From assembly GCF_009758415.1 (NCBI RefSeq), contig NZ_WQRF01000008.1, positions 1-64,000 of the forward strand: a stretch of DNA of 64,000 nucleotides, read 5' to 3'. The translations under genes were made by a program, and so were the position numbers. The notes beneath the pieces were generated by a model. The model ran no database searches. It was not told where the DNA came from and was given only the letters and a program-made list of their open reading frames with translations. This document shows, in pieces, positions 1 through 64,000 of the stretch (position 1 is the stretch's first letter; each line of letters opens with the position of its first letter). This DNA comes from Devosia marina. GTDB lineage: Bacteria > Pseudomonadota > Alphaproteobacteria > Rhizobiales > Devosiaceae.

Positions 1-191
1 GGCGCACAGCAGAACCTCAGTCACGCCAAAACGGAAAACCCCATAGCCCAGAGAATTCGGACCGCGGGTTCCTGCATGGGTGGCTTTCGTACGCCAAACA
101 GCGCCCGAAACCCTTCACCATAGTGGTCGTTCAGCGCTTCCTGATCAGTCCCCCAAAGCTGCCATCGGTCACTAAACTAAACCTAGTCGCC
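1..191. other. Left-edge stretch without an identifiable gene
   Basis: This stretch precedes the DUF3644-like gene's 3' end. On the minus strand a short reading frame ending at 21-23 encodes about fifty residues (it includes a DRWQLWG-like stretch) but it has no start codon and matches nothing I recognise. A second minus-strand frame is open to the window edge without a start. Either could be the remnant of a decayed gene in the accessory segment. Nothing here supports a tRNA or an attachment site. Confidence 0.3.
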
Positions 192-1382
192 TCACAGCTT
201 CACGGCCCTGATTTTCTCATAGACCTCGGGGTCAAGAACCGCGGCCACAAGTTTCTCAACCCACTCAGGTGAATATGCATACGCCTTGTAAACCGGGTGA
301 TAGATGCAGTGCGTCTTGTCGGTGTTTTCTGGCTGAGGAGCGCCGTTCTTCGGCCGCACGTTGAAGTACCGCATCGCCTGCAGATGCGTGTGCGACGTGA
401 AGTGCTTCTTGGTCTTTGTTGCGACCTGTTTCACGACCTTCCCGGGTTTTAGCGGATAGAGGTCATCCGAGATTACCTTCTTGGCTAGAACGTTATGTAT
501 CTCCTTTCCCTCCGCCGATACTGGATTGACGAACTGGATGTGGGCTTTGGACTTGGGGGCGGCACTGAGGGTGTACACGACCTGAAACTGGAACTCGATG
601 TTGTTCAACTGCTCCGGCGTCATGCCATCAGTGATGAGAGCATCTATGGCGGTGATGTCAGCCGGGAGCTCGTACTGGTTGAGCGTGGTCACTTGTTCGA
701 GGTTCATGCTTGCGAACTGCAGCGCAAACGAGAGCTCGCTGGCTAGGGTCAGCTCCTTTCCGAACAGCTCACATAGCGCCTTGTCAAAGTTCAGGCAGCA
801 CGCTTGGAAAATCCCGAGCCACTTCTGATCGGCCCTGCCCAGGAGGTGGTGCTCCACCTTGTCGCGTAGGACCTTCAGCGCTCGCAGGTTCTGCCGCACT
901 CCATCAGGCAGTGGACAGTCTCCCCGCTCCACAAGCTCGCTCAACGGCTTAGAGAACCCGTCGCCATTTATGAGTTCCACCGTCGTATTGCGCGCGTACC
1001 ACTCATGCATGAGGTAGGTCCACGCTACGTTGGCCAACATCGTGAACACCTCGGTTTTGAATCGGAGCGCAGCACTGTTGAACACTTGGACAGCGAGGAT
1101 CATCGCCTCACGGGCACGTATGAGTCTCTCGTCATCGTATCGGTTGAGACCTGTCTGCTGATCGTACGACCTCTTCTTCAGGAGGAAAAACGCGACCTCT
1201 TCTTCGGACGCCGACTCCTGTTCGGCGTTCTTTTTGACTCCGGTTATGCGTCCACTGTTGATAGTCGCCTTTCGACCAACGTTGATGAGGGCTTGAATGT
1301 CCTGATTGCGCCACTTCTTCGCGAGCAGGGCTTTAGCAACGCGCTTTTCCTCAGGTGTCAGTGACACGCCGTTCTTTGCCAA
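192..1382 (-). CDS. DUF3644-like protein with candidate HEPN motif
   Basis: A 396-residue protein starting at a TTG (the only start after the upstream stop; GGGGG lies five bases before it). Residues 8-50 look like a helix-turn-helix (LTPEEKRVAKALL then NQDIQALINVGRKAT). The middle, about 85-250, is strongly helical and carries R173-x4-H178 (RDKVEHH), the arrangement of HEPN ribonucleases. The C-terminus has a run of basic and His residues (KKHFTSHTHLQ). I assign it to the DUF3644 group, whose members are frequent in accessory and defence regions; that assignment is from memory of the family pattern. The gene lies 92 bases downstream of the membrane protein gene on the same strand and may share its transcript. 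Base composition is lower in GC than in the core genes, suggesting transfer. An RNA-cleaving defence role is inference. Confidence 0.6.
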   Translation of the reverse strand: MAKNGVSLTPEEKRVAKALLAKKWRNQDIQALINVGRKATINSGRITGVKKNAEQESASEEEVAFFLLKKRSYDQQTGLNRYDDERLIRAREAMILAVQVFNSAALRFKTEVFTMLANVAWTYLMHEWYARNTTVELINGDGFSKPLSELVERGDCPLPDGVRQNLRALKVLRDKVEHHLLGRADQKWLGIFQACCLNFDKALCELFGKELTLASELSFALQFASMNLEQVTTLNQYELPADITAIDALITDGMTPEQLNNIEFQFQVVYTLSAAPKSKAHIQFVNPVSAEGKEIHNVLAKKVISDDLYPLKPGKVVKQVATKTKKHFTSHTHLQAMRYFNVRPKNGAPQPENTDKTHCIYHPVYKAYAYSPEWVEKLVAAVLDPEVYEKIRAVKL

Positions 1383-1474
1383 ACTCGCCCCCGTACAATC
1401 GGCAGATCATTGCATCAATATTGCTAAAAGCGGACCGTCTGGAAACCACCACCCCAAAGCAGCCGCCCAGATAT

Positions 1475-2200
1475 CTACGCAGGGGTAGACGTCAGCCAAG
1501 GAGCGCATGCTATCTCCACGGTCGCCACCGCTTCGTCGATCTTGGTCTTGATAGGATCATCTTCCAGCGCCCAGCCAATGATAGCCTCTAGGCGTTTGGT
1601 CGAGGAAGTCACGTCTCTCGTTGGCAGGTTGATCAGCATGCCGGTTGCGCTTGATACTTGATTATATGCACTTGTTAGTGTCTCGAAGGCTTCTCCCGTA
1701 TGCCTACCAAACAGCGCCATAAATCGAAATTTCTTTGAGGTAATAGACGCCAGGAACTCCCTCTCCCGGCTTAGTCGCTCAAATGGTGTGTAAAGTGCAT
1801 CTCGATAGCGTTCCAGATCAGAGTCACTATCGATTCGCCCGGGACGGCTTTGACCCTCCCCGGCCATAGCAAATGGCCGCCTGGAATCGTTGAAAACGTC
1901 TCTCGCGCGGTAAAAATCAGCTAGAATTTCCTCAGCAAATTCTGTGCGCCTTTTCCAATCTGCTAGTGACCGGTCGAGTTCAAGTTTCTTTTCTGCCAGA
2001 GCAATGTCTGCATCGGACTTCTGCTGAGCAATCCTCGTATCCGCTGCCAATCGTTCGGAATGCAGGCCGCGTGTCGTTCGAGTGGAGACAAAAAGCGAGA
2101 TAAGACCCAGAATGGACGAGACGATCGCGGCCACGACAGCAGGGCCTACAAGTAGTGCTATATCCAAAATGCTTCCAATGAGCTGAAATCTATTGAACAC
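1475..2200 (-). CDS. Membrane-anchored coiled-coil protein of unknown function
   Basis: A 241-residue protein with a GTG start and no strong ribosome-binding site. Residues 9-40 form one long hydrophobic segment (IALLVGPAVVAAIVSSILGL). This is followed by a charged, heptad-like stretch, about 45-100, rich in Ala, Glu, Lys and Arg, typical of a coiled coil. The rest is mixed helical. The likely topology is a single N-terminal membrane anchor with a cytoplasmic coiled-coil domain. I recognise no named family. Its neighbour downstream on the same strand is the DUF3644-like protein, and both have lower GC than the core genes, so the two may form an accessory two-gene unit. Confidence 0.55.
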   Translation of the reverse strand: MFNRFQLIGSILDIALLVGPAVVAAIVSSILGLISLFVSTRTTRGLHSERLAADTRIAQQKSDADIALAEKKLELDRSLADWKRRTEFAEEILADFYRARDVFNDSRRPFAMAGEGQSRPGRIDSDSDLERYRDALYTPFERLSREREFLASITSKKFRFMALFGRHTGEAFETLTSAYNQVSSATGMLINLPTRDVTSSTKRLEAIIGWALEDDPIKTKIDEAVATVEIACAPWLTSTPA

Positions 2201-2470
2201 ATAGCCTAGGCCTAAGGCATCGCATTGTCGATGTGGCTCAGATCGACGCTATGCTGGTAGACGCGGCAATCTAAATGTCCAGATGCAGGCTAATGGCGCT
2301 AAAACCTGACAGTCCCCATCCCACCCCAAGTCTGACTATCCAAGATTGCGGCTCTCTGCTCTTAACGCTGCAGAACGCGCAGCGCAGTTCACGTATGGAA
2401 TTCCCACCTTTGATATCTGCCATCACGCATGTGAATTGGTGCTGTAGGCCGCAGTTTGTTATTTTACGGC

Positions 2471-3106
2471 ATGTACACACCTCCAGCTTTCCGCGAAGAC
2501 GATCCGGTCGTCCTTCGTCAGATCATACGCGAAGCACGCCTCGCGACCCTCGTGACCGCCACGGCCGAGGGGCTGATGGCCACGCCCTTGCCGCTGATCC
2601 TGGACGAGAACCAGGGAGAGCACGGTGTGCTGCTCGGGCACCTTGCCAAGGCCAATCCGCAATGGAAGACGCCAGCAATGGGCGAGGCGATGGTGATCTT
2701 CTCGGGCCCCGATGCCTATATCTCCCCAAGCTGGTACGCGACCAAACAGGACCATGGGAAGGTCGTCCCGACCTGGAATTACTCAGCCGTCCACGCGTAT
2801 GGCGAGGTCGAATTCTTCGAGGATCGCGACCGATTGCACCAGGCGGTCAGCCGCCTCACCGACCTTTACGAGCAGGCTCGCGCGAAGCCGTGGGCGATCA
2901 CTGACGCGCCCGACAACTACATCGAAAGCCAGCTCAAGGGCATTGTGGGCCTTCGCTTCTCGATTACCCGCATCGAGGGCAAAAACAAGATGAGCCAAAA
3001 CCAGCCCGAGCAGAACCGCCGAGGGGTGGCGGCGGGGTTGGCCGCGAGCGAGCGTGAAACGGATCGGGCAGTGGCCAGCATGATTGCGACCGACCCGCAG
3101 GAATGA
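2471..3106 (+). CDS. FMN-binding negative transcriptional regulator, PaiB family
   Basis: A 211-residue protein beginning MYTPPAFREDD, the characteristic N-terminus of the PaiB/FMN_bind_2 family. I therefore prefer the ATG at 2471 over an in-frame TTG fifteen bases earlier. The split-barrel flavin-binding fold is supported by the segments TLVTATAEGLMATPLPL, HLAKANPQWK and PTWNYSAVHAYGEVEF. The family was first described with the Bacillus protease-synthesis/sporulation regulator PaiB; most members are annotated only by homology and probably bind FMN. The length fits the family (about 200-220 residues). The tail after residue 180 is polar and variable. It is flanked by gene-poor DNA on both sides, so it is probably transcribed alone. 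Confidence 0.85.
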   Translation: MYTPPAFREDDPVVLRQIIREARLATLVTATAEGLMATPLPLILDENQGEHGVLLGHLAKANPQWKTPAMGEAMVIFSGPDAYISPSWYATKQDHGKVVPTWNYSAVHAYGEVEFFEDRDRLHQAVSRLTDLYEQARAKPWAITDAPDNYIESQLKGIVGLRFSITRIEGKNKMSQNQPEQNRRGVAAGLAASERETDRAVASMIATDPQE

Positions 3107-3421
3107 ACATCGTCATTCCGGTTCTGCTCGCCAGAGGTGCGCGTGTGCGCCGTCATGCAACAGGTCGTGGACGCGCACCTGTTCAGCGCCATTAACCGGC
3201 GTGACGTTGCTGATTGGTGCGCTGCCCCCTTTCGAAGGGGCGCCGTCAACGTGTCTCTGGCTATAGGGTTTTGGCAGGTCTATTCTTGTCCGGTTGCCTG
3301 CTGCGGATGCGATAGCCGCTCAAGTGCGGCATATGTGGTCTTCACGCCAGTTTGCGCGCCGACACGGCCCCAAACCAGCACCCCTAGTGAGCGCTTTTTT
3401 GCCTGACCTGAGGAGGATGAG
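3107..3421 (+). other. Intergenic region upstream of methyltransferase
   Basis: This 315-base stretch contains no convincing gene. Open frames in it are short, lack ribosome-binding sites and look like chance. Just before the next gene there is a good Shine-Dalgarno sequence (GAGGAGGATGAG at about 3410-3421). A promoter for the methyltransferase is expected here but I cannot point to clear -35/-10 elements. Confidence 0.5.
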
Positions 3422-4198
3422 ATGGCTGAGGCGATCCAGTTTCAAGACGGCGAGACTTATGAGTCCATGATGGGAGTATGGAGCGCTTTGGTGGGCGCCC
3501 CGTTTCTCGACTGGCTAGACGTGCCAGCAGGCGCAAAATGGGCCGATATTGGCTGCGGAAACGGTGCTTCGACGGAACTGATTGTCGAGAGGGCACAGCC
3601 GGCATTGGTTGAAGGCATTGATCCATCCGAAGCCCAGTTGGCCTATGCCCGCAAGCGCCATCAGGCAGGTGTTGCACGCTTCACCCTGGGTTCTGCGCTG
3701 GAGCTTCCTTATTCCGACGGTGCCTTTGACGCCGCGATCATGGCGCTGGTGATCTTCTTTGTTCCGGAGCCGGCGCGCGGGGCTGCTGAAATGCGGCGGG
3801 TCGTGCGCAGCGGGGGCGTCGTTGCTGCCTATGCGTGGGATCTTGAAGGCGGCGGCTTTCCTTATGAAGATGTGCACGTTGCACTGAGCGAGGCTGGGGT
3901 CGAAGCCCTGCTGCCACCACATCCGGAGGTGGCGCGGCTGGATGCGCTCAATCGCTTGTGGACAGATGCCGGTCTTGTTGATGTGGAAACGCGGGAAATC
4001 ACAGCGAGCCGGGCATTTCCCTCGTTTGACGCATATTGGTCGACCGCCACAAACGCTCCTGGCATTGGGCAGGTGCTTCCCAAGCTGAGCGCTGAACAAC
4101 TGGAGCATGTCCGCGACACCGTCCGGGCTCCTCGCGGTTCCGGGGAGTGGGTGGCGCGGGGGCGCGTCCATGCGGTGCGGGGGCGTGTGCCGAACTAG
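3422..4198 (+). CDS. Class I SAM-dependent methyltransferase
   Basis: A 258-residue methyltransferase of the Methyltransf_11 type. Motif I, the SAM-binding loop, is ADIGCGNGAS at about 41-50. A second acidic position occurs in GIDPSEAQ, and the motif for the adenine pocket lies in LELPYSDGAFDAAIM. The region after motif III contains VVRSGGVVAAYAWD, typical of class I enzymes. The substrate cannot be told; similar proteins act on small molecules, ubiquinone precursors or are unassigned. The start is supported by a strong GAGGAGG ribosome-binding site. It is a single-gene unit with gene-poor DNA on both sides. Confidence 0.8.
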   Translation: MAEAIQFQDGETYESMMGVWSALVGAPFLDWLDVPAGAKWADIGCGNGASTELIVERAQPALVEGIDPSEAQLAYARKRHQAGVARFTLGSALELPYSDGAFDAAIMALVIFFVPEPARGAAEMRRVVRSGGVVAAYAWDLEGGGFPYEDVHVALSEAGVEALLPPHPEVARLDALNRLWTDAGLVDVETREITASRAFPSFDAYWSTATNAPGIGQVLPKLSAEQLEHVRDTVRAPRGSGEWVARGRVHAVRGRVPN

Positions 4199-4253
4199 CC
4201 GGTTGAGGCCGCTCGCGGAGAGCGGGCCGTCGGACGGGGGCGGCGGCGCATGA

Positions 4254-4335
4254 CTAGAACAGCGGTTCGAGCCGGCCCTTGCGCTTGACGATGTTCTTGT
4301 AGTCACTCAGGCGCAGCCTTCGTGGCCTCCTGAAC
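4254..4335 (-). pseudogene. Possible 3' remnant of a degraded gene
   Basis: On the minus strand, between a stop at 4333-4335 and a TAG at 4254-4256, there is a short frame ending in a run rich in basic residues (RLSDYKNIVKRKG, then RLEPLF and stop). It has no start codon or ribosome-binding site. The composition looks like the natural C-terminus of a protein, so it may be the tail of a gene whose front was deleted; the adjacent hairpin at 4337-4361 lies at the break. I cannot name the parent gene. Confidence 0.3.
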
Positions 4336-4336
4336 T

Positions 4337-4361
4337 AAAATCGTTCCACCGGAGCGATTTT
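4337..4361. terminator. Palindromic hairpin with A and T tails
   Basis: An inverted repeat of the form AAAATCG-TTCC-ACC-GGAG-CGATTTT, with one mispair. The flanking A and T runs make it a candidate bidirectional rho-independent terminator. It lies just beyond the 3' end of the metallophosphoesterase gene, which runs toward it. Very similar hairpins occur at 14318-14342, 32340-32364 and 50560-50580. Confidence 0.6.
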
Positions 4362-4377
4362 GCAGCGATGCGGCCGT

Positions 4378-5268
4378 TCAGTAGATCCGCATCTGCATGC
4401 GCATGACGATGTCGGCGCCCAGGCGCTGGAAGCCGTATTCGCGCATGGTGCAGCGCCATTCCTCGCCGGATTTCTGGATGCGGAAGAGATTGTAGCGGGC
4501 CGGGTCGTCCAGCGTGCCGCCCTGGGCGGCGCTGGCGGCGGCGACGCCGATCACCGGCACTTCGTGGTTCTTGCCGGGAATGTGGTGGATCGAGGAGCGG
4601 TGGGTGTGGCCATGCAGGACCAACTCGGCGCCGTGGTCGGTGATGACGCGGCGGAAGATGCGGTGGCCCTTGAGGCCGAAGCTGGGATGTTGCAGTTCGG
4701 CATTGGGCGGGTGATGGATCAGCACGACGCGGAAATAGCCGGCATCGCCCAGGAGCTTGAGAATGCGCGAGAGGCGGGCGGCCTGTTTTTCCTCGAAACG
4801 GCCAATGGCGAAAAAGGGCGCAGTGGGCACGGCGCTGGAACAGGAAATGATGGCCACTTCGCCCACGCGGCGGACGAAGGGGAAGGCCTGGCCTTCCACG
4901 GTTTCACCCTTGAGATAGTCGCCCCATTCGCTCTGGGCATATTCCAGCGCGCCGGGGACATAGGCGTCGTGATTGCCGGGGCAGACCACGGTTTTGTCGG
5001 CGCCGCCCAATTCGCGCAGCCAGCGGCCGGCGAGTTCGACTTCGCTGTCGAGCGCCAGATTGGTGAGGTCGCCGGTGACGGCGGTGAAATCGGCCTGTTG
5101 GTCCTGCATATGGGCGACCAGGCGCGCCAGCGTCTCGGTGTTCATCTCGCCATGACGCTTGAGCTTCCAGTTGAGAAAGCCGGTCAGGCGTTTGCCCAGA
5201 AGATCGCGAAAACCCACCTCGGGCATGGGGGACAGGTGGATGTCGGAAATGTGGGCCAGGGTGATCAT
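4378..5268 (-). CDS. Calcineurin-like metallophosphoesterase
   Basis: A 296-residue phosphoesterase with the complete dimetal site: SDIHLSP (D-x-H, about 8-14), GDLTN, GNHDAY, LIHHPP and HGHTHR. I chose the ATG at 5268 because the family begins within a few residues of the first D-x-H motif; an upstream in-frame extension of 30 residues is not family-like. It resembles the CpdA/Icc cyclic-nucleotide phosphodiesterase branch, but the substrate cannot be decided from sequence. It is transcribed away from the Nudix gene at 5382, leaving 113 bases between them for divergent promoters. Confidence 0.85.
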   Translation of the reverse strand: MITLAHISDIHLSPMPEVGFRDLLGKRLTGFLNWKLKRHGEMNTETLARLVAHMQDQQADFTAVTGDLTNLALDSEVELAGRWLRELGGADKTVVCPGNHDAYVPGALEYAQSEWGDYLKGETVEGQAFPFVRRVGEVAIISCSSAVPTAPFFAIGRFEEKQAARLSRILKLLGDAGYFRVVLIHHPPNAELQHPSFGLKGHRIFRRVITDHGAELVLHGHTHRSSIHHIPGKNHEVPVIGVAAASAAQGGTLDDPARYNLFRIQKSGEEWRCTMREYGFQRLGADIVMRMQMRIY

Positions 5269-5381
5269 CGCGGTGGGTTGTGCCAGAACCGATGGGGCAA
5301 GAAAACGTTCAATCGACACAACGCACGATTTTGTCGCGGGCCAAGCTCTGATAGCCAAGGGGCAGAGATGGAGCCAAGACC

Positions 5382-5855
5382 ATGATGAATCGCTTCCAGC
5401 GCGTGCGCGCGACCGCCTTCTTGACCCTCAAAGGGCTCTGGCACCGGATGACCGTGGGGGCAAGGGTGATGGTGGTGGATGGCGACAAGGTGCTGCTGAT
5501 CCGCCATACCTATGTGCCCGGCTGGCAGTTTCCCGGCGGGGGCGTGGGGCCTGGCGAGACCTTCGAGGAAGCCGGGGCGCGCGAAACGCTGGAGGAAACC
5601 GGCTATCGGGTGACCGGGCCCATGGAACTGTTCGGACTCTATCACAATACCAGTCCCGTGACGAACCGGGACCATGTGGCGTTCTATGTGGCCAAGAGCT
5701 TCAATTTCGAGTTCGAACGCAAGCCGGATTACGAAATCGCGGAAGTGGGCTGGTTTGACCGGCACAATCTGCCCGAGAAGGTGACCCCGGCGACCAGCCA
5801 ACGGATTGATGAATATTTCGATGGCGTGGAGAAGCGGTCGATCTGGGGGTACTGA
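5382..5855 (+). CDS. Nudix hydrolase
   Basis: A 157-residue Nudix protein. The Nudix box is intact: GGVGPGETFEEAGARETLEE followed by TGY, with the metal-binding REx2EE arrangement at about 66-80. Residues 1-27 are a short helical lead-in. The family hydrolyses nucleoside diphosphates linked to another moiety; the precise substrate is not evident. It begins MMNRFQ, so the second Met is an equally possible start. It is divergent from the metallophosphoesterase gene and followed by a palindromic repeat. Confidence 0.85.
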   Translation: MMNRFQRVRATAFLTLKGLWHRMTVGARVMVVDGDKVLLIRHTYVPGWQFPGGGVGPGETFEEAGARETLEETGYRVTGPMELFGLYHNTSPVTNRDHVAFYVAKSFNFEFERKPDYEIAEVGWFDRHNLPEKVTPATSQRIDEYFDGVEKRSIWGY

Positions 5856-5870
5856 GCTTCTTTTTGAATG

Positions 5871-5919
5871 ACCCCCACCTGACCGCCCCCTGAAGCAGGG
5901 GGAGGGATGCATTGGGTCT
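5871..5919. repeat. Dispersed palindromic repeat, copy 1
   Basis: A unit of about 50 bases beginning ACCCCCACCT, with a central palindrome CCCCCTGA-GC-AGGGGG and ending AGGGATGCATTGGGTCTGA. A close copy occurs at 30408-30457. It fills the space between the convergent Nudix and glutathionyl-hydroquinone reductase genes and may also act as their terminator. Confidence 0.75.
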
Positions 5920-5951
5920 GACGCGATGCTGGTGGCTAACCCTGGGGCCAC

Positions 5952-6911
5952 TCAATCCAGAAACGGCAGTTCGGGGCCGATGGGCACGATACGGTGTGGA
6001 TTGATGGTGGTATGGCTCCAGTGATAGTGCGTGCGGATATGGTTGAGATCGACCGTTTCCTTGACTCCAGGAACCTCGTAGAGAGCCTTGAGATAGTGGC
6101 TGAGGTTAGGGTAGTCGGCGATGCGCTTGCGATTGCACTTGAAGTGGCCGACATAGACCGCGTCAAACCGCACCAGGGTGGTGAACAACCGCCAATCGGC
6201 CTCTGTGATGGTGTCGCCTGTCAGATAGGCGGTTTCGCCCAACAGGCCCTCAACCCAGTCAAGCGCGTCAAAGAGCTTGGTGACCGCCTCGTCATAGGCG
6301 TCCTGGGTGGTGGCGAAGCCTGACTTGTAAACGCCATTGTTGATGTCGTCATAGACGCGGGCATTGATCTCATCGATGCGGGGGCGCAAGGCCTCGGGAT
6401 AGTAGTCGTCGGTGTTGCCGGTCAATTCGTTGAACGCCGAATTGAACATGCGGATGATTTCCGAACTTTCGTTGGACACGATGGTGCCGGTCTTCTTGTC
6501 CCAGAGGAGCGGAACAGTGACGCGGCCTGTATAGTCGGGAACAGCCTGGGTATAGACTTGCCAGAGGTTGTCCCTGCCGAACAACGCGTCGCCGGTCGAA
6601 CCTTCGGACTTGTCGAAATTCCAGCCGGTCTCGTCGGGCATCTTGTGGGCGACGACAGAGACCGAAATCAGGCTCTCCAGCTCCTTGAGCTTGCGGAAGA
6701 TCAGGGTGCGGTGCGCCCAGGGACAGGCCAGGGAAACATAGAGATGGTAGCGATCCGCCTCGGCCGCGAAACCGCCTTCACCCGAGGGGCCGGGGCTGCC
6801 GTCGGGTGTGATCCAGTTGCGGAAGCCGGCCTGCGAGCGAACGAATTTGCCGCCGGATTTGCTCGTGTCATACCATTGGGTCGACCATTTTCCGTCGATC
6901 AACTGTCCCAT
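5952..6911 (-). CDS. yqjG: Glutathionyl-hydroquinone reductase, YqjG/ECM4 family
   Basis: A 319-residue Xi-class glutathione transferase. The catalytic cysteine motif SLACPWAHRT lies in the N-terminal thioredoxin-like domain, after a long N-terminal stretch that includes GSPGPSGEGGFAAE. The C-terminal helical GST domain follows (ETAYLTGDTITEADWRLFTT). The family reduces glutathionyl-hydroquinones to hydroquinones in the cytoplasm; in some bacteria this serves quinone or chloroaromatic metabolism. The length is typical (about 320). No co-transcribed partner is seen, so the role is probably general redox detoxification. Confidence 0.9.
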   Translation of the reverse strand: MGQLIDGKWSTQWYDTSKSGGKFVRSQAGFRNWITPDGSPGPSGEGGFAAEADRYHLYVSLACPWAHRTLIFRKLKELESLISVSVVAHKMPDETGWNFDKSEGSTGDALFGRDNLWQVYTQAVPDYTGRVTVPLLWDKKTGTIVSNESSEIIRMFNSAFNELTGNTDDYYPEALRPRIDEINARVYDDINNGVYKSGFATTQDAYDEAVTKLFDALDWVEGLLGETAYLTGDTITEADWRLFTTLVRFDAVYVGHFKCNRKRIADYPNLSHYLKALYEVPGVKETVDLNHIRTHYHWSHTTINPHRIVPIGPELPFLD

Positions 6912-7268
6912 TGAAACTGCCTTTCGGTCATTTTGCTGTCGGCATTTGCGGATTGAATGACCCTGCCGGTTGGATCGGTTATCGCCCCTTAGCTATGAAG
7001 TGAAGCGGCGGACAAAAAGGGTCCTGGCGGCAACACACTGTTGCGCAATCGCGAAACGGTTGCGCCGGACGCCAAGGAATTCGGAAGCATGGCCCCAATA
7101 TTCCCATTTACGACCAACCGCGTGGGTGCTAATCGGGTTCCAGACGTGGAGGCGTCCAGGATGGTGAAAGTCTTGCAGATGAACCGACGACCCTAGCTGG
7201 TCGTTTAGAGCGGAGGGCCGGTGGCCGATCCGCACGTTTTTCTGCACATCTTTTCCTGGATCAGACCC
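6912..7268. other. Intergenic region between divergent genes
   Basis: This stretch of about 350 bases separates the divergent glutathionyl-hydroquinone reductase and acetyltransferase genes. It has a palindromic TTGCGCAA near 7043 and a loose inverted pair of GGACGCC/GGCGTCC around 7066-7155. I see no gene or recognisable RNA. Both promoters should lie here. Confidence 0.4.
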
Positions 7269-7817
7269 ATGACCACGCTCGTTGCGGCCGAGGCCGCCTC
7301 TTCCCCTGCCGCCGGCCAACTGACCGTTCGGGCCGCTACCGCCGCCGATGATGTGTTTGTCGATGAACTGCAGGCCATTGCCTTCGGTCCGGGCCGGTTT
7401 GCGCGCACGGCTTTTCGAGTGCGGGAGATGTTCCCCATCGACCCGAGCCTGAGCCTGATTGCGGAAGTGGATGGCACTGCCTGTGGGTCGGTCTGGATGA
7501 CACCGATCAGCGTGGACGGGCACAAGGGCTATCTGCTGGGACCGCTGGCGACCCACCCCAATTTCCGCAAGCGGGGCGCGGGCAAGCTGCTGGCGCGCGA
7601 GGTGGCCAAGCTGGCTCTGGCCCGAGGCGAGGGTGAGTTCGTGCTGCTGGTGGGCGACCAGGATTATTATTGCCCGCTGGGCTGGGAGATCACCACGCCG
7701 GGCAATATCCAGTTTCCCGGCCCGGTCGACCCGACCCGCGTCTTGCTGCTGGCCGAGGACAAGGGCCTGGCCAAGTCGCTCAAGGGCGAAATTGCTGCGT
7801 TTGACCTCGAGGCTTGA
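7269..7817 (+). CDS. GNAT family N-acetyltransferase
   Basis: A 182-residue acetyltransferase from the ATG at 7269. An in-frame GTG at 7221 with a GGAGGG placed only three bases before it is the alternative start. The domain starts at LTVRAATAADD and contains the acetyl-CoA loop HPNFRKRGAGKLL (the R/Q-x-x-G-x-G/A motif), followed by VLLVGDQDYYCPLGWE, typical of YhbS-like members. The acceptor substrate is unknown. The gene is followed closely by the CoA-type Nudix gene and could be co-transcribed with it and with the CCA-adding enzyme. Confidence 0.8.
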   Translation: MTTLVAAEAASSPAAGQLTVRAATAADDVFVDELQAIAFGPGRFARTAFRVREMFPIDPSLSLIAEVDGTACGSVWMTPISVDGHKGYLLGPLATHPNFRKRGAGKLLAREVAKLALARGEGEFVLLVGDQDYYCPLGWEITTPGNIQFPGPVDPTRVLLLAEDKGLAKSLKGEIAAFDLEA

Positions 7818-7892
7818 GGCCAAAAAGGGGTGCAGGATGGGAACGGGATGACTACATTCCTCTCATTACTATGAAATCATCCTGGGTGCGCC

Positions 7893-8519
7893 TTGGCTTC
7901 AGGTTCCGAAATTGTCCGGCTGCTGTCGCCCAGGTTGCTGGCTGAGCCGCCAGACCTGCCGCCGGCGCAGGGACTGGTGCCCGACTGGCAACCTCTCAAG
8001 CCGTTTGAACGGGCGCCCGTGCCCGCAGCAGTGCTGATCGCGCTGGTGCGTCGGCCGGAGGGGCATACCGTGCTCTATACCGAACGATCCCCCGATCTGC
8101 GCGCGCATTCGGGTCAGGTGGCCTTTCCCGGCGGCAAGATTGACGGGTTGGATAATGGACCAGGGGCGGCGGCCCTGCGCGAGGCCAATGAAGAGGTGGG
8201 CATGATGGCCCGGGATGCAAACATTCTGGGCTATATGGAGACCTATTATACCGGCACCAATTATCTGATCACTCCGGTGGTGGCCGAAGTCGATCCGACC
8301 GGGCCTTTCGTGCCCAATCCGGGCGAGGTGCATTCGGTGTTCGAGGTGCCGCTGGAGCGTATTCTGGACGCCCGGAGCTATGGTCGGTTCCGCATCAGCC
8401 GCGGCGGGAAAGAACATTCGACCTGGCAGATTGACCATGATGGGCATGTCATCTGGGGCATTACTGCCAATCTGACCCGGCAGTTCCGCGATCTGGTGGT
8501 GGGCGAGGTGGCCGCGTGA
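7893..8519 (+). CDS. CoA pyrophosphatase-type Nudix hydrolase
   Basis: A 208-residue Nudix protein starting at TTG; an in-frame TGA 21 bases upstream excludes ATG starts. The region RSPDLRAHSGQVAFPGGK before the Nudix box and the box itself (AALREANEEVGM) match the NudL/CoAse branch, which cleaves coenzyme A to phosphopantetheine and 3',5'-ADP. The signature around the conserved LRAHSGQVAFPGG is the main evidence. Its TGA overlaps the GTG of the downstream CCA-adding enzyme gene, so the two are translationally coupled, an association common in alphaproteobacteria. Confidence 0.85.
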   Translation: MASGSEIVRLLSPRLLAEPPDLPPAQGLVPDWQPLKPFERAPVPAAVLIALVRRPEGHTVLYTERSPDLRAHSGQVAFPGGKIDGLDNGPGAAALREANEEVGMMARDANILGYMETYYTGTNYLITPVVAEVDPTGPFVPNPGEVHSVFEVPLERILDARSYGRFRISRGGKEHSTWQIDHDGHVIWGITANLTRQFRDLVVGEVAA

Positions 8520-9691
8520 TACCGGATCGGCTGGAAGGCGCGGAATGGCTGGATCAGCCAGAGGTGCAGGCGATTTTCGCCGCGCTTGATGGCGCGGCGG
8601 GAAAGACACGGGCCGTGGGAGGGGTGGTGCGCGACAGCCTGATCGGACGGATGCGCGAACACACCGATATCGACATGGCGACCGAGCTGCTGCCGGTGGT
8701 GGTGATGCAGCGGGCCAAGGCGGCAGGAATCAGCGCCTATCCGACCGGTATCGAGCATGGCACGGTGACGCTGCGGCTCGATGCAACGATCGTGGAAGTG
8801 ACGACACTGCGCCAGGATGTGGTGACTGATGGCCGGCGCGCCGAGGTGGCCTTCGGCACCGACTGGGTGGCCGATGCGGCGCGGCGCGACTTCACGATCA
8901 ACGCGCTCTATTGCTTTGCCGATGGCCGTCTGTTCGATCCGCTCGGGGGCGCGGGGGACCTGATCAACGGCCGGGTGCGCTTCATCGGGGATGCGGCGCA
9001 GCGGATCGCCGAGGACGGATTGCGGGTCTATCGGTTCTTCCGATTCTCGGCCAGTCATGGGGGCGAGCGCTTCGACCCTGAGGGGTTGTCGGCGTGCCAG
9101 GCTGCGGCCGATGAGCTGGACCATATCTCGCGCGAGCGGGTGGGGGCGGAAATGCTGCGTATGCTGGCCCTGCCGCGTGTTGCAACGACGCTGGCCCTGA
9201 TGGACCGGCTGGGTTTGGTGCGTCTGGCACCAGGCGCTGTGCCAGCGCTAAAACGCTATGAGGCGCTGGGCGGGCAAAGCGCGGCGGCGCGGCTGGCCAT
9301 GCTGGGGCGCGATGATCTGGCCCGGCGGCAGGCCGACTGGCGGCTGAGCAAGGCGTTGGTCGGGCATGCCGAACGTGTTGCGGAGTCATCTGCACTGTTG
9401 CGGCGCGGCGATGTTGGCTGGGCAGCCTATCGGTTCGGCGAAGATGCCGTGGAGGGGCTGGCGGTTGCGGCTGCCGAGGAGGGCTGGCTGCGCGAGCAAT
9501 TGGCAGAACTGGCCCGCGAAATGGGGCGGTTGCCGGTGGCTCCATTACCGGTTGGCGGCGCAGACCTGGAAGCGCGGGGCATGAAACCGGGACCCGATAT
9601 GGGCGCAGCGCTGGCCATCATGGAGCGCGCCTGGGTGGAAAGTGAGTTTTCGGCCAGCAAGGACGCGCTCCTGGAGCGGATTTTTCACTAG
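8516..9691 (+). CDS. cca: CCA tRNA nucleotidyltransferase
   Basis: A 391-residue class II nucleotidyltransferase of the tRNA CCA-adding/poly(A) polymerase family. The head domain has GGVVRDSLIGR (about 36-46) and the metal-binding DID (in HTDIDMATELLP), followed by RRDFTINALYC and the flexible-loop and body motifs (DGLRVYRFFRFSA). It completes or repairs the 3' CCA of tRNAs in the cytoplasm. Some bacterial members only add A or CC; sequence reading alone does not decide. It starts with GTG overlapping the stop of the Nudix gene (GTGA). Confidence 0.9.
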   Translation: MIPDRLEGAEWLDQPEVQAIFAALDGAAGKTRAVGGVVRDSLIGRMREHTDIDMATELLPVVVMQRAKAAGISAYPTGIEHGTVTLRLDATIVEVTTLRQDVVTDGRRAEVAFGTDWVADAARRDFTINALYCFADGRLFDPLGGAGDLINGRVRFIGDAAQRIAEDGLRVYRFFRFSASHGGERFDPEGLSACQAAADELDHISRERVGAEMLRMLALPRVATTLALMDRLGLVRLAPGAVPALKRYEALGGQSAAARLAMLGRDDLARRQADWRLSKALVGHAERVAESSALLRRGDVGWAAYRFGEDAVEGLAVAAAEEGWLREQLAELAREMGRLPVAPLPVGGADLEARGMKPGPDMGAALAIMERAWVESEFSASKDALLERIFH

Positions 9692-9709
9692 CTCATGGCG
9701 AGCCAATGA

Positions 9710-9735
9710 AAAAGCCCCGGAAAACCGGGGCTTGC
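9710..9735. terminator. Bidirectional rho-independent terminator
   Basis: A stem AAGCCCCGG-AAAA-CCGGGGCTT sits between the convergent ends of the CCA-adding enzyme and DUF1059 genes. It has an A-rich left flank and could serve both strands. Confidence 0.75.
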
Positions 9736-9739
9736 ATAA

Positions 9740-9940
9740 TCAATGCTTGGTCTGGCGGCCCATGTCGTCGACATCAACAATGCGTTCCTTGATACGCTCG
9801 ACCATTTCGGGGCGCACTTCGGCTTCGCCGTTGAGATTTCGCATGTTTTCGACCGCTCGACGCACAACTTCGGCCTCGGTTTCGGCTTCGGCGCGCCAGG
9901 TGGATCCTGGAATGAGGGTGCCGGAATCAAAGCGTTTCAT
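9740..9940 (-). CDS. DUF1059-like small protein lacking the two cysteines
   Basis: A 66-residue protein. The ATG at 9940 is preceded by AAGGAGG with seven bases of spacing, so a longer frame starting 21 bases upstream is rejected. The sequence MKRFDSGTLIPGSTW and the later VRPEMVERIKERI follow the pattern of small DUF1059 proteins (Mk-x-F-x-C-G-x-x-V-P-G-C). Here both usual cysteines are serine (S6 and S13). Function is unknown for the family. It lies downstream of hemF's end on the opposite side and is probably a single-gene unit. Confidence 0.7.
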   Translation of the reverse strand: MKRFDSGTLIPGSTWRAEAETEAEVVRRAVENMRNLNGEAEVRPEMVERIKERIVDVDDMGRQTKH

Positions 9941-10016
9941 CGCTGAACCTCCTTGTGTCACTCCCTTTGGCGGGTCTTACGGAACGCGGCTAGGTCAAAA
10001 AGGTTCCCGCCATAGG

Positions 10017-10904
10017 TCAGGGCCACTTCACCGCGGGCGGCATGGAGGACAGGATCGAATTGACGTTGCCTCCGGTCTTGAGACCAAAGGTGGTGCCGCG
10101 GTCATAGAGCAGGTTGAACTCGACATAGCGGCCGCGGCGGACGAGTTGCTCGTCGCGCTCGACCTCGGTCCAGGGCTTTTCGAAATTGCGGCGGACCAGC
10201 CTGGGGTAGATGTCGAGGAAAGCCCGTCCCACAGCTTGGGTGAAGTCGAAATCGGCGCCCCAGTCGCCGGAATTGAGTTGATCGTAAAAAATGCCGCCCA
10301 CCCCACGATGTTCGTTGCGGTGAGGCAGGAAGAAGTATTCGTCGCACCATTCCTTGAAGCGTTCATAATCGACCCCGGGGCGGCCTTCGCAGGCGGCCCG
10401 CATGGCAGTGTGGAAGTCGATTGTGTCGGGGTCGGTCTGGGTGCGACGATTGTCGAGCACTGGGGTGAGGTCAGCGCCGCCGCCCCACCATTGCCGGCCG
10501 GTGACGATCATGCGGGTGTTCATATGCACTGCCGGAACGTTGGGGTTCCAGGGGTGGATGATGAGCGAAATGCCCGAACTCCAGAACGCGGTACCCGCCT
10601 CGGTGCCGGGCATCTGCTTGGCAAAATCCTCAGTGAAATGACCGTGCACGGTGGAGATGTGCACGCCGGCCTTTTCAAAGACCCGGCCATGCAGCATCGA
10701 CATCTCGCCGCCGCCACCGGCCGCGCGATCCCAGGGGGTACGTTCGAAGCGGCCTGGGGCCATTTCGGCATGCGGGCCGGTGACTTCAGCCTCGATGGCT
10801 TCAAGTTCGGCGCAGATTTGGTCGCGCAGCGTCCGGAACCAGGTGCTGGCAGCGGTCTTCTTGGATTCGATATCGGCGGGCAGGGTGGGGGCTGGCGCAG
10901 TCAT
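10017..10904 (-). CDS. hemF: Coproporphyrinogen III oxidase, aerobic
   Basis: A 295-residue HemF. Conserved segments include [31 protein letters not shown], and [19 protein letters not shown], which form the substrate pocket. The enzyme uses O2 to decarboxylate two propionates of coproporphyrinogen III to vinyls, giving protoporphyrinogen IX in the cytoplasm. The length fits the family. It follows trmL by 17 bases on the same strand and is divergent, beyond trmL, from the cytochrome bc1 operon, a common alphaproteobacterial arrangement that places heme synthesis next to a heme-using complex. hemH lies elsewhere in the window at 48.2 kb. Confidence 0.95.
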
Positions 10905-10921
10905 GGCGGGGGAATGGACCT

Positions 10922-11410
10922 TCAGCTTAGTTCTGTAAAGGGCGTCATGCCGGGCAGGGTGCCGGTCTGACGCAATGCTTCGCCCAATATCATGGCACCG
11001 GCGATGGCCACATTGATCGAGCGCAAGTCGGGCTGCATGGGGATGCGCAATCGAAGGTCCGCGGTTTCGGCGACGTTTTCGGGAACGCCAGCGCTTTCGC
11101 GGCCGAGCAGGAGTATATCGCTGGGCAGATAGGTGGCCTGATAGGCAGACTGACTGGCCTTGGTGGTGAGGAGGACCAAGCGGCGGCCCTGTTCATGTCG
11201 CCAGTCCTGGAAGGCGGCGAAGCTGTCATGTTCGGCAAGTGCCGCCTTGTCCAGATAGTCCATGCCGGCGCGGGTCAGGTTGCGATCGGTGAGGGCGAAA
11301 CCGGCGGGATGGATGATGTGGACCTTTACCCCCATACAGGCGCCAAGCCGGAGCAGGGTGCCGGTATTGGCGGCGATGTCGGGCTGGTAAAGGGCCAGGT
11401 CGATGGACAT
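10922..11410 (-). CDS. trmL: tRNA (cytidine(34)-2'-O)-methyltransferase
   Basis: A 162-residue SPOUT methyltransferase. It has [18 protein letters not shown] at the N-terminus, the knot residues [14 protein letters not shown] and [19 protein letters not shown] at the C-terminus, all diagnostic of TrmL (YibK). It methylates the ribose of the wobble base in tRNA-Leu isoacceptors as a dimer. It lies head to head with petA across 167-227 bases and upstream of hemF in the same direction. Confidence 0.93.
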
Positions 11411-11637
11411 GTCAGGCGGCCTCGCGCGTGATGGAGCGCCCGGAAATCCGGGCTGGCTCGGGTATAGTGTCGCAGTTGTGCGCTGTCACGGCACCTGCAC
11501 TGGACAAGCGACCATGACAGTGCAAAAAGGACGGACCTGACGGGCCGCTTGAGGGCGCACGGCGGTCGATTCTGCGTATGCAATCGACCAGTCCGGGGCC
11601 GGCCCCGTCAAATGTGCATGTTACGGGGATACGGACC

Positions 11638-12165
11638 TTGGCCACGCAAGCAGAACATTCATCCACCAACCGGCGGGACTTTCTTTATGTCGCCACCGGC
11701 GCCGTCGGCGCGGTCGGCGCTGCCGCCGTGGTCTGGCCGCTGATCAACCAGCTCAACCCCGACGCTTCGACCCTGGCACTGGCCAGCATCGAGTTCGATG
11801 TTGCAGCCATTCCCGAAGGGCAGTCGGTGACCATTACCTGGCGCGGCCTTCCAGTGTTCGTGCGGCACCGGACCGCTGCCGAAATCGAGGAAGCCCGTGC
11901 GGTTCCGCTGGCCGATCTCAAGGATCCGCAGACCGATGAAGAGCGCGTCAAGGAAGGTCACGAGCAGTGGCTGGTGATGATCGCGAACTGCACCCATCTG
12001 GGTTGCATCCCGGTTGGCGAAGCCGGCGAGTTCGACGGCTGGTTCTGCCCCTGCCACGGCTCGCACTATGACTCGGCCGGCCGCATCCGCCGTGGCCCCG
12101 CGCCCGCAAACCTGGTCGTTCCGCCCTATGAATTTGTCAGCGATACGCTGATCCAGATCGGTTAG
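11638..12165 (+). CDS. petA: Ubiquinol-cytochrome c reductase Rieske iron-sulfur subunit
   Basis: About 175 residues from a TTG at 11638, preceded by GGGGA. This start gives the normal short lead before the twin-arginine anchor ([12 protein letters not shown]). An ATG at 11578 would add 20 residues and lacks a ribosome-binding site, but cannot be excluded. The membrane-anchoring helix is about 15-38. The [2Fe-2S] ligands lie in CTHLGCIP and CPCHGSHYD. The Rieske protein carries electrons from ubiquinol to cytochrome c1 in complex III at the periplasmic face and is exported by the Tat pathway. It is the first gene of petABC. Confidence 0.93.
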
Positions 12166-12179
12166 TGGGGGCTTTTCCG

Positions 12180-13430
12180 ATGTCCGAACATTCTACCTAC
12201 ACTCCCGGAAACTCCGTCGAGAAGTGGCTCGATGACCGCCTGCCGGTCGTCCGTTTCGCCAAAGAACACTTGATGGACTTCCCCACGCCCAAGAATCTCA
12301 ACTACTGGTGGACCTTCGGGGCCATCCTGGTGATGTGCCTGGGTATCCAGATCGTGACTGGCATCATTCTGGCCATGCACTATACGCCCAATATCGCCAT
12401 GGCGTTCGACTCGGTCGAGCATATCCGCCGTGACGTGAATGGCGGTCGCATCATCCAGGCCGTGCATGCGGTGGGTGCTTCGATGTTCTTCGTGGCGCTC
12501 TATATCCATATGTTCCGCGGTCTCTACTACGGCTCCTACAAGGCGCCGCGCGAGATCATCTGGATCCTGGGCGTGCTGATCTTCATCCTGACCGTCGCTA
12601 CCGCGTTCATGGGCTACATCCTGCCCTGGGGCCAGATGTCGTTCTGGGGTGCCACGGTTATCTCGAACATCTTCTCGGCTATTCCGGTGGTCGGCGAGAA
12701 TATCAAGCAGCTCGTGCTGGGTGGGTTTGCCGTGGGCAACCCGACGCTCAACCGCTTCTTCTCGCTACATTATCTGCTGCCGTTCGTGATTGCGGCCATT
12801 GTCGGCCTGCATATCTGGGCGCTGCACGTGCCGGGCAACAACAACCCGATCGGCGTGGAAGTGAAGGAAAGCCGCGATACCGTCGCGTTCCATCCCTACT
12901 ACACCATGAAAGACCTGTTCGCGATGGTGGTCTTCATGATCCCGTTTGCCTGGTTCGTGTTCTTCGCGCCAGACATTCTGGGTCACCCCGACAACTACAT
13001 CATGGCCAACAGCCAGGTGACGCCGGCTCATATCGTTCCCGAATGGTACCTGCTGCCATTCTACACGATCCTGCGCGCGATCGACTTCAACGTGCTGTTC
13101 ATCGACTCCAAGCTCGGTGGCGTGATCGCCATGGGCGGTGCGCTGGTCATGCTGCTGGTCTTGCCATGGCTCGACACCTCCAAGGTCCGCTCGGGCTCGT
13201 TCCGCCCGATGTTCAAGTGGTTCTACTGGCTGTTCGCGATCAACTTCGTGGCCCTGACCTATCTGGGGGCGCAGCCGGCCGAGGGCATCTACACGGTGCT
13301 GGCCAAGGTCTGCACGGCCTACTACTTCATCTACTTCCTTGTGGTGCTGCCGGTACTTTCGCGCATCGAGACGCCGAAGCCGCTGCCGACCAGCATCTCC
13401 GAGAGCGTTCTCGGCAAGGCACACGCGTGA
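12180..13430 (+). CDS. petB: Cytochrome b of the bc1 complex
   Basis: A 416-residue cytochrome b from the ATG at 12180; a GTG fifteen bases earlier overlaps the petA stop but gives an atypical N-terminus. The protein has about eight transmembrane helices. [19 protein letters not shown] supplies heme-ligand histidines in helix B, with their partners in helix D ([19 protein letters not shown]). The ubiquinol-oxidation site motif PEWY is in [12 protein letters not shown]. It binds hemes bL and bH and forms both quinone sites. It is the second gene of petABC, 15 bases downstream of petA. Confidence 0.96.
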
Positions 13431-13444
13431 TCGGGGCGATAGAC

Positions 13445-14299
13445 ATGTTCAAGACCAAGTTCATCATCGCCGCTGTCGCCGCCATGGTTGGTTTGTCCGC
13501 TGTCTCGGCCCAGGCCGCCGAAGCCGGTGCAACTATCGAACGCCAGAACTGGAGCTTTGCCGGTATCTTCGGCACCTATGACGAAAACCAGTTGCAGCGT
13601 GGCTTCCAAGTGTATCGTGAAGTTTGTGCAAGCTGCCACGGCGCCAACCTGATTGCGTTCCGCAATCTCAGCGAGCCGGGCGGTCCGGGTTTCTCGGAGC
13701 AGCAGGTCAAGGCGCTTGCTGCCGAATATCAGGTTGAAGATGCGACTGCCGAGGGCGGACGCCGCCCGGCAGTGGCGGCAGACCGCTGGCCCTCGCCATT
13801 TGCGAACGATCAGGAAGCGCGTGACGCCAATGGCGGTTCGTTGCCCCCTGACTTTTCTGTCCTGGCCAAGGCCCGCGGCGTGACCGACCCGTTCCCGACC
13901 TGGGTGTTCAACTACTTTACCGGCTACCAGGAGGGCGGCGCGGACTATATCTATGCCCTGCTCAATGGCTACCACGACGAAGTGCCGGAGACCGCGCCAG
14001 AAGGGTTCGAACTGGCCGAGGGCAAGTACTATAACGACTACTTCCCCGGCCACGCGATCGGCATGGCTCCGCCGCTGGCCGACGGTTCGGTGACCTATGA
14101 GCCGGGCGAAGATGGCGTGACCGTTCCTGAAACTGTCGAACAGTACTCGGCAGACGTCTCGGCATTCATGATGTGGATGGCCGAACCGCACCTGGTCAGC
14201 CGCAAGCAGACCGGTTTCGTGGTGCTGCTGTTCCTGGTGCTATTCGCAGGCCTGATGTACGCAACCAAGCGCAAGCTCTGGGCTGGCATTGAACACTGA
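13445..14299 (+). CDS. petC: Cytochrome c1 of the bc1 complex
   Basis: A 284-residue protein starting at ATG 13445 with a signal peptide (MFKTKFIIAAVAAMVGLSAV, cleavage near AQAA). I reject the longer frame that begins at 13043, as it runs inside petB. Heme is attached at CASCH (about 59-63). A Met ligand is expected in the C-terminal third (HAIGMAPPL). A C-terminal helix, about 256-274, anchors it to the membrane. It passes electrons from the Rieske centre to soluble cytochrome c. It is the last gene of the operon, followed by a strong terminator. Confidence 0.95.
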   Translation: MFKTKFIIAAVAAMVGLSAVSAQAAEAGATIERQNWSFAGIFGTYDENQLQRGFQVYREVCASCHGANLIAFRNLSEPGGPGFSEQQVKALAAEYQVEDATAEGGRRPAVAADRWPSPFANDQEARDANGGSLPPDFSVLAKARGVTDPFPTWVFNYFTGYQEGGADYIYALLNGYHDEVPETAPEGFELAEGKYYNDYFPGHAIGMAPPLADGSVTYEPGEDGVTVPETVEQYSADVSAFMMWMAEPHLVSRKQTGFVVLLFLVLFAGLMYATKRKLWAGIEH

Positions 14300-14317
14300 T
14301 CACGGGCCGCTCGCGGC

Positions 14318-14342
14318 AAAATCGCCCCAGTGGGGCGATTTT
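14318..14342. terminator. Terminator of petABC
   Basis: A near-perfect palindrome AAAATCGCCCC-AGT-GGGGCGATTTT begins 19 bases after the petC stop. The T run follows the stem on the plus strand and the matching A run makes it usable on both strands. Confidence 0.85.
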
Positions 14343-14531
14343 GGGTAATCAGGCCCGAAGAGCTATGCTCGCAGGGCATGCACCGCCAGTTGAATTTGAG
14401 GGGCCCGGAAGGGCCCCTTTGCTTCTGTGCCTCGTCGCAATGAATTGCGCTTGCCGCGGCAGTCCGCCCCTTGCCTTTGCCCCGCTCAATCGCGATATTG
14501 CGGAAAGTCCGGGTTGTTATAGGAAACCGCG

Positions 14532-14726
14532 ATGTCCGCCGTTCGCCTTGCCGTCACAGTGGTCAGCACCGCAATTGCCGTCAGCCGCCATCCGGCTGTC
14601 CGCGCTGGCGTGCAGGCCGTGGTCAACAACCCCAAAGCGCGTGAGACGGCGATCAGCACCACGCGCAACGTGGCCTATAACGCCGGTGTAATTGCCCGGC
14701 ACGTGCTGGGCCGCAACAAGACCTGA
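14532..14726 (+). CDS. Small basic protein of unknown function
   Basis: A 64-residue frame with an ATG preceded by a weak TAGGA. The N-terminal half is hydrophobic (VRLAVTVVSTAIAV), the rest Ala/Arg/Asn-rich with a basic end. Its codon use resembles that of neighbouring genes. It lies 29 bases before apt and may be co-transcribed. No family is recognised, so it could also be a chance frame. Confidence 0.4.
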   Translation: MSAVRLAVTVVSTAIAVSRHPAVRAGVQAVVNNPKARETAISTTRNVAYNAGVIARHVLGRNKT

Positions 14727-14754
14727 CTTTCCATTCCAACTGACAAGGCCATTG

Positions 14755-15288
14755 ATGTCGCTCGACCTGAAGTCGCTCGTCCGCACGATTCCAGATTATC
14801 CCAAGAAGGGTATCCTGTTCCGCGATATCACCACGCTGATCGAGCACCCCGAAGGATTTCGTGAGAGCGTGGAGCGGATTGCCGCGACCTATCGGGGCAG
14901 GGACATTACTCATGTGGCCGGGATTGAAGCGCGGGGTTTCATCTTCGGAGCGGGCGTAGCGATTGCGCTGGGCGCTGGCTTCGTGCCGATCCGCAAGAAG
15001 GGCAAGCTGCCAGGCGAAACCATCGGGCAGAACTATGCCCTCGAATATGGGGTCGACACCATCGAGATCCACGCCGGTGTAGTGGGGCCGGAGCACAAGG
15101 TGTTGCTGGTGGACGACCTAATCGCCACAGGAGGCACCGCCATTGCTGCGGTCGGACTGCTGCGGCGCACCGGTACAGTATGCGATGACGCAGCATTCGT
15201 GATCGACCTGCCGGAAATCGGCGGTGCAGACAAGCTGCGCGCCGAAGGTGTCACAGTGTCATCCCTGATGGCGTTTCAGGGGCATTGA
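14755..15288 (+). CDS. apt: Adenine phosphoribosyltransferase
   Basis: A 177-residue enzyme from ATG 14755, with AAGG upstream. The N-terminal IPDYPKKGILFRDITTL is diagnostic of Apt. The PRPP-binding loop is VLLVDDLIATGGTA (about 115-128), and the hood region includes GIEARGFIFG. It converts adenine and PRPP to AMP and pyrophosphate for purine salvage. The position downstream of petABC is conserved in related alphaproteobacteria, but the terminator after petC suggests a separate transcript. Confidence 0.95.
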   Translation: MSLDLKSLVRTIPDYPKKGILFRDITTLIEHPEGFRESVERIAATYRGRDITHVAGIEARGFIFGAGVAIALGAGFVPIRKKGKLPGETIGQNYALEYGVDTIEIHAGVVGPEHKVLLVDDLIATGGTAIAAVGLLRRTGTVCDDAAFVIDLPEIGGADKLRAEGVTVSSLMAFQGH

Positions 15289-15296
15289 GGGTCATT

Positions 15297-15330
15297 CCGG
15301 CGCGTGCCCTGGAAAGCGGGCGCGCCTTTG
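15297..15330 (+). terminator. Possible terminator of apt
   Basis: An imperfect stem GGCGCG...CGCGCC, followed by TTTG, lies just after the apt stop. The pairing is shorter than for the other terminators in the window. Confidence 0.45.
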
Positions 15331-15362
15331 CCTCTACTAGCCCTGACAGGCCGCGCAAGCGC

Positions 15363-15773
15363 TCAGGCGGCTTGTTCAACCTCGCCTGCCAATTGTTGCT
15401 GGCGCTTGTCGACCAGGCAGAACTGGTTGCCCTCCGGATCGCGCATGACTGTATAGGTGGGCAGAACGCGATCGACCGAAGCGCCGGCCGCTTTCAGGCG
15501 CTCGACCTCTGAGACCCTGTCCTCGACCCCTACGTCGAAATGGACCCTATTGTTGTCCGGACGCTGCCCATCCACATTCTGGAAGCAGATGGAGGGGCCG
15601 GGGCCGTCAATCATCAGGATCGCGGGCGCGTTAGGATCGAGGCCCAGAACCTGACTTGCGGCCGGATCCGTTTCGGTCTTACGCAGGGTATACCCTTCCA
15701 GCAAGCCGGCCCAGAAAGGGGCCAGGACGGCTGGTTCAACACAATCAAAGACGATTTCATGGATAGCGCCCAT
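15363..15773 (-). CDS. VOC family (glyoxalase-like) protein
   Basis: A 136-residue protein. ATG 15773 has AAGGAG nine bases upstream, so the longer frame from 15917 is rejected. Two beta-alpha-beta-beta-beta units are expected: MGAIHEIVFDCVEPAVLAPFW opens the first and NRVHFDVGVEDRVSEVERL the second. The end YTVMRDPEGNQFCLVDK is the classical VOC metal-site region. It is of the glyoxalase/bleomycin-resistance-like type whose members mostly lack an assigned substrate. It lies downstream of the MFS gene on the same strand. Confidence 0.8.
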   Translation of the reverse strand: MGAIHEIVFDCVEPAVLAPFWAGLLEGYTLRKTETDPAASQVLGLDPNAPAILMIDGPGPSICFQNVDGQRPDNNRVHFDVGVEDRVSEVERLKAAGASVDRVLPTYTVMRDPEGNQFCLVDKRQQQLAGEVEQAA

Positions 15774-15885
15774 TTGGCCTGTCTCCTTGTCGTTCGACAA
15801 CTCGTTAACGGGCAAATGCGGCAAGACTGGTGCAAAGCCGGCGCCTCGTGGGGTGGCCCTGCAGCAGATCATGAAGGCGGTTGCG

Positions 15886-17103
15886 CTATTGGGCGGGTTG
15901 AGGCGACGGGGAGCCACTCCCGGGTATTGTCCGGCTCAATTGCTGCTGGCCCAGCACGACAGTGGTTAGCGCAAGGAAGCCGGCGAAGACGGATACCCAG
16001 AAGCCGTTCTGGGCGCCAAAGGTGTCCACGACCCAGCCGGCGACAAAAGCCCCCAGCGCCATGCCGATGCCAATGCCTGTGATGACCCAGGTGATTCCCT
16101 CGGTGAGCAAGGCAGCCGGAACGCGCCGCTCGATCAGTCCGAATGCAGTGATGAAGGTAGGCGATATGGCGATGCCGCTGACAAAGACGGCGAAGGCCAG
16201 CGAGACAACGGTATCAGCAAAGAGCAGGGGGATGGTGGTGATGGCAACTATGCCCACGGCTATGGCCAATTGGCGCTGCATGGGCATGCGGATGGTCATG
16301 GCTCCCATGATGAGACCAACGACGAAGGAGCCGGCGGCATAGACGCCGATCACCAGGCTGGCCGCGCCTGGTTCGCCCAAGGCCTCGGTGATTGCCACGG
16401 CGCTGACTTCGGCGGTAGCGAAGATGGTGCCCACGAAGACGAGAGCCAGGGTGACGATCTGCACGGGGCGCTGGCGAATGGCCGAGCCAGTCGTATGGCC
16501 CCCCGTGTTTGATCGCGTTGGTTCAGTGCCGCGCTGGGCAATAAAAGCGAGACCACCAACGGTCAGAGCGGCGGTGCTGGCCAGCATGCCGGCTTCGGGA
16601 AAGAGTGCGACGCTGAGGCCAACCGAGAGGGAGGCGCCGGCAATATAGACCAGCTCGTCGGCAGCTGACTCGAAAGCGAAGGCGGTGTTGAGCTCTGGCC
16701 GGTCCCGGAACAATTCGCTCCAGCGGGCACGAATCATGGCTGGAAAACTGGGCATGAGTGCTGCTGCGAAGGCCGTGACATAGAGCGTCCATACTGGCCA
16801 GTTCTGATTGACGGCGAGCATGAGCAGAGAGAATGCGGCGACAGCAATGAGCGTGGTGGGCAGCAGGATACGGGTCTGGCCGGCGCGGTCGACCAGACGA
16901 GAGATTTGTGGGGCGAGCAGGGCGTTGGTCAGGGCGTAGGTCGCCGAAACGGCCCCGGCGAGCCAATATTCACCATGGGCCTGAGAAAGCATGGCGACGA
17001 TGCCGATGGGCGCCATGGCCATGGGCATGCGGGCCAGAAAGCCGGCGGCAGCGAAACCCTTGGCTCCGGGGGCGCGAAAGATCTCCGCATAGGGGTTGGG
17101 CAT
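15886..17103 (-). CDS. MFS transporter
   Basis: A 405-residue protein with about twelve hydrophobic segments and no soluble domain, typical of a major facilitator. The N-terminal half has a segment SRLVDRAGQTRILLP at the position of the A-motif loop between helices 2 and 3. A GAGGAA ribosome-binding site precedes the ATG. It is divergent from a TetR regulator with three palindromic operator copies between them, so it is probably a drug or metabolite exporter repressed by that regulator. The substrate cannot be deduced. Confidence 0.85.
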   Translation of the reverse strand: MPNPYAEIFRAPGAKGFAAAGFLARMPMAMAPIGIVAMLSQAHGEYWLAGAVSATYALTNALLAPQISRLVDRAGQTRILLPTTLIAVAAFSLLMLAVNQNWPVWTLYVTAFAAALMPSFPAMIRARWSELFRDRPELNTAFAFESAADELVYIAGASLSVGLSVALFPEAGMLASTAALTVGGLAFIAQRGTEPTRSNTGGHTTGSAIRQRPVQIVTLALVFVGTIFATAEVSAVAITEALGEPGAASLVIGVYAAGSFVVGLIMGAMTIRMPMQRQLAIAVGIVAITTIPLLFADTVVSLAFAVFVSGIAISPTFITAFGLIERRVPAALLTEGITWVITGIGIGMALGAFVAGWVVDTFGAQNGFWVSVFAGFLALTTVVLGQQQLSRTIPGSGSPSPQPAQ

Positions 17104-17148
17104 GTCAAGTTCCTCGACATTTGATCAGCCGCGACCTAGTGCATATTT

Positions 17149-17213
17149 ATACGCGGCGTATGTGAGTTGGTATATTTATACGTGGCGTATGTCAATTAGC
17201 ATACGGGGCGTAT
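17149..17213. promoter_or_regulatory. Triple TetR operator between MFS and regulator genes
   Basis: Three copies of the palindrome ATACG-nGG-CGTAT occur at 17149-17161, 17178-17190 and 17201-17213, differing only in the first central base (C, T, G). They lie in the 125-base space between the divergent MFS and TetR genes. This arrangement fits autoregulation and repression of the exporter by the adjacent TetR protein. Copy starts are spaced 29 and 23 bases. Confidence 0.85.
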
Positions 17214-17228
17214 GAGTTCGAGGTGTGA

Positions 17229-17825
17229 ATGGCTGTCCGGACCAGAAGCGAGATGATCGCCGAGACCCGCGCAAAACTGCTGGCGGCAGGGCGCAAAGCG
17301 TTTGGTGAGATCGGCTATGCCGATGCATCAATGGATGATTTTACTGCCAAGGTCGGGCTGACGCGCGGCGCGCTCTACCACCATTTCGGTGACAAGCGCG
17401 GCCTGTTCGAGGCGGTGGTCGCCCAGATCGACGCAGAGATGGCCGTGCGACTCAAGGCTCGCGCGGCCAAAATGATGACGCCCTGGGAAAGCTTCATCGA
17501 AGAGGGCATCGGCTATATCGAGATGGCACTGGAGCCGGAAATCCGGCGCATCATCCTGCGGGACGGGCCCGCCGTGCTTGGTGATCCGGCAAGCTGGCCG
17601 ACAACCAATGGCTGCATGACGGCGATGAAGGAGTGCCTGGCAGAGCTGGCCGCAGAGGGCGTGATCCGGGATGTGGACCTTGAGGCCACAGCGCGCATGC
17701 TGACCGGCGCGTCCTGCTATGCAGCGACCTGGATCGCCAATGCCGAGGACCCTCAGGCCATTTCGGCTCGCGCGACGGCTGCTTATCGCCGGCTGGTCGA
17801 GGGGCTACTGCGAGAGTTGCAGTGA
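17229..17825 (+). CDS. TetR/AcrR family transcriptional regulator
   Basis: A 198-residue repressor. The N-terminal helix-turn-helix is typical: RAKLLAAGRKAFGEIGYADA, then DFTAKVGLTRGALYHHFGDK (about 12-55). The C-terminal ligand domain is helical and variable. It is divergent from the MFS gene, and the intervening triple palindrome reads as its operator. The likely effect is derepression of the exporter upon ligand binding; the ligand is unknown. Confidence 0.9.
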   Translation: MAVRTRSEMIAETRAKLLAAGRKAFGEIGYADASMDDFTAKVGLTRGALYHHFGDKRGLFEAVVAQIDAEMAVRLKARAAKMMTPWESFIEEGIGYIEMALEPEIRRIILRDGPAVLGDPASWPTTNGCMTAMKECLAELAAEGVIRDVDLEATARMLTGASCYAATWIANAEDPQAISARATAAYRRLVEGLLRELQ

Positions 17826-18384
17826 GCCGATCCAGGTGAAAAGCCGGGATCGGCGGGTTTCGCTCAGGTACGCGGACCCCGCCTTGGCAGATCCCTCAAG
17901 CGCGGGGACAGGCGAGGGCTCCCTGGCCGAGGGAGTGCGCCTGACCTCTAGCTTGCGCTGTGGAGCGGGCGCGCCATGGCGTGGCACATTGTGGGTGTAC
18001 CGGACCGGCAGGGGGCGCTGGAACTGGTATTTGGGCATGAAGCATCCTTTCCCGCCCGGGAGCGAATGCGCGGGCTGGCTGAAAGCAGAACGGTGCGCGG
18101 CAAGGCCACGCGATGAAGCGCTTTTAGATGGGACGCCGGGAATGCGAGAAAAATGGAGGCCGGTGTCAGGCCGTCAGGGCACCAGATCTGCCGAACTCAT
18201 CGACCTTCGCCACCAGCACTGACCGGTCACACGCAGCGCGTGGAGCCGACGCCGGGCAAGGGTCCGAGACGAGTTCTCAGATCATTTCGGTGTGGAACCT
18301 CCGTAAGAGTGATGGAAGATGGGAAAACAAAAAGGCCGGCGTCAACCGCCGGCCTTTGTCTCATCGTGTGAACGAAAATAGTGC
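17826..18384. other. Gene-free stretch with two hairpins
   Basis: This region of about 560 bases holds no supported gene. Just after the TetR stop an imperfect stem GCCGATCC...GGATCGGC (17827-17853) may be its terminator. A strong stem lies at 18332-18358 (listed separately). The middle part, about 17860-18320, is GC-rich and contains only overlapping short frames without ribosome-binding sites. An uncharacterised RNA is possible but I see no known family. Confidence 0.45.
18332..18358. terminator. Terminator of the TerC-like gene
   Basis: A stem AAAGGCCGGCG-TCAA-CGCCGGCCTTT-like structure (with one irregular position in the loop) lies 27 bases beyond the TerC-like stop. A-rich on its left side, it would work for the minus strand gene. 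Confidence 0.75.
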
Positions 18385-19404
18385 TCAGGGTTCCAACTGA
18401 CCCGTCTTGGGCGCGTCTTCGGCGCTGATATCGGGCTCGTTGCGCGTCTTCCAGAGCGAGTAGAGAACGCCGCCGGCCAGGATCGAGATGGTGACGCCAA
18501 GCGAGAACATGGTGTCGATCTTGATACCCAGGGGCACGAGGAAAATCTTGATGCCGATAAGCACCAGGATGATCGCCAGCGAAATCTGCAGATAGCGGAA
18601 GCGGTTCATCGCGGCTGCGAGGGCAAAATAGAGCGCGCGCAGGCCAAGGATGGCGAAGATGTTGGAGGTGTAGACGATGAAGGTGTCCTGGGTCACCGCA
18701 AACACCGCCGGCACCGAGTCCACGGCAAAGATCAGGTCGACGATTTCGACCATGATGAGCGCCACGGCCAGCGGGGTCAGCCAGGTGACAAGCTTGCCAG
18801 TCTTGGGATCAGGCTCCTTGACGGTGAAGCGACGACCGCGCAACTCATTGGTGATGCGGAAGTGGCGCCGCAGGAATATGAGGATCTTGTTGTTCTCCAT
18901 GTCCGGCTCTTCGTCGGAATGGGAGAACATGCGGATGCCGGTGAACACCAAGAACGCGCCGAAGAGGAACAAGATTGCTTCGAACTGATGAACCAAGGCG
19001 GCCCCGACACCGATCAATACCGCGCGGAACAGGATGACACCGAGAATACCCCAGAACAGCACGCGGTGCTGATAGAGACGGGGAATGCCGAGGAAGCCGA
19101 AGATGGTGGCGATGACGAACATGTTGTCCATCGCCAGTGACTGCTCGATGAGATAGCCGGTGTAGAATTCGAGACCGGATTGAGCGCCGCGGCTGAACCA
19201 GACCCAAGCGCCAAAGGCCAGGGCAATCAGGACATAAAAGCCGTAGAGCAGCAGGCTCTCCTTGGCTTCGATCTCATGTTCATCGCGGTGCAGGATGCCG
19301 AGGTCGAAAACAAGCAGGGCTATGACGATCGCGATGAACGCGACCCAGAAATAAGTTGGTGTACCGAGAAAATCGCCCGAAAGGGCGGCAAGAAGCGATT
19401 CCAT
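18385..19404 (-). CDS. TerC/Alx family membrane protein
   Basis: A 339-residue polytopic protein from ATG 19404, which has GGAGAAGG upstream; a longer frame of 27 residues is rejected. The family's conserved acidic transmembrane positions are visible in LLVFDLGILHR, QSLAMDNMFVI and EIVDLIFAVDSVPAV. Members include Alx and MeeF/MeeY-type Mn2+ exporters. A Mn2+ or related cation export role is therefore likely but is inference. I looked in the 5' region for the yybP-ykoY Mn2+ riboswitch that controls several relatives and did not find a convincing one. Confidence 0.85.
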   Translation of the reverse strand: MESLLAALSGDFLGTPTYFWVAFIAIVIALLVFDLGILHRDEHEIEAKESLLLYGFYVLIALAFGAWVWFSRGAQSGLEFYTGYLIEQSLAMDNMFVIATIFGFLGIPRLYQHRVLFWGILGVILFRAVLIGVGAALVHQFEAILFLFGAFLVFTGIRMFSHSDEEPDMENNKILIFLRRHFRITNELRGRRFTVKEPDPKTGKLVTWLTPLAVALIMVEIVDLIFAVDSVPAVFAVTQDTFIVYTSNIFAILGLRALYFALAAAMNRFRYLQISLAIILVLIGIKIFLVPLGIKIDTMFSLGVTISILAGGVLYSLWKTRNEPDISAEDAPKTGQLEP

Positions 19405-19553
19405 CGCCGGACCTTCTCCATGTGAATAGGTGGAGCAGTTCCGACATCGCCATAGCAAGGGGCTATGACCAGAGGGGCCCGGCACTGCCCCTTCTAAATG
19501 CGGGAAAAGGCGAGAAAGTTCAACCCCCGCTTTTGGCGGAGAAACAGCCCGGA

Positions 19554-19898
19554 TTAGCGCGGGTTACATAGCATGACGATTGAGTCTGCGGTTTCGAGCT
19601 GCAGGGCGGTGCCAAAATTGGCGTCATCGACCAGCCGGCCGGCCTGAATGGCCGCGTTGGCGCGCAGATTGCCGTCGTTGAAGCCGACGCCGTCCTGATA
19701 GGGGGTTAGCGTGCCAGTGCCGGAATTAGGGTCGTTGGCGACGCGCGAGGCCCAGCCATAGACCTGGCCATAAATGGTCAGGATGCCAGCGCGATTTGTG
19801 GTGGCGTCGCGGCAGCTCCAATTGCCCTGGTAGGCCTGGGCGAATGCCGGCGCGGCAGACAAGACGGTGAGGGCGAGGCAAAGGGCGAATCGGCGCAT
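19554..19898 (-). CDS. Small secreted protein of unknown function
   Basis: A 114-residue protein with a clear signal peptide (MRRFALCLALTVLSAAPAFA, cleavage after AFA). The mature part contains two cysteines (in WSCRD and MLCNPR), which could form a disulfide. It is Gly/Asn/Thr-rich and presumably beta-structured. No family is recognised. It lies downstream of the MaoC pair on the same strand, with 31 bases between. Confidence 0.65.
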   Translation of the reverse strand: MRRFALCLALTVLSAAPAFAQAYQGNWSCRDATTNRAGILTIYGQVYGWASRVANDPNSGTGTLTPYQDGVGFNDGNLRANAAIQAGRLVDDANFGTALQLETADSIVMLCNPR

Positions 19899-19929
19899 GG
19901 CCAGAGCATGCCGATGCGCCGCGACACGA

Positions 19930-20487
19930 TCAAGAGGTGCGTCTGATCAGCTTTCCGAGAACAGGGATCTTCGTCATCCCGAGCATGATGCGCAGCTTGA
20001 GTGGCATGACGTAGTCCCGCAGCTTGGAAAAGCCGACCAGATGGGCCTCATAGACCAATTCGCCGCGCTGGTTGACGGCCGTGAGCTGGTTGAACAGCAG
20101 GCCCCAGCCGGGAATGGAATTGGATGGACGCTTGTCAGTAACAATCAGCGTATAGGTAACGGTGTCGCCGGGGCGGACTGGCGCCTTGAAATCCATGGCG
20201 TTGACGCCGGGGGAGGGGCCGGAGACGCCCGGCTCTTGGCCCAGGCCGCGCAGGCGCTCCTCTTCGGCAAAGAGCGCATCGACCATCTTGCGGTGTCCGA
20301 CGCTGACCGTGTGCCAGCCCGAGGCGATCAGGCCGCCGAAATGGCTGTGCTTGGCAAGCTCGGGGTCGGTGTGAAAATATTGCGGGTCGTAGAGGGTGGC
20401 GAAGCGGATGATTTCTTCGGCGGAGAAGGTGTGATCGCCAAGCGGGAAGGGGTCGTTGAGCGTGATGTCTTCGAACCAGCGGGTCAT
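19930..20487 (-). CDS. MaoC-like dehydratase, second of pair
   Basis: A 185-residue hot-dog protein from ATG 20487, overlapping the stop of the upstream MaoC gene by ATGA. The catalytic region reads FATLYDPQYFHTDPELAKHSHFGGLIASGWHT, with the Asp/His pair of R-specific enoyl-CoA hydratases (DP-x-x-x-H). The later MDFKAPVRPGDTVTYTL is also typical. It probably hydrates enoyl-CoA derivatives; its partner gene is a paralogue, so the two may form a heterodimer. Confidence 0.8.
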   Translation of the reverse strand: MTRWFEDITLNDPFPLGDHTFSAEEIIRFATLYDPQYFHTDPELAKHSHFGGLIASGWHTVSVGHRKMVDALFAEEERLRGLGQEPGVSGPSPGVNAMDFKAPVRPGDTVTYTLIVTDKRPSNSIPGWGLLFNQLTAVNQRGELVYEAHLVGFSKLRDYVMPLKLRIMLGMTKIPVLGKLIRRTS

Positions 20488-20963
20488 GCTGCCGCCTCCG
20501 GCGTACGGCACTCAACCAGATTGGCCAGCCGCATGGTCAGCACCGGCTTATCCTTCTGGTTGCGGACGTCGAAGTCGAGCGTGACAATGCCCCATTGGGG
20601 GTGGCTTTCGGAGCGACGCAACCCGGCAATAGTGACGTTGCCGCCAATGGTGTCGCCGACCATGACCGGCGTCTTCCATTTCAGGTCCCGGAAGCCCAGT
20701 CCGCCGCAGGAGGCGATGGTGGAGAGGAAGCTGTCGACCAGCATTCTGAGGCTCAGTGCGCCGGTTTGCCAGCCGCTGGAGGCGAGGCCGCCGAGAAGAC
20801 TGGCTTTCGCCGCTTCCTCGTCAAGATGAAAAGGAAAGGGGTCGAACTCGCGCGCGAAGTTGATGATCATCTCCTTGGAGACGGTGGTGCGACCCAGATC
20901 GATGACTTCGCCCACTGCGAGATCCTCAAAATGACGCCGATCTTTGGTGACAGGATTGGTCAT
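20484..20963 (-). CDS. MaoC-like dehydratase, first of pair
   Basis: A 159-residue hot-dog protein. It has the hydratase signature [20 protein letters not shown]-like (D-P-x-x-x-H) and the later [15 protein letters not shown]. It is translationally coupled to the following MaoC gene. Adjacent MaoC pairs are common in Rhizobiales genomes, though their physiological substrate is not established. The upstream intergenic region is a repeat-rich stretch shared with the divergent ychF. Confidence 0.8.
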
Positions 20964-21034
20964 TTACTTGCCCTATACGTCAACTGCGTTTTTGCCACGA
21001 TATTCCAGGAAGGGCAAGTATCACGGGCTCGCGG

Positions 21035-21185
21035 ACCATTCTCCTGCTGAACGGGGAGAAGGCGGCGCAGAGCTCTGGATGAGGACAGCTTCATCGCCGC
21101 TCCTGCACGGTGGCAGTATTCCCCTCTCCAATCCGGCTTTGCCGGTCCGCTTCTCCCCAAGGGGGAGCGGAATAAGAGGGGAAAG
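21035..21185. repeat. Palindrome-rich intergenic element
   Basis: A stretch of nested inverted repeats: TTCTCC-TGCTGAAC-GGGGAGAA at about 21041-21062, CCGGCTTTGCCGG around 21132-21144, and TTCTCCCC-AA-GGGGGAGCGGAA near 21151-21172. It has the look of dispersed palindromic elements that occur at several other intergenic sites in the window. It lies between the divergent MaoC and ychF genes. Confidence 0.55.
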
Positions 21186-21242
21186 ATTGACATCGGCGCC
21201 GATCCCGCCCAAGTGGAGCGCAAAGATTTCCCGGAGATACCC

Positions 21243-22340
21243 ATGGGCTTCAAGATGGGCATTGTCGGCCTGCCGAATGTCGGCAAGTCGACGCTTTTCA
21301 ACGCATTGACCCGCACTGCGGCTGCGCAGGCGGCCAATTTCCCATTCTGCACGATCGAACCCAATGTGGGCGAGGTCTCGGTGCCCGATCCGCGGCTGGA
21401 AAAGCTGGCGGCTATTGGCAAGTCGGCACAGATTCTGCCGGCGCGCATGAGCTTTGTGGATATTGCGGGCTTGGTGAAGGGCGCTTCGCAGGGCGAAGGG
21501 CTGGGCAACCAGTTCCTGGCCAATATCCGCGAGACCGATGCCATTGCCTATGTGCTGCGCTGCTTTGAAGACAGCAATGTCATTCACGTCTCCAACAAGG
21601 TCGATCCGCTCGCCGATGCCGAGGTGGTCGAGACCGAATTGATGCTGGCGGATCTGGAGAGCCTGGAAAAGCGCCGCCCCGGTGTAGAAAAGAAGGTCAA
21701 GCAGAATGACAAGGAAGCCAAGGTCACGCTGGAGTTGATCGACCGCTCGCTGGCCGTGCTGCGCGAAGGCAAATCAGCCCGGTTCGTCAAGCGCGATCCG
21801 GAAGAGGAAAAGGCGTTCACCGAGCTGCAGCTTCTGACCAGCAAGCCGGTGCTCTATGTCTGCAATGTCGATGAAGGTTCGGCAGCGACAGGCAATGAAT
21901 ATTCCAAGAAGGTGGAAGACTATGCCGCCGCCAATGAGGCGGGCGTCGTCATTATCTCGGCCGAGATCGAGAGCCAGCTTGCACAGCTTCCCGATGAGGA
22001 GCAGGCGGAATACCTGGAATCGCTCGGGCTCGAGCAGCCCGGTCTCGATCGGCTGATCCGCTCGGCCTACGATCTGCTTCACCTGCAGACCTATTTCACG
22101 GTCGGCCCCAAGGAAACGCGCGCCTGGACCATCCATCGCGGTGACAAAGCACCCCAGGCGGCAGGCGTAATCCATACCGATTTTGAGCGCGGCTTCATCC
22201 GCGCCCAGACCATTGGCTACGAGGACTTCGTGACCTTGGGTGGCGAAGTGCCGGCCAAGGAAGCGGGCAAGGCGCGCGACGAAGGCAAGGACTATGTCGT
22301 CAAGGATGGCGACGTGATGCTGTTCAAGTTCAACGTCTGA
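21243..22340 (+). CDS. ychF: Redox-regulated ATPase YchF (Obg-family GTPase fold)
   Basis: A 365-residue protein from ATG 21243 with GGAGA upstream. It begins [17 protein letters not shown], with the P-loop in residues 8-16, followed by the switch region [19 protein letters not shown]. The NKxD-type motif is YVCNVDE, as expected for YchF, which prefers ATP. The C-terminal TGS domain is visible ([20 protein letters not shown] to [15 protein letters not shown]). YchF binds ribosomes and modulates stress responses. Length is standard (about 365). Confidence 0.97.
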
Positions 22341-22367
22341 GGCGGCTCGTTTCTTAAAAGAGTTGAG

Positions 22368-22412
22368 GGAAAGCCGGTGGCTGCGAAACGCAGCGCCGGC
22401 TTTCCGTTTTTC
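22368..22412 (+). terminator. Terminator of ychF
   Basis: A ten-base-pair stem GGAAAGCCGG...CCGGCTTTCC with an eighteen-base loop is followed by GTTTTTCT, starting 28 bases after the ychF stop. Confidence 0.8.
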
Positions 22413-22600
22413 TGCGTGACCCGGTAGTCGATGAGATTGCCTAGGTGGAAGAGCCACAAACCCTGCCGAGCAGATTTCTTAGAAAACCGGAATAAAGGCA
22501 TTCCATCCCGGATTGCATCATCGGCGATTGCCGATAGCATTGGGATCAACGCGGCAGGAGGAGCCGCAGGCCGGTCCCGGCCAGTTACGGAGCATCCCCA

Positions 22601-23968
22601 ATGGCAAACCCCAAAATCACCTTTATCGGTGCAGGCTCGTCCGTGTTCATGAAGAACATTGTCGGCGACATTCTGCAACGGCCCGCTTTGGCGGGCGCGG
22701 AAATCCGGCTGATGGACATCAACCCGACGCGCCTGGAAGAAAGCGCGATCATTGCCGGCAAGCTGGTCAAGACGCTTGGCGTGCCGGCTACGGTCACCAC
22801 CTTTTCGAACCAGCGCGAGGCGCTGGATGGCACCAATTTCGTGGTCGTCTGCTTCCAGATCGGGGGCTATGAGCCTTCCACGGTGGTCGATTTCGAGGTG
22901 CCCAAGAAATACAATCTGCGCCAGACGATTGCCGATACGCTGGGCGTTGGTGGCATCATGCGCGGGCTGCGGACCGTGCCGCATCTGTGGAGCATTTGCG
23001 AGGACATGATGCAGGTCGCGCCCGATGCGGTGATGCTGCAATATGTGAACCCAATGGCCATCAATACCTGGGCGATTGCGGAAAAATATCCGTCCATCAA
23101 ACAGGTTGGCCTGTGCCACTCGGTGCAGGGCACGGCCATGGAGCTGGCGCACGACCTCGATATTCCCTACGAGGAAATCCGCTACCGCTCGGCGGGTATC
23201 AACCACATGGCGTTCTATCTCAAATTCGAGCATCGCCAGCCCGACGGGAGCTACAAGGACCTTTATCCTGAGCTGCATCGCGCCTATCGCGAGGGCCGCG
23301 CGCCAAAGCCGGGCTGGAACCCGCGCTGCCCCAATAAGGTGCGCTACGAGATGATGACTCGGTTGGGTTATTTTGTCACCGAAAGCTCGGAGCATTTTGC
23401 CGAGTACACCCCCTATTTCATCAAGGAAGGGCGCGAAGACATTATCGAGAAATTCGGCATTCCGCTTGATGAATATCCCAAGCGCTGTATCGAGCAGATT
23501 GCGAAGTGGAAGCAGACCAGCGACGACTACAAAAAGGCCGACCGCATCGAGGTCAAGGAGAGCAAGGAATATGCCTCGTCCATCGTCAACTCGGTGTGGA
23601 CCGGCGAACCCTCGGTGATTTACGGCAATCTGCGCAATAATGGTGTTATTACCTCGCTGCCGAACAATGCGGCGGTGGAAGTGCCGTGCCTGGTGGACGA
23701 CAACGGTTTGCAGCCGACCTATATCGGCGAATTGCCACCTCAGCTCACGGCGCTGATGCGCACCAATATCAATGTGCAGGAACTGACCGTGCGGGCGCTG
23801 GTGGAAGAAAAGCGCGAGCACATCTACCACGCTGCAATGATGGATCCGCACACCGCCGCCGAGCTGGATCTGGACCAGATCTGGAACGTCGTCGACGATC
23901 TGATCGAGGCGCATGGCGAATGGCTGCCCGAATGGGCGCGGGGGCCACGCAAGGCGGCCGTGGCGTAG
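22601..23968 (+). CDS. Glycoside hydrolase family 4 (alpha-galactosidase/glucosidase-like)
   Basis: A 455-residue GH4 enzyme. The NAD-binding fold opens with ITFIGAGSSVF and MDINPTRLE. The metal ligands are C172 in GLCHSVQG and H202 in AGINHMAFYLKF. GH4 enzymes use NAD+ and Mn2+ in a redox-elimination mechanism that acts on alpha or beta glycosides. The motif LCHS and the overall length favour the alpha-galactosidase (MelA)/alpha-glucosidase branch, but specificity cannot be assigned. It has its own terminator and no sugar transporter nearby. Confidence 0.9.
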   Translation: MANPKITFIGAGSSVFMKNIVGDILQRPALAGAEIRLMDINPTRLEESAIIAGKLVKTLGVPATVTTFSNQREALDGTNFVVVCFQIGGYEPSTVVDFEVPKKYNLRQTIADTLGVGGIMRGLRTVPHLWSICEDMMQVAPDAVMLQYVNPMAINTWAIAEKYPSIKQVGLCHSVQGTAMELAHDLDIPYEEIRYRSAGINHMAFYLKFEHRQPDGSYKDLYPELHRAYREGRAPKPGWNPRCPNKVRYEMMTRLGYFVTESSEHFAEYTPYFIKEGREDIIEKFGIPLDEYPKRCIEQIAKWKQTSDDYKKADRIEVKESKEYASSIVNSVWTGEPSVIYGNLRNNGVITSLPNNAAVEVPCLVDDNGLQPTYIGELPPQLTALMRTNINVQELTVRALVEEKREHIYHAAMMDPHTAAELDLDQIWNVVDDLIEAHGEWLPEWARGPRKAAVA

Positions 23969-23986
23969 GCGAGGATTGCAGGACTT

Positions 23987-24020
23987 CAGGCCCCGGTGTG
24001 AGCCCGCCGGGGCCTTATTC
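23987..24020 (+). terminator. Terminator of the GH4 gene
   Basis: A stem AGGCCCCGG...CCGGGGCCTT followed by ATTCTG lies about twenty bases after the stop. It can also function for pth, which converges from the right. Confidence 0.75.
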
Positions 24021-24056
24021 TGTAAATAGTGTGCCGCATCGGGGCATGCGAACCTG

Positions 24057-24770
24057 CTACTCGCCCTTGTTTCCGAACAGCTTGCTCAACATGTCGGCCA
24101 TGGGTCCCGATTTCGGGACCCCGACCTGTGGCTTTGCGGGGCGGGCCTGGCGGATATGGCTCTGCGCCTTGGGGGTGGCGGGCTTGTCGTTTTTCGCCGG
24201 CTCGTCGCCTTTCACCGCCAGGGCGAGCTTGTTCATGAAGCCGCTGTCGTCACCACTGAGGAGCAGCGGTGCCTGGCGGGCGATTTCGTCGAGCAAAGGC
24301 GTGAGCCAGGCCTGGTCGGCCTTGGCGAAATCTCCCAGAACATGGTGGGTGACGAATTCCTTGCCCGGATGACCGATGCCGAGGCGAACGCGCTTGTAGT
24401 TGAGACCGATCTGTGGATCGATGGAGCGCAGGCCGTTATGGCCGCCATTGCCGCCGCCGACCTTCACGCGGACCTTGCCGGGGGCAAGATCGAGCTCGTC
24501 GTAGAAAACGATGATGTCGGCGGGGTCGATCTTGTAGAAGCGGGCGGCCTGCTGGACGCTGTCACCGGACTTGTTCATGAAAGTCTGGGGCTTGAGGAGC
24601 AATGCCCGATCCCCGCCGATGCTAGCTTCCGCGATGAGGCCGGCATGCTTGGATTTCCAATTGGACACGCCATTGGCCGCGGCAATGGCGTCAATGGCCA
24701 TAAAGCCGATATTGTGGCGGTTGCCCGCATATTGGGCGCCGGGATTGCCAAGTCCAACAAGTAATTTCAT
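24057..24770 (-). CDS. pth: Peptidyl-tRNA hydrolase
   Basis: About 237 residues from ATG 24770 (a TTG one codon earlier is less likely). The core is diagnostic: KLLVGLGNPGAQYAGNRHN with catalytic His21, LLKPQTFMNKSG, FYDELDLAPGKV and GGGNGGHNGLRS. It releases peptides from peptidyl-tRNA. After about residue 190 there is an extra, Lys/Pro/Ala-rich tail of some 45 residues ending MADMLSKLFG. Such a tail is known in alphaproteobacterial Pth proteins and is absent from enterobacterial ones. It is downstream of ctc, the usual ctc-pth order. Confidence 0.95.
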   Translation of the reverse strand: MKLLVGLGNPGAQYAGNRHNIGFMAIDAIAAANGVSNWKSKHAGLIAEASIGGDRALLLKPQTFMNKSGDSVQQAARFYKIDPADIIVFYDELDLAPGKVRVKVGGGNGGHNGLRSIDPQIGLNYKRVRLGIGHPGKEFVTHHVLGDFAKADQAWLTPLLDEIARQAPLLLSGDDSGFMNKLALAVKGDEPAKNDKPATPKAQSHIRQARPAKPQVGVPKSGPMADMLSKLFGNKGE

Positions 24771-24839
24771 CAAACCAGCCTTTGCAAATGAATGAGGCGG
24801 CCATAGGCCGCCTCACACGTTTCGTCGCTGAATTGGGGA

Positions 24840-25469
24840 TTACTCCTCGTCAGCGGTTTCTTCTGCCTCGGCGCCGCCATCGGCGGCTTCGGCGGACTTG
24901 AGGCCCGACGGCGCAACGACGGTGGCAATGGTGAAGTCACGATCGGTGATCGTGGGCTTGACGCCCTTGGGCAGGGTGACAGCCGAAATGTGGATCGAGT
25001 CACCAATCTCGGTCCCGGAGAGGTCGACAGTGACGGCCTCAGGGATGGCATTGGCGGGAGCGATCAGTTCAACAGTGTGGCGCACAACGTTGAGGGTGCC
25101 GCCGCGCTTGAGGCCGGGGCTCTTCTCTTCGTTGATGAACTCGACATGCACTTCCACAGTGATCGTGGAGTTGCCCGAAACGCGCAGGAAGTCGATGTGG
25201 ACCGGCTGGTCCATGACGACGTCGAGCTGGTAGTCGCGCGGGATCACCTTGTGGATGGTGCCGTCGACATCGAGATCGAGAATGTGCGACTTGAAGCCGC
25301 CCGAGTAGATGGACTTCAGCGCATCCTTGAATGCGACGGAAACAGTGACGGGGGGCTTCTTGTCACCATAAATAACAGCGGGAACACGTCCCTGACGGCG
25401 CAGTTCACGAGCGGCCCCCTTGCCCACTCCCTCACGCGCCTGTGCCTTGAGCACCTTGTTGGCAGCCAT
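24840..25469 (-). CDS. rplY: 50S ribosomal protein L25/general stress protein Ctc
   Basis: A 209-residue L25 of the long (Ctc/TL5) type from ATG 25469. The N-terminal L25 domain ([21 protein letters not shown]) binds 5S rRNA; the C-terminal beta domain follows after about residue 100 ([13 protein letters not shown]). The tail is Glu/Ala-rich (EAEETADEE). It is followed by pth after 69 bases containing a small GGCGG/CCGCC hairpin, and prs lies upstream in the same direction with one gene between. Confidence 0.95.
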
Positions 25470-25612
25470 GGAAATCATCCATTCTGGGTTGGTGTATGTC
25501 ATTCCTACAACAACATACGCGCCCGTCCTCCAGGGGTGACGAGCGCTTCATGGCGCTGGGCTATAGAGGATTAGGGGGCACTGGGCAATAGATTCCCGCA
25601 GTCTGCAGTCCT

Positions 25613-25969
25613 TTATGGGCTCGGCATGGGCAGACAGGGCATGATCTCCACGCCCGTTCCCGGAAAGATTGTGAAATGGGGATGGTTCCTGAACATTCGT
25701 GCCGCGTCATCGTGCGTGTCGGCCTCGACGATGACATAGGCGGCGACGGCGTTGCGGGTGGGAGCTATACCCTCTGGCGAAGCCAGCAGCGTCTTGCCGA
25801 GCGGCGCGCCCATATCGACGATGACGTGGCGGTGCCGCTCGACCCATTGTCCCCATTCGGTCATGGCGCGTTGACTGCGCTCGGTCTTTTCGGCCTCTGG
25901 AAGGTTGTCCCAGGCCTTCTGCACTTCGGAATTCTGCGTGCCCATATAGAGAGCGAGAAAACGCGGCAT
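25613..25969 (-). CDS. YCII-related protein (YciI/DGPF family)
   Basis: A 118-residue ferredoxin-like protein with a strong AGGAGGAG ribosome-binding site. The pattern MPRFLALYMG, WGQWVERHRHVIVDMGAPLGK and AYVIVEADTHDDAARMFRNHPHF follows the YCII/DGPF fold, with His and Asp at the positions thought to form an active site. No function is established for this branch. It sits between ctc and prs on the same strand but has its own ribosome-binding site and spacing. Confidence 0.75.
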   Translation of the reverse strand: MPRFLALYMGTQNSEVQKAWDNLPEAEKTERSQRAMTEWGQWVERHRHVIVDMGAPLGKTLLASPEGIAPTRNAVAAYVIVEADTHDDAARMFRNHPHFTIFPGTGVEIMPCLPMPSP

Positions 25970-26045
25970 GGTCGGCTCCTCCTGTGCTGGTGAGCACAGG
26001 ATAACGCCAGATGGGTGCGGGGGGATAGGATTTGTGAACGCGACG

Positions 26046-26978
26046 CTAGTCGAAGAGGCTCGAGACGCTTTGCTCGCTGGCGGTGCGGGCGATGGCCTCG
26101 CCGATCAGGGCATCGATCGACATCCGCCGGATATTGGCTGCGGCCTTGGTCGCATCGGTCTCCAGGATGGAATCGGTGACCACCAGTTCCTTGAGCTTGG
26201 AGGCAGCGATGCGTTCGGCAGCACCTTCGGAGAGCACGCCGTGGGTGATATAGGCGGAGACTTCCTTGGCACCGGCCTTGAGCAGGGCCTCGGCCGCATT
26301 GACCAGGGTGCCGCCGGAATCGACGATGTCGTCGATCATGATGCAGGTGCGGCCTTCGACTTCCCCGATGATGTTCATCACCTCGGACACGCCGGCGCGG
26401 GGGCGGCGCTTGTCGACGATGGCGAGGCTTGCGCCGATACGGCTGGCAACATTGCGGGCGCGGACCACGCCGCCGACGTCGGGCGAAACGACCATGACGT
26501 TCTTGACGTCATAATTGTCGCGGATATCGCGCACCATGACGGGGGCAGCGGTCAGGTTGTCGGTGGGGATATCGAAGAAGCCCTGGATCTGGGCAGCGTG
26601 CAGATCGAGCGTCAGGACGCGGTTGGCGCCGGCTTCGGTGATCAGATTGGAGACCAGCTTGGCCGATATCGGCGTGCGGGGGGCTGATTTGCGATCCTGC
26701 CGGGCGTAGCCGAAATAGGGCAGGACGGCGGTAATGCGGCGGGCGGAGGAGCGGCGCAGCGCATCGGCGATGATGAGCAGCTCCATCAGATTGTCATTGG
26801 CCGGGTAGCTGGTCGACTGGAGGATGAAGACATCCTCGCCGCGGACATTCTCGTGCACCTCGACATAGACTTCCTTGTCGGCGAAGCGTTTCACCGTGCA
26901 GTCGGTCAGGGGAAGTTCGAGGTAGCTGGCGACGGCCTGGGCCAGAGGTCGGTTGGAATTGCCGGTCACCAGCTTCAT
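26046..26978 (-). CDS. prs: Ribose-phosphate pyrophosphokinase
   Basis: A 310-residue class I PRPP synthase. Diagnostic stretches are [40 protein letters not shown], the flexible-loop region [10 protein letters not shown], and the PRPP loop [14 protein letters not shown]. It makes PRPP from ribose-5-phosphate and ATP for nucleotides, His and Trp. Length and N-terminus are standard. It lies in a conserved neighbourhood with ctc, pth and ychF on one side and pgeF/midA/lgt on the other. Confidence 0.97.
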
Positions 26979-27096
26979 GGACGCGATCCTGTCTCAACCG
27001 GTCCCGCAGGGAATGGGACCTTCCAGTTTCGCGGGCAGCTTTAGCGGCAAGTGTCCGGCGTGACAACGGCACTTTGGGCTTAGCGGTAAATAAACC

Positions 27097-27858
27097 TCAT
27101 GTCATTGCGATGACAGCGATCTGGCGGCCGGTCTTGGTCTGCTGGTGGGTGGCATAGCGATGGGAGAAGTAGCGCTCCGGGGCGGCGTAGGTGCAAATGC
27201 CAAGGTTCTCGACCGTGGCGATGCCGGCCGCGCGCAATTGGGCTTCAACAAAACCGGGCAAGTCGAAATGCGGCTTGCCGCCTGCGGGCGTGGTGAAGAA
27301 GGGCTCGCCTTCGGGGCTGATGGCGAGCAGGTCGGCCCGGAACCGGTCGCCCACTTCATAATTGGGGCCGGAAATAGTGGGGCCGATGGCGGTGCGGAGG
27401 CGGGCCGGGTCGGCGCCCAGGGCCACCATGGCGGCGATAGTGTTGAGGGCAATGCCTTCGGCCGCACCGCGCCAGCCGGCATGGGCGGCGCCGATGACAC
27501 CGGCCTCGGGGTCGGCAAACAGGATTGGTGTGCAATCGGCGGTGAGAATGCCCAGGGCCAGGCCCGGTGTGGCGGTGACCAGGGCGTCGGCGTCGACGCT
27601 GCCGGGGGCCATGGGGCCGGTGAGGGTCTGGACGCGGGTGGAGTGGGTTTGCTTGAGGATATTGAGCGGACCGAGGCCGATGGTGTCGGCGACGATCTGG
27701 CGATTGGCCTCGACACGGGCCGGTTCGTCACCCATGGCGAGCGAGACATTGAGGCCGGCATGTTCGCCAGTGGAAACGCCACCGGCCCGACCGAAAAAAC
27801 CGTGGCGGATCGTCGGGATGGCGGCAAGGGCCGGGGCCTGTTCGTGCGGGGCGGTCAT
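27097..27858 (-). CDS. pgeF: Peptidoglycan editing factor/laccase-domain protein PgeF
   Basis: A 253-residue YfiH-family protein. The metal-binding signature is present: LKQTHSTRV, VTATPGLALGILTADCTPILFAD-like segment with DC, and GAAHAGWRGAAEG with the conserved His. Members are described both as purine nucleoside phosphorylase/adenosine deaminase and as the peptidoglycan-editing factor PgeF. Its ATG overlaps the midA stop (ATGA), making it the last gene of the lgt-midA-pgeF operon. Confidence 0.92.
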   Translation of the reverse strand: MTAPHEQAPALAAIPTIRHGFFGRAGGVSTGEHAGLNVSLAMGDEPARVEANRQIVADTIGLGPLNILKQTHSTRVQTLTGPMAPGSVDADALVTATPGLALGILTADCTPILFADPEAGVIGAAHAGWRGAAEGIALNTIAAMVALGADPARLRTAIGPTISGPNYEVGDRFRADLLAISPEGEPFFTTPAGGKPHFDLPGFVEAQLRAAGIATVENLGICTYAAPERYFSHRYATHQQTKTGRQIAVIAMT

Positions 27859-28958
27859 GCAGCAAAGCCGGGTGGTTGCAGGCCGGGGCTGTGGGCGCAG
27901 AACACCTTGAACAGCTTGCCCATCTGGTCGGGTCCGACCAGCCGGTCATGGGCGGTGCGGATATCGTTGGCTGAGCCAGGATTGGCGCCGGAAAGGGCTG
28001 CGGCGCGCTCGCCGATGCCGAGACGGGTCAGGAATTCGCCCTGATTGGCCAGTGGCTGGGTGGCGAGGCCGGCGGCGCGGGCGACATTGCCCAGGGCGCC
28101 GAAATCGACATGGGCGGAAATGTCGGTTTCGCCGGGGGCTTCGAGCACATCGGCATAAGCGTGGCGGCGGACGGCCTGGAGGGTGTCGCCGGTTTGCGTC
28201 GTGCCGTAGCCATAGTCGATGGCGAGGAGGGCGCCGCCCTGCTGGGCGATCACCTTGCCCAGGCGGGTGAGGACTTCGGCTGCGGCAAAGCAGACCTCGA
28301 GCATGGTGTCGGGCGCGGCATTGGCCACCGCATCAGGCATGGAGGCGGGCGGAATGGGTGTGGGCGAGAGACCAAAGGCGCGCTTGCCGTCCACAAGGCC
28401 GATCTGGCGCTCATGCCAGCCTTTTTCCTTGCGGACGAACTGTCGGATGGGCAGGGCGTCGAAGAATTCATTGGCGACGATGAGTACCGAACCGTCGTCA
28501 AAGCTCTCGAAATCCTGCAGCCATTTGGGGTCATAGACTTCGAGCCTGGCCTTTTGCTCGGCCATCAGCACCGGGCTGGTTTCGAACAGGCGGAGGTTCA
28601 GGGCATCGCGGAAGCCGGGGGCGCGGCAGGCGACGCGCAGGATATCGGCCATCAGCGTGCCGCGGCCGGGGCCGAGTTCGAGCAGGGTGAAGCTTTTGGG
28701 CTCGTCCATCTGCTGCCAGAGATTGACCAGCCAGAAGCCGATCAGCTCGCCGAACATCTGGGAAATTTCCGGCGCGGTGACGAAATCGCCCTTGGCGCCG
28801 AGCGGTTCGGCAGCGCGGTAATAGCCTTTGGACGGATGGGTGAGGCAGAGGCCCATATAGGTGGCAACCGAGATCGGGCCGGAGGTGGCGATCTGCAAAT
28901 CGATCTGCTGTTCCAGCGTCAGGCTGTCGAGCTTGGTTTGGGTGGGTTTTTCAATCAT
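27855..28958 (-). CDS. SAM-dependent methyltransferase, NDUFAF7/MidA family
   Basis: A 367-residue protein. It has the family N-terminus ISVATYMGLCLTHPSKGYY and DFVTAPEISQMFGELIGFWL, then the SAM motif LLELGPGRGTLMADILR. Later come FDALPIRQFVRK and LLAIDYGYG. Mitochondrial NDUFAF7 dimethylates an arginine of complex I subunit NDUFS2; a matching NuoD target in bacteria is likely but not proven. It is coupled by ATGA overlaps to lgt upstream and pgeF downstream. Confidence 0.88.
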   Translation of the reverse strand: MIEKPTQTKLDSLTLEQQIDLQIATSGPISVATYMGLCLTHPSKGYYRAAEPLGAKGDFVTAPEISQMFGELIGFWLVNLWQQMDEPKSFTLLELGPGRGTLMADILRVACRAPGFRDALNLRLFETSPVLMAEQKARLEVYDPKWLQDFESFDDGSVLIVANEFFDALPIRQFVRKEKGWHERQIGLVDGKRAFGLSPTPIPPASMPDAVANAAPDTMLEVCFAAAEVLTRLGKVIAQQGGALLAIDYGYGTTQTGDTLQAVRRHAYADVLEAPGETDISAHVDFGALGNVARAAGLATQPLANQGEFLTRLGIGERAAALSGANPGSANDIRTAHDRLVGPDQMGKLFKVFCAHSPGLQPPGFAA

Positions 28959-29779
28959 GGACGCAACGGGTTTTCGCGGCGGGTGGCCGCATAGATGACA
29001 AGGATCAGGCCGCCCAAGAGAATGGGGAGGCTGAGCACCTGGCCCATGGTGAGCCAGCCGCCATAGAGATAGCCAAGCTGCGCATCGGGCAGGCGGACGA
29101 ATTCGACGGCAATACGCGAGAGCGCGTAGCCGATGGCGAAGATGCCGGCGACCAGACCGGGCTTCCTGAGCGCGTAGAACACATGGGTAGCGACGCGAAT
29201 GACGAGGAAGAGCAAGAGGCCTTCGAGCGCGGCTTCGTAGAGCTGGCTGGGATGGCGGGCCAATTGCAGCGGATCGGTGGGGAAGACGACGCCCCAGGGC
29301 GCGGTGGTGGGGGCGCCATAGAGCTCGGCATTGATGAAATTGGCCAGGCGCCCGAGCAGAATTCCGATGGTGGCGACGGCGCCGAGCAGGTCAAGGCTGG
29401 AGAGCCAGTTGCCGCCCTTTGAGCGGGTAAACAGGATCGCCGCCAGCATCAGGCCGAGCATGCCGCCATGATAGGACATGCCGCCATCGAGCGTGTTGAT
29501 GATCTGGGCTGGATTTTCCAGGTAATAGGGCAGGTTGTAGAACAGCACATAGCCCACGCGCCCGCCAATGACGATGGCGAGCATGGCCCAGAAGGCGAAA
29601 TCCCAGATCTCGCCGGCCTTGAAGGGCGGCGCGCCGCGATGCCAGAGGCGCTGATTGCGCAACAACAGATAGCCATAGCCGGCGCCCAGAATGACCCCGA
29701 ACAGATAAGCCAGCGCATACCAGCGAATGGCGATGGGGCCGATGGCAATGGCAATGGGGTCGATATTGGGGAAGGGCAA
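28955..29779 (-). CDS. lgt: Prolipoprotein diacylglyceryl transferase
   Basis: A 274-residue membrane enzyme. I choose the TTG at 29779, preceded by GGAGA; it gives the normal N-terminus PFPNIDPIAIAIGPIAIRWY, whereas a longer frame reaches 29959 through non-conserved sequence. About seven transmembrane helices. Diagnostic stretches are DGGMSYHGGMLG and GRLANFINAELYG. It transfers diacylglycerol from phosphatidylglycerol to lipobox cysteines in the inner membrane. It is the first gene of the lgt-midA-pgeF unit. Confidence 0.95.
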   Translation of the reverse strand: MPFPNIDPIAIAIGPIAIRWYALAYLFGVILGAGYGYLLLRNQRLWHRGAPPFKAGEIWDFAFWAMLAIVIGGRVGYVLFYNLPYYLENPAQIINTLDGGMSYHGGMLGLMLAAILFTRSKGGNWLSSLDLLGAVATIGILLGRLANFINAELYGAPTTAPWGVVFPTDPLQLARHPSQLYEAALEGLLLFLVIRVATHVFYALRKPGLVAGIFAIGYALSRIAVEFVRLPDAQLGYLYGGWLTMGQVLSLPILLGGLILVIYAATRRENPLRP

Positions 29780-29940
29780 GGCTCTGTCTCCGTGAGGCCG
29801 ACCGGCATGCCGTTCGATTATGGCAGCACCGTGAGTGCCGTAACCCGATGCGGGCGGCGGTTCAAGGCGCGTCTGGGCGGAGGGGGTGCGCTGATGGACG
29901 GGCGGGGCGTTGTGAAGGTCCCGAACGTCCGAAGGTCTCA

Positions 29941-30000
29941 CAAGCTCCCACCGCCCCAACCTACCCCTCCTCCTTCTTCAGGGGGAGGCCGGTGGGGGTG
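29941..30000. repeat. Palindromic element upstream of the DUF559 gene
   Basis: A related but shorter member of the CCCC-palindrome family: CCTCC-TTCTTCA-GGGGGAGG flanked by CCCACCGCCCCAACC on the left and CCGGTGGGGG on the right, so the outer arms also pair. Together with the copy at 30408-30457 it brackets the DUF559 gene. Confidence 0.6.
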
Positions 30001-30042
30001 CTCTTGCGCAAACACGATGCTAGTCTTGGCTGAGGAGCACCC

Positions 30043-30402
30043 ATGGTCGATCCTGTCACATTCGCCCGCAAGCTGCGGCAGGAGCAGACCCAGCCGGAGC
30101 GCCGCTTCTGGAAGCTGATCCGGGCCTGGCGCGACGCGGGCCTCCACTTGCGACGGCAGGCGCCCATCGGTCCCTATGTCGTGGACTTTGTCTGCAAGAG
30201 CCGAAAGCTCATCGTCGAAATCGACGGCGACACGCATTATTCCGGAGCCGGTGTGACGCATGACGCGCAGCGGACGGCATTCCTCGAACGGCGCGGGTAT
30301 CGCGTGCTGCGGTTCACCAATGAGGATCTCATGCGGCGCGGAGAGGGTGTGTTTGTTTCGCTGACGGAAATTCTCGGTGAGCCGGGGGCTGAAGAGCCTT
30401 AG
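30043..30402 (+). CDS. DUF559 domain protein, predicted endonuclease fold
   Basis: A 119-residue protein of the Vsr-like DUF559 family. FARKLRQEQTQPERRFWKLI opens it, followed by LRRQAPIGPYVVDFVCKSRK with the catalytic-like Asp of the PD-(D/E)xK/Vsr fold and KLIVEIDGDTHY. It ends with FLERRGYRVLRFTNEDLM. Nuclease activity is predicted from the fold; no function is demonstrated for such stand-alone members. It is bracketed by palindromic repeats on both sides, an arrangement discussed in the findings. Confidence 0.85.
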   Translation: MVDPVTFARKLRQEQTQPERRFWKLIRAWRDAGLHLRRQAPIGPYVVDFVCKSRKLIVEIDGDTHYSGAGVTHDAQRTAFLERRGYRVLRFTNEDLMRRGEGVFVSLTEILGEPGAEEP

Positions 30403-30407
30403 TGGAT

Positions 30408-30457
30408 ACCCCCACCTAGCCTCCCCCTGATGAGGGGGAGGGACGCATCGAGTTTGA
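30408..30457. repeat. Dispersed palindromic repeat, copy 2
   Basis: Starts six bases after the DUF559 stop. It reads ACCCCCACCTAGCC, then CTCCCCCTGATGAGGGGGAG and GGACGCATCGAGTTTGA, aligning over about 50 bases with 5871-5919. Confidence 0.75.
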
Positions 30458-30483
30458 GGGGGATTCGTGAAGGACAGTCGTGC

Positions 30484-31080
30484 CTAGGGGCGCGTCAAGC
30501 AGTTTGACTGCTCGGCGGCGAAAGCGTTGAAGACCGGCTCTCTACCTGGCCTAGTCTCAATCTGCAGGCCAGACATAATGCTGCAGCCATTGTCGCTGCG
30601 CGCAAGCGGCCCTACCCCAAGGTTCGTTGAGAAGATGGGATCAGGGTTTCTTTCCTCATGGGTTCCATCAGCAACCAGCAACTGTCGTTCCTCTTTGAAC
30701 GCGGACACAAAGTCCGCCTCTTCGACCGACGTCACGGGTGGAACGTTGAGACCTAATCGGACGTCGCACCTACGTCGCTTGTCGTCGTATTCCCCTTCCA
30801 CCAAGACAAACGAAGAATTGGGTAGCTGCCAGCTTTGCTCGTGCACCTCATGACCAGGCATCAATGGTGCATCCAAGCCCTCTACGTTAACAGGAGCAAC
30901 GCGCATGATCGAAGGTCCGAGGTCGGTTAGCCCTTGGGTGTTCAGCCTTTCGCTCTGCTCAATGGCGATGCGACAGCGCGTCCAGAGTTGCCGCCACGCT
31001 TCTACATCCAGTTCGCCCGCCCGGGCTTCTGATGCAAGGCAGATAGCGATCGTCATCAGACAGAGGGAAGAAAAGCGCAC
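30484..31080 (-). CDS. Secreted protein of unknown function
   Basis: A 198-residue protein from GTG 31080, supported by GAGG upstream and by the resulting signal peptide (RFSSLCLMTIAICLASEARA). The longer frame to 31149 would bury the signal. The mature part holds four cysteines (TRCRIA, RRCDV, NGCSI, SNCLTRP), which suggests disulfides. No family is recognised. It is convergent with the DUF559 gene and its base composition is lower in GC than that of surrounding core genes. Confidence 0.6.
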   Translation of the reverse strand: MRFSSLCLMTIAICLASEARAGELDVEAWRQLWTRCRIAIEQSERLNTQGLTDLGPSIMRVAPVNVEGLDAPLMPGHEVHEQSWQLPNSSFVLVEGEYDDKRRRCDVRLGLNVPPVTSVEEADFVSAFKEERQLLVADGTHEERNPDPIFSTNLGVGPLARSDNGCSIMSGLQIETRPGREPVFNAFAAEQSNCLTRP

Positions 31081-31268
31081 CTGTACCTCAAAGTGGAACC
31101 ACAAGAGAACCTTGACCTCTTGTAAAATCCTAAAACCCGCTAGGGCCAAAAGCTGCCTGTCTCCTTACCACCCCAATCCTCCCCGCACCAATCCGCCGCA
31201 CTGGTCATTGCCCCGCCCATCGCTTACATATCGGGGAACAGGAATTTTCCACGACACGGAGCCGTGCC

Positions 31269-31520
31269 ATGAACCAGAACAACAAGATTTTTGACGGGTT
31301 GGGCCGGGTGATGAATGAGGCGGCCGGGGTGGCTGATGGGGTGCGGCGGGAGGTGGAAACCGTCGTGAAGGCCCAGGCGACGCGGATCGTCAATGACATG
31401 GACCTGGTCAAGCGTGAGGATTTCGACGCGCTGCGCGAGCTGGTGCAGGTGCAGGGCGAGGAAATCGAGGCGCTGCGCAAGGAGCTGGCGGCCCTGCGCG
31501 GCGACAAGCCGGCCAGCTAG
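31269..31520 (+). CDS. ubiK: Accessory factor UbiK family protein
   Basis: An 83-residue protein of the BMFP/YqiC type. It is amphipathic in the first half (FDGLGRVMNEAAGVADGV) and ends in a coiled coil (VKREDFDALRELVQVQGEEI). UbiK helps UbiJ and the ubiquinone-synthesis metabolon in enterobacteria; the alphaproteobacterial members are assigned by similarity. It is followed after 12 bases by a phosphoesterase gene and then, further on, by YbjN and proC, a recurring order in Rhizobiales. Confidence 0.85.
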   Translation: MNQNNKIFDGLGRVMNEAAGVADGVRREVETVVKAQATRIVNDMDLVKREDFDALRELVQVQGEEIEALRKELAALRGDKPAS

Positions 31521-31532
31521 GCGGGCCAGGCG

Positions 31533-32258
31533 ATGCGGATCGCGGTTCTCTCCGATATTCATGGCAATGTGCCGGCGCTGGACGCGGTGCTGGAGGATAT
31601 CGAGCGGCATGGGGTCGAGGCGATTGTGTGCCTGGGCGACCATGTGAGTGGACCGATCGATCCGGCCGGGGCGGCCGAGCGGGTGATGGCGCTGGACGCC
31701 ACTGCCATTCGCGGCAATCACGATCGCTGGGTGGTGGACCCCTCGCTGCGGCACGAGCCTTGGTCGGTGGATGAATATGCGCGGGCGCAATTGAGCGCGC
31801 ACCAGATGGGGTGGCTGGCGAGCCTGCCGGCGACAGCCAAGCTGGGCGATGCGGTGTTCCTGTGCCACGGCACGCCGAGCAGTGACGAAAAGCCCTGGCT
31901 CGACAATTTCTTTGATGGGCGGAACACGGTGCTGCCCTCGGAGGCCGAGGTGGAGCGCGAGGCCGTGGGGCTCGACCAGCCGGTGATCCTGTGCGGGCAT
32001 ACCCATATTGCGCGCACGCTGCGCCTGAGCGACGGGCGCTTGCTGGTCAATCCCGGTTCGGTCGGGATGCAGATGGTGCGCGGTTCGCCCGACGCGCATT
32101 ATGCCATTGTCGAGCGGCGGCTGGGCAAATGGCAGACGGCGCTGATTTCGGTGCCCTATGATACCGAGGCCGCCGCGCGGCTGGCCAAGGAAAACGGATT
32201 TGCCGATTGGGGCGATGCGATCCGCTTCGGTTGGGTCGGGCCGGAGAGCCTGGGGTAG
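31533..32258 (+). CDS. Metallophosphoesterase, YfcE/MJ0936-like
   Basis: A 241-residue calcineurin-like phosphoesterase. The dimetal site is complete: VLSDIHGNVPALDAVL, CLGDHVSG, IRGNHDRW, FLCHGTP and ILCGHTHIART, then LVNPGSVG. This combination (GNHD and NPGSVG) marks the YfcE/Mre11-like small phosphodiesterase group. Substrate unknown. It follows ubiK closely and is probably co-transcribed with it. Confidence 0.85.
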   Translation: MRIAVLSDIHGNVPALDAVLEDIERHGVEAIVCLGDHVSGPIDPAGAAERVMALDATAIRGNHDRWVVDPSLRHEPWSVDEYARAQLSAHQMGWLASLPATAKLGDAVFLCHGTPSSDEKPWLDNFFDGRNTVLPSEAEVEREAVGLDQPVILCGHTHIARTLRLSDGRLLVNPGSVGMQMVRGSPDAHYAIVERRLGKWQTALISVPYDTEAAARLAKENGFADWGDAIRFGWVGPESLG

Positions 32259-32303
32259 GCGGGCTCCGAGATATCGCTTAAGCGCGAAGCGCAGGGGCGG
32301 CGC

Positions 32304-32329
32304 CGCCATTCGAGCCTAGCTCTCATGGC
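32304..32329. repeat. Repeat unit paired with 50522-50547
   Basis: CGCCATTCGAGC-C-TAGCTCTCATGGC matches 50522-50547 with a single C/G difference. In both places it is followed, after 10-15 bases, by an AAAA-stem-TTTT hairpin, so the two form one composite element. Confidence 0.75.
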
Positions 32330-32339
32330 CTTCTTCTTT

Positions 32340-32364
32340 AAAATCTCCCCACAGGGGAGATTTT
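32340..32364. terminator. Terminator-like hairpin
   Basis: A perfect palindrome AAAATCTCCCC-ACA-GGGGAGATTTT about 80 bases downstream of the phosphoesterase gene. It belongs to the same hairpin class as 4337-4361, 14318-14342 and 50560-50580. Confidence 0.75.
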
Positions 32365-32646
32365 GCCTGCGGCACGAGTCGAAGTGTGCAAAAGCACCGT
32401 TTCGAGACAGGCTGGCCGGGCGCTTTAACGGCTCGTTAACCATGGCGGCCCAATCATCATCCACAAGAGAATGGTGTTCTCCGATCCCGTCGCGTCCCCT
32501 GAATCAGAGACGCAGTGTAGGGTTCAGACATGGAGGACGATTCTTGAGGCCGTCGCGTTGGCGGTGTTGTTCTCCAAGCGTACCCCTAGAGTGGTGGCCC
32601 CAAGGGCTGCGTGGACGAAAACGCCTTCCAAGGACGGACGATCTAT

Positions 32647-33147
32647 ATGTCCCTGATTGAATATGAGCCCGACCGCGTCTCCCATCCGGTGGACCTTGTC
32701 GAGCACATCGCCTCGATCAACGACTGGAATTTCGAGCGGCAGGATGCCGACGAGATTTCCATTTCCGTGCGCGGGGGGTGGAGCGATTATCACGTCTCGT
32801 TCAACTGGATGGAAGATCTGGAAAGCCTGCATATCGCCTGCGCTTTCGATCTGAAGGCACCTGAGGGGCGGCGGGCCGAAATCAAGCAGTTGATCAGCCT
32901 GATCAACGAGCAGCTCTGGATCGGGCATTTCGACATCTGGAACAAGGAAGGCGTGGTCCTGTTCCGCAATTCGCACCTGCTCACGGGCGGGGCCGATGTT
33001 TCGCCGCAACAATGCGAGGCCCTGCTGCGTTCTGCTACTGATAGTTGCGATCTCTACTATCAAGCGTTTCAGTTCGTCGTCTGGGCCGGCAAGTCGGCCG
33101 CCGATGCACTGAGCCATGTGATGTTCGAGACAGTAGGCGAAGCATAA
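32647..33147 (+). CDS. YbjN domain-containing protein
   Basis: A 166-residue protein from ATG 32647 (a GTG 36 bases upstream is an alternative). The pattern NPVD-like HPVDLVEHIASINDWNFERQ and SFNWMEDLESLHIACAFD is that of the YbjN/type III chaperone-like fold family. In E. coli YbjN affects motility and stress tolerance; the Rhizobiales members are uncharacterised. Its TAA overlaps the ATG of proC (TAATG), indicating translational coupling. The pairing with proC is conserved in related genomes. Confidence 0.85.
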   Translation: MSLIEYEPDRVSHPVDLVEHIASINDWNFERQDADEISISVRGGWSDYHVSFNWMEDLESLHIACAFDLKAPEGRRAEIKQLISLINEQLWIGHFDIWNKEGVVLFRNSHLLTGGADVSPQQCEALLRSATDSCDLYYQAFQFVVWAGKSAADALSHVMFETVGEA

Positions 33148-33971
33148 TGAGTGCACATTTGCGGACTTTGGGTCCCGTCATGCTGGTTGGCGCCGGCAAG
33201 ATGGGCATGGCGCTGGCGCGCGGCTGGCTCGATGCCGGGCTGCCGGGTAGCAATCTGGTGCTGGTCGATCCAGCGCCGAGCGATGCGGCCAAGGCCCTGG
33301 CGGCCGATTATGAGCTGACGATTCATGCCGAGGCGGTCGGGCTGGACCCCAATGTGCTGGTGCTGGCGGTCAAGCCGCAGATCATCGGCGATGTGATGGA
33401 GGGGCTCAAGCAAGCCGTCGGCCCGCAGACGCTGGTGCTTTCTATTGCCGCCGGGATTTCCATTGCGACGCTGTCGGCGGGGCTGGATACCGGGCGGGTG
33501 GTGCGCACCATGCCCAATACGCCGGCGCAGATCGGCAAGGGCGTGACCGGCGCCGTGGCCGGCCCGGATGTGGGCACTGACGACCGGGCGGCGACCGATG
33601 CGCTGCTCTCGGCGGCGGGGCAGGTGGCTTGGTTCGACGCCGAAAGCGATCTCGATGCGGTCACGGCGGTGTCCGGCTCGGGCCCGGCCTATGTGTTCAA
33701 CCTGGTCGAAGCGCTGGCGGCGGCCGGGGTCAAGCAAGGCCTGCCGGATCACGTGGCGATGCAATTGGCGCGGCAGACGGTGATCGGCGCGGCGGCGCTG
33801 ATGGAGGCCGATCCGGCCCCGGCGGGCGTGCTGCGGCAGAACGTGACCTCGCCCAATGGCACGACGGCGGCGGCGCTGGCCGTGCTGATGGCCGATGACG
33901 GGCTGACACCGCTGATGGAACGGGCCGTGAATGCCGCCCGCAAGCGCAGCGAAGAGCTGGGGCGCGGCTGA
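33147..33971 (+). CDS. proC: Pyrroline-5-carboxylate reductase
   Basis: A 274-residue ProC from ATG 33147. The Rossmann motif is VMLVGAGKMGMALARGWL, followed by VLAVKPQI and the signature SGSGPAYVFNLVEAL and VTSPNGTTAAAL. It reduces pyrroline-5-carboxylate to proline with NAD(P)H. A longer frame from 33045 lies within YbjN and is rejected. It is coupled to YbjN and ends ten bases before the convergent MarR gene. Confidence 0.95.
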   Translation: MSAHLRTLGPVMLVGAGKMGMALARGWLDAGLPGSNLVLVDPAPSDAAKALAADYELTIHAEAVGLDPNVLVLAVKPQIIGDVMEGLKQAVGPQTLVLSIAAGISIATLSAGLDTGRVVRTMPNTPAQIGKGVTGAVAGPDVGTDDRAATDALLSAAGQVAWFDAESDLDAVTAVSGSGPAYVFNLVEALAAAGVKQGLPDHVAMQLARQTVIGAAALMEADPAPAGVLRQNVTSPNGTTAAALAVLMADDGLTPLMERAVNAARKRSEELGRG

Positions 33972-33980
33972 CGCCTGAGT

Positions 33981-34496
33981 TCAGAGTTTGCTGGTGAGGT
34001 TGAGCCGGTCGAGCACGGCGCGGTCGGTGGGATCGACCATGCCGACGAGAAAGCGGCGGACCATGTTGGCGGCTTCGGGGGGCAGGGCGTCGATCGAGGC
34101 GTCGATGCGGCTGGCCTGGGTTTCGGACAGTTTGGCGAAGAATTCGCGGCCCTTGTCGGTCGCGTAGAGTAGGCGCTGGCGCCGGTCAGCATGGCCGGTG
34201 CGCTGTTCGACATAGCCATTGTCGATCAGTTGGCGCAGCACCCGGGCCAGGCTCTGCTTGGTGATTTTCAGGATGTCGAGCAGATCGGCCACCGGCATGC
34301 CGGGGCGCAGATTGACGAAATAAAGCACGCGGTGGTGCGCGCGGCCAAAACCCTGACGTTCGAGCAGGGCATCGGCGTCGCCGGTGAAGTCGCGATAGGC
34401 AAAGAAAAACAGCCCCATGATGTCGAGCGGCAGGTGTGCCTGATCGGCCAGAGAATTTATGTCAGCCTTGTTGACATTTTTTCGATCCGCTGGCAT
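33981..34496 (-). CDS. MarR family transcriptional regulator
   Basis: A 171-residue regulator from ATG 34496, preceded by GGAGG with five bases of spacing. The winged helix is recognisable in MPVADLLDILKITKQSLARVLRQLIDNGYVE and the wing in RTGHADRRQRLLYAT. The dimerisation helices flank it. It is divergent from ilvE across 136 bases and may regulate it, but I see no clear palindromic operator to support that. Confidence 0.88.
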   Translation of the reverse strand: MPADRKNVNKADINSLADQAHLPLDIMGLFFFAYRDFTGDADALLERQGFGRAHHRVLYFVNLRPGMPVADLLDILKITKQSLARVLRQLIDNGYVEQRTGHADRRQRLLYATDKGREFFAKLSETQASRIDASIDALPPEAANMVRRFLVGMVDPTDRAVLDRLNLTSKL

Positions 34497-34632
34497 TGTT
34501 CCTCCATCGGCACCACAGCTTTGACTTATTCCAGAGCCGTTCCGGTTTGCCAAGGGTTTGACCCTGATGCATGATTGAGCAAAAGGCCCGTTCGGCAAGA
34601 ACGGCGCGAGACATAATTTTCGGAGAGGAACA

Positions 34633-35529
34633 ATGGCAGGCCTGCCTATGGACCAGCGTGATGGCTGGATCTGGTTTGATGGCGAACTCAAACCCTGGAA
34701 GGACGCGAAGGTGCACGTGCTGACGCATGGCCTGCACTATGCCAGCTCCGTATTCGAAGGCGAGCGCGCCTATGGTGGGGAAATCTTCAAGTCGCGCGAG
34801 CACACCGAACGTCTGATCCGGTCGGCCGCTACGCTGGACATGAAACCTTTCCCCTATTCGGTCGACGAGATCGAGGCGGCCAAGCAGCTCGTCTTGGAAA
34901 AGAACAATCTGGTCGACGCCTATGTGCGGCCTGTAGTCTGGCGCGGCTCGGAAGAGCTCAGCGTGCCGGCACGCAAAAACAAGATCCATGTGGCGATCGC
35001 GGCATGGGTGTGGCCGAGCTATTTCTCGGTCGAGGAAAAGCTCAAGGGCATTCGCCTGGAGTGGAGCAAGTGGAAACGCCCGAGCCCGGAGACCATTCCG
35101 TCTTCGGCCAAGGCGGCGGGTCTGTACATGATCTGCACGCTGAGCAAAGACGCGGCCATGGCCAATGGCTATGCCGACGCGCTGATGCTGGACTATCGCG
35201 GCTATGTGGCGGAAGCCACGGGCGCCAACGTGTTCTTCATCAAGGGCAAGGAAATCACCACGCCGACGCCGGACTGTTTCCTGAACGGCATCACCCGGCA
35301 GACGCTGATTTCCCTGGCCAAGGAAAACGGGTTCACGGTGACCGAGCGGCACATCATGCCCGAGGAATTGAGCCAGTTCGACGAGTGTTTCCTGACCGGG
35401 ACGGCGGCGGAAGTGACGCCGGTTTCGGAAATCGGAGAGTTCAAGTTTACGCCGGGCGAGGCGTGCCGCACACTGATCGATGCCTATGCCCGGGCCGTGC
35501 AGCCGAAGAAGGCCGCAGCGGCGGAGTAG
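34633..35529 (+). CDS. ilvE: Branched-chain amino acid aminotransferase
   Basis: A 298-residue fold-type IV PLP enzyme with GGAGAGG upstream. The N-terminal HVLTHGLHYASSVFEGERAY is the BCAT signature; PLP is expected on K160 (SSAKAAGLYMICTL), with the phosphate-binding region EATGANVFFIKG and the C-terminal LTGTAAEVTPV. It makes valine, leucine and isoleucine from the 2-oxo acids. The ORF is monocistronic and ends with a strong terminator. Confidence 0.93.
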   Translation: MAGLPMDQRDGWIWFDGELKPWKDAKVHVLTHGLHYASSVFEGERAYGGEIFKSREHTERLIRSAATLDMKPFPYSVDEIEAAKQLVLEKNNLVDAYVRPVVWRGSEELSVPARKNKIHVAIAAWVWPSYFSVEEKLKGIRLEWSKWKRPSPETIPSSAKAAGLYMICTLSKDAAMANGYADALMLDYRGYVAEATGANVFFIKGKEITTPTPDCFLNGITRQTLISLAKENGFTVTERHIMPEELSQFDECFLTGTAAEVTPVSEIGEFKFTPGEACRTLIDAYARAVQPKKAAAAE

Positions 35530-35556
35530 GCCAGGCTCCCCCCAAGATGAACAAGA

Positions 35557-35585
35557 AGACGCCCGCCATTCAGGCGGGCGTTTTG
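35557..35585 (+). terminator. Terminator of ilvE overlapping the desaturase 3' end
   Basis: A stem ACGCCCGCC-ATTCA-GGCGGGCGT followed by TTTTG lies 28 bases after ilvE. Its right arm overlaps the last codons of the convergent desaturase gene. Confidence 0.85.
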
Positions 35586-36520
35586 CTTTCCTGTTGAATA
35601 GATGGCACGCCGAACACGGTTTCGCGCACCAGGCCCGTGGTGTAGCCGCGGGTGTTGTGGGCGCGGGCGGCGTAGTCGGGGTCGGCCATGAGGGCGGCGT
35701 GCAATTGGGGCAGATTGTAGAACGGTACGCTGGGATAGAGGTGGTGTTCCAGATGGTAATTGACATTGTGGGGGGCAAAGAAGGCCCGCTCCCAGAAATA
35801 GGGCAGAACCGAACGGGTGCCGCCCAATTCGTGACTATAATCCATTGAGCCGAAATGCTCGGCCACGCTGCGCACATGCATCAGCAGGAAGAAGGCAGTG
35901 AAATAGGGCACGAACCAATAGAGCAGCACGTCGATCCAGATGCCCAGCCAGGTGAACAGTATGGCGAAGGCAATATAGAAGCCGAGCCGCGCGAGCCGAT
36001 AGGCAAGGGGTGGCTTTTCGGCGGCCTTGAGGCGGTGCAGCATGCCGAAAATGTCGATGATCGAGCCCACGACCACCAGATAACTCAACAGGTCCAGCGC
36101 CCCTTCCTGCCAGGCCTTGGGGAAGGTGAAGCGCCGATTGCCCAGCTTGAACACCCAGTCGGGGTCCTTGTCGGTGTTTGTATAGCGGTGGTGTGCGAGG
36201 TGGTTGTTGCGATAGCTGGCCACGGTGGTCAGGATCGGCCAAGCCAATAGCAGATCGCAGATCCAGTCGCTGAGTGCCTTGTTGCCGGACATGAAGCGGT
36301 AATGGGCGAAATCATGCAGCAACACGCCAAAGCCATGCATGCGGCCGCCAATGATGGCCACAGCGATGAGATAGACCAACGGATCCTGCGCCCATTGCGA
36401 GACGGCGATGGCGGCAAAAATGACGCCCCAATCGAACAGGACCGCAAGGGCCGTGCGCCAGGTCTGCAGCACGGACAGGCGCTTGACCGTGGCGGCGTCA
36501 ATATAGGCTTGCGACGACAT
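35570..36520 (-). CDS. Fatty acid desaturase
   Basis: A 316-residue membrane desaturase with a GGGAGG ribosome-binding site. The three histidine boxes are HDFAH (about 70), HLAHHR (about 105) and YHLEHHLYPSVP (about 255), in the order expected for the non-haem di-iron site. Four to six transmembrane helices are visible. The type resembles delta-12/omega or beta-carotene-hydroxylase-like desaturases acting on membrane lipids; positional specificity is unknown. A 23-base palindrome lies 28 bases before the ATG. Confidence 0.85.
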   Translation of the reverse strand: MSSQAYIDAATVKRLSVLQTWRTALAVLFDWGVIFAAIAVSQWAQDPLVYLIAVAIIGGRMHGFGVLLHDFAHYRFMSGNKALSDWICDLLLAWPILTTVASYRNNHLAHHRYTNTDKDPDWVFKLGNRRFTFPKAWQEGALDLLSYLVVVGSIIDIFGMLHRLKAAEKPPLAYRLARLGFYIAFAILFTWLGIWIDVLLYWFVPYFTAFFLLMHVRSVAEHFGSMDYSHELGGTRSVLPYFWERAFFAPHNVNYHLEHHLYPSVPFYNLPQLHAALMADPDYAARAHNTRGYTTGLVRETVFGVPSIQQESKTPA

Positions 36521-36548
36521 GATTGGCCTCCCTCATGTCTATTGCAGT

Positions 36549-36571
36549 TCAGCGTTTACCTGAAACGCTGA
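36549..36571. promoter_or_regulatory. Palindromic operator upstream of the desaturase
   Basis: A perfect inverted repeat TCAGCGTTT-ACCTG-AAACGCTGA, 28 bases from the desaturase start and the only palindrome in that intergenic region. Its AGCG...CGCT ends resemble sites of the TetR-type unsaturated-fatty-acid regulators FabR/DesT. No matching regulator gene is present in the window. Confidence 0.7.
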
Positions 36572-36701
36572 CCTGCCCTAAGTCCTTGTTTGGGCACGCT
36601 TCCGAACCGCAAAACCGGCTCCACTTTGGCTGGAAACGCTCCATGGTTAATGGGAGGTTAACACAGGATTTGAGGCTGGAACGATTCCGTTGGAAATTGG
36701 G

Positions 36702-37148
36702 TTAACGGGCCCAGCGGGCGCGGGCGTCGTCGTCTTCGGGCCTGGCCTCGACCCAACGCAGGCCAGCGGCAGTTTCCTCCTGCTTCCAGAAGGGCGCGCC
36801 GGTCTTGAGATAGTCCATGAGGAATTGCGCGCCGTCGAACGCGGCCTGTCGATGGGGCGCCAGCGTCATCACCATCATGATGGTTTCTCCCGGAACAAGG
36901 CGGCCGTGGCGATGGACGATGGCCGCGTCAATGAGTGAGAAGCGGGCGATGGCGTCGTCCCGGATGGCCGCCAGCTCGTTCTCGGCCAGTTCGGGATAGC
37001 ATTCCAGGATCAGGGCCGAAATCGGATCGTGGCGACTGGATCGGACGATGCCGGTGAAGCTGACCATGGCGCCGGCTTCGGTATGAGCGGCCTGGAAGGC
37101 GTTGAATTCGGCGCCGGGATCGAAGGTCTCTTGTGTGACGCGGATCAT
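36702..37148 (-). CDS. moaE: Molybdopterin synthase catalytic subunit
   Basis: A 148-residue MoaE. Diagnostic are GAMVSFTGIVRS, IVHRHGRLVPGETIMMVMTLAPHR and FLMDYLKTGAPFWKQE with the catalytic lysines. With MoaD it inserts the dithiolene sulfurs into cPMP to give molybdopterin. It follows moaD by one base, completing a pgsA-moaD-moaE unit. Confidence 0.95.
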   Translation of the reverse strand: MIRVTQETFDPGAEFNAFQAAHTEAGAMVSFTGIVRSSRHDPISALILECYPELAENELAAIRDDAIARFSLIDAAIVHRHGRLVPGETIMMVMTLAPHRQAAFDGAQFLMDYLKTGAPFWKQEETAAGLRWVEARPEDDDARARWAR

Positions 37149-37149
37149 A

Positions 37150-37401
37150 TCAGCCGCCGGTCATGGGCGGGAGAATGGCGATCTCGCGGGCACCGGCAAT
37201 GGGCGTGTCCCAGGGCACGATGCGGGCGTCGCGGGAGAGCTTGAAAATGGCCGGGTTTTCCATGGCGTGGTCGAGGATTTCGTCCCGCGCGCGCAGCCAG
37301 GTGACGAGATCGGCAAGGGTGACCACTTCGGGCGGCGGGGACACTTCGTCGCTGGGGCGGTTGAGGCGCTCGCGCAGCCAGGCAAAATAGAGCACCTTCA
37401 T
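37150..37401 (-). CDS. moaD: Molybdopterin synthase sulfur carrier subunit
   Basis: An 83-residue ubiquitin-fold protein from ATG 37401, overlapping the pgsA stop (ATGA); a longer frame to 37572 inside pgsA is rejected. It starts MKVLYFAWLRERL and ends AILPPMTGG, with the C-terminal Gly-Gly that is adenylated and thiocarboxylated. It donates sulfur to MoaE. Confidence 0.95.
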   Translation of the reverse strand: MKVLYFAWLRERLNRPSDEVSPPPEVVTLADLVTWLRARDEILDHAMENPAIFKLSRDARIVPWDTPIAGAREIAILPPMTGG

Positions 37402-37964
37402 TTGCCGATGCCCGAAAGATGCGGCCAGGAGGCGCGCAGATACTGCCAGCCGGTCCAGATGGTGATGATGCCTGCGATCCAGAGGACGATGTCGGAGACC
37501 AGGGCGAAACCGGGGATCAGGGGTTCGGCCAGGACGACAGCCAGGGCGATGAGCTGGATGGTGGTCTTCCATTTGGCGAGCTGGGTGACCGGCAAGACCA
37601 CGGTCTTGTTGCCGAGAAATTCGCGCAGGCCAGGAATAAAGGTCTCGCGGAATAGAATGGCAATGGCCGGAACCATGTCGAGGCCGGAGAGGCTGCGGTC
37701 CCAGGCGAGCACGGCGATGAGGATGGCGACCAGCATCTTGTCGGCAATGGGATCGAGCATTCGGCCGAGATCGGAATATTGATCCCAGGCGCGGGCCAGA
37801 TAGCCGTCCACCCAGTCACTTACGGCAGCGGCGATGTAGATAAACAGCGCGATCGAGCGCGCTGTTGTATCGCCCGACATCACCAAGGCGGCAATGGGGA
37901 TGATCGCCGCAATGCGGGCGATGGTGATGATATTGGGGACGAGGAAAAGCGGGTTCCGGTTCAT
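37398..37964 (-). CDS. pgsA: CDP-diacylglycerol-glycerol-3-phosphate 3-phosphatidyltransferase
   Basis: A 188-residue integral membrane enzyme. The CDP-alcohol phosphotransferase motif DGYLARAWDQYSDLGRMLDP fits D-G-x2-A-R-x8-G-x3-D-x3-D. It makes phosphatidylglycerophosphate, the precursor of phosphatidylglycerol and cardiolipin. About five transmembrane segments. In Rhizobiales the order SDR-uvrC-pgsA-moaD-moaE is usual; here three genes and repeats separate uvrC from pgsA. Confidence 0.93.
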   Translation of the reverse strand: MNRNPLFLVPNIITIARIAAIIPIAALVMSGDTTARSIALFIYIAAAVSDWVDGYLARAWDQYSDLGRMLDPIADKMLVAILIAVLAWDRSLSGLDMVPAIAILFRETFIPGLREFLGNKTVVLPVTQLAKWKTTIQLIALAVVLAEPLIPGFALVSDIVLWIAGIITIWTGWQYLRASWPHLSGIGK

Positions 37965-38024
37965 GGCGCGAGAGAACAGGATGGCGGGGGAAGGGTCAAG
38001 CTCAGAGATGGAGTGTGCGGATGG

Positions 38025-38216
38025 GTCGACACCCCCACGCTGGCTCGCGACGGACTTATCGGGCTAAGTCCTGCTCAGCTTCCCTCCCCACAAGGGGGAG
38101 GGAAAGGGGCGATTTGGCCTTCACCACCAGTGTTTTGGCACCCCCACCTAGCTTTGCTATGGCCTTGCGGGCCAAGCGTCGCTACCTCCCCCGTCAAGGG
38201 GGAGGTGTAGGTGGTG
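38025..38216. repeat. Two tandem palindromic elements
   Basis: Two elements of the CCCC-palindrome family fill the space between pgsA and the DAHP synthase. The first centres on TTCCCTCCCC-ACAA-GGGGGAGGGAA (about 38080-38105). The second is larger: CACCCCCACCTAGC at 38139-38152 pairs outwardly with GTAGGTGGTG at 38207-38216, around an inner ACCTCCCCC-GTCAA-GGGGGAGGT. Both begin with CACCCCCAC, as do the copies at 5871 and 30408. Confidence 0.7.
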
Positions 38217-38217
38217 T

Positions 38218-39291
38218 TTACGCCACCGCCTTCTTGGTTACCGCGCGCCGTTTTTCGACGGCTTCGGCCAGGGCTTCGAGGGCGGCGACGGTGGTGTCCC
38301 AGTCGATGCAGCCGTCGGTGATGGACTGGCCGTAGGTGAGGAGCTGGCCGGGGACCAGATCCTGGCGACCGGCGACCAGGTTGGATTCGACCATGACGCC
38401 GATAATGCGCTTGTCGCCGCTGGCGAGCTGGTCGCCGATATCGGCCAGGACGAGCGGCTGGTTCTCGGGGTTTTTGGAAGAATTGGCGTGACTGGCATCG
38501 ATCAGGATGGCGGGGTTGAGACCGGCCTTTTGCGCGGCCTTGGCAGCGGCGTCGATGCTGTCGGCATCGTAATTGGTTGTTTTGCCGCCGCGCAGGATGA
38601 TGTGGCAATCCTGGTTGCCGGTCGTGGCGGCGATGGCGGAGCGCCCATCCTTGGTGACGGCCATGAAGTGATGCGGCTGGGAGGCCGAAAGCACTGCATC
38701 GAGCGCGATCTTGATATTGCCGTCGGTGCCGTTCTTGAAGCCGACGGGGCAGGAGAGGCCGGAGGCCAGCTCGCGATGGATCTGGCTTTCGGTGGTGCGC
38801 GCCCCGATGGCGGCCCAGGTGACCAGATCGACCAGATATTGCGGTGTGGTCATGTCGAGAAATTCGCAAGCGGCCGGCAAGCCGAGATTGGCAATATCGA
38901 GCAGCAGGGCACGCGCAGTGTGCAGGCCATGATCTATGTTGAAGCTGCCATCGAGATCGGGGTCGTTGATCAGACCCTTCCAGCCCACCGTGGTGCGGGG
39001 CTTTTCGAAATAGACGCGCATGATGATTTCGAGCCGGTCGCCGAGCTTCTCACGCAGGGGCGCGAGACGGTTGGCGTAGTCCATGGCGGCCTGGGGGTCG
39101 TGAATGGAGCAGGGACCAACGATAACGGCCAGGCGATCATCCTGGCCGGTGAGGATGTTGTGGAAGGCGTGGCGGGCCGCAATTACGGTGCGGGTGGCCG
39201 CGTCGGTGCGCGGATGGGTGTGCATGACCTCGATGGGCGTGGTCAGCGGTTTGATTTCGGTGATGCGCAGGTCGTCGGTGGATTTGAGCAT
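38218..39291 (-). CDS. aroG: 3-deoxy-7-phosphoheptulonate synthase, class I
   Basis: A 357-residue AroF/G/H-type DAHP synthase, the first enzyme of the shikimate pathway. Diagnostic stretches are VIVGPCSIHDPQAAMDYA, MRVYFEKPRTTVGWKGLINDP and LIDASHANSSKNPENQP, with metal and PEP ligands. It condenses PEP with erythrose-4-phosphate. The symbol follows the family name; which aromatic amino acid inhibits the enzyme cannot be read. The 5' region on this strand holds a leader peptide ORF with a run of aromatic codons and a terminator, so expression is very probably attenuated by aromatic amino acid supply. Confidence 0.93.
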   Translation of the reverse strand: MLKSTDDLRITEIKPLTTPIEVMHTHPRTDAATRTVIAARHAFHNILTGQDDRLAVIVGPCSIHDPQAAMDYANRLAPLREKLGDRLEIIMRVYFEKPRTTVGWKGLINDPDLDGSFNIDHGLHTARALLLDIANLGLPAACEFLDMTTPQYLVDLVTWAAIGARTTESQIHRELASGLSCPVGFKNGTDGNIKIALDAVLSASQPHHFMAVTKDGRSAIAATTGNQDCHIILRGGKTTNYDADSIDAAAKAAQKAGLNPAILIDASHANSSKNPENQPLVLADIGDQLASGDKRIIGVMVESNLVAGRQDLVPGQLLTYGQSITDGCIDWDTTVAALEALAEAVEKRRAVTKKAVA

Positions 39292-39330
39292 TTTTAGTGG
39301 TCCTCTGGGAGATGTTCCTGAGGGGCCAAC

Positions 39331-39360
39331 AAAAAAGCCGCCTCGGAAGTCGGGCGGCTG
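39331..39360 (-). terminator. Attenuator terminator upstream of DAHP synthase
   Basis: On the minus strand the stem AGCCGCC-CGACTTCCGA-GGCGGCT runs directly into TTTTTT. It ends about 40 bases before the aroG ATG and follows the leader ORF by about 35 bases. The 5' arm (with the preceding AGCCA) can alternatively pair with GGCGGAGGCT inside the leader ORF, which would prevent the terminator from forming. Confidence 0.85.
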
Positions 39361-39393
39361 GCTTGCGATTTGGTGGTCTTGTCTGGGGTCAGA

Positions 39394-39465
39394 TCACACG
39401 CGCGCAATAGCCTCCGCCGGGAGCGGATAGCTAAAATACCAAAAGAAGGTTGCGGTGTTGATCAT
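39394..39465 (-). CDS. Aromatic leader peptide of the DAHP synthase attenuator
   Basis: A 23-residue ORF on the minus strand, ATG at 39463-39465 and TGA at 39394-39396. The peptide is MINTATFFWYFSY followed by PLPAEAIARV. Six of seven consecutive codons 7-13 encode Phe, Phe, Trp, Tyr, Phe, (Ser), Tyr. No clear Shine-Dalgarno sequence precedes the ATG, so it may be leaderless or weakly translated. Within the ORF TCCG/CGGA can form a first hairpin; ribosome stalling at the aromatic codons would mask its left arm and free GGCGGAGGCT to act as antiterminator. This is the layout of a classical amino-acid attenuator. Confidence 0.8.
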   Translation of the reverse strand: MINTATFFWYFSYPLPAEAIARV

Positions 39466-39499
39466 GGGCGGGAAGGTAGCGGCGAGTCGGAGGCTTGTC

Positions 39500-39560
39500 G
39501 AGTCCCGACTTTGGTAGGGGCCTGCAACCTTGTGTCTGGGTGCCCGCCCCTACCTCGCTT
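39500..39560. repeat. Inverted repeat between leader and PNPOx gene
   Basis: A long hairpin with arms GGTAGGGGC (39513-39521) and GCCCCTACC-like (39543-39553) lies upstream of the DAHP synthase leader and downstream of the PNPOx gene. It could terminate the PNPOx transcript. Confidence 0.5.
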
Positions 39561-39624
39561 AGCTTGGTCCTTGTGAGACAAGCCAGGCCTCCTCCCTTTG
39601 CACAGGAGGTATTCTCGCATGCCG

Positions 39625-40128
39625 TTACAAGCGTGCCTTGCCGGTCTCGCCCAGCTTGGGCCTGGAACCGGTGGCGGCAGCGGCAAGCATCTTGGCACCG
39701 GTCACCACCATATTGGGACTGTCCCAGACCTCGCCATCTTCGGGCGTGACCTTGAGCAGCCGGATCTGTGGGTCCTTGGCGTCGTCCCACCACGCCTTGT
39801 CGAAGTTGGTCCAAAGCTCCTCGATTTTGGCCCGGTCATTGGAGACCTCAGCCTCGCCGGCGATCACCACATATTTGTGGCCGCCATTGTCCGCCCAGGC
39901 GAGCGAGACGTGGGGGAATTTTTCGATCTCTGTGAGCTTGTGTCCCTCGATATCAGTGAGGAAATAGATGGCGCTTTCTTCACGGCGAACGCGCGAAGCC
40001 ATAGGGCGGCTGCGCTGCTGTTTGCCGTCCCAGGTGGTCAACATGCAGATATCGATCTTGTCAGCCAAATCCCAGATGCGGTCGATGGCCTCTTCGGATG
40101 AAAGTGTATCGCTGTGCTGGTCGGTCAT
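39625..40128 (-). CDS. Pyridoxamine 5'-phosphate oxidase-like (general stress protein 26 type)
   Basis: A 167-residue split-barrel flavoprotein. The pattern DLADKIDICMLTTWDGKQQRSRPM and SAIYFLTDIEGHKLTEIEKFPHVSLAWAD matches the Gsp26-like branch of the PNPOx fold, which binds FMN or FAD but is not the B6 synthesis enzyme. Function unknown, often linked to oxidative stress. It lies between the ion channel gene and the DAHP synthase leader on the same strand. Confidence 0.82.
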   Translation of the reverse strand: MTDQHSDTLSSEEAIDRIWDLADKIDICMLTTWDGKQQRSRPMASRVRREESAIYFLTDIEGHKLTEIEKFPHVSLAWADNGGHKYVVIAGEAEVSNDRAKIEELWTNFDKAWWDDAKDPQIRLLKVTPEDGEVWDSPNMVVTGAKMLAAAATGSRPKLGETGKARL

Positions 40129-40211
40129 GTCTGGTGCTCCTTTGGTGCAGACGAAACGAGCCAGAGGAGCAAGGGTTGCCGAAGACCGAGGATGCGGTGA
40201 GCCGGACCGCG

Positions 40212-40640
40212 TCAGTCGGACCAGCCCTGACGCATGAGGGTATAGGCGAAGGAGGCCGTCCAGCCGATGAGGGCGAAGCCGTTCAGGGCTTCGATGCCGG
40301 AGACTATGCGCAGGGCGCCCAGGGGGAAGATGTCGCCGACGCCCAGGGTGGTGTAGCTCATCAGCGAGAAGTAGAGCGGGTCGAGAAAGCCGCCCTCAAT
40401 TTCTCCCTCCAGCGAGCCAAAGAAGGAGCGCAGGGTCATCAGGTAGTAGATCACGGCGTAGATGAGTACGCTGAGGATTTGCGCGATCGTGACGCTGGCC
40501 ATGCCGACAATCACGCCGGTTCGCCGCGACAAACCGCTGCCCTGGAGAATGTTCCGCGCGATCAGCATGGACTGGTAGTGCAAGAGCACGGACACCGCCA
40601 TTGCAGCCAGGCTGATTAGGGTGGCCAGAACGATGTCCAT
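40212..40640 (-). CDS. Two-helix potassium channel-like protein
   Basis: A 142-residue membrane protein with hydrophobic segments at about 5-22, 42-68 and 108-130. A pore loop carries TTLGVGDIFP, a K+ channel selectivity-filter sequence (T-x-G-x-G-D). There is no cytoplasmic RCK domain. It is of the Ion_trans_2 type. K+ selectivity is inferred from the filter. Confidence 0.82.
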   Translation of the reverse strand: MDIVLATLISLAAMAVSVLLHYQSMLIARNILQGSGLSRRTGVIVGMASVTIAQILSVLIYAVIYYLMTLRSFFGSLEGEIEGGFLDPLYFSLMSYTTLGVGDIFPLGALRIVSGIEALNGFALIGWTASFAYTLMRQGWSD

Positions 40641-40719
40641 GCAGAATTCTCCATTGCCTATCCGTAGCTAATGGAGAACCTGCGGGACCGTTCCCTGGAA
40701 CGGTTCGCCAGTGGGGCGC

Positions 40720-42612
40720 TCACGTGCGGTTGAAGTGATCGTAGATCAATTGCGCCATGGCCTTCGAGATCGTCGGAACGGCTTCGAGGTCGGCGAGGGA
40801 GGCGCGGGAGACGGCTTTGGCGGAACCGAAATGGTTGAGCAAAGCGCGCTTGCGGGCGGGGCCGATGCCCTCGATTTCGTCCAGCGGGTTCTTCACCACA
40901 TCCTTCTTGCGCCGGGCGCGGTGGGTGCCGATGGCGAAGCGGTGGGCTTCGTCGCGCAGGCGCTGGACATAGTATAGCACCGGATCGCGGTGGGGTAGCA
41001 TGAAGGCGTCGCGGCCTTCGATAAAGAATTTCTCACGACCGGCATCGCGCTCTTCGCCCTTGGCGATACCGATGAAGATAACCTCCTTGGGGAGGTTGAG
41101 TTCGGCGATGACTTCGCGCACGGCGTTGAGCTGTCCGGCGCCACCGTCGATGAAGACGACGTCAGGCCAGTCGGGCATGCCGGTATTCTCGTCCTCGGCA
41201 TCGGTTTCGCTTTCGGCGGCGAGGCGCGAGAAGCGGCGGGTGAGGACTTCGCGCATCATGCCGAAATCGTCGCCGGGGGTAATGTCGGTCGATTTGATGT
41301 TGAAGGTCCGGTAGTGCTTTTTGGAAAAGCCTTCCTCGCCCGCCACGATCATGGCGCCTACGGCATTGGTGCCGGAAATGTGGGAGTTGTCGTAAACCTC
41401 GATGCGGCGCGGGGTCTCTTCGAGACCGAAGGTCTCGGCGACGCCTTCGAGGAGGGTGCGGTTGGACGCGCCTTCGGCCAGTTGGCGGCCCAGGGCCTCG
41501 CGGGCATTGTTAAGGGCATGATTGACCAGGTCGCGCTTTTCCCCGCGCTGCGGCGTCTCGATGCGCACCTTGCGGCCGGCGCGTGAGGACAGCGCTTCCT
41601 CGATCAGTGCGGGTTCGGCCATGTCGTGGCTGAGCAGGACCAGCTTCGGGGGCGTGCGATCCTCGTAGAATTGTACCAGGAATGCTTCGAGCACTTCGGC
41701 ATCGGTCAGGCTGTCATCGGCCTTGGGGCGGAAGGCGTGATTGCCCCAGTTCTGGAAGGCGCGGAAGAAGAAGACCTGCACGCAGAACTGCCCGCCCTCA
41801 TGGTGGATGGCGAAGACGTCGGCTTCCTCCACCGAGCGGGCGGTAGCGTCGCCCTGGGACTGGATCAGCGCCAGGGCCGAAAGGCGGTCGCGGATGAGGG
41901 CGGCGCGTTCGAAGTCCAGATCCTCTGCAGCCTTGTTCATATCGGCCTGCAGGTGGCTGCGCACGGCATCGGATTTGCCGGAGAGAAACTGGCGGGCATC
42001 CTCGACCAGTTCGGCATAGCCTTCGAGGCTGATTTCGCGTGTGCAAGGACCAGCACAGCGCTTGATCTGATATTGCAGGCAGGGGCGGGTGCGGGCGGCG
42101 TAGAAGCTGTCCGAGCAATTGCGCAGCAGAAAGGCCTTTTGCAGGCTCGCAATGGTTCGGCTGACTGCGACGGCAGAGGCGAAGGGACCAAAATAGTGGC
42201 CCTTGCGGCGGCGTGAGCCGCGATGCTTGGTCAGCTCGGGCGCCTCATGGTCGCCGGTAATCAGAATATAGGGAAAGCTTTTGTCGTCGCGCAGCAAGAC
42301 GTTGAAGCGGGGCCTGAGGCGCTTGATGAGATTGGCTTCGAGCAACAGGGCTTCGGATTCGGTCTCGGTGCGGACGAATTCCATGGAAACCGTGGCCGCG
42401 ATCATGCGCTGGATGCGGACCGGCAGGCCTTCGGGGCGCGTGTAATTGGTCACGCGGGATTTCAGGCTCCTCGCCTTGCCGACATAGATGACGGCCCCAT
42501 CGGCATCGAGCATGCGATAGACGCCCGGAGCTGCCGGCAAGGTGCGGACAAAAGCGCGGATCACCTCCGGACCGGAGGGCGGCGGGGCAGGGGTGGCGGA
42601 ACCGTCGGTCAT
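40720..42612 (-). CDS. uvrC: Excinuclease ABC subunit C
   Basis: A 630-residue UvrC. The GIY-YIG domain is at the N-terminus ([20 protein letters not shown], about 30-50), the UVR motif near 215 ([19 protein letters not shown]), the RNase H-like domain with conserved acids ([12 protein letters not shown] and [11 protein letters not shown]), and two helix-hairpin-helix motifs at the end ([17 protein letters not shown]). It makes both incisions in nucleotide excision repair. Its start overlaps the stop of the SDR gene (ATGA). uvrB is also in this window at 53.8 kb. Confidence 0.97.
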
Positions 42613-43397
42613 GGTCGTGGGGTCGGACCCCGGCGGGCGGGGAAGCTCAAATGCTGGCCGCCATCGAGTGCCATCATCTGGCCGGTGTAGGACGGCATTG
42701 AGAGGATTGCTAGCACCCCCTGGGCAATGGCCTCGGGGCCTGCATTGCGACCCAGGGGCAAGCTCGCCACCGATTGCTCGAAATCGGCCTGGGTCTGATG
42801 GGCGTTGGGCAGCACGGGACCGGGGCCGATGGCGTTGACGCGAATAGCCGGTGCGAGCGACTGCGCCAGGGTCTGGGTGGCGGTCCAGAGCACGGATTTG
42901 GACAGAAAATAACTGAAAAACGCGGGGCTCGGCTGAAGGACGCGTTCATCGACAATGTTGATGATGTTGCCCTCGATGCCGTCCGGCAGTTGCGCGGCGA
43001 AGTCGCGGGCGAGAAAGACCGGGGCTTCGGCGTGGACCGCGAAATGGGTATCCCAGAGAGTTTCCTCAACGTCTTGAGCGCTGTCCGGTTCGAAGGCCGA
43101 GGCATTGTTGACCAGGAGGGTCAGCGGGCCGAAGACGTCGGCGGCGGTTTCGATGAGGCTGGCGCGTGCGCCGCGATTGGCCAGATCGGCCTGGACTATT
43201 TCGGCCCGTCCGCCGGCCTTGAGGATGCGGTCGCGCACCGCGCTGGCGCCATCTTCGTCGGAGCGGAAATGAATGATGACGGCATGACCGGCATCGGCCA
43301 GGGCACTGGCGATGGCGGCGCCGATGCGATCGCCGGCGCCGGTCACAAGAGCGACCGCCTGATCCTGATTCGGGAAGGGAAAAGATGAACTGGACAT
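42609..43397 (-). CDS. Short-chain dehydrogenase/reductase (pteridine-reductase-like)
   Basis: A 262-residue SDR from ATG 43397; ATGs at 43409 and 43430 are alternatives, none with a good ribosome-binding site. The cofactor motif is [18 protein letters not shown], with an Arg (HFRSDEDGA) favouring NADP(H), NNAS follows, and the catalytic Tyr-x3-Lys is YFLSK. Overall it resembles the FolM/pteridine-reductase-like branch conserved beside uvrC in Rhizobiales. The physiological substrate is not certain. Confidence 0.82.
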
Positions 43398-43580
43398 TGG
43401 GCGGACCATAGGTGGGAAGGGTGGGCTCATCAATCGGTCAAGGGTCTGGGGCGTGGCGGTAGAGCGGATGTGGGTCAAACTCTGGCAGCAGGGTTTTGTA
43501 CTTTGACCGAACTTAAAACAGGCGTAGCGTGATTGTGTTGCAGGGCGGGAGGCCCTGCGCAATCAGAGAGGGGGATTAGC

Positions 43581-43901
43581 ATGGAAGTCATCGTGCCAAT
43601 CCTGGTGCAATTGATCGCAGGCGGTGCTGGCGGCAATGTTATCGGGCAATTGGCAAAACAGCTCAATCTCGGCACTGCCGGCAATTCGATTGTCGGTGCG
43701 ATTGGTGGCCTCGCCGGGACCTGGCTGGCCGGCATGATACCGGGCCTCGACTCGCTGGTGGGTGCAGCCGCCGGCGCAGCAGGAACGGCAGGCGGGCTGG
43801 ATTTCGGTGCCCTGGCAGGACAGGGCGCAACCGGCCTGATCGGTGGCGGACTGCTGACGGCGATTGCCGGCATTGTCAAATCGGCCATGGCCAAGGCCTG
43901 A
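43581..43901 (+). CDS. Small Gly/Ala-rich membrane protein
   Basis: A 106-residue protein from ATG 43581 after AGAGGGGG. It is almost entirely Gly, Ala, Ile and Leu with repeated GxxxG-like spacing (GGAGGNVIGQL, GAIGGLAGTWLAG, GAAAGAAGTAGG), so it probably packs as glycine-zipper helices in a membrane. The pattern recurs as hypothetical proteins in Rhizobiales. It is followed by a terminator. Confidence 0.65.
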   Translation: MEVIVPILVQLIAGGAGGNVIGQLAKQLNLGTAGNSIVGAIGGLAGTWLAGMIPGLDSLVGAAAGAAGTAGGLDFGALAGQGATGLIGGGLLTAIAGIVKSAMAKA

Positions 43902-43919
43902 CGCCTCACCCATGTTACC

Positions 43920-43955
43920 GATGCCCCGCGGCGCGGTGCTGCGGGGCATCTCGAA
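43920..43955 (+). terminator. Terminator after the Gly-rich protein gene
   Basis: A stem GATGCCCCGC...GCGGGGCATC (10 base pairs, 11-base loop) followed by TCG. The T run is short, so termination may be incomplete. Confidence 0.6.
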
Positions 43956-44012
43956 TGGGTGGTCTTGCACTAGCCGGTGTGAGAGGGCATGTCTTCTAAC
44001 AGGAGGCACGCA

Positions 44013-44453
44013 ATGATCTGGCTTATCGAAATTGCTCTGGTTCTTTTGCTGCTTGGCGGTGGCTGGACGATGCTGACGCGCGGGCGGCAGAGCGACAAGC
44101 GCGATGCGCTGACCATGCGGCGGGTGGATGCCTATATCGAAACCATTCGCCGGGAGCGTCGTTCGCCCGAGCTGGCGGCCATGACCGATATGGAATTGCG
44201 CGATCTGCTGCATTCAGGCGCGCGCAACCTCAAGATTGCCGAGCAGCGCAAGCAATGGATCGTGTTCGGCATGGGGATCGCCACGCTGCTTGGCGCTTCT
44301 GTGCTAGGCAGCGAGGAAGGATGGCTGGCCTTTGGCGCAGCCGCGGCCATTGGAGCCATTGTGACCTATGGCACAAACGAATTTCTGGCGCGGCGGATGC
44401 GGGCACCTTTGGAGAAACGTGGAATCGAGATCGACCGGCTGATGGTGGAGTAG
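44013..44453 (+). CDS. Small membrane protein of unknown function
   Basis: A 146-residue protein from ATG 44013 with AGGAGG six bases upstream. Helix 1 is about 2-18 (IWLIEIALVLLLLGGGW), and two more hydrophobic stretches occur at about 83-120 (IVFGMGIATLLGASVL and LAFGAAAAIGAIVTYG). A charged cytoplasmic loop lies between (RRVDAYIETIRRERRSPEL). No family is recognised. Confidence 0.6.
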   Translation: MIWLIEIALVLLLLGGGWTMLTRGRQSDKRDALTMRRVDAYIETIRRERRSPELAAMTDMELRDLLHSGARNLKIAEQRKQWIVFGMGIATLLGASVLGSEEGWLAFGAAAAIGAIVTYGTNEFLARRMRAPLEKRGIEIDRLMVE

Positions 44454-44511
44454 CGGTCAACGCAGAACGCCGCCCCCAAAGGGACGGCGCGTGATTTGCC
44501 TGGATCAGCGA

Positions 44512-44973
44512 TCAGGTGCCGATGCAGAAATAGCCATTGGGGCCATTAAAGCACATGCTGGCGCTCGGATTGCTCGGGTAGATGGGCTGGGGACGCGGCG
44601 GGCGCGGGTTCCAGTGTGGCGGGTGCGGACGGTGCGGTCGATCCCAATGGGGCGGACGCGGGGGACGCGGGCGTTCCCAATAGTCGTCATCCCAGTCATT
44701 GCCCCAGCCAGGACGGCTGCTGCGCAGATAGTTGGCCGAAACCCAGCCATCGGGGCCGCGCTTTTCAACGAAGCACCAGCTGCCGCGGCAATATTGGATG
44801 TCCACGTGTTCTCCGCGCCGCAGCGTATCGATGACGCGAAAACCGGTGCTGGGGCCGGTGCGCACATTGACATTGCCGGTGGCAACGGCCGGTGCGGCCG
44901 ATGCGGCGATGGTGGTGCCCAGCACGGCCATGGTGGCGATGCCGGCTGCAATCAAATTGATCTTGAAGGTCAT
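44512..44973 (-). CDS. Secreted SH3-domain protein with Pro/Arg/His-rich tail
   Basis: A 153-residue protein from ATG 44973, with AAGGAG upstream. Signal peptide ends near ASAAPAVA. The bacterial SH3 (SH3b) domain follows (GNVNVRTGPSTGFRVIDTL to GWVSANYL). The remainder is Pro/Arg/His/Trp-rich (WERPRPPRPPHWDRPHRP) and ends with a Cys-containing tail. The domain suggests peptidoglycan or surface interaction in the periplasm. Similar SH3b proteins occur at 49.3 and 63.1 kb. Confidence 0.75.
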   Translation of the reverse strand: MTFKINLIAAGIATMAVLGTTIAASAAPAVATGNVNVRTGPSTGFRVIDTLRRGEHVDIQYCRGSWCFVEKRGPDGWVSANYLRSSRPGWGNDWDDDYWERPRPPRPPHWDRPHRPHPPHWNPRPPRPQPIYPSNPSASMCFNGPNGYFCIGT

Positions 44974-45074
44974 GCGAGGACTCCTTCCGAATGGGGTGGC
45001 GATCAAGCCTTAAGCCCAAATAAACCCATCGCGCCTGAACCCAAGCTGAACGATATGTTAAGCCGGAGCGGCCC

Positions 45075-45497
45075 TCAGAGCCGAAGCAGATCGACGAAGC
45101 GGCCCAGGACTTCGGAAAATTTCTTGCGCTGCTTGGTCTTAAGCTCGCCCATCAGGGCCTCTTCGAGCTGAGCCCAGTGATCGGCCAGGGCATTGCGGAT
45201 GCGCAGGCCGCGTTCGGTGAGGGCAATGCCTGGTTCAAGTTCGGGGCCGACGGCCTGACGGGTGATGAAGTCGCGGCTGGCGAGCCGCTCAAGCCTGGTG
45301 GCCAGCATGCCGGTGGTGAGCCCCAATTCCCGGGCCAGATCGGCCTCAGTTGTCCCCGCGCGGCCCAGCACGAATAATATGGCATCGTCGCCGGGCTCGA
45401 GACCTTTCTCGACCAGCGGCAAGAGCAGCGCCTTGTGCGCAAGTTGTCCAGCTTCGATGAGCCGGTAGAGCGCTGAGCGGGAGGAGGGTCTGGCCAT
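45075..45497 (-). CDS. MarR family transcriptional regulator
   Basis: A 140-residue regulator from ATG 45497; no strong ribosome-binding site. The winged helix is in EADLARELGLTTGMLATRLERLASRDF, followed by the wing and ITRQAVGPELEPG. The gene is divergent from the LysR gene across about 150 bases. No target is obvious. Confidence 0.82.
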   Translation of the reverse strand: MARPSSRSALYRLIEAGQLAHKALLLPLVEKGLEPGDDAILFVLGRAGTTEADLARELGLTTGMLATRLERLASRDFITRQAVGPELEPGIALTERGLRIRNALADHWAQLEEALMGELKTKQRKKFSEVLGRFVDLLRL

Positions 45498-45645
45498 AGG
45501 CGGGAAAATAGTCCGATCTCCTTGTCGCCGTCGATTGGGCATCTATCCTATCGTTAATCGCTCAACGACCAAGGGGCGTTATTGTTCACCCAATGCAGAT
45601 GAGTTATGCGTCCATTGACCATCTCTGAGTGAACGGACATCTCCC

Positions 45646-46545
45646 ATGTCGCAGGACCTTTCCCGCATCCGCGCCTTCGTGCAGGTCTTCGACGCAGGCG
45701 GGTTTTCGGCCGCGGCGCGGCAGCATGGGCGCTCCAAGGCGCTCTTGAGCAAATATGTCACCGATCTTGAGGACTATCTGGGCGTCCGGCTGATGAACCG
45801 CACGACGCGTAAGCTGAGCCTAACCGAGGCGGGCGAGGCTTATTATCGCGAGGCTTCCGGGCTGTTGCAGCAACTCGACGATCTGGACGCCAATATTGCA
45901 GACCAGACTGCCGAACCGCGGGGCCTCCTGCGCGTTTCGGCGCCGCGCAATTTCGGCGAGAGCACGCTGGCGCCGGCGATCTTTGCCTATCTGCAGAAAT
46001 TCCCCAAGGTGACGCTCGATCTCAGGCTCGAGGATCGCTATGTCGATCTGGTCGATGAGGGGATCGACGTGGCGCTGCGCATTTCGACCCTGGCGGACTC
46101 TTCGCTGATCGCCCGCAAGATTGCCGATATGCATGTGGTGGTTGGTGGTGCGCCCCGGCTGATCGAGCAGGTCGGAACGCCCAAACATCCCGAAGATCTG
46201 AGGCACCTGCCCTGCATTGTCGATGTGAACCTGCAGGGTCAGTCGAACTGGCGGTTCACCGAAGAGGGCAAGACCATTTCGGTGCCGGTGACCGGACCGT
46301 TGCGGGTCAATTCGCCATTGGCGGCCCGCACAGCCGCCGCGCTGGGTCTCGGTTTTGTCGTATTGCCGTCCTATCTGGCCGAGCCGAGCGTGCAGAAGGG
46401 CGAGCTGGTGCCGGTGCTGGCCGACTTCCTGCCGACCGGGCAGACATTGCAGGCCGTTTATCCGCATCGGCGGCATCTGGCGGGCAAGGTGCGGGCGTTG
46501 ATCGATCATCTGGTGGAGTGGTTCGCCACACACCCCATTCATTAG
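45646..46545 (+). CDS. LysR family transcriptional regulator
   Basis: A 299-residue LysR regulator. The N-terminal helix-turn-helix is FVQVFDAGGFSAAARQHGRSKALLSKYV (in two pieces) with DLEDYLGVRLMNRTTRKL typical of the CrgA/AaeR-like subgroup. The effector domain begins with RVSAPRNFGES. It is followed after nine bases by the Ni/Co exporter, so may be co-transcribed with it, but metal control by LysR proteins is unusual. The inducer is unknown. Confidence 0.9.
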   Translation: MSQDLSRIRAFVQVFDAGGFSAAARQHGRSKALLSKYVTDLEDYLGVRLMNRTTRKLSLTEAGEAYYREASGLLQQLDDLDANIADQTAEPRGLLRVSAPRNFGESTLAPAIFAYLQKFPKVTLDLRLEDRYVDLVDEGIDVALRISTLADSSLIARKIADMHVVVGGAPRLIEQVGTPKHPEDLRHLPCIVDVNLQGQSNWRFTEEGKTISVPVTGPLRVNSPLAARTAAALGLGFVVLPSYLAEPSVQKGELVPVLADFLPTGQTLQAVYPHRRHLAGKVRALIDHLVEWFATHPIH

Positions 46546-46554
46546 GGGCGCATA

Positions 46555-48135
46555 GTGAACGGATTTCGGCGAGGGGCGGCGATGGCCGCGCTGGCGGCAG
46601 TTTTTTTCGCGCAGCCGGCACTGGCCCATCCACATATCATGATCGACGCCAAGGCGACGATCCGGTTCGACGATGAGGGCCGGGTGGCGGGGCTGCACCA
46701 TAGCTGGACCTTCGACACTGCATTTTCGGTGTGGATGGTGCAGGGGCTCGATACCGATGGCGATGGCACAGTCAGTTCCGCCGAGATGCAGGCGTTGGCG
46801 GACGAGAACATGGTCGGGCTGGCCGATTACGGTTTCTATACCTATGCCGGCGACGAGATGAACTTTGTGCCCGTCGGCGACCAGCGCATGACCTATGAGA
46901 ACAACCGCGTCACGCTGGACTATTCCATTTCGGCCGTTGACCCGCAGCCGGTTGGCGAGCGGTTTGAACTGGGGATCTATGATCCCGAATATTACGTGGC
47001 CATTACGGTGAACGATGCGGTCGACGTGACGCTGGAGAATGCGCCGGGCGATTGCGCCGTGCGCCTTGAGCCGCCAAAGCCGATGCCGCCTGAGGTGGAG
47101 GAGCGGCTCTATTCGCTGGGGCCCGAAGTGCTGGAACTGCCGCCCGACCTGGCTGCTGCCATGCGCGGAACCCAGGGGCAGGTCGTGGTGTCGTGCGGTG
47201 CGGCCGCAGTGGCGACGACCGCGCTGGAGGCGACGGAAGATGTGGCCCGAGCCCGGCCGGCAGCGCCATTTGGCGGCCCGCCGCCGGAGGTGGGGATCAA
47301 CCTGCCGCGCAGCGGGTTTTTCGGCTGGCTGCAGAACCAGCAGCGGGACTTTTATGCGGCGCTGACCGCCTCGCTCGATGCGCTGCGCGCGGACTGGACC
47401 GCTTTCTGGGTGCTGGGCGGGCTGAGCTTCCTCTACGGCATCTTCCATGCGGCGGGGCCCGGGCATGGCAAGGTGGTGATTTCGTCCTATGTGGTGGCCA
47501 ATGAGAGCCAGTTGCGGCGCGGCGTGGTGCTGAGCGGGCTGTCGGCCCTGATGCAGTCGCTGGTGGCCATCGGCTTTGTGCTGATCCTGGCCGGCGCGCT
47601 GAACCTGACCAGCACGGCGCTGGGCGATGCGGCGCATTGGGTAGGCGTGGTTTCCTATGCAATGGTGGCATTGCTGGGCGCCTGGCTGGTGCTGCGCAAG
47701 ATTTTCGGCTGGGGTCATTCTCACGACCACGACGGCCATCACCACCATGACCATCACGATCATGACCACCATGAGCACGAGCACAGCATGCACCATGCAA
47801 TTGCGCCGCAGGATATCCGGGGCAATTGGCGGGAGCAATTGGGCGTCGTGCTGGCAGTGGGGCTGCGGCCCTGTTCGGGGGCGCTGGTGGTGCTGGTGTT
47901 TGCACTGTCGCAGGGCGTGCTGGCGGCGGGCATTGCTGCGGTGCTGCTGATGGGGCTGGGCACGGCAATCACGGTGGCGACACTGGCGACCCTGGCGGTG
48001 ACGGCCAAGGGTCTGGCGGCGCGCATTGGCGGGGCGGACAGCGCCCTGGCCGGCGCAATCGTCTGGTGGGCCGAATTGGCCGGCGCGGTGTGTGTGCTGG
48101 GCTTTGGCGTGCTGCTGCTGGTGGCTAGCGTCTAA
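46555..48135 (+). CDS. DUF1007-NicO fusion, nickel/cobalt exporter
   Basis: A 526-residue protein starting with GTG. Residues 1-24 are a signal peptide; the following DUF1007 domain is periplasmic and contains a full 12-residue EF-hand loop (DTDGDGTVSSAE, 66-77). From about 280 the NicO/RcnA-type transporter begins, with about six helices, including GIFHAAGPGHGKVVISSYV and GLRPCSGALVVLVFALSQG. A cytoplasmic His/Asp loop at about 388-415 (GWGHSHDHDGHHHH onward) is typical of Ni2+/Co2+ exporters. In most genomes DUF1007 and NicO are separate adjacent genes. The role is likely efflux of Ni or Co. Confidence 0.88.
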   Translation: MNGFRRGAAMAALAAVFFAQPALAHPHIMIDAKATIRFDDEGRVAGLHHSWTFDTAFSVWMVQGLDTDGDGTVSSAEMQALADENMVGLADYGFYTYAGDEMNFVPVGDQRMTYENNRVTLDYSISAVDPQPVGERFELGIYDPEYYVAITVNDAVDVTLENAPGDCAVRLEPPKPMPPEVEERLYSLGPEVLELPPDLAAAMRGTQGQVVVSCGAAAVATTALEATEDVARARPAAPFGGPPPEVGINLPRSGFFGWLQNQQRDFYAALTASLDALRADWTAFWVLGGLSFLYGIFHAAGPGHGKVVISSYVVANESQLRRGVVLSGLSALMQSLVAIGFVLILAGALNLTSTALGDAAHWVGVVSYAMVALLGAWLVLRKIFGWGHSHDHDGHHHHDHHDHDHHEHEHSMHHAIAPQDIRGNWREQLGVVLAVGLRPCSGALVVLVFALSQGVLAAGIAAVLLMGLGTAITVATLATLAVTAKGLAARIGGADSALAGAIVWWAELAGAVCVLGFGVLLLVASV

Positions 48136-48235
48136 GCCGGATCACTGCAGTGAGCGCGACCCATAGCCGCTTTGCGCCGGGGAGTGAAATGCGTATGGTG
48201 CGGCCAATTCTGGAACATTTCCAAACTGGTCCCCG

Positions 48236-49258
48236 ATGTCCGCTCATCTTCCACCGAACCATCCGCCCGTGCCCAAGCAGAAGATCGGGGTGCTGCTGCT
48301 CAATCTCGGGACGCCGGATGGCACGGATTACTGGAGCGTGCGGCGGTATCTGAAGGAATTCCTCTCCGACCCGCGGGTGATCGAAACGCCCAAATGGCTG
48401 TGGTGGCCGATCCTCAATTTCATCATCCTCTCCTTCCGTCCGCAAAAGAGCGGGCATGCCTATGCCCAGATCTGGGACAAGGAGAAGGATGAAAGCCCGC
48501 TGCGGGTGATCACCAGAGAGCAGACGGAAAGTCTAGCACAGCGGCTCGAGGGCGAGGATATCGTGGTGGAATTTGCCATGCGTTATGGCAATCCCTCGAC
48601 CCGCTCGGTGCTGGAGAAGATGCAGGCGGCCGGGTGCCAGAAGATCCTCTTGGTGCCGCTTTATCCGCAATATTCGGCGACCACCACGGCGACGGCCAAT
48701 GACAAGGCGTTCGAGGCGCTCAAGCATATGCGCTGGCAGCCGGCAGTGCGTACGGCGCCGGCCTATTTCGAGGACCCGGACTATATCGCGGCGCTGGGCA
48801 ATTCGATCCGCGACGGGGTGGCCAAGCTCGATTTTGAGCCGGATGTGGTGATCACCTCCTATCACGGCATGCCGGTGGAGTATCTGCAAAAGGGCGACCC
48901 GTACCATTGCCAGTGCTTCAAGACCACGCGGCTGGTGCGCGAGTATCTCGGCTGGGACAAGGACCGGCTGATGGTCACCTTCCAGAGCCGGTTCGGGCCG
49001 ACCGAATGGCTGAAGCCCTATACCGACAAGACGCTCGAAGCGCTGCCGGGCAAGGGGATCAAGAAGGTGGCTATCCTGGCCCCGGCCTTTCATGCCGACT
49101 GCATCGAGACGCTGGAAGAGATCGCCATGGGCGGCAAGGATACATTCCTAGAGGCGGGCGGGGATAAGTTCGCCTATATCCCGTGCCTCAATGCCTCGCC
49201 GGGCAGCATGGACCAGATCGAAGCCATGGTGCGGCGCGAGCTGGGCGGGTGGCTTTAG
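48236..49258 (+). CDS. hemH: Ferrochelatase
   Basis: A 340-residue HemH, the last enzyme of protoheme synthesis, inserting Fe2+ into protoporphyrin IX. IGVLLLNLGTPDG opens it, then LVPLYPQYSATTTATAND and ITSYHGMPVEYLQKGDPYH with the catalytic His, and LAPAFHADCIETLEEIA. It has no iron-sulfur C-terminal cluster. It is not adjacent to hemF. Confidence 0.95.
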   Translation: MSAHLPPNHPPVPKQKIGVLLLNLGTPDGTDYWSVRRYLKEFLSDPRVIETPKWLWWPILNFIILSFRPQKSGHAYAQIWDKEKDESPLRVITREQTESLAQRLEGEDIVVEFAMRYGNPSTRSVLEKMQAAGCQKILLVPLYPQYSATTTATANDKAFEALKHMRWQPAVRTAPAYFEDPDYIAALGNSIRDGVAKLDFEPDVVITSYHGMPVEYLQKGDPYHCQCFKTTRLVREYLGWDKDRLMVTFQSRFGPTEWLKPYTDKTLEALPGKGIKKVAILAPAFHADCIETLEEIAMGGKDTFLEAGGDKFAYIPCLNASPGSMDQIEAMVRRELGGWL

Positions 49259-49304
49259 GCCCCTCTCCCTTGGGGGAGAGATGCTGCGCACACCGCCTGC
49301 GAAG

Positions 49305-49673
49305 TCACCAACCCGGCCCGACGAAATCGGGCGGGGTGACGTTGACCAGGCCCCGGCCGGTGAGATAGCTGCGCTGGACCCAGCCATAATCGGGAATGCG
49401 GCACCAGGTGGTAGCGCCCCTGGGCCAGAGCGTGTGGCCGGCGTCGCCGATCCATGAGCCTCGGTTGCTGTCGCTGTCGGTCTGGGTGCAATAATCGACC
49501 GGGATTTCCTGGCCGTCGTGCAACCGGCCGATAATGGCAAAGCGCGCATCGGGCCCCTCATGCACGGCAATATTGCCGCCTGAAACGCGGGCGGTGATGG
49601 TCAGCGCCTGGGCCGGCGCGCTGAGGGCCAGGGCGGCGAGCGCGGCAAGGGTCATGGCATGAAAGGGGCGCAT
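49305..49673 (-). CDS. Secreted SH3-domain-like protein
   Basis: A 122-residue protein. ATG 49673 has GGAGG five bases upstream; the ATG at 49685 is in frame but less well placed. Signal peptide ends near APAQA. The following SH3b-like region includes ARVSGGNIAVHEGPDARFAIIG and ends with YGWVQRSYLTGRGL. Two cysteines could pair. It resembles the SH3b proteins at 44.5 and 63.1 kb in layout. Confidence 0.72.
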   Translation of the reverse strand: MRPFHAMTLAALAALALSAPAQALTITARVSGGNIAVHEGPDARFAIIGRLHDGQEIPVDYCTQTDSDSNRGSWIGDAGHTLWPRGATTWCRIPDYGWVQRSYLTGRGLVNVTPPDFVGPGW

Positions 49674-49751
49674 GGCGGCCTCCATTTGTGTTGACCTGTC
49701 CATGCGCGCAGGCTGTGGCGAGTTCATGACATCTTGTTGCGCGGGCGTGGC

Positions 49752-50102
49752 TCAATCGCCGGCCGGATCGTCAAGCGTGTCCCAATTCTCTTCTCCCAAT
49801 TGGTCGGAATAATATTCGCCGAACTGGCGCGCGGCGGCGGCGAGGCGATGTACGTGGACGGCGAGATCGGTCTGCGAAAGCGGCCCGCTATAGGCCAGCG
49901 GCGGGAAGAAGGGGAGTTCGGCGTGGCGGCAGAACAGCTTGTTGGCGCGGCGCCGGACGGCTTCCAGCGCGTCGACGGTGGGCGCGGTGACCGGGCCGGT
50001 GAGGCGGCCTGAATGCAGCGCCGTCTTGAGGGCGGTGACTTCAATCTCGAGGCGGCGATAGCTGGCAAGGGCGCGGGGGCCGAGGGGTGGGGTGGGGCTC
50101 AT
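49752..50102 (-). CDS. Small soluble protein of unknown function
   Basis: A 116-residue protein, ATG with AGGAG six bases upstream. It is helical and contains RRLEIEVTALKTALHSGRL, NKLFCRHAELPFF and LAVHVHRLAAAARQFGEYY. No family is recognised. It is the last core-like gene before the AT-rich defence island on the right. Confidence 0.55.
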   Translation of the reverse strand: MSPTPPLGPRALASYRRLEIEVTALKTALHSGRLTGPVTAPTVDALEAVRRRANKLFCRHAELPFFPPLAYSGPLSQTDLAVHVHRLAAAARQFGEYYSDQLGEENWDTLDDPAGD

Positions 50103-50210
50103 CTGTGTCTCCTGTGCGTGGTGGAGACAGTCTACGCCCGGCGCCGCCAGCGGGGATAAGCGCCCGGCCTTGCGGCTTGCGCTTGCACTTGCCCCTTGGG
50201 GCTACGGTAA

Positions 50211-50265
50211 CGGGCGGCCTTGGGCTCTATCCTGTTTACTACAATGGGGAGCCTAAGGCCGCCCG
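50211..50265. other. Seventeen-base-pair stem-loop of unknown role
   Basis: The arm CGGGCGGCCTTGGGCTC (50211-50227) pairs with GAGCCTAAGGCCGCCCG (50249-50265). All 17 positions pair in RNA, one as G-U, around a 21-base loop. No T run follows, so it is not a standard terminator. The direct repeat GCTACGG-AA flanks it on both sides. Confidence 0.65.
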
Positions 50266-50521
50266 CTACGGAAACACGGATTTTCCACGGGTCCGGATTC
50301 AGGCGGTACCGTTATTGCAGGTCCGGCTGCCGAGCTTCTACCCGCGTAAAGAGGCGCCCCTCTTCCCGGCCTCCCCACCCGACCCTGCGTGGGGGCCGCG
50401 TAACGGCGGGGATGGGGGGAGGATAGGGCAGGGTTGAGGGGGCGGGGATAAGATTATGTGCACCTACCGTCGAAGGCCTACTTCTTGGCATCCCTCCAGT
50501 CGAAATAGCGGCCAATGCCCC

Positions 50522-50580
50522 CGCCATTCGAGCGTAGCTCTCATGGCTGTCTGGTCTTGAAAAGCTCCACCGGAGCTTTT
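50522..50580. repeat. Composite repeat: unit paired with 32304-32329 plus hairpin
   Basis: The first 26 bases match 32304-32329 with one difference. The hairpin AAAAGCTCC-ACC-GGAGCTTTT at 50560-50580 follows, as AAAATCTCCCC-ACA-GGGGAGATTTT does at the other site, so the whole composite is a dispersed element. Confidence 0.75.
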
Positions 50581-50899
50581 CATCCGGCTATGCCGGACCG
50601 CCTGCGAACCCCCAGAGCGGCGGGGTGTAAGTGTCGCCATCATCAAGCGGCGGACCGCCGTTGGAGAGGAGCGCGGTGGTCATAAGGTGAGTGTGGGGTT
50701 TCGGCGTCCAACGATGGATATTTATTGGGGGATAGGGTGGCCTTATTGTGACTGTCTGTCCTCGCCTCATCAGTTGTTTGACCCCGTTAGAGTAAACAAA
50801 TTCGGCCCATGCGTTGAGGTTGTTAATTACTTCAATAAACCCATGGATCCTGGCGGTCAGTTCACGTTATGTTTCTTATTGGAGCACGAGGAATGTACC

Positions 50900-51829
50900 A
50901 TGGCAGATAACCGATCCATTGAACTAAAGACCCGCAGCCAGAGCGAGTGGGAGGAACGGTTTGAATTCTGGTCAACCCCACCCAGCCAAACCGAGCAAGA
51001 TCGGATCGAGCGGACAGTACGTGAAATTACTGAAGCTATCCGCATGTCACCTCGGCTCTCGTCCAGGGGCGTAGTGACGTTTCCTCAGGGCAGTTACGCC
51101 AATCGGGTAAATGTAAGGGCTGACAGCGACGTGGATGTATGCTGCCTCTATAGCGGCACTGTCTTCCACGAGAAGGCGCCAGGAATGTCAGATGGTGACA
51201 CTGGGCTCATTTTTCCCGCGAGTTACACGTACGAAGAGTACAAGGACGATATTGAAGCCGCTCTAGTCGCCCGCTTCGGCCGCTCAGCAGTTACTAGGGG
51301 CAAAAAAGCCTTCGACGTCCACGCGTCTGGATATTTTGTGGATGCAGACGTCGTAGCCTGTAACGAGTTCCGGATGTATCGCGGCACGGGACGCTACGAG
51401 TCCGGCACCGCTCTCAAGCGGGAAGATACTGGTGTTTTGGTAACCGGTTTTCCAGTTCAACATCGCGAGCGTGGGCGTGAAAAAAATGACGCAACGTCAC
51501 GCCGTTATAGACAGCAAGTTCGCATACTGAAGACGCTTCGCAATAATATGAAAAGATGGGGAATAGGGTCTGCAAACGAAGTTTCTTCGTTTGGTCTAGA
51601 GAGCCTTTTTTGGAATTCCCCGGACAGGTTCTTTTTCTCTTCAGACACACATTACGGACGGCTTCTGCTACTCATCGAAAATAGCGTCAAGTCGCTTCGT
51701 GAAAACCCAACCAGCCTGAAAGAAGCGAATGGCATTAAAACTCTGTTTGGCTCTCACACCGACAGGCTGCCCATGCACTACATCTTATTTCTTGAAGACC
51801 TCATGAGGGTGATTTTCTACCGTGGATAG
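50900..51829 (+). CDS. CD-NTase (cGAS/DncV-like nucleotidyltransferase) of a CBASS system
   Basis: A 309-residue nucleotidyltransferase. ATG 50900 has GAGGA upstream, and the conserved region begins soon after; the extension to 50687 is rejected. The nucleotidyltransferase core is clear: GSY at 64-66 and the metal-binding D77-x-D79 (SDVDVC) and a third Asp near 150 (VDADVVAC). The N-terminal helix with W-x-x-PPSQTEQD and the segment FPQGSYANRVNVRADSDVDV resemble clade B/E CD-NTases; the clade is uncertain. CD-NTases make cyclic oligonucleotides upon phage infection that activate a partner effector. Its 3' end overlaps the patatin gene by 8 bases. Composition is clearly AT-richer than neighbouring core genes. 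Confidence 0.88.
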   Translation: MADNRSIELKTRSQSEWEERFEFWSTPPSQTEQDRIERTVREITEAIRMSPRLSSRGVVTFPQGSYANRVNVRADSDVDVCCLYSGTVFHEKAPGMSDGDTGLIFPASYTYEEYKDDIEAALVARFGRSAVTRGKKAFDVHASGYFVDADVVACNEFRMYRGTGRYESGTALKREDTGVLVTGFPVQHRERGREKNDATSRRYRQQVRILKTLRNNMKRWGIGSANEVSSFGLESLFWNSPDRFFFSSDTHYGRLLLLIENSVKSLRENPTSLKEANGIKTLFGSHTDRLPMHYILFLEDLMRVIFYRG

Positions 51830-52748
51830 AAAAATCTTTCGTATATTGTCGCTTGATGGTGGCGGCGCGAAGGGATTTTACACGCTTGGTGTTCTCAAAG
51901 AGGTGGAGGCACTTGCTGGTAAAAAACTGCATGAGCAATTCGACTTGATATACGGCACGAGCACCGGGGCAATTATCACGGCGTTGCTAGGACTTGGATA
52001 TAGCGTTAGCAATATAATTGATCTGTACCGATTGCACGTTGTTTCGGTAATGGCCGCGAGGGGACGTCAAAGAAAATCGGCCGCCCTTGCTAAACTTGGA
52101 CACGATATATTTGCGGCAGCGAGGTTCGAGGATTTCCTGACGGGAGTAGGTATTGTCTCCGCCAAGTGGGTTATTGAACGCCCGATGATATTTAAGTCCG
52201 GGTTCAATCAGGCTCACGGACGTCGAGCTACGTTTGTTCCCGGATTTGGTTGCACTGTATCTGACGCTGTCCAGGCCTCATGCTCCGCATATCCGTTTTT
52301 TGACCGAAAATTAGTGGTTACGGGTAGTGGCGAGAAGGTTGAACTCATCGACGGTGGTTACTGCGCTAATAACCCCACGCTTTACGCCATCGCCGACGCC
52401 GTTAAAGCGATGGAAATACCAGTTGAAAATTTGAGAGTTCTCAGCGTTGGAGTTGGTGAGTATCCGCCTAAGTTGATTTCTCCATTCCAACCTATGCATT
52501 GGCTGAACAAGGTTCCTGAGGTGCAGTTATTACAAAAGACTTTCGATATTAGTACTCAATCTATGGAGCAACTTCGTTCCGTTCTTTTTGGAAATGTGCA
52601 CACTGTTCGGGTAAATGACGCATTCGTAAGTCCAGATATGGCTACCGACATTTTTGAACACGATCTGGACAAACTGAGTATCTTAATTCAACGCGGTTCT
52701 GAGTCATTCGCATCGAAGGAGAAGGACATATCACGTTTGTTGATATGA
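51822..52748 (+). CDS. Patatin-like phospholipase, CapV-type CBASS effector
   Basis: A 308-residue patatin. The oxyanion motif is LDGGGAKGFY (12-18), the nucleophile motif GTSTG with Ser47, and the catalytic Asp in IDGGYCANNP (Asp177). The Ser-Asp dyad is thus complete. CapV-type enzymes are activated by the cyclic nucleotide made by the adjacent CD-NTase and degrade membrane phospholipids, killing the infected cell. The start GTG overlaps the CD-NTase end, indicating one transcript. The last 18 bases overlap, tail to tail, with the gene on the opposite strand. Confidence 0.9.
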   Translation: MDRKIFRILSLDGGGAKGFYTLGVLKEVEALAGKKLHEQFDLIYGTSTGAIITALLGLGYSVSNIIDLYRLHVVSVMAARGRQRKSAALAKLGHDIFAAARFEDFLTGVGIVSAKWVIERPMIFKSGFNQAHGRRATFVPGFGCTVSDAVQASCSAYPFFDRKLVVTGSGEKVELIDGGYCANNPTLYAIADAVKAMEIPVENLRVLSVGVGEYPPKLISPFQPMHWLNKVPEVQLLQKTFDISTQSMEQLRSVLFGNVHTVRVNDAFVSPDMATDIFEHDLDKLSILIQRGSESFASKEKDISRLLI

Positions 52749-53216
52749 TCTCTTTGAGGTGAACAGCTCCAGTCCATGGTTGGAAATTAGTGCGACGAGA
52801 TTGACCGTGGGCTCTTGAGCCATTGCAAGGCAACTATTGTATGCTGAACCTCTATTTGCCATTCCGCCGTCTGTTGAAAGTTGTGAACACAGGCGGAATG
52901 ACCAACCGGATACCCGATACTTCTCTCTGCGTGAGGATCGTAGCAACATCACCGCCCCGTCGTGAGATGCGGGATTAGCATCTAGTGCCGCTTGGATTGT
53001 TGCCGAGAAATGTTTGTCGAAGACGGCACCGAGCGGTGGTGCTGGTCTCAGTAGCATGGGAATTGCCGCCGCAGGATGTTCGCTTCCAGTAACAAAACAA
53101 AGTATGCGAGTGTGCCCTTGACCGACTAGCTGAATTGCTAGGGTATTGAGAATTTCCACCGTTTGTGGGTTAGTTGCTGTCCTTGCCGCGAGTTCAATTT
53201 GCACAACAGATTCCAA
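52731..53216 (-). CDS. DisA_N/diadenylate-cyclase-like domain protein with altered RHR motif
   Basis: A 161-residue protein on the strand opposite to its neighbours, TTG start at 53216 (the first possible after an in-frame stop). Residues 85-152 follow the layout of the DisA_N nucleotide-cyclase domain: DGA at 86-88, then about 35 residues later the counterpart of G-x-R-H-R is GMANRGSAYN (118-127), followed by the strand VNLVALISNHGLELF that matches the V(I/S)-SE-x-G-x-I region. The catalytic RHR is absent, so synthesis of c-di-AMP is doubtful; a ligand-binding sensor role is more likely. It overlaps CapV by 18 bases and the Cap15-like gene by 18 bases or more, leaving no room for private promoters. 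Confidence 0.6.
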   Translation of the reverse strand: MESVVQIELAARTATNPQTVEILNTLAIQLVGQGHTRILCFVTGSEHPAAAIPMLLRPAPPLGAVFDKHFSATIQAALDANPASHDGAVMLLRSSRREKYRVSGWSFRLCSQLSTDGGMANRGSAYNSCLAMAQEPTVNLVALISNHGLELFTSKRSYQQT

Positions 53217-53818
53217 TTTTCCGCCCTAATAATATTGTCCGCCATAGTTTGGGGGGCGGTGCTGCTAATCAGTGGGGTAGAACTCACTTGGGCCCACGCC
53301 CAGCCATTTGGCGCAACGACGTTTGTGGTCACTTCGGTAGTAGTGCTGTTTGACAGGTTCGTTTGGCATTGGCCGCTATTTCGGGGTTGGTTAGTTAGTG
53401 TGCCTCACATCGATGGAATTTGGGAGGTTACTCTCCAGTCTACGTATACGGACCCGAATACTGGCCAGAAAATTTCCCCTATAGTGGGCACTATGATTGT
53501 CACCCAGACCTTGTCCACACTCGTAGTCCGCCTTGAAACAAGTAAGCAAAGTTCCCAAACGCTAGGCTATTCCATTCGAGATGTTGGAGGAGGTGCCTAT
53601 GAAGTCCTTGGCGTCTATCAAAGCGACCCAACACTTGAACACAGAGTCGGCAGCCCAATTCACTACGGCACGTTCAAACTCAGATTAGATCAATCCCCGC
53701 TACCGACCCTGCAAGGACACTATTGGACCGACAGGAACACAAGCGGGCAATTTACCGCACGCAACAGGCAACCTCGCCCAGCTGTGGGCATAACTCAACG
53801 ACTGTTTAGACGTGGCGG

Positions 53819-53822
<4 letters not shown>
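53199..53822 (+). CDS. Cap15-like two-transmembrane beta-rich (S-2TM-beta) effector
   Basis: About 207 residues from a TTG at 53199; another TTG at 53163 would add 12 residues. Two transmembrane helices occur at about 8-28 ([20 protein letters not shown]) and 38-55 ([15 protein letters not shown]). The remainder is beta-rich, opening with [15 protein letters not shown] and containing [26 protein letters not shown] and the family-like [13 protein letters not shown]. This is the layout of Cap15/S-2TM-beta proteins, CBASS effectors whose beta-barrel senses the nucleotide signal and whose helices disrupt the membrane. Its TAG overlaps the uvrB stop by three bases. Composition is AT-rich like the CBASS genes. 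Confidence 0.75.
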
Positions 53823-56425
<2,603 letters not shown>

Positions 56426-56564
56426 GAAGAACGCCTTGGATGAATGGGGGTCGCCACCTCAGATGGGGAACGAGGCGCGCAGATGCAATGTTCCGGAAGA
56501 CAGTAGCAAAACCTGAACGGAGAGGGAACGGGGGCTGCTGACAGCGGGAGTCAGCAATGGGTGA

Positions 56565-57239
56565 TCAATCGCTCGGCTTGGTTGCGAACCAGAGGGTGTG
56601 GCGGTCGCCCTTGCCATTGTTGCGGGCGCGGACAGTGACCTGATCTACCTGCATGCCGGTTTGCTTGAGCCGTCTGGTGAAGCGGTCGTCGGGGTGGGAG
56701 GACCAGATGGCAAGGTGCCCGCCCGGGGTCAGGGCCGCCTGGGCGGCGGCGAGGCCTGCGGCGTTGTAGAGCCGATCATTGGCGGGCCGGAACAGGCCAT
56801 CGGGGCCATTGTCGACATCGAGCAGGATGGCGTCGAAGGGTTTGCCGGCGGTGATGGCCGTCGATACATCGCCGAGGTGAATGCGAACGCGGTGATCGTC
56901 GAGGCTGTCGCCATGCAGCGGCAGGAGCGGGCCGCGGGCCCAGTCGACAATCTCCGGTACGAGTTCGGCGACGGTGATTTCGCTGTCGGCGGCAAAGCAT
57001 TTGAGGGCCGCGCGCAAAGTAAAGCCGAGTCCCAGACCGCCGATGAGAATACGGGCCTTGGGGCGTGACCCAAGCCGGGCGGCGGACAGATTGGCGAGCT
57101 GTTCTTCGGAATTACTCATGCGGCTGTTCATCAGCGTGATGGTGCCGGACATGACGGAAAATTCGCTGCCGCGTTGCATCAAGGTCATCGGGCCGCCGCC
57201 GGGCATGGTGGTCTCGCCGAGTTTCTGCCAGGGGATCAT
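56565..57239 (-). CDS. Spermidine synthase-like protein
   Basis: A 224-residue protein from ATG 57239 with AGGAA upstream. The SAM-binding-like motif is ILIGGLGLGFTLRAAL; AELVPEIVDWARG and ILLDVDNGPDGLFR follow the spermidine-synthase/SAM-methyltransferase fold. It lacks the full polyamine-synthase signature, so it may be a methyltransferase or an aminopropyltransferase relative. Similar proteins are widespread in Rhizobiales and unassigned. Confidence 0.72.
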   Translation of the reverse strand: MIPWQKLGETTMPGGGPMTLMQRGSEFSVMSGTITLMNSRMSNSEEQLANLSAARLGSRPKARILIGGLGLGFTLRAALKCFAADSEITVAELVPEIVDWARGPLLPLHGDSLDDHRVRIHLGDVSTAITAGKPFDAILLDVDNGPDGLFRPANDRLYNAAGLAAAQAALTPGGHLAIWSSHPDDRFTRRLKQTGMQVDQVTVRARNNGKGDRHTLWFATKPSD

Positions 57240-57368
57240 GGAAGGTTCCTGTGGTCGATGGCGTTGGAGTGCCGTAGCGGAAGCGCATGGAACCAGCAAG
57301 GGCCGACGGTTGCCAGCGATGTGTCGTCGGCCTTTGCGGATGGCTGCCGAGTCGGGAGAGTGGAGCGG

Positions 57369-58271
57369 CTAGCAGGCCGGAATCGGGTTTTGCGCCCAGG
57401 CCGCGGCCATTGTGGCAATTGCCGGGAGATGGGACGTGCCGGCAGGATCGGTGAGGCCGTGATCGAGGGCTGGAAACTCCCAATAGGTCAAATTGCAGAG
57501 GCCTTTCTCGGCGAAGACGGCCAGCGTCGTGCGGGAAGCTGCAACGGGTGCCGACCCGTCCAGACCGCCCTGGATAAGCAGGAACGGAGCGGTGGCCTTC
57601 TGCATATGGTCGAGTGGACGCAGGTCCAGACCGTCGGCCCAGAAGCGGTAGGTCGAGCCTCCAAGGCGTTCCGAGCTCTGCGGATTGTTGCGCGCCATTT
57701 CGAAACCAGAGCGCACTTGCTCCTGCGCTTCGGGAGGTACGGTCGAGAGAACCATGTCGCCAAACGTCTCCCCGGTGGCCGTAGAAAGCAGGATCGTCGC
57801 GTTGACTGGAACGCGCCCGGCCAGCATTGCCATGGCCAGACCGCCCTCCGAACCGCCGAAAAGGATCGTATTGGCAATGTTTACTGCCGGATCTGCGGCC
57901 AATGCATTGAGGACGGTCCGGTAGTCCGCGACGCGCTGGCTAACGGTGTAGTTGTCGTAGAACTGTGCCGGACAGTCGCCGAATGGATCGGAAATTTCGA
58001 CGTCTGGAGTGATGCCGATCTTTTCCACGATCAACGCGGCATAGTCTGGAAAAGCGGCACGTACGATGGCCAGGTTGGGGTTGGAGGCGGCGCGGGCGCA
58101 ACCGGACCCCTGACTGAGGACGAGCAGGCCGGAGGTGTCACCCGCGGGTTTGTCGAGCGTGTAGTAGATGGGAGTGCCGTCGGCCCGGCTTAGTTCGCGA
58201 TAGTCGATGGCGTAGGCCTGAGGCAGGGCGAGCAAAGTCAGCGCGGCGAGCGCGTTAAAGCGGTTTAGCAT
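57369..58271 (-). CDS. Secreted alpha/beta hydrolase
   Basis: A 300-residue protein with a signal peptide (RFNALAALTLLALPQAYA). The nucleophile elbow is GGSEGG (in ILFGGSEGGLAMAML), with an Asp in LLIQGGLDGSAP and a His in FPALDHGLTDP, completing a plausible Ser-Asp-His triad. Four Cys in the mature part may be disulfide-bonded. The substrate is unknown. It is encoded 12 bases before the HAAS-type gene's end and may be co-transcribed with the PadR pair. Confidence 0.82.
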   Translation of the reverse strand: MLNRFNALAALTLLALPQAYAIDYRELSRADGTPIYYTLDKPAGDTSGLLVLSQGSGCARAASNPNLAIVRAAFPDYAALIVEKIGITPDVEISDPFGDCPAQFYDNYTVSQRVADYRTVLNALAADPAVNIANTILFGGSEGGLAMAMLAGRVPVNATILLSTATGETFGDMVLSTVPPEAQEQVRSGFEMARNNPQSSERLGGSTYRFWADGLDLRPLDHMQKATAPFLLIQGGLDGSAPVAASRTTLAVFAEKGLCNLTYWEFPALDHGLTDPAGTSHLPAIATMAAAWAQNPIPAC

Positions 58272-58283
58272 TGTATTGGTCCG

Positions 58284-58913
58284 TTAGCGGCGAATGGCGG
58301 CAGGGAGGAGGACGAGCGTGCCGGTAATCAGAAGCGGCAGCAGGCTTGGGAACCCGATGGCGACGCTGATTTCGCCAGCTTGGCCCGGGAGAGAGGGCAG
58401 AACGCTGATGCTCACCATGGCGGCCAGAACAGCGCTCGACAGGGCGCCAGCAATGGGCCAGGCGTTTGTGGCGCGGCGCTGATGGGCAAACGCCAGCATC
58501 AACATGCCAATGAGCACCGGTGCGGCATAGGAGAGGAGCTTCAGACCATTGCCAAGATCCAAGATACTCGCACGGAGCGGCGTGCCGGTAGCAAGAAGGA
58601 GCAAGCACAGTCCCAGTGCCAGCAGCACGAATTGGCAGCACACGGGGATTGCCAGATAGACCAGCGCCGGCCAGCGCGCCGCCAAGCTGCGGAAGCGGCG
58701 ATTCGCCAGCATGGGCAGCAGCAGGGCATCATTGCTGCCCAGGCGGCGATCCGCCTCTGTCTGAGCGACCTGTGGTGCGACACCTTCGGCGATCAGATAA
58801 GCGACGATATCATCGCGGTGTTCGGCCAGTTCGCGCAGATAGCGTTGAACATGAGCGGGCGAGAGCCCTGCCTTGAGCAGATCCTCACGCATGATTTCCA
58901 GACGGTCAGGCAT
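58284..58913 (-). CDS. HAAS-like membrane partner of the PadR regulator
   Basis: A 209-residue protein from ATG 58913 (the longer frame to 59216 is within PadR). The N-terminal part is a short helical bundle (LLKAGLSPAHVQRYLRELAEHRDDIVAYL, to about 60), followed by four or five hydrophobic helices. A regulatory helical domain plus membrane helices, placed just after a PadR gene, is the usual HAAS/DUF1700-like arrangement. Its start lies within the last codons of PadR, so they are coupled. Function is unknown. Confidence 0.75.
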   Translation of the reverse strand: MPDRLEIMREDLLKAGLSPAHVQRYLRELAEHRDDIVAYLIAEGVAPQVAQTEADRRLGSNDALLLPMLANRRFRSLAARWPALVYLAIPVCCQFVLLALGLCLLLLATGTPLRASILDLGNGLKLLSYAAPVLIGMLMLAFAHQRRATNAWPIAGALSSAVLAAMVSISVLPSLPGQAGEISVAIGFPSLLPLLITGTLVLLPAAIRR

Positions 58914-59244
58914 GGTGGGGCGCCTTAACAATCGTTGCGATAGTGCTTTGCAGGTGTTGCCAATGGGCAAGCAGGTCGTTGAACCGGTCTTTGCCCGTGG
59001 GGGTGACAGAATAATAGACGCGACTGCGGCCGTTGACCGTCTGCCGGCGCGTGGACAGTGCGCCGTCGCGCTCGAGGGAATGCAGGACAGGGTAGATGAC
59101 GCCTTCGGCGAAGCTGAGATTGTCATTGCTGGCGGCGCGAATGGCTTCGACCAGTTCATAGCCGTACATCTCCTTGTCACGCAGCAGGCGCAGGACAAGG
59201 AGCTCGGGGACGCCATTGAGAAATTGGGAGGTCGTCGTGGGCAT
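58906..59244 (-). CDS. PadR family transcriptional regulator
   Basis: A 112-residue winged-helix regulator. The pattern ELLVLRLLRDKEMYGYELVEAI and EGVIYPVLHSLERDGAL then RVYYSVTPTGKDR is diagnostic of PadR. It is preceded by a large palindrome at 59251-59295, six bases from its start, so it is autoregulated. The coupled downstream genes are a HAAS-like membrane protein and probably the secreted hydrolase. Confidence 0.9.
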   Translation of the reverse strand: MPTTTSQFLNGVPELLVLRLLRDKEMYGYELVEAIRAASNDNLSFAEGVIYPVLHSLERDGALSTRRQTVNGRSRVYYSVTPTGKDRFNDLLAHWQHLQSTIATIVKAPHHA

Positions 59245-59250
59245 AAATCT

Positions 59251-59295
59251 ATTACCTATTAACTCTAGGTATAATGCCTAGAGCTAATAGGTAAT
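59251..59295. promoter_or_regulatory. Palindromic PadR operator
   Basis: A 45-base dyad: ATTACCTATTA-A-CTCTAGG then TATAATG then CCTAGAG-C-TAATAGGTAAT. All 18 paired positions match. It lies directly upstream of the PadR start and between PadR and the DoxX gene, so it may control both. Confidence 0.9.
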
Positions 59296-59391
59296 GCAAG
59301 TGGTTTGCCGTAGCTGTGTCGAGATTTCCGCTTCAGCATCGTCGTTGGCACATGAGCAGCGTGATGCTGCCGGATTCCACAGGGGACTAAA

Positions 59392-59763
59392 ATGAAGATT
59401 GCGGGCTGGGTATTGAGCGTTTTGATCGGGCTGTTTCTGGCGGTCGCGTCTGCGGTGCCGAAGTTTTTGGGGATCGAGGCAGCGCTCGAGCCGATGGAGG
59501 TGGTGGGATGGCCGGTGAAATATCTGGTGCTGATCGGCGCAATCGAGGTGGGGTGCGTGATCCTCTTTCTGATCCCGCGCACAGCATTGCTGGGCGCGGT
59601 GTTGACCACGGGATTGCTGGGCGCGGCGCTGGCGGCTAATTTGCGGGTGGATAATCCGCTGTTCAGCCACACGCTGTTTTCGATTTACCTCGGGGTCGCG
59701 GTGTGGATGGCGCTCTGGCTGCGCGAGGACAGGGTAAGGGCGGTGTTTCCACTGCTGCGGTGA
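59392..59763 (+). CDS. DoxX family membrane protein
   Basis: A 123-residue protein with four predicted transmembrane helices (IAGWVLSVLIGLFLAVASA; YLVLIGAIEVGCVILFL; LLGAVLTTGLLGAALAA; LFSIYLGVAVWMALWL). The N-terminal pattern and length fit DoxX/DoxD-like proteins. The function of stand-alone members is unclear. It is divergent from PadR across a palindromic operator and may be PadR-controlled. A terminator follows. Confidence 0.8.
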   Translation: MKIAGWVLSVLIGLFLAVASAVPKFLGIEAALEPMEVVGWPVKYLVLIGAIEVGCVILFLIPRTALLGAVLTTGLLGAALAANLRVDNPLFSHTLFSIYLGVAVWMALWLREDRVRAVFPLLR

Positions 59764-59768
59764 AAAGG

Positions 59769-59797
59769 AAAGGCCGGGCGTGTGCCCGGCCTTTGCT
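59769..59797. terminator. Bidirectional terminator after DoxX and the TRAP genes
   Basis: A stem AAAGGCCGGG-CGTGTG-CCCGGCCTTT sits between the convergent DoxX and dctM genes and has A and T runs on either side. Confidence 0.8.
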
Positions 59798-59799
59798 TG

Positions 59800-61113
59800 T
59801 CAGCTGATCGCCCAGGTGGCGATGGGCGGGAAGAAGAGGATGGTTCCCAGCACTACCAATTGCAGGGCAATAAATGGCAGCAGCGCGGTATAGATGTGCT
59901 TGAGGGTGATCTCCTTTGGCGCGACGCTCTTGAGATAGAAGGCGGCGGGACCAAAGGGCGGGGTCAGGTATGACACCTGCATGTTAACCGCGAACAGGAT
60001 GCCGAACCAGATCGGATCGTAGCCAAGCTGGATGACGATGGGCACAAAGATCGGCAAGGTCAGCAGGGCAATGCCGATCCAGTCGAGGAACATGCCCAGC
60101 ACCAGCAAGATCAGCATCATTACCATGATGAGGACCACAGGCGGGGCATCGAGCCCGAGAATGGCTCCGGAAACGAAGCGGTTGCCACCCATGAGATTAT
60201 AGACGCCGACAAGCACCGCCGCCGCAATACCGATCCAGATGATCATGCCGCAAGTTTCAAGAGTGTGGACCAGGCTGTCCTGCAGCATCTTGAAGGTCAT
60301 TTCGCGTCGGATCAGCGAGACCAGCAGCACGGCGGAGACACCCAGAGCCGCAGCTTCGGTGATCGAGGCGATGCCGCCATAGATCGAGCCGAGCACCACC
60401 AGCACGATAAACAGCGGCGCGGCGACAGATTTTAGGGCGCTGCCGATAGACTCCTGGGCCATCTCCTCCTTGGACATGGGCGGACCCATCTGCGGATTGC
60501 GAATGCAGATGAACAGCACATAGGCCACGTAGAATGCCAGCAGCAGCAGGGCCGGAGTGATGGCTGCAACGAACAGGTCGGCGATCGAGACGCTGGCGAC
60601 CAGGCCGTAGATAATCAGCACGATCGATGGCGGCATCATGGTCCCGAGCGAACCGCCGGCGCAGACGACGCCGATCGAGAGACTGCGATCATAGCCCAGG
60701 CGCAGCATTTGGGGCAGAGCCAGAATGCCGAGCAGCACGATCTCGCCGCCGATAACGCCGGACATCGCCGCCATGAGGATGGCCACGATCAAGGTCTGCA
60801 CTGCCACGCCGCCCGGCAGGCGGCCGGCCAGCACCCGCATGCCATTGAACAGATCCTTGGCGATGCCGGAGCGGTCGAGGATCGCCGCCATGAGAATGAA
60901 CATCGGGATGGCCACCAGGGAATATTCGGTGATGAACCCGAAGATGCGCGAGGTCACCAGCGGCAGGGAGTTGGTGCCGAACCAGCCAAAGGTGAAAAGC
61001 AGTGCGACCAGCCCGGTGACCCAGGCGAGCGGCTGGCCAGTCAGCAGCAGCAAGAAGATGCAGCCGACAAGAATGTATGAGCCGTATTCAATTCCAAGAG
61101 CGCTCAAGCCCAT
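59800..61113 (-). CDS. dctM: TRAP transporter large permease DctM
   Basis: A 437-residue protein from ATG 61113, with GGAG upstream; a longer frame to 61257 lies inside dctQ and is rejected. About twelve helices and typical DctM segments: GTMMPPSIVLIIYG, YSLVAIPMFILMAAIL, GMFLDWIGIALLTLPIFVPI and YLTPPFGPAAFYLKS. It is the Na+-driven permease of a tripartite ATP-independent transporter. The carried solute is probably an organic acid. It starts two bases after dctQ. Confidence 0.93.
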   Translation of the reverse strand: MGLSALGIEYGSYILVGCIFLLLLTGQPLAWVTGLVALLFTFGWFGTNSLPLVTSRIFGFITEYSLVAIPMFILMAAILDRSGIAKDLFNGMRVLAGRLPGGVAVQTLIVAILMAAMSGVIGGEIVLLGILALPQMLRLGYDRSLSIGVVCAGGSLGTMMPPSIVLIIYGLVASVSIADLFVAAITPALLLLAFYVAYVLFICIRNPQMGPPMSKEEMAQESIGSALKSVAAPLFIVLVVLGSIYGGIASITEAAALGVSAVLLVSLIRREMTFKMLQDSLVHTLETCGMIIWIGIAAAVLVGVYNLMGGNRFVSGAILGLDAPPVVLIMVMMLILLVLGMFLDWIGIALLTLPIFVPIVIQLGYDPIWFGILFAVNMQVSYLTPPFGPAAFYLKSVAPKEITLKHIYTALLPFIALQLVVLGTILFFPPIATWAIS

Positions 61114-61115
61114 CG

Positions 61116-61694
61116 TTATTTCTCCCCGGCAGGCTTGGCCGGCGCGGACACGTCGCGGCGGATGGCTTCGATGAGATGCAGAAGGGTCTGTACGAACATC
61201 AGGACGACGCAGACCAGCACCAGCATCTTGAGCAGCGCGGGGGTGGGCGGATTCCACGAAGTGCCCGTGCCTTCAAGACGGAATTCTCCGCTTGGGGTGT
61301 GGGTGGCCTTCCAGGACATGATCCAGCCGGCATAAGCGAGGCCTGCGAAGAAGACCATGGCGATCAGTGAGTTGATGATATCGAGGATGCGCCGCCCCTT
61401 GGGGGATACGGCGTCGTAAATCATGCGGACCCGAATATGCTTGTCGCGGGCAAGGGCGATCGGCCCGCCCACAAGGAAGATCGCGGCGATCAGGAAAGTG
61501 GTCGTCTCATGCGCCCAGAAGGTGGGTCTATCAAAGACGTAGCGAGAAATAACCTCGAAGACGGTTACGCCAAAAGCGAGAAATATCGCCCAGGCCAGTG
61601 CTTTGCTGATACCGGCTACCGCGCGGTCAAGCGGGGAACGGATCTCGGAATCGCCGCCATCGGCGACCGCCGGAATGTCGACCTCGTCGGCCAT
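61116..61694 (-). CDS. dctQ: TRAP transporter small permease DctQ
   Basis: A 192-residue protein with four transmembrane helices and the DctQ motif region TFWAHETTTFLIAAIFLVGGPIALA, followed by RDKHIRVRMIYD. It stabilises the DctM permease and connects it to the binding protein. A hairpin separates it from dctP upstream; dctM follows after two bases. Confidence 0.9.
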   Translation of the reverse strand: MADEVDIPAVADGGDSEIRSPLDRAVAGISKALAWAIFLAFGVTVFEVISRYVFDRPTFWAHETTTFLIAAIFLVGGPIALARDKHIRVRMIYDAVSPKGRRILDIINSLIAMVFFAGLAYAGWIMSWKATHTPSGEFRLEGTGTSWNPPTPALLKMLVLVCVVLMFVQTLLHLIEAIRRDVSAPAKPAGEK

Positions 61695-61720
61695 CTGTTC
61701 TCTCCTGTGGCGACAAATTA

Positions 61721-61755
61721 GCGCCCGGCGAAGTTCTCCCCCGGGCGCGTTTCTC
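61721..61755 (-). terminator. Intra-operon hairpin between dctP and dctQ
   Basis: A stem GCGCCCGG...CCGGGCGC lies in the 77 bases between dctP and dctQ. On the minus strand it is not followed by a long T run. Such hairpins usually stabilise the upstream message or cause partial termination, giving more binding protein than permease. Confidence 0.6.
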
Positions 61756-61771
61756 TTTGCAGATGACCGGC

Positions 61772-62797
61772 CTAGAGTAGGTTGCGGCCTTCGAGATAGT
61801 CGATGACGGTGTCGTAGTAGCGCTGGGTCATGTCGCTCTTTTCAGCCCAGGACTGCCATTCGTCCTGAGCGATACGGCGGAACTTGGCGCGTTCGTCAGC
61901 CGACCAGTTGATGATCTCGATATCCGGGTTCTGCTTGGCTTCGGCCACTGCCTCGGCGTCCTGCTGGCGCACCGAATAGACATGCTGGAAGATGAACTGG
62001 TCGACAGAAGCGCGCAGGATGGCCTTGAGGTCATCGGGCAGCCCGTCCCAGGTTTGCTTGTTCATCGAGATGTCGATCAGCGGCAGCGAGTGGAAGCCGG
62101 GATAGAGCGGATAGTTGGCAATGTCGTTCATGCCCTGGCCCTGGTTGGCCGCGAACACGGTGTAGTCGGCCGCGTCGATCACGCCCTTGTCCAGCGCGGT
62201 GAACACTTCGGAGCCCGGCAGAGCCACGGGAGCAGCACCGGCCTTGGAGAAGATTTCGTAGACCATGCCTTCGGGCGCGCGCAGCTTGAGACCTTGAAGA
62301 TCCTCGACGCCACGCAGGGGAATGGAGGCCACGAAGGCTTCCGGCTCAGTCGCGGCAGTGCCGATCAACTGTACGCCGTAGGGCTCGACCAGCTCGGCAT
62401 AGAGATCGTTGCCGCCGCCCGACTTCATGAAGCCGAGCAGTTCGAACGGATCACTCCAGGCGCCCACCAGATTGCCCATCATGGCAAAGGCAGGATCCTT
62501 GCCGGCAAAATAGCTCGGGTCGGTCAGATGGCCCTGAAGAATGCCGGCGCCGACGGCTTCAAGCGTATCGGTGTGCGGGACAACAGCGCCAATCGGCAGC
62601 AGTTCAATCTCGATGCGACCGCCGGACAGCTCGGTGACGCTATCGGCCCATTTCTGCTTGTTGATGAAGCCCGGTTCACCGGCGGTTTCCGAGGTCTGGA
62701 ACGTCCAGCTATATTCCTGGGCCACAGCTGCGCCGCAAAGCAGCAAGGCTGCGACTGCCGAGGCGGTGGTGCTGACGACAAACTTGGTGAGATTCAC
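61772..62797 (-). CDS. dctP: TRAP transporter substrate-binding protein DctP
   Basis: A 341-residue periplasmic binding protein, GTG start with GGGAGG upstream. Signal peptide ends near GAAVAQ. The TRAP DctP signature is present in LKLRAPEGMVYEIFSKAGAA and ALDKGVIDAADYTVFAANQG, including the Arg that binds the solute carboxylate. The solute is probably a carboxylic acid, not identified. It is the first gene of a dctPQM operon. Confidence 0.9.
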   Translation of the reverse strand: MNLTKFVVSTTASAVAALLLCGAAVAQEYSWTFQTSETAGEPGFINKQKWADSVTELSGGRIEIELLPIGAVVPHTDTLEAVGAGILQGHLTDPSYFAGKDPAFAMMGNLVGAWSDPFELLGFMKSGGGNDLYAELVEPYGVQLIGTAATEPEAFVASIPLRGVEDLQGLKLRAPEGMVYEIFSKAGAAPVALPGSEVFTALDKGVIDAADYTVFAANQGQGMNDIANYPLYPGFHSLPLIDISMNKQTWDGLPDDLKAILRASVDQFIFQHVYSVRQQDAEAVAEAKQNPDIEIINWSADERAKFRRIAQDEWQSWAEKSDMTQRYYDTVIDYLEGRNLL

Positions 62798-63135
62798 GAT
62801 GTCCTCCCTTTCGATGTTCCAATTGACTTACGTGCCGCAGGAGCACATCGAAACTCCCGCACCATTGGCTCGCCAGTCTGCACGGATTGGCCATTTGATC
62901 AACTGGTCAAAGGCAGAGGTCACCTTCTATCCACATTGCAGGGAGCAAAAGAACGGCGCGGCGAACGCCAGCGCGCCGGGCCGAAATCAGTTTGCTTTGT
63001 GGGGGATCAGGCGCTGTTTGCGCTGAACCAGCACAAATACGAGGTCCAGACAGCCGCCGCCCGAAATTCGACAGACTGGCCCTGATGACGCTAACCGGGG
63101 CGCAATAATGCGGCGGCAGCTTTGTGGTGCTGGTG
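62798..63135. other. Intergenic region upstream of dctP
   Basis: About 340 bases between the secreted SH3/crystallin-like gene and dctP on the same strand. It must contain the dctPQM promoter. I see short inverted runs but no recognisable operator, terminator or gene. Confidence 0.4.
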
Positions 63136-63708
63136 TCAGTACAGCCGGATTGAGGAGAGGTTGTCGCGCAGATATTGGTGAAGAACGGGCTGGCTCTCTG
63201 CGATGCGTTCGCAATAGGACTGGAAAAAGCGGTCGCGGCAGATGGCGGCGCTGGTTGGTGTCCTCACCTGGATCGAGGAAATGGTGTTGTCCCAGCCCCA
63301 GGTGGCCAGATCCTGAAAGACGTCGCCGGAATCGGCGCAGAAAGTGCGGCCCGTGTAATGCGTGCCTTCGTAGAAGCACATTTCGCCACCGGCCAGGTCG
63401 GGCCATTTATTGTCGGGGTCCAGAATCGGCCAGTGCGGATCCTTGCCGAAGTCGATGGCGGCCTTGCCGGTCCAGCCGCGACCGCCGGGGCCATCGATAT
63501 TGCACCAGAGCTGCTGGCAGCGGAGGATCTTGATGGCCTGTTCGCCGGCAATCTCGCCGGTGATGGCATAGGCGTCGCCCGGTCCGGCGCGCAGGACGAG
63601 AGCGGCGCGGCTCCAGCCATGGCTGCCGGAGGGGGAGGCGGACAGGGCGGGAAGGCTGGGCAGAAGCGAGATGGCAAGGGCTAGTGCGAGGGCGAAAAGC
63701 GAGCGCAT
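63136..63708 (-). CDS. Secreted SH3 plus crystallin-like (peptidase-inhibitor I36 type) protein
   Basis: A 190-residue protein from ATG 63708 (63720 is an alternative). Signal peptide ends near SLPALS. The first half is SH3b-like (LVLRAGPGDAYAITGEIAGE, then CQQLWCNIDGPGGRGW). The second is a beta/gamma-crystallin-type module (MCFYEGTHYTGRTFCADSG, then WDNTISSIQV). Such modules occur in secreted peptidase inhibitors and stress proteins. The partial protein at the right end shares the crystallin-like part. Confidence 0.75.
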   Translation of the reverse strand: MRSLFALALALAISLLPSLPALSASPSGSHGWSRAALVLRAGPGDAYAITGEIAGEQAIKILRCQQLWCNIDGPGGRGWTGKAAIDFGKDPHWPILDPDNKWPDLAGGEMCFYEGTHYTGRTFCADSGDVFQDLATWGWDNTISSIQVRTPTSAAICRDRFFQSYCERIAESQPVLHQYLRDNLSSIRLY

Positions 63709-63769
63709 GGCAATATCCATCTGTCTGTTCGGCGTGAGGTTAGCCTGCCTTGCCAGATGTTGCAAAGCA

Positions 63770-63800
63770 AAGCGCCGCCCTTTTTTGGGGGCGGCGCGAA
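63770..63800. terminator. Terminator of the crystallin-like gene at the right edge
   Basis: A stem GCGCCGCCC-TTTTTTGG-GGGCGGCGC lies between the partial gene's stop and the SH3/crystallin gene. The T run lies in the loop, and AAAAG follows the stem. Confidence 0.65.
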
Positions 63801-63819
63801 AAGCTCTTGTCTAACGATC

Positions 63820-64000
63820 CTAGCGAACGCGGATCGAGGCGATGTAGTTGTCGTAGTCGCCCAGCGACGATGCGCCGGTGGTGTAGGTGCGGCAGAAGCG
63901 GAAATTCTCCTGCGAACAAACCTGAACGGTCAGGCCGGCCGGATTGTCAAAGGAGGAAATGCGGTCGGTCCAGCCGCGCAGGTCCCGAACGGATTCGCCT
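63820..64000 (-). CDS. Partial crystallin-like protein (3' end; continues beyond window)
   Basis: The last 59 codons of a minus-strand gene, TAG at 63820-63822; the 5' part lies outside the window. The visible C-terminus includes DRISSFDNPAGLTVQVCSQ and ends DYDNYIASIRVR, with Cys and aromatic positions matching the second half of the adjacent crystallin-like protein (WDNTISSIQV). The two are probably tandem paralogues. Confidence 0.65.
   Translation of the reverse strand, partial: GESVRDLRGWTDRISSFDNPAGLTVQVCSQENFRFCRTYTTGASSLGDYDNYIASIRVR

Follow-up and report, generated by a model that had tools for sequence, protein, structure and literature searches.

A conserved leader peptide and candidate attenuator upstream of the type I DAHP synthase gene in Devosia marina and other Proteobacteria

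How bacteria control entry into the shikimate pathway has been little described outside the enteric bacteria with TyrR and TrpR. Within the 64,000-nucleotide stretch of Devosia marina DNA analysed here (the window), a short open reading frame (ORF) rich in aromatic codons, an intrinsic terminator and a gene for a type I (AroFGH) DAHP synthase follow one another in this order on the minus strand. The synthase gene (aroG, 38218–39291, minus strand) scores 521.8 bits against TIGR00034 (curated cut-off 173.2) and 312.9 bits against PF00793, and the closest solved structures of its product are entries for Phe-regulated DAHP synthase. An earlier note, made from the sequence of this stretch, had proposed that the ORF encodes an attenuating leader peptide. 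In the reading that we favour, to which we assign a probability of about 0.88, the region controls this synthase gene by ribosome-mediated transcription attenuation, and shortage of any aromatic amino acid would lead to read-through into aroG.

The leader ORF, MINTATFFWYFSYPLPAEAIARV, spans 39394–39465 (minus strand) and has 23 codons, among which the putative control codons Phe-Phe-Trp-Tyr-Phe-Ser-Tyr run from 39447 to 39427, just as the earlier note had described. The terminator follows at 39331–39359 (minus strand) and is separated from the DAHP synthase gene by approximately 40 nt. Such a codon run is rare by chance: a short ORF in which 4 or more of 8 codons are aromatic was present in 1.8% of random 300-nt pieces of the window, and one with 6 or more in none of about 4,000. 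Upstream regions of close homologues were drawn from relatives in the genus and the order, together with 80 loci from a scan of bacterial genomes. An equivalent ORF, with 4 or more aromatic codons in 8, is present in every one of the 96 distinct regions; codons for Phe, Trp and Tyr all occur in 95, and all 96 have an intrinsic terminator between this ORF and the gene. The leader ORF usually ends 85–105 nt upstream of the gene, its C-terminal codons are conserved as well, and leader and terminator occur together from Devosia to Mesorhizobium, Bradyrhizobium, Labrys, Kaistia, Inquilinus, Rubellimicrobium and others. The earlier note had named a lack of conservation in relatives as grounds for abandoning the proposal; the aromatic run and the terminator were found to be kept. 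The leader and terminator observed upstream of the DAHP synthase gene are confirmed as real.

The terminator of D. marina consists of AGCCGCC, a 10-nt loop, GGCGGCT and six T (strands 3 and 4). A generic terminator scan, which permits loops of 3–8 nt, listed nothing at 39331–39359, where the loop is longer. Among the homologous regions, the terminator pairs are intact in 88.5% of cells, with changes on both sides in 13 cells compared with 3.3 in shuffles. Folding the leader region computationally, as the earlier note had suggested, showed that its fold is more stable than those of dinucleotide shuffles (z −2.6). A competing structure can also be drawn on the minus strand, in which strand 2 (GGCGGAGGCT, 39418–39409), lying within the leader ORF and forming the 5′ side of the antiterminator, pairs with strand 3 (AGCCAGCCGCC, 39363–39353), which is common to antiterminator and terminator; TCCGCT can likewise pair with GGCGGA. 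The antiterminator pairs are intact in 80%, and their core is almost invariant. Column-wise covariation in a MAFFT alignment was uninformative for the antiterminator, whose core is nearly constant and whose flank slips in register, and we therefore used a swap test instead. Strand 2 paired with its own strand 3 at −22.7 kcal/mol and with the strand 3 of other species at −20.4 kcal/mol, and 0 of 2,000 permutations were as good, a figure uncorrected for the relatedness of the sequences. Judged from these comparisons, the alternative pairing between the 3′ codons of the leader and the 5′ arm of the terminator is conserved and co-adapted. A plain constitutive terminator that happens to follow a chance aromatic ORF, with no regulation at all, is contradicted both by this co-adaptation and by conservation far above chance, and we give that explanation almost no credence.

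Three mutually exclusive pairings had been claimed for the region. All three can be drawn, and the terminator (3:4) and the antiterminator (2:3) are conserved; the third, a hairpin inside the leader (1:2) in which strand 1 (TAGCTATCCGCT, 39433–39422, minus strand) could pair with strand 2, is not. This hairpin is well formed in Devosia, where strand 1 is conserved, and is no better than shuffles in divergent relatives, so that it is probably not an essential part of the system. A small hairpin across the leader stop codon can form in several groups, is weakly supported against shuffles (mean z −0.4) and could be a polymerase pause site.

Where transcription of the leader might start was assessed by aligning 89 nonredundant regions on the leader ATG. 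The resulting profile shows a −35 element TCGACA/GTGACA, a 16-nt spacer and a −10 element CTAnnn, with C at position −1 in 87 of the 89. The pattern TCGACA/GTGACA/TGGACA-N16-CTAnnn is present in 77 of the 89 regions, compared with 0.8% of shuffles and 1.0% of random pieces. In D. marina the predicted −35 element is TCGACA (39496–39501, minus strand) and the predicted −10 element CTACCT (39474–39479, minus strand), which ends 8 nt before the leader ATG; across relatives, 69 of the 77 promoter matches place the end of the −10 box 7 or 8 nt before the ATG. As this distance is fixed, the transcript is predicted to start at, or within 1–2 nt of, the A of the ATG (39465), and the leader mRNA is probably leaderless. 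A transcription start downstream of the leader, the other result that the earlier note had named as refuting, is not predicted: the sole conserved promoter pattern lies directly upstream of the leader. The sequence CCAAAGTCGGGACTCGACA (39496–39514, minus strand) overlaps the predicted −35 box, holds the inverted repeat AGTC-GG-GACT, is unique in the window and is largely conserved only in Devosia; it may serve as an operator or extend the promoter.

The locus thus combines the elements of a classical attenuator: codons for pathway products in a leader ORF, an intervening terminator, a competing antiterminator that overlaps the leader codons and, as far as sequence predicts it, a promoter upstream of the leader. 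These elements and their conservation can be read directly from the genomes compared, while stalling, read-through and a response to each of Phe, Trp and Tyr are what the conserved codons lead us to infer. In the proposed mechanism, transcription would begin at or beside the leader ATG, and a ribosome would load on the leaderless message, as the promoter position implies. With Phe-, Trp- and Tyr-tRNA all charged, the ribosome would reach the leader stop codon and cover strand 2, leaving strand 3 to pair with strand 4 and end transcription before aroG. Scarcity of any one of these charged tRNAs would stall the ribosome in the FFWYFSY run, and the free strand 2 would pair with strand 3 while RNA polymerase was still making strand 4, so that aroG would be read through. 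One short codon run would in this way work as an OR gate that responds when any one of the aromatic amino acids is short.

A masking model gave predictions in keeping with these steps. With the ribosome placed at the Trp codon, 72 of 75 leaders retained the antiterminator in the incomplete transcript; with the ribosome at the stop codon, the antiterminator formed in none of the 75 and the terminator in all of them. In the complete transcript at equilibrium, 60 of the 75 leaders still preferred the terminator when the ribosome stood at Trp. As the terminator is usually the more stable structure in the complete transcript even in the stalled state, antitermination would have to be kinetic, as in other attenuators.

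Which amino acids the leader senses is a separate matter. Adding wider samples brought the collection to 115 distinct leader peptides, of which 107 contain Phe, Trp and Tyr, 8 contain Phe and Tyr only, and none lacks Phe or Tyr. Leaders without the Trp codon (L104, L124–L127, L226, L228 and L231) have Tyr, Phe, Arg, Thr or Gly at that position. On these sequences, lineages seem to differ in which amino acids the leader senses. The Phe codons of the leaders are mostly TTT (185 of 215; 30 are TTC), whereas five genes of the window favour TTC (55 of 69; 14 are TTT), from which we infer that the leader would be a more sensitive gauge. An attenuator of this kind could in practice respond to just one or two aromatic amino acids, the other codons being bystanders: the aroF leader AroR of Corynebacterium glutamicum has Phe-Tyr-Phe and responds to Phe but not to Tyr (PMC11802643), and the 8 leaders without Trp point the same way. 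We consider this rather unlikely, given that every one of the 115 leaders has Phe and Tyr and 107 have Trp as well, mostly within the run and in several families and classes, and that a single Trp codon kept at one position is not expected of a bystander. We lean instead, with modest confidence, towards joint sensing, in which the single leaderless peptide of an uncatalogued proteobacterial family of DAHP synthase attenuators would act as a joint OR gate for Phe, Tyr and Trp, with the Trp codon missing in some lineages.

We next asked how closely the leader is tied to this gene, using a covariance model of the leader region (R1) that was run over genome samples, with matches below E = 1e-10 counted as strong. 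In a class sample of 289 genomes, the 8 strong matches coincided exactly with the 8 genomes whose type I AroFGH enzyme scores above its cut-off. Likewise, the 18 Alphaproteobacteria with a type I enzyme in a phylum sample are the same 18 that have the R1 RNA, and in an order sample the leader precedes all 39 type I genes. In other classes, type I enzymes were found in 154 genomes and R1 matches below 1e-5 in 18 genomes. Sixteen of these 18 matches are leaders before an aroG homologue, for example MQTQRAYFFYFWFSPPAAER. The other two, a pheST leader and a pheA leader, are weak R1 matches that act as a positive control; leaders of the pheA and pheST type are textbook Phe attenuators. Against this pattern, one alphaproteobacterial type I aroG homologue (locus L249, genome G337) keeps the terminator and has a leader without an aromatic run (MNAARTLSARFYPRSIAGGIRGA), which suggests decay or a change of control there.

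The distribution also bears on whether the leader might chiefly make a trans-acting small RNA or peptide, like rnTrpL and peTrpL of Sinorhizobium, with control of aroG secondary. A leaderless attenuator RNA with functions in trans is known for trpL of S. meliloti (PMC10117765, PMC7298713), and the conserved C-terminal leader codons would be consistent with a functional peptide. These codons, however, coincide with strand 2 of the antiterminator, which accounts for much of their conservation; strong R1 matches in the alphaproteobacterial samples occur only in genomes with a type I aroG, and they adjoin that gene wherever the locus was retrieved and not cut by a contig end. Nor does a weak match to the RcsR1 small RNA (RF02552) lend weight to a trans-acting product: it scored 18.6 bits against a cut-off of 60, was not reproduced in relatives and had no counterpart above cut-off in the 289 class genomes, and we rejected it. 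A chiefly trans-acting role therefore appears improbable, and attenuation of aroG is retained as the main function proposed.

The reach of this control within D. marina is narrower than had been supposed. The earlier note held that the leader would couple the first shikimate step to all three aromatic amino acids at once. The genome encodes one type I enzyme (38218–39291) and also one type II DAHP synthase (PF01474; G000 C10:271455-272768, locus L117), close behind a glutathione-reductase-like gene, and the stretch inspected upstream of the type II gene has no aromatic leader. The leader would consequently control only the type I isoenzyme and not the whole entry to the pathway. The stretches inspected before trpE and pheA (G000 C10 near 785463 and C1 near 16079) likewise contained no Trp leader and no Phe leader, respectively. 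This outcome for trpE contrasts with the trpE attenuation reported in Sinorhizobium.

Aromatic leader peptides before DAHP synthase genes have precedents, to which the present leader was compared by description. In C. glutamicum, aroR-aroF is a case of leader peptide attenuation of a DAHP synthase gene (PMC11802643, PMC4046766); it shares an aromatic leader peptide and transcription attenuation with the system described here, and differs in its Phe-Tyr-Phe codons without Trp, its reported response to Phe and not to Tyr (PMC11802643), and its phylum. The uORFC-13-1 motif of Acholeplasma, a proposed uORF and terminator before aroF (PMC8632094), resembles our locus in that arrangement, but has at least one Phe codon, another structure and a host from another phylum. 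The trpL (rnTrpL) leader of S. meliloti, translated from a leaderless message, is likewise an alphaproteobacterial leaderless leader ORF with an attenuator RNA (PMC10117765), but it reads Trp only and controls trpE. The enteric pheA and pheST leaders, like ours, show classical ribosome-mediated attenuation by aromatic codons; in them Phe codons dominate, the genes controlled are Phe-specific and the leader sequence is different. Reading three amino acids with one leader peptide is familiar from the branched-chain operons, as in the ilvGMEDA leader of Escherichia coli, where one peptide reads Ile, Val and Leu; that leader serves a different pathway and is unrelated in sequence.

The leader region matched no Rfam 15 family at gathering score and no NCBIfam entry, and neither its peptide core nor a description of it was found in the open literature searched; older comparative surveys of proteobacterial attenuators may already describe it. 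The mechanism itself is known. The novelty, within the sources searched, lies in a leader with codons for all three aromatic amino acids that is tied to type I DAHP synthase in several proteobacterial classes and has a predicted leaderless start. Sensing every end product with such a leader would take a single part and no regulatory protein. The leader is present in nitrogen-fixing rhizobia and in further proteobacterial classes. It would also offer a natural sensor whose codons can be exchanged, and comparing lineages with and without Trp provides a way to test which amino acid limits the pathway. Two further RNA elements came to light: a terC RNA motif (Rfam RF03067) at 19432–19490 of the window (minus strand; 54.4 bits, above cut-off) and a ZMP/ZTP riboswitch (RF01750) in the flank of a Rhodopseudomonas locus (L100, 5465–5546, minus strand).
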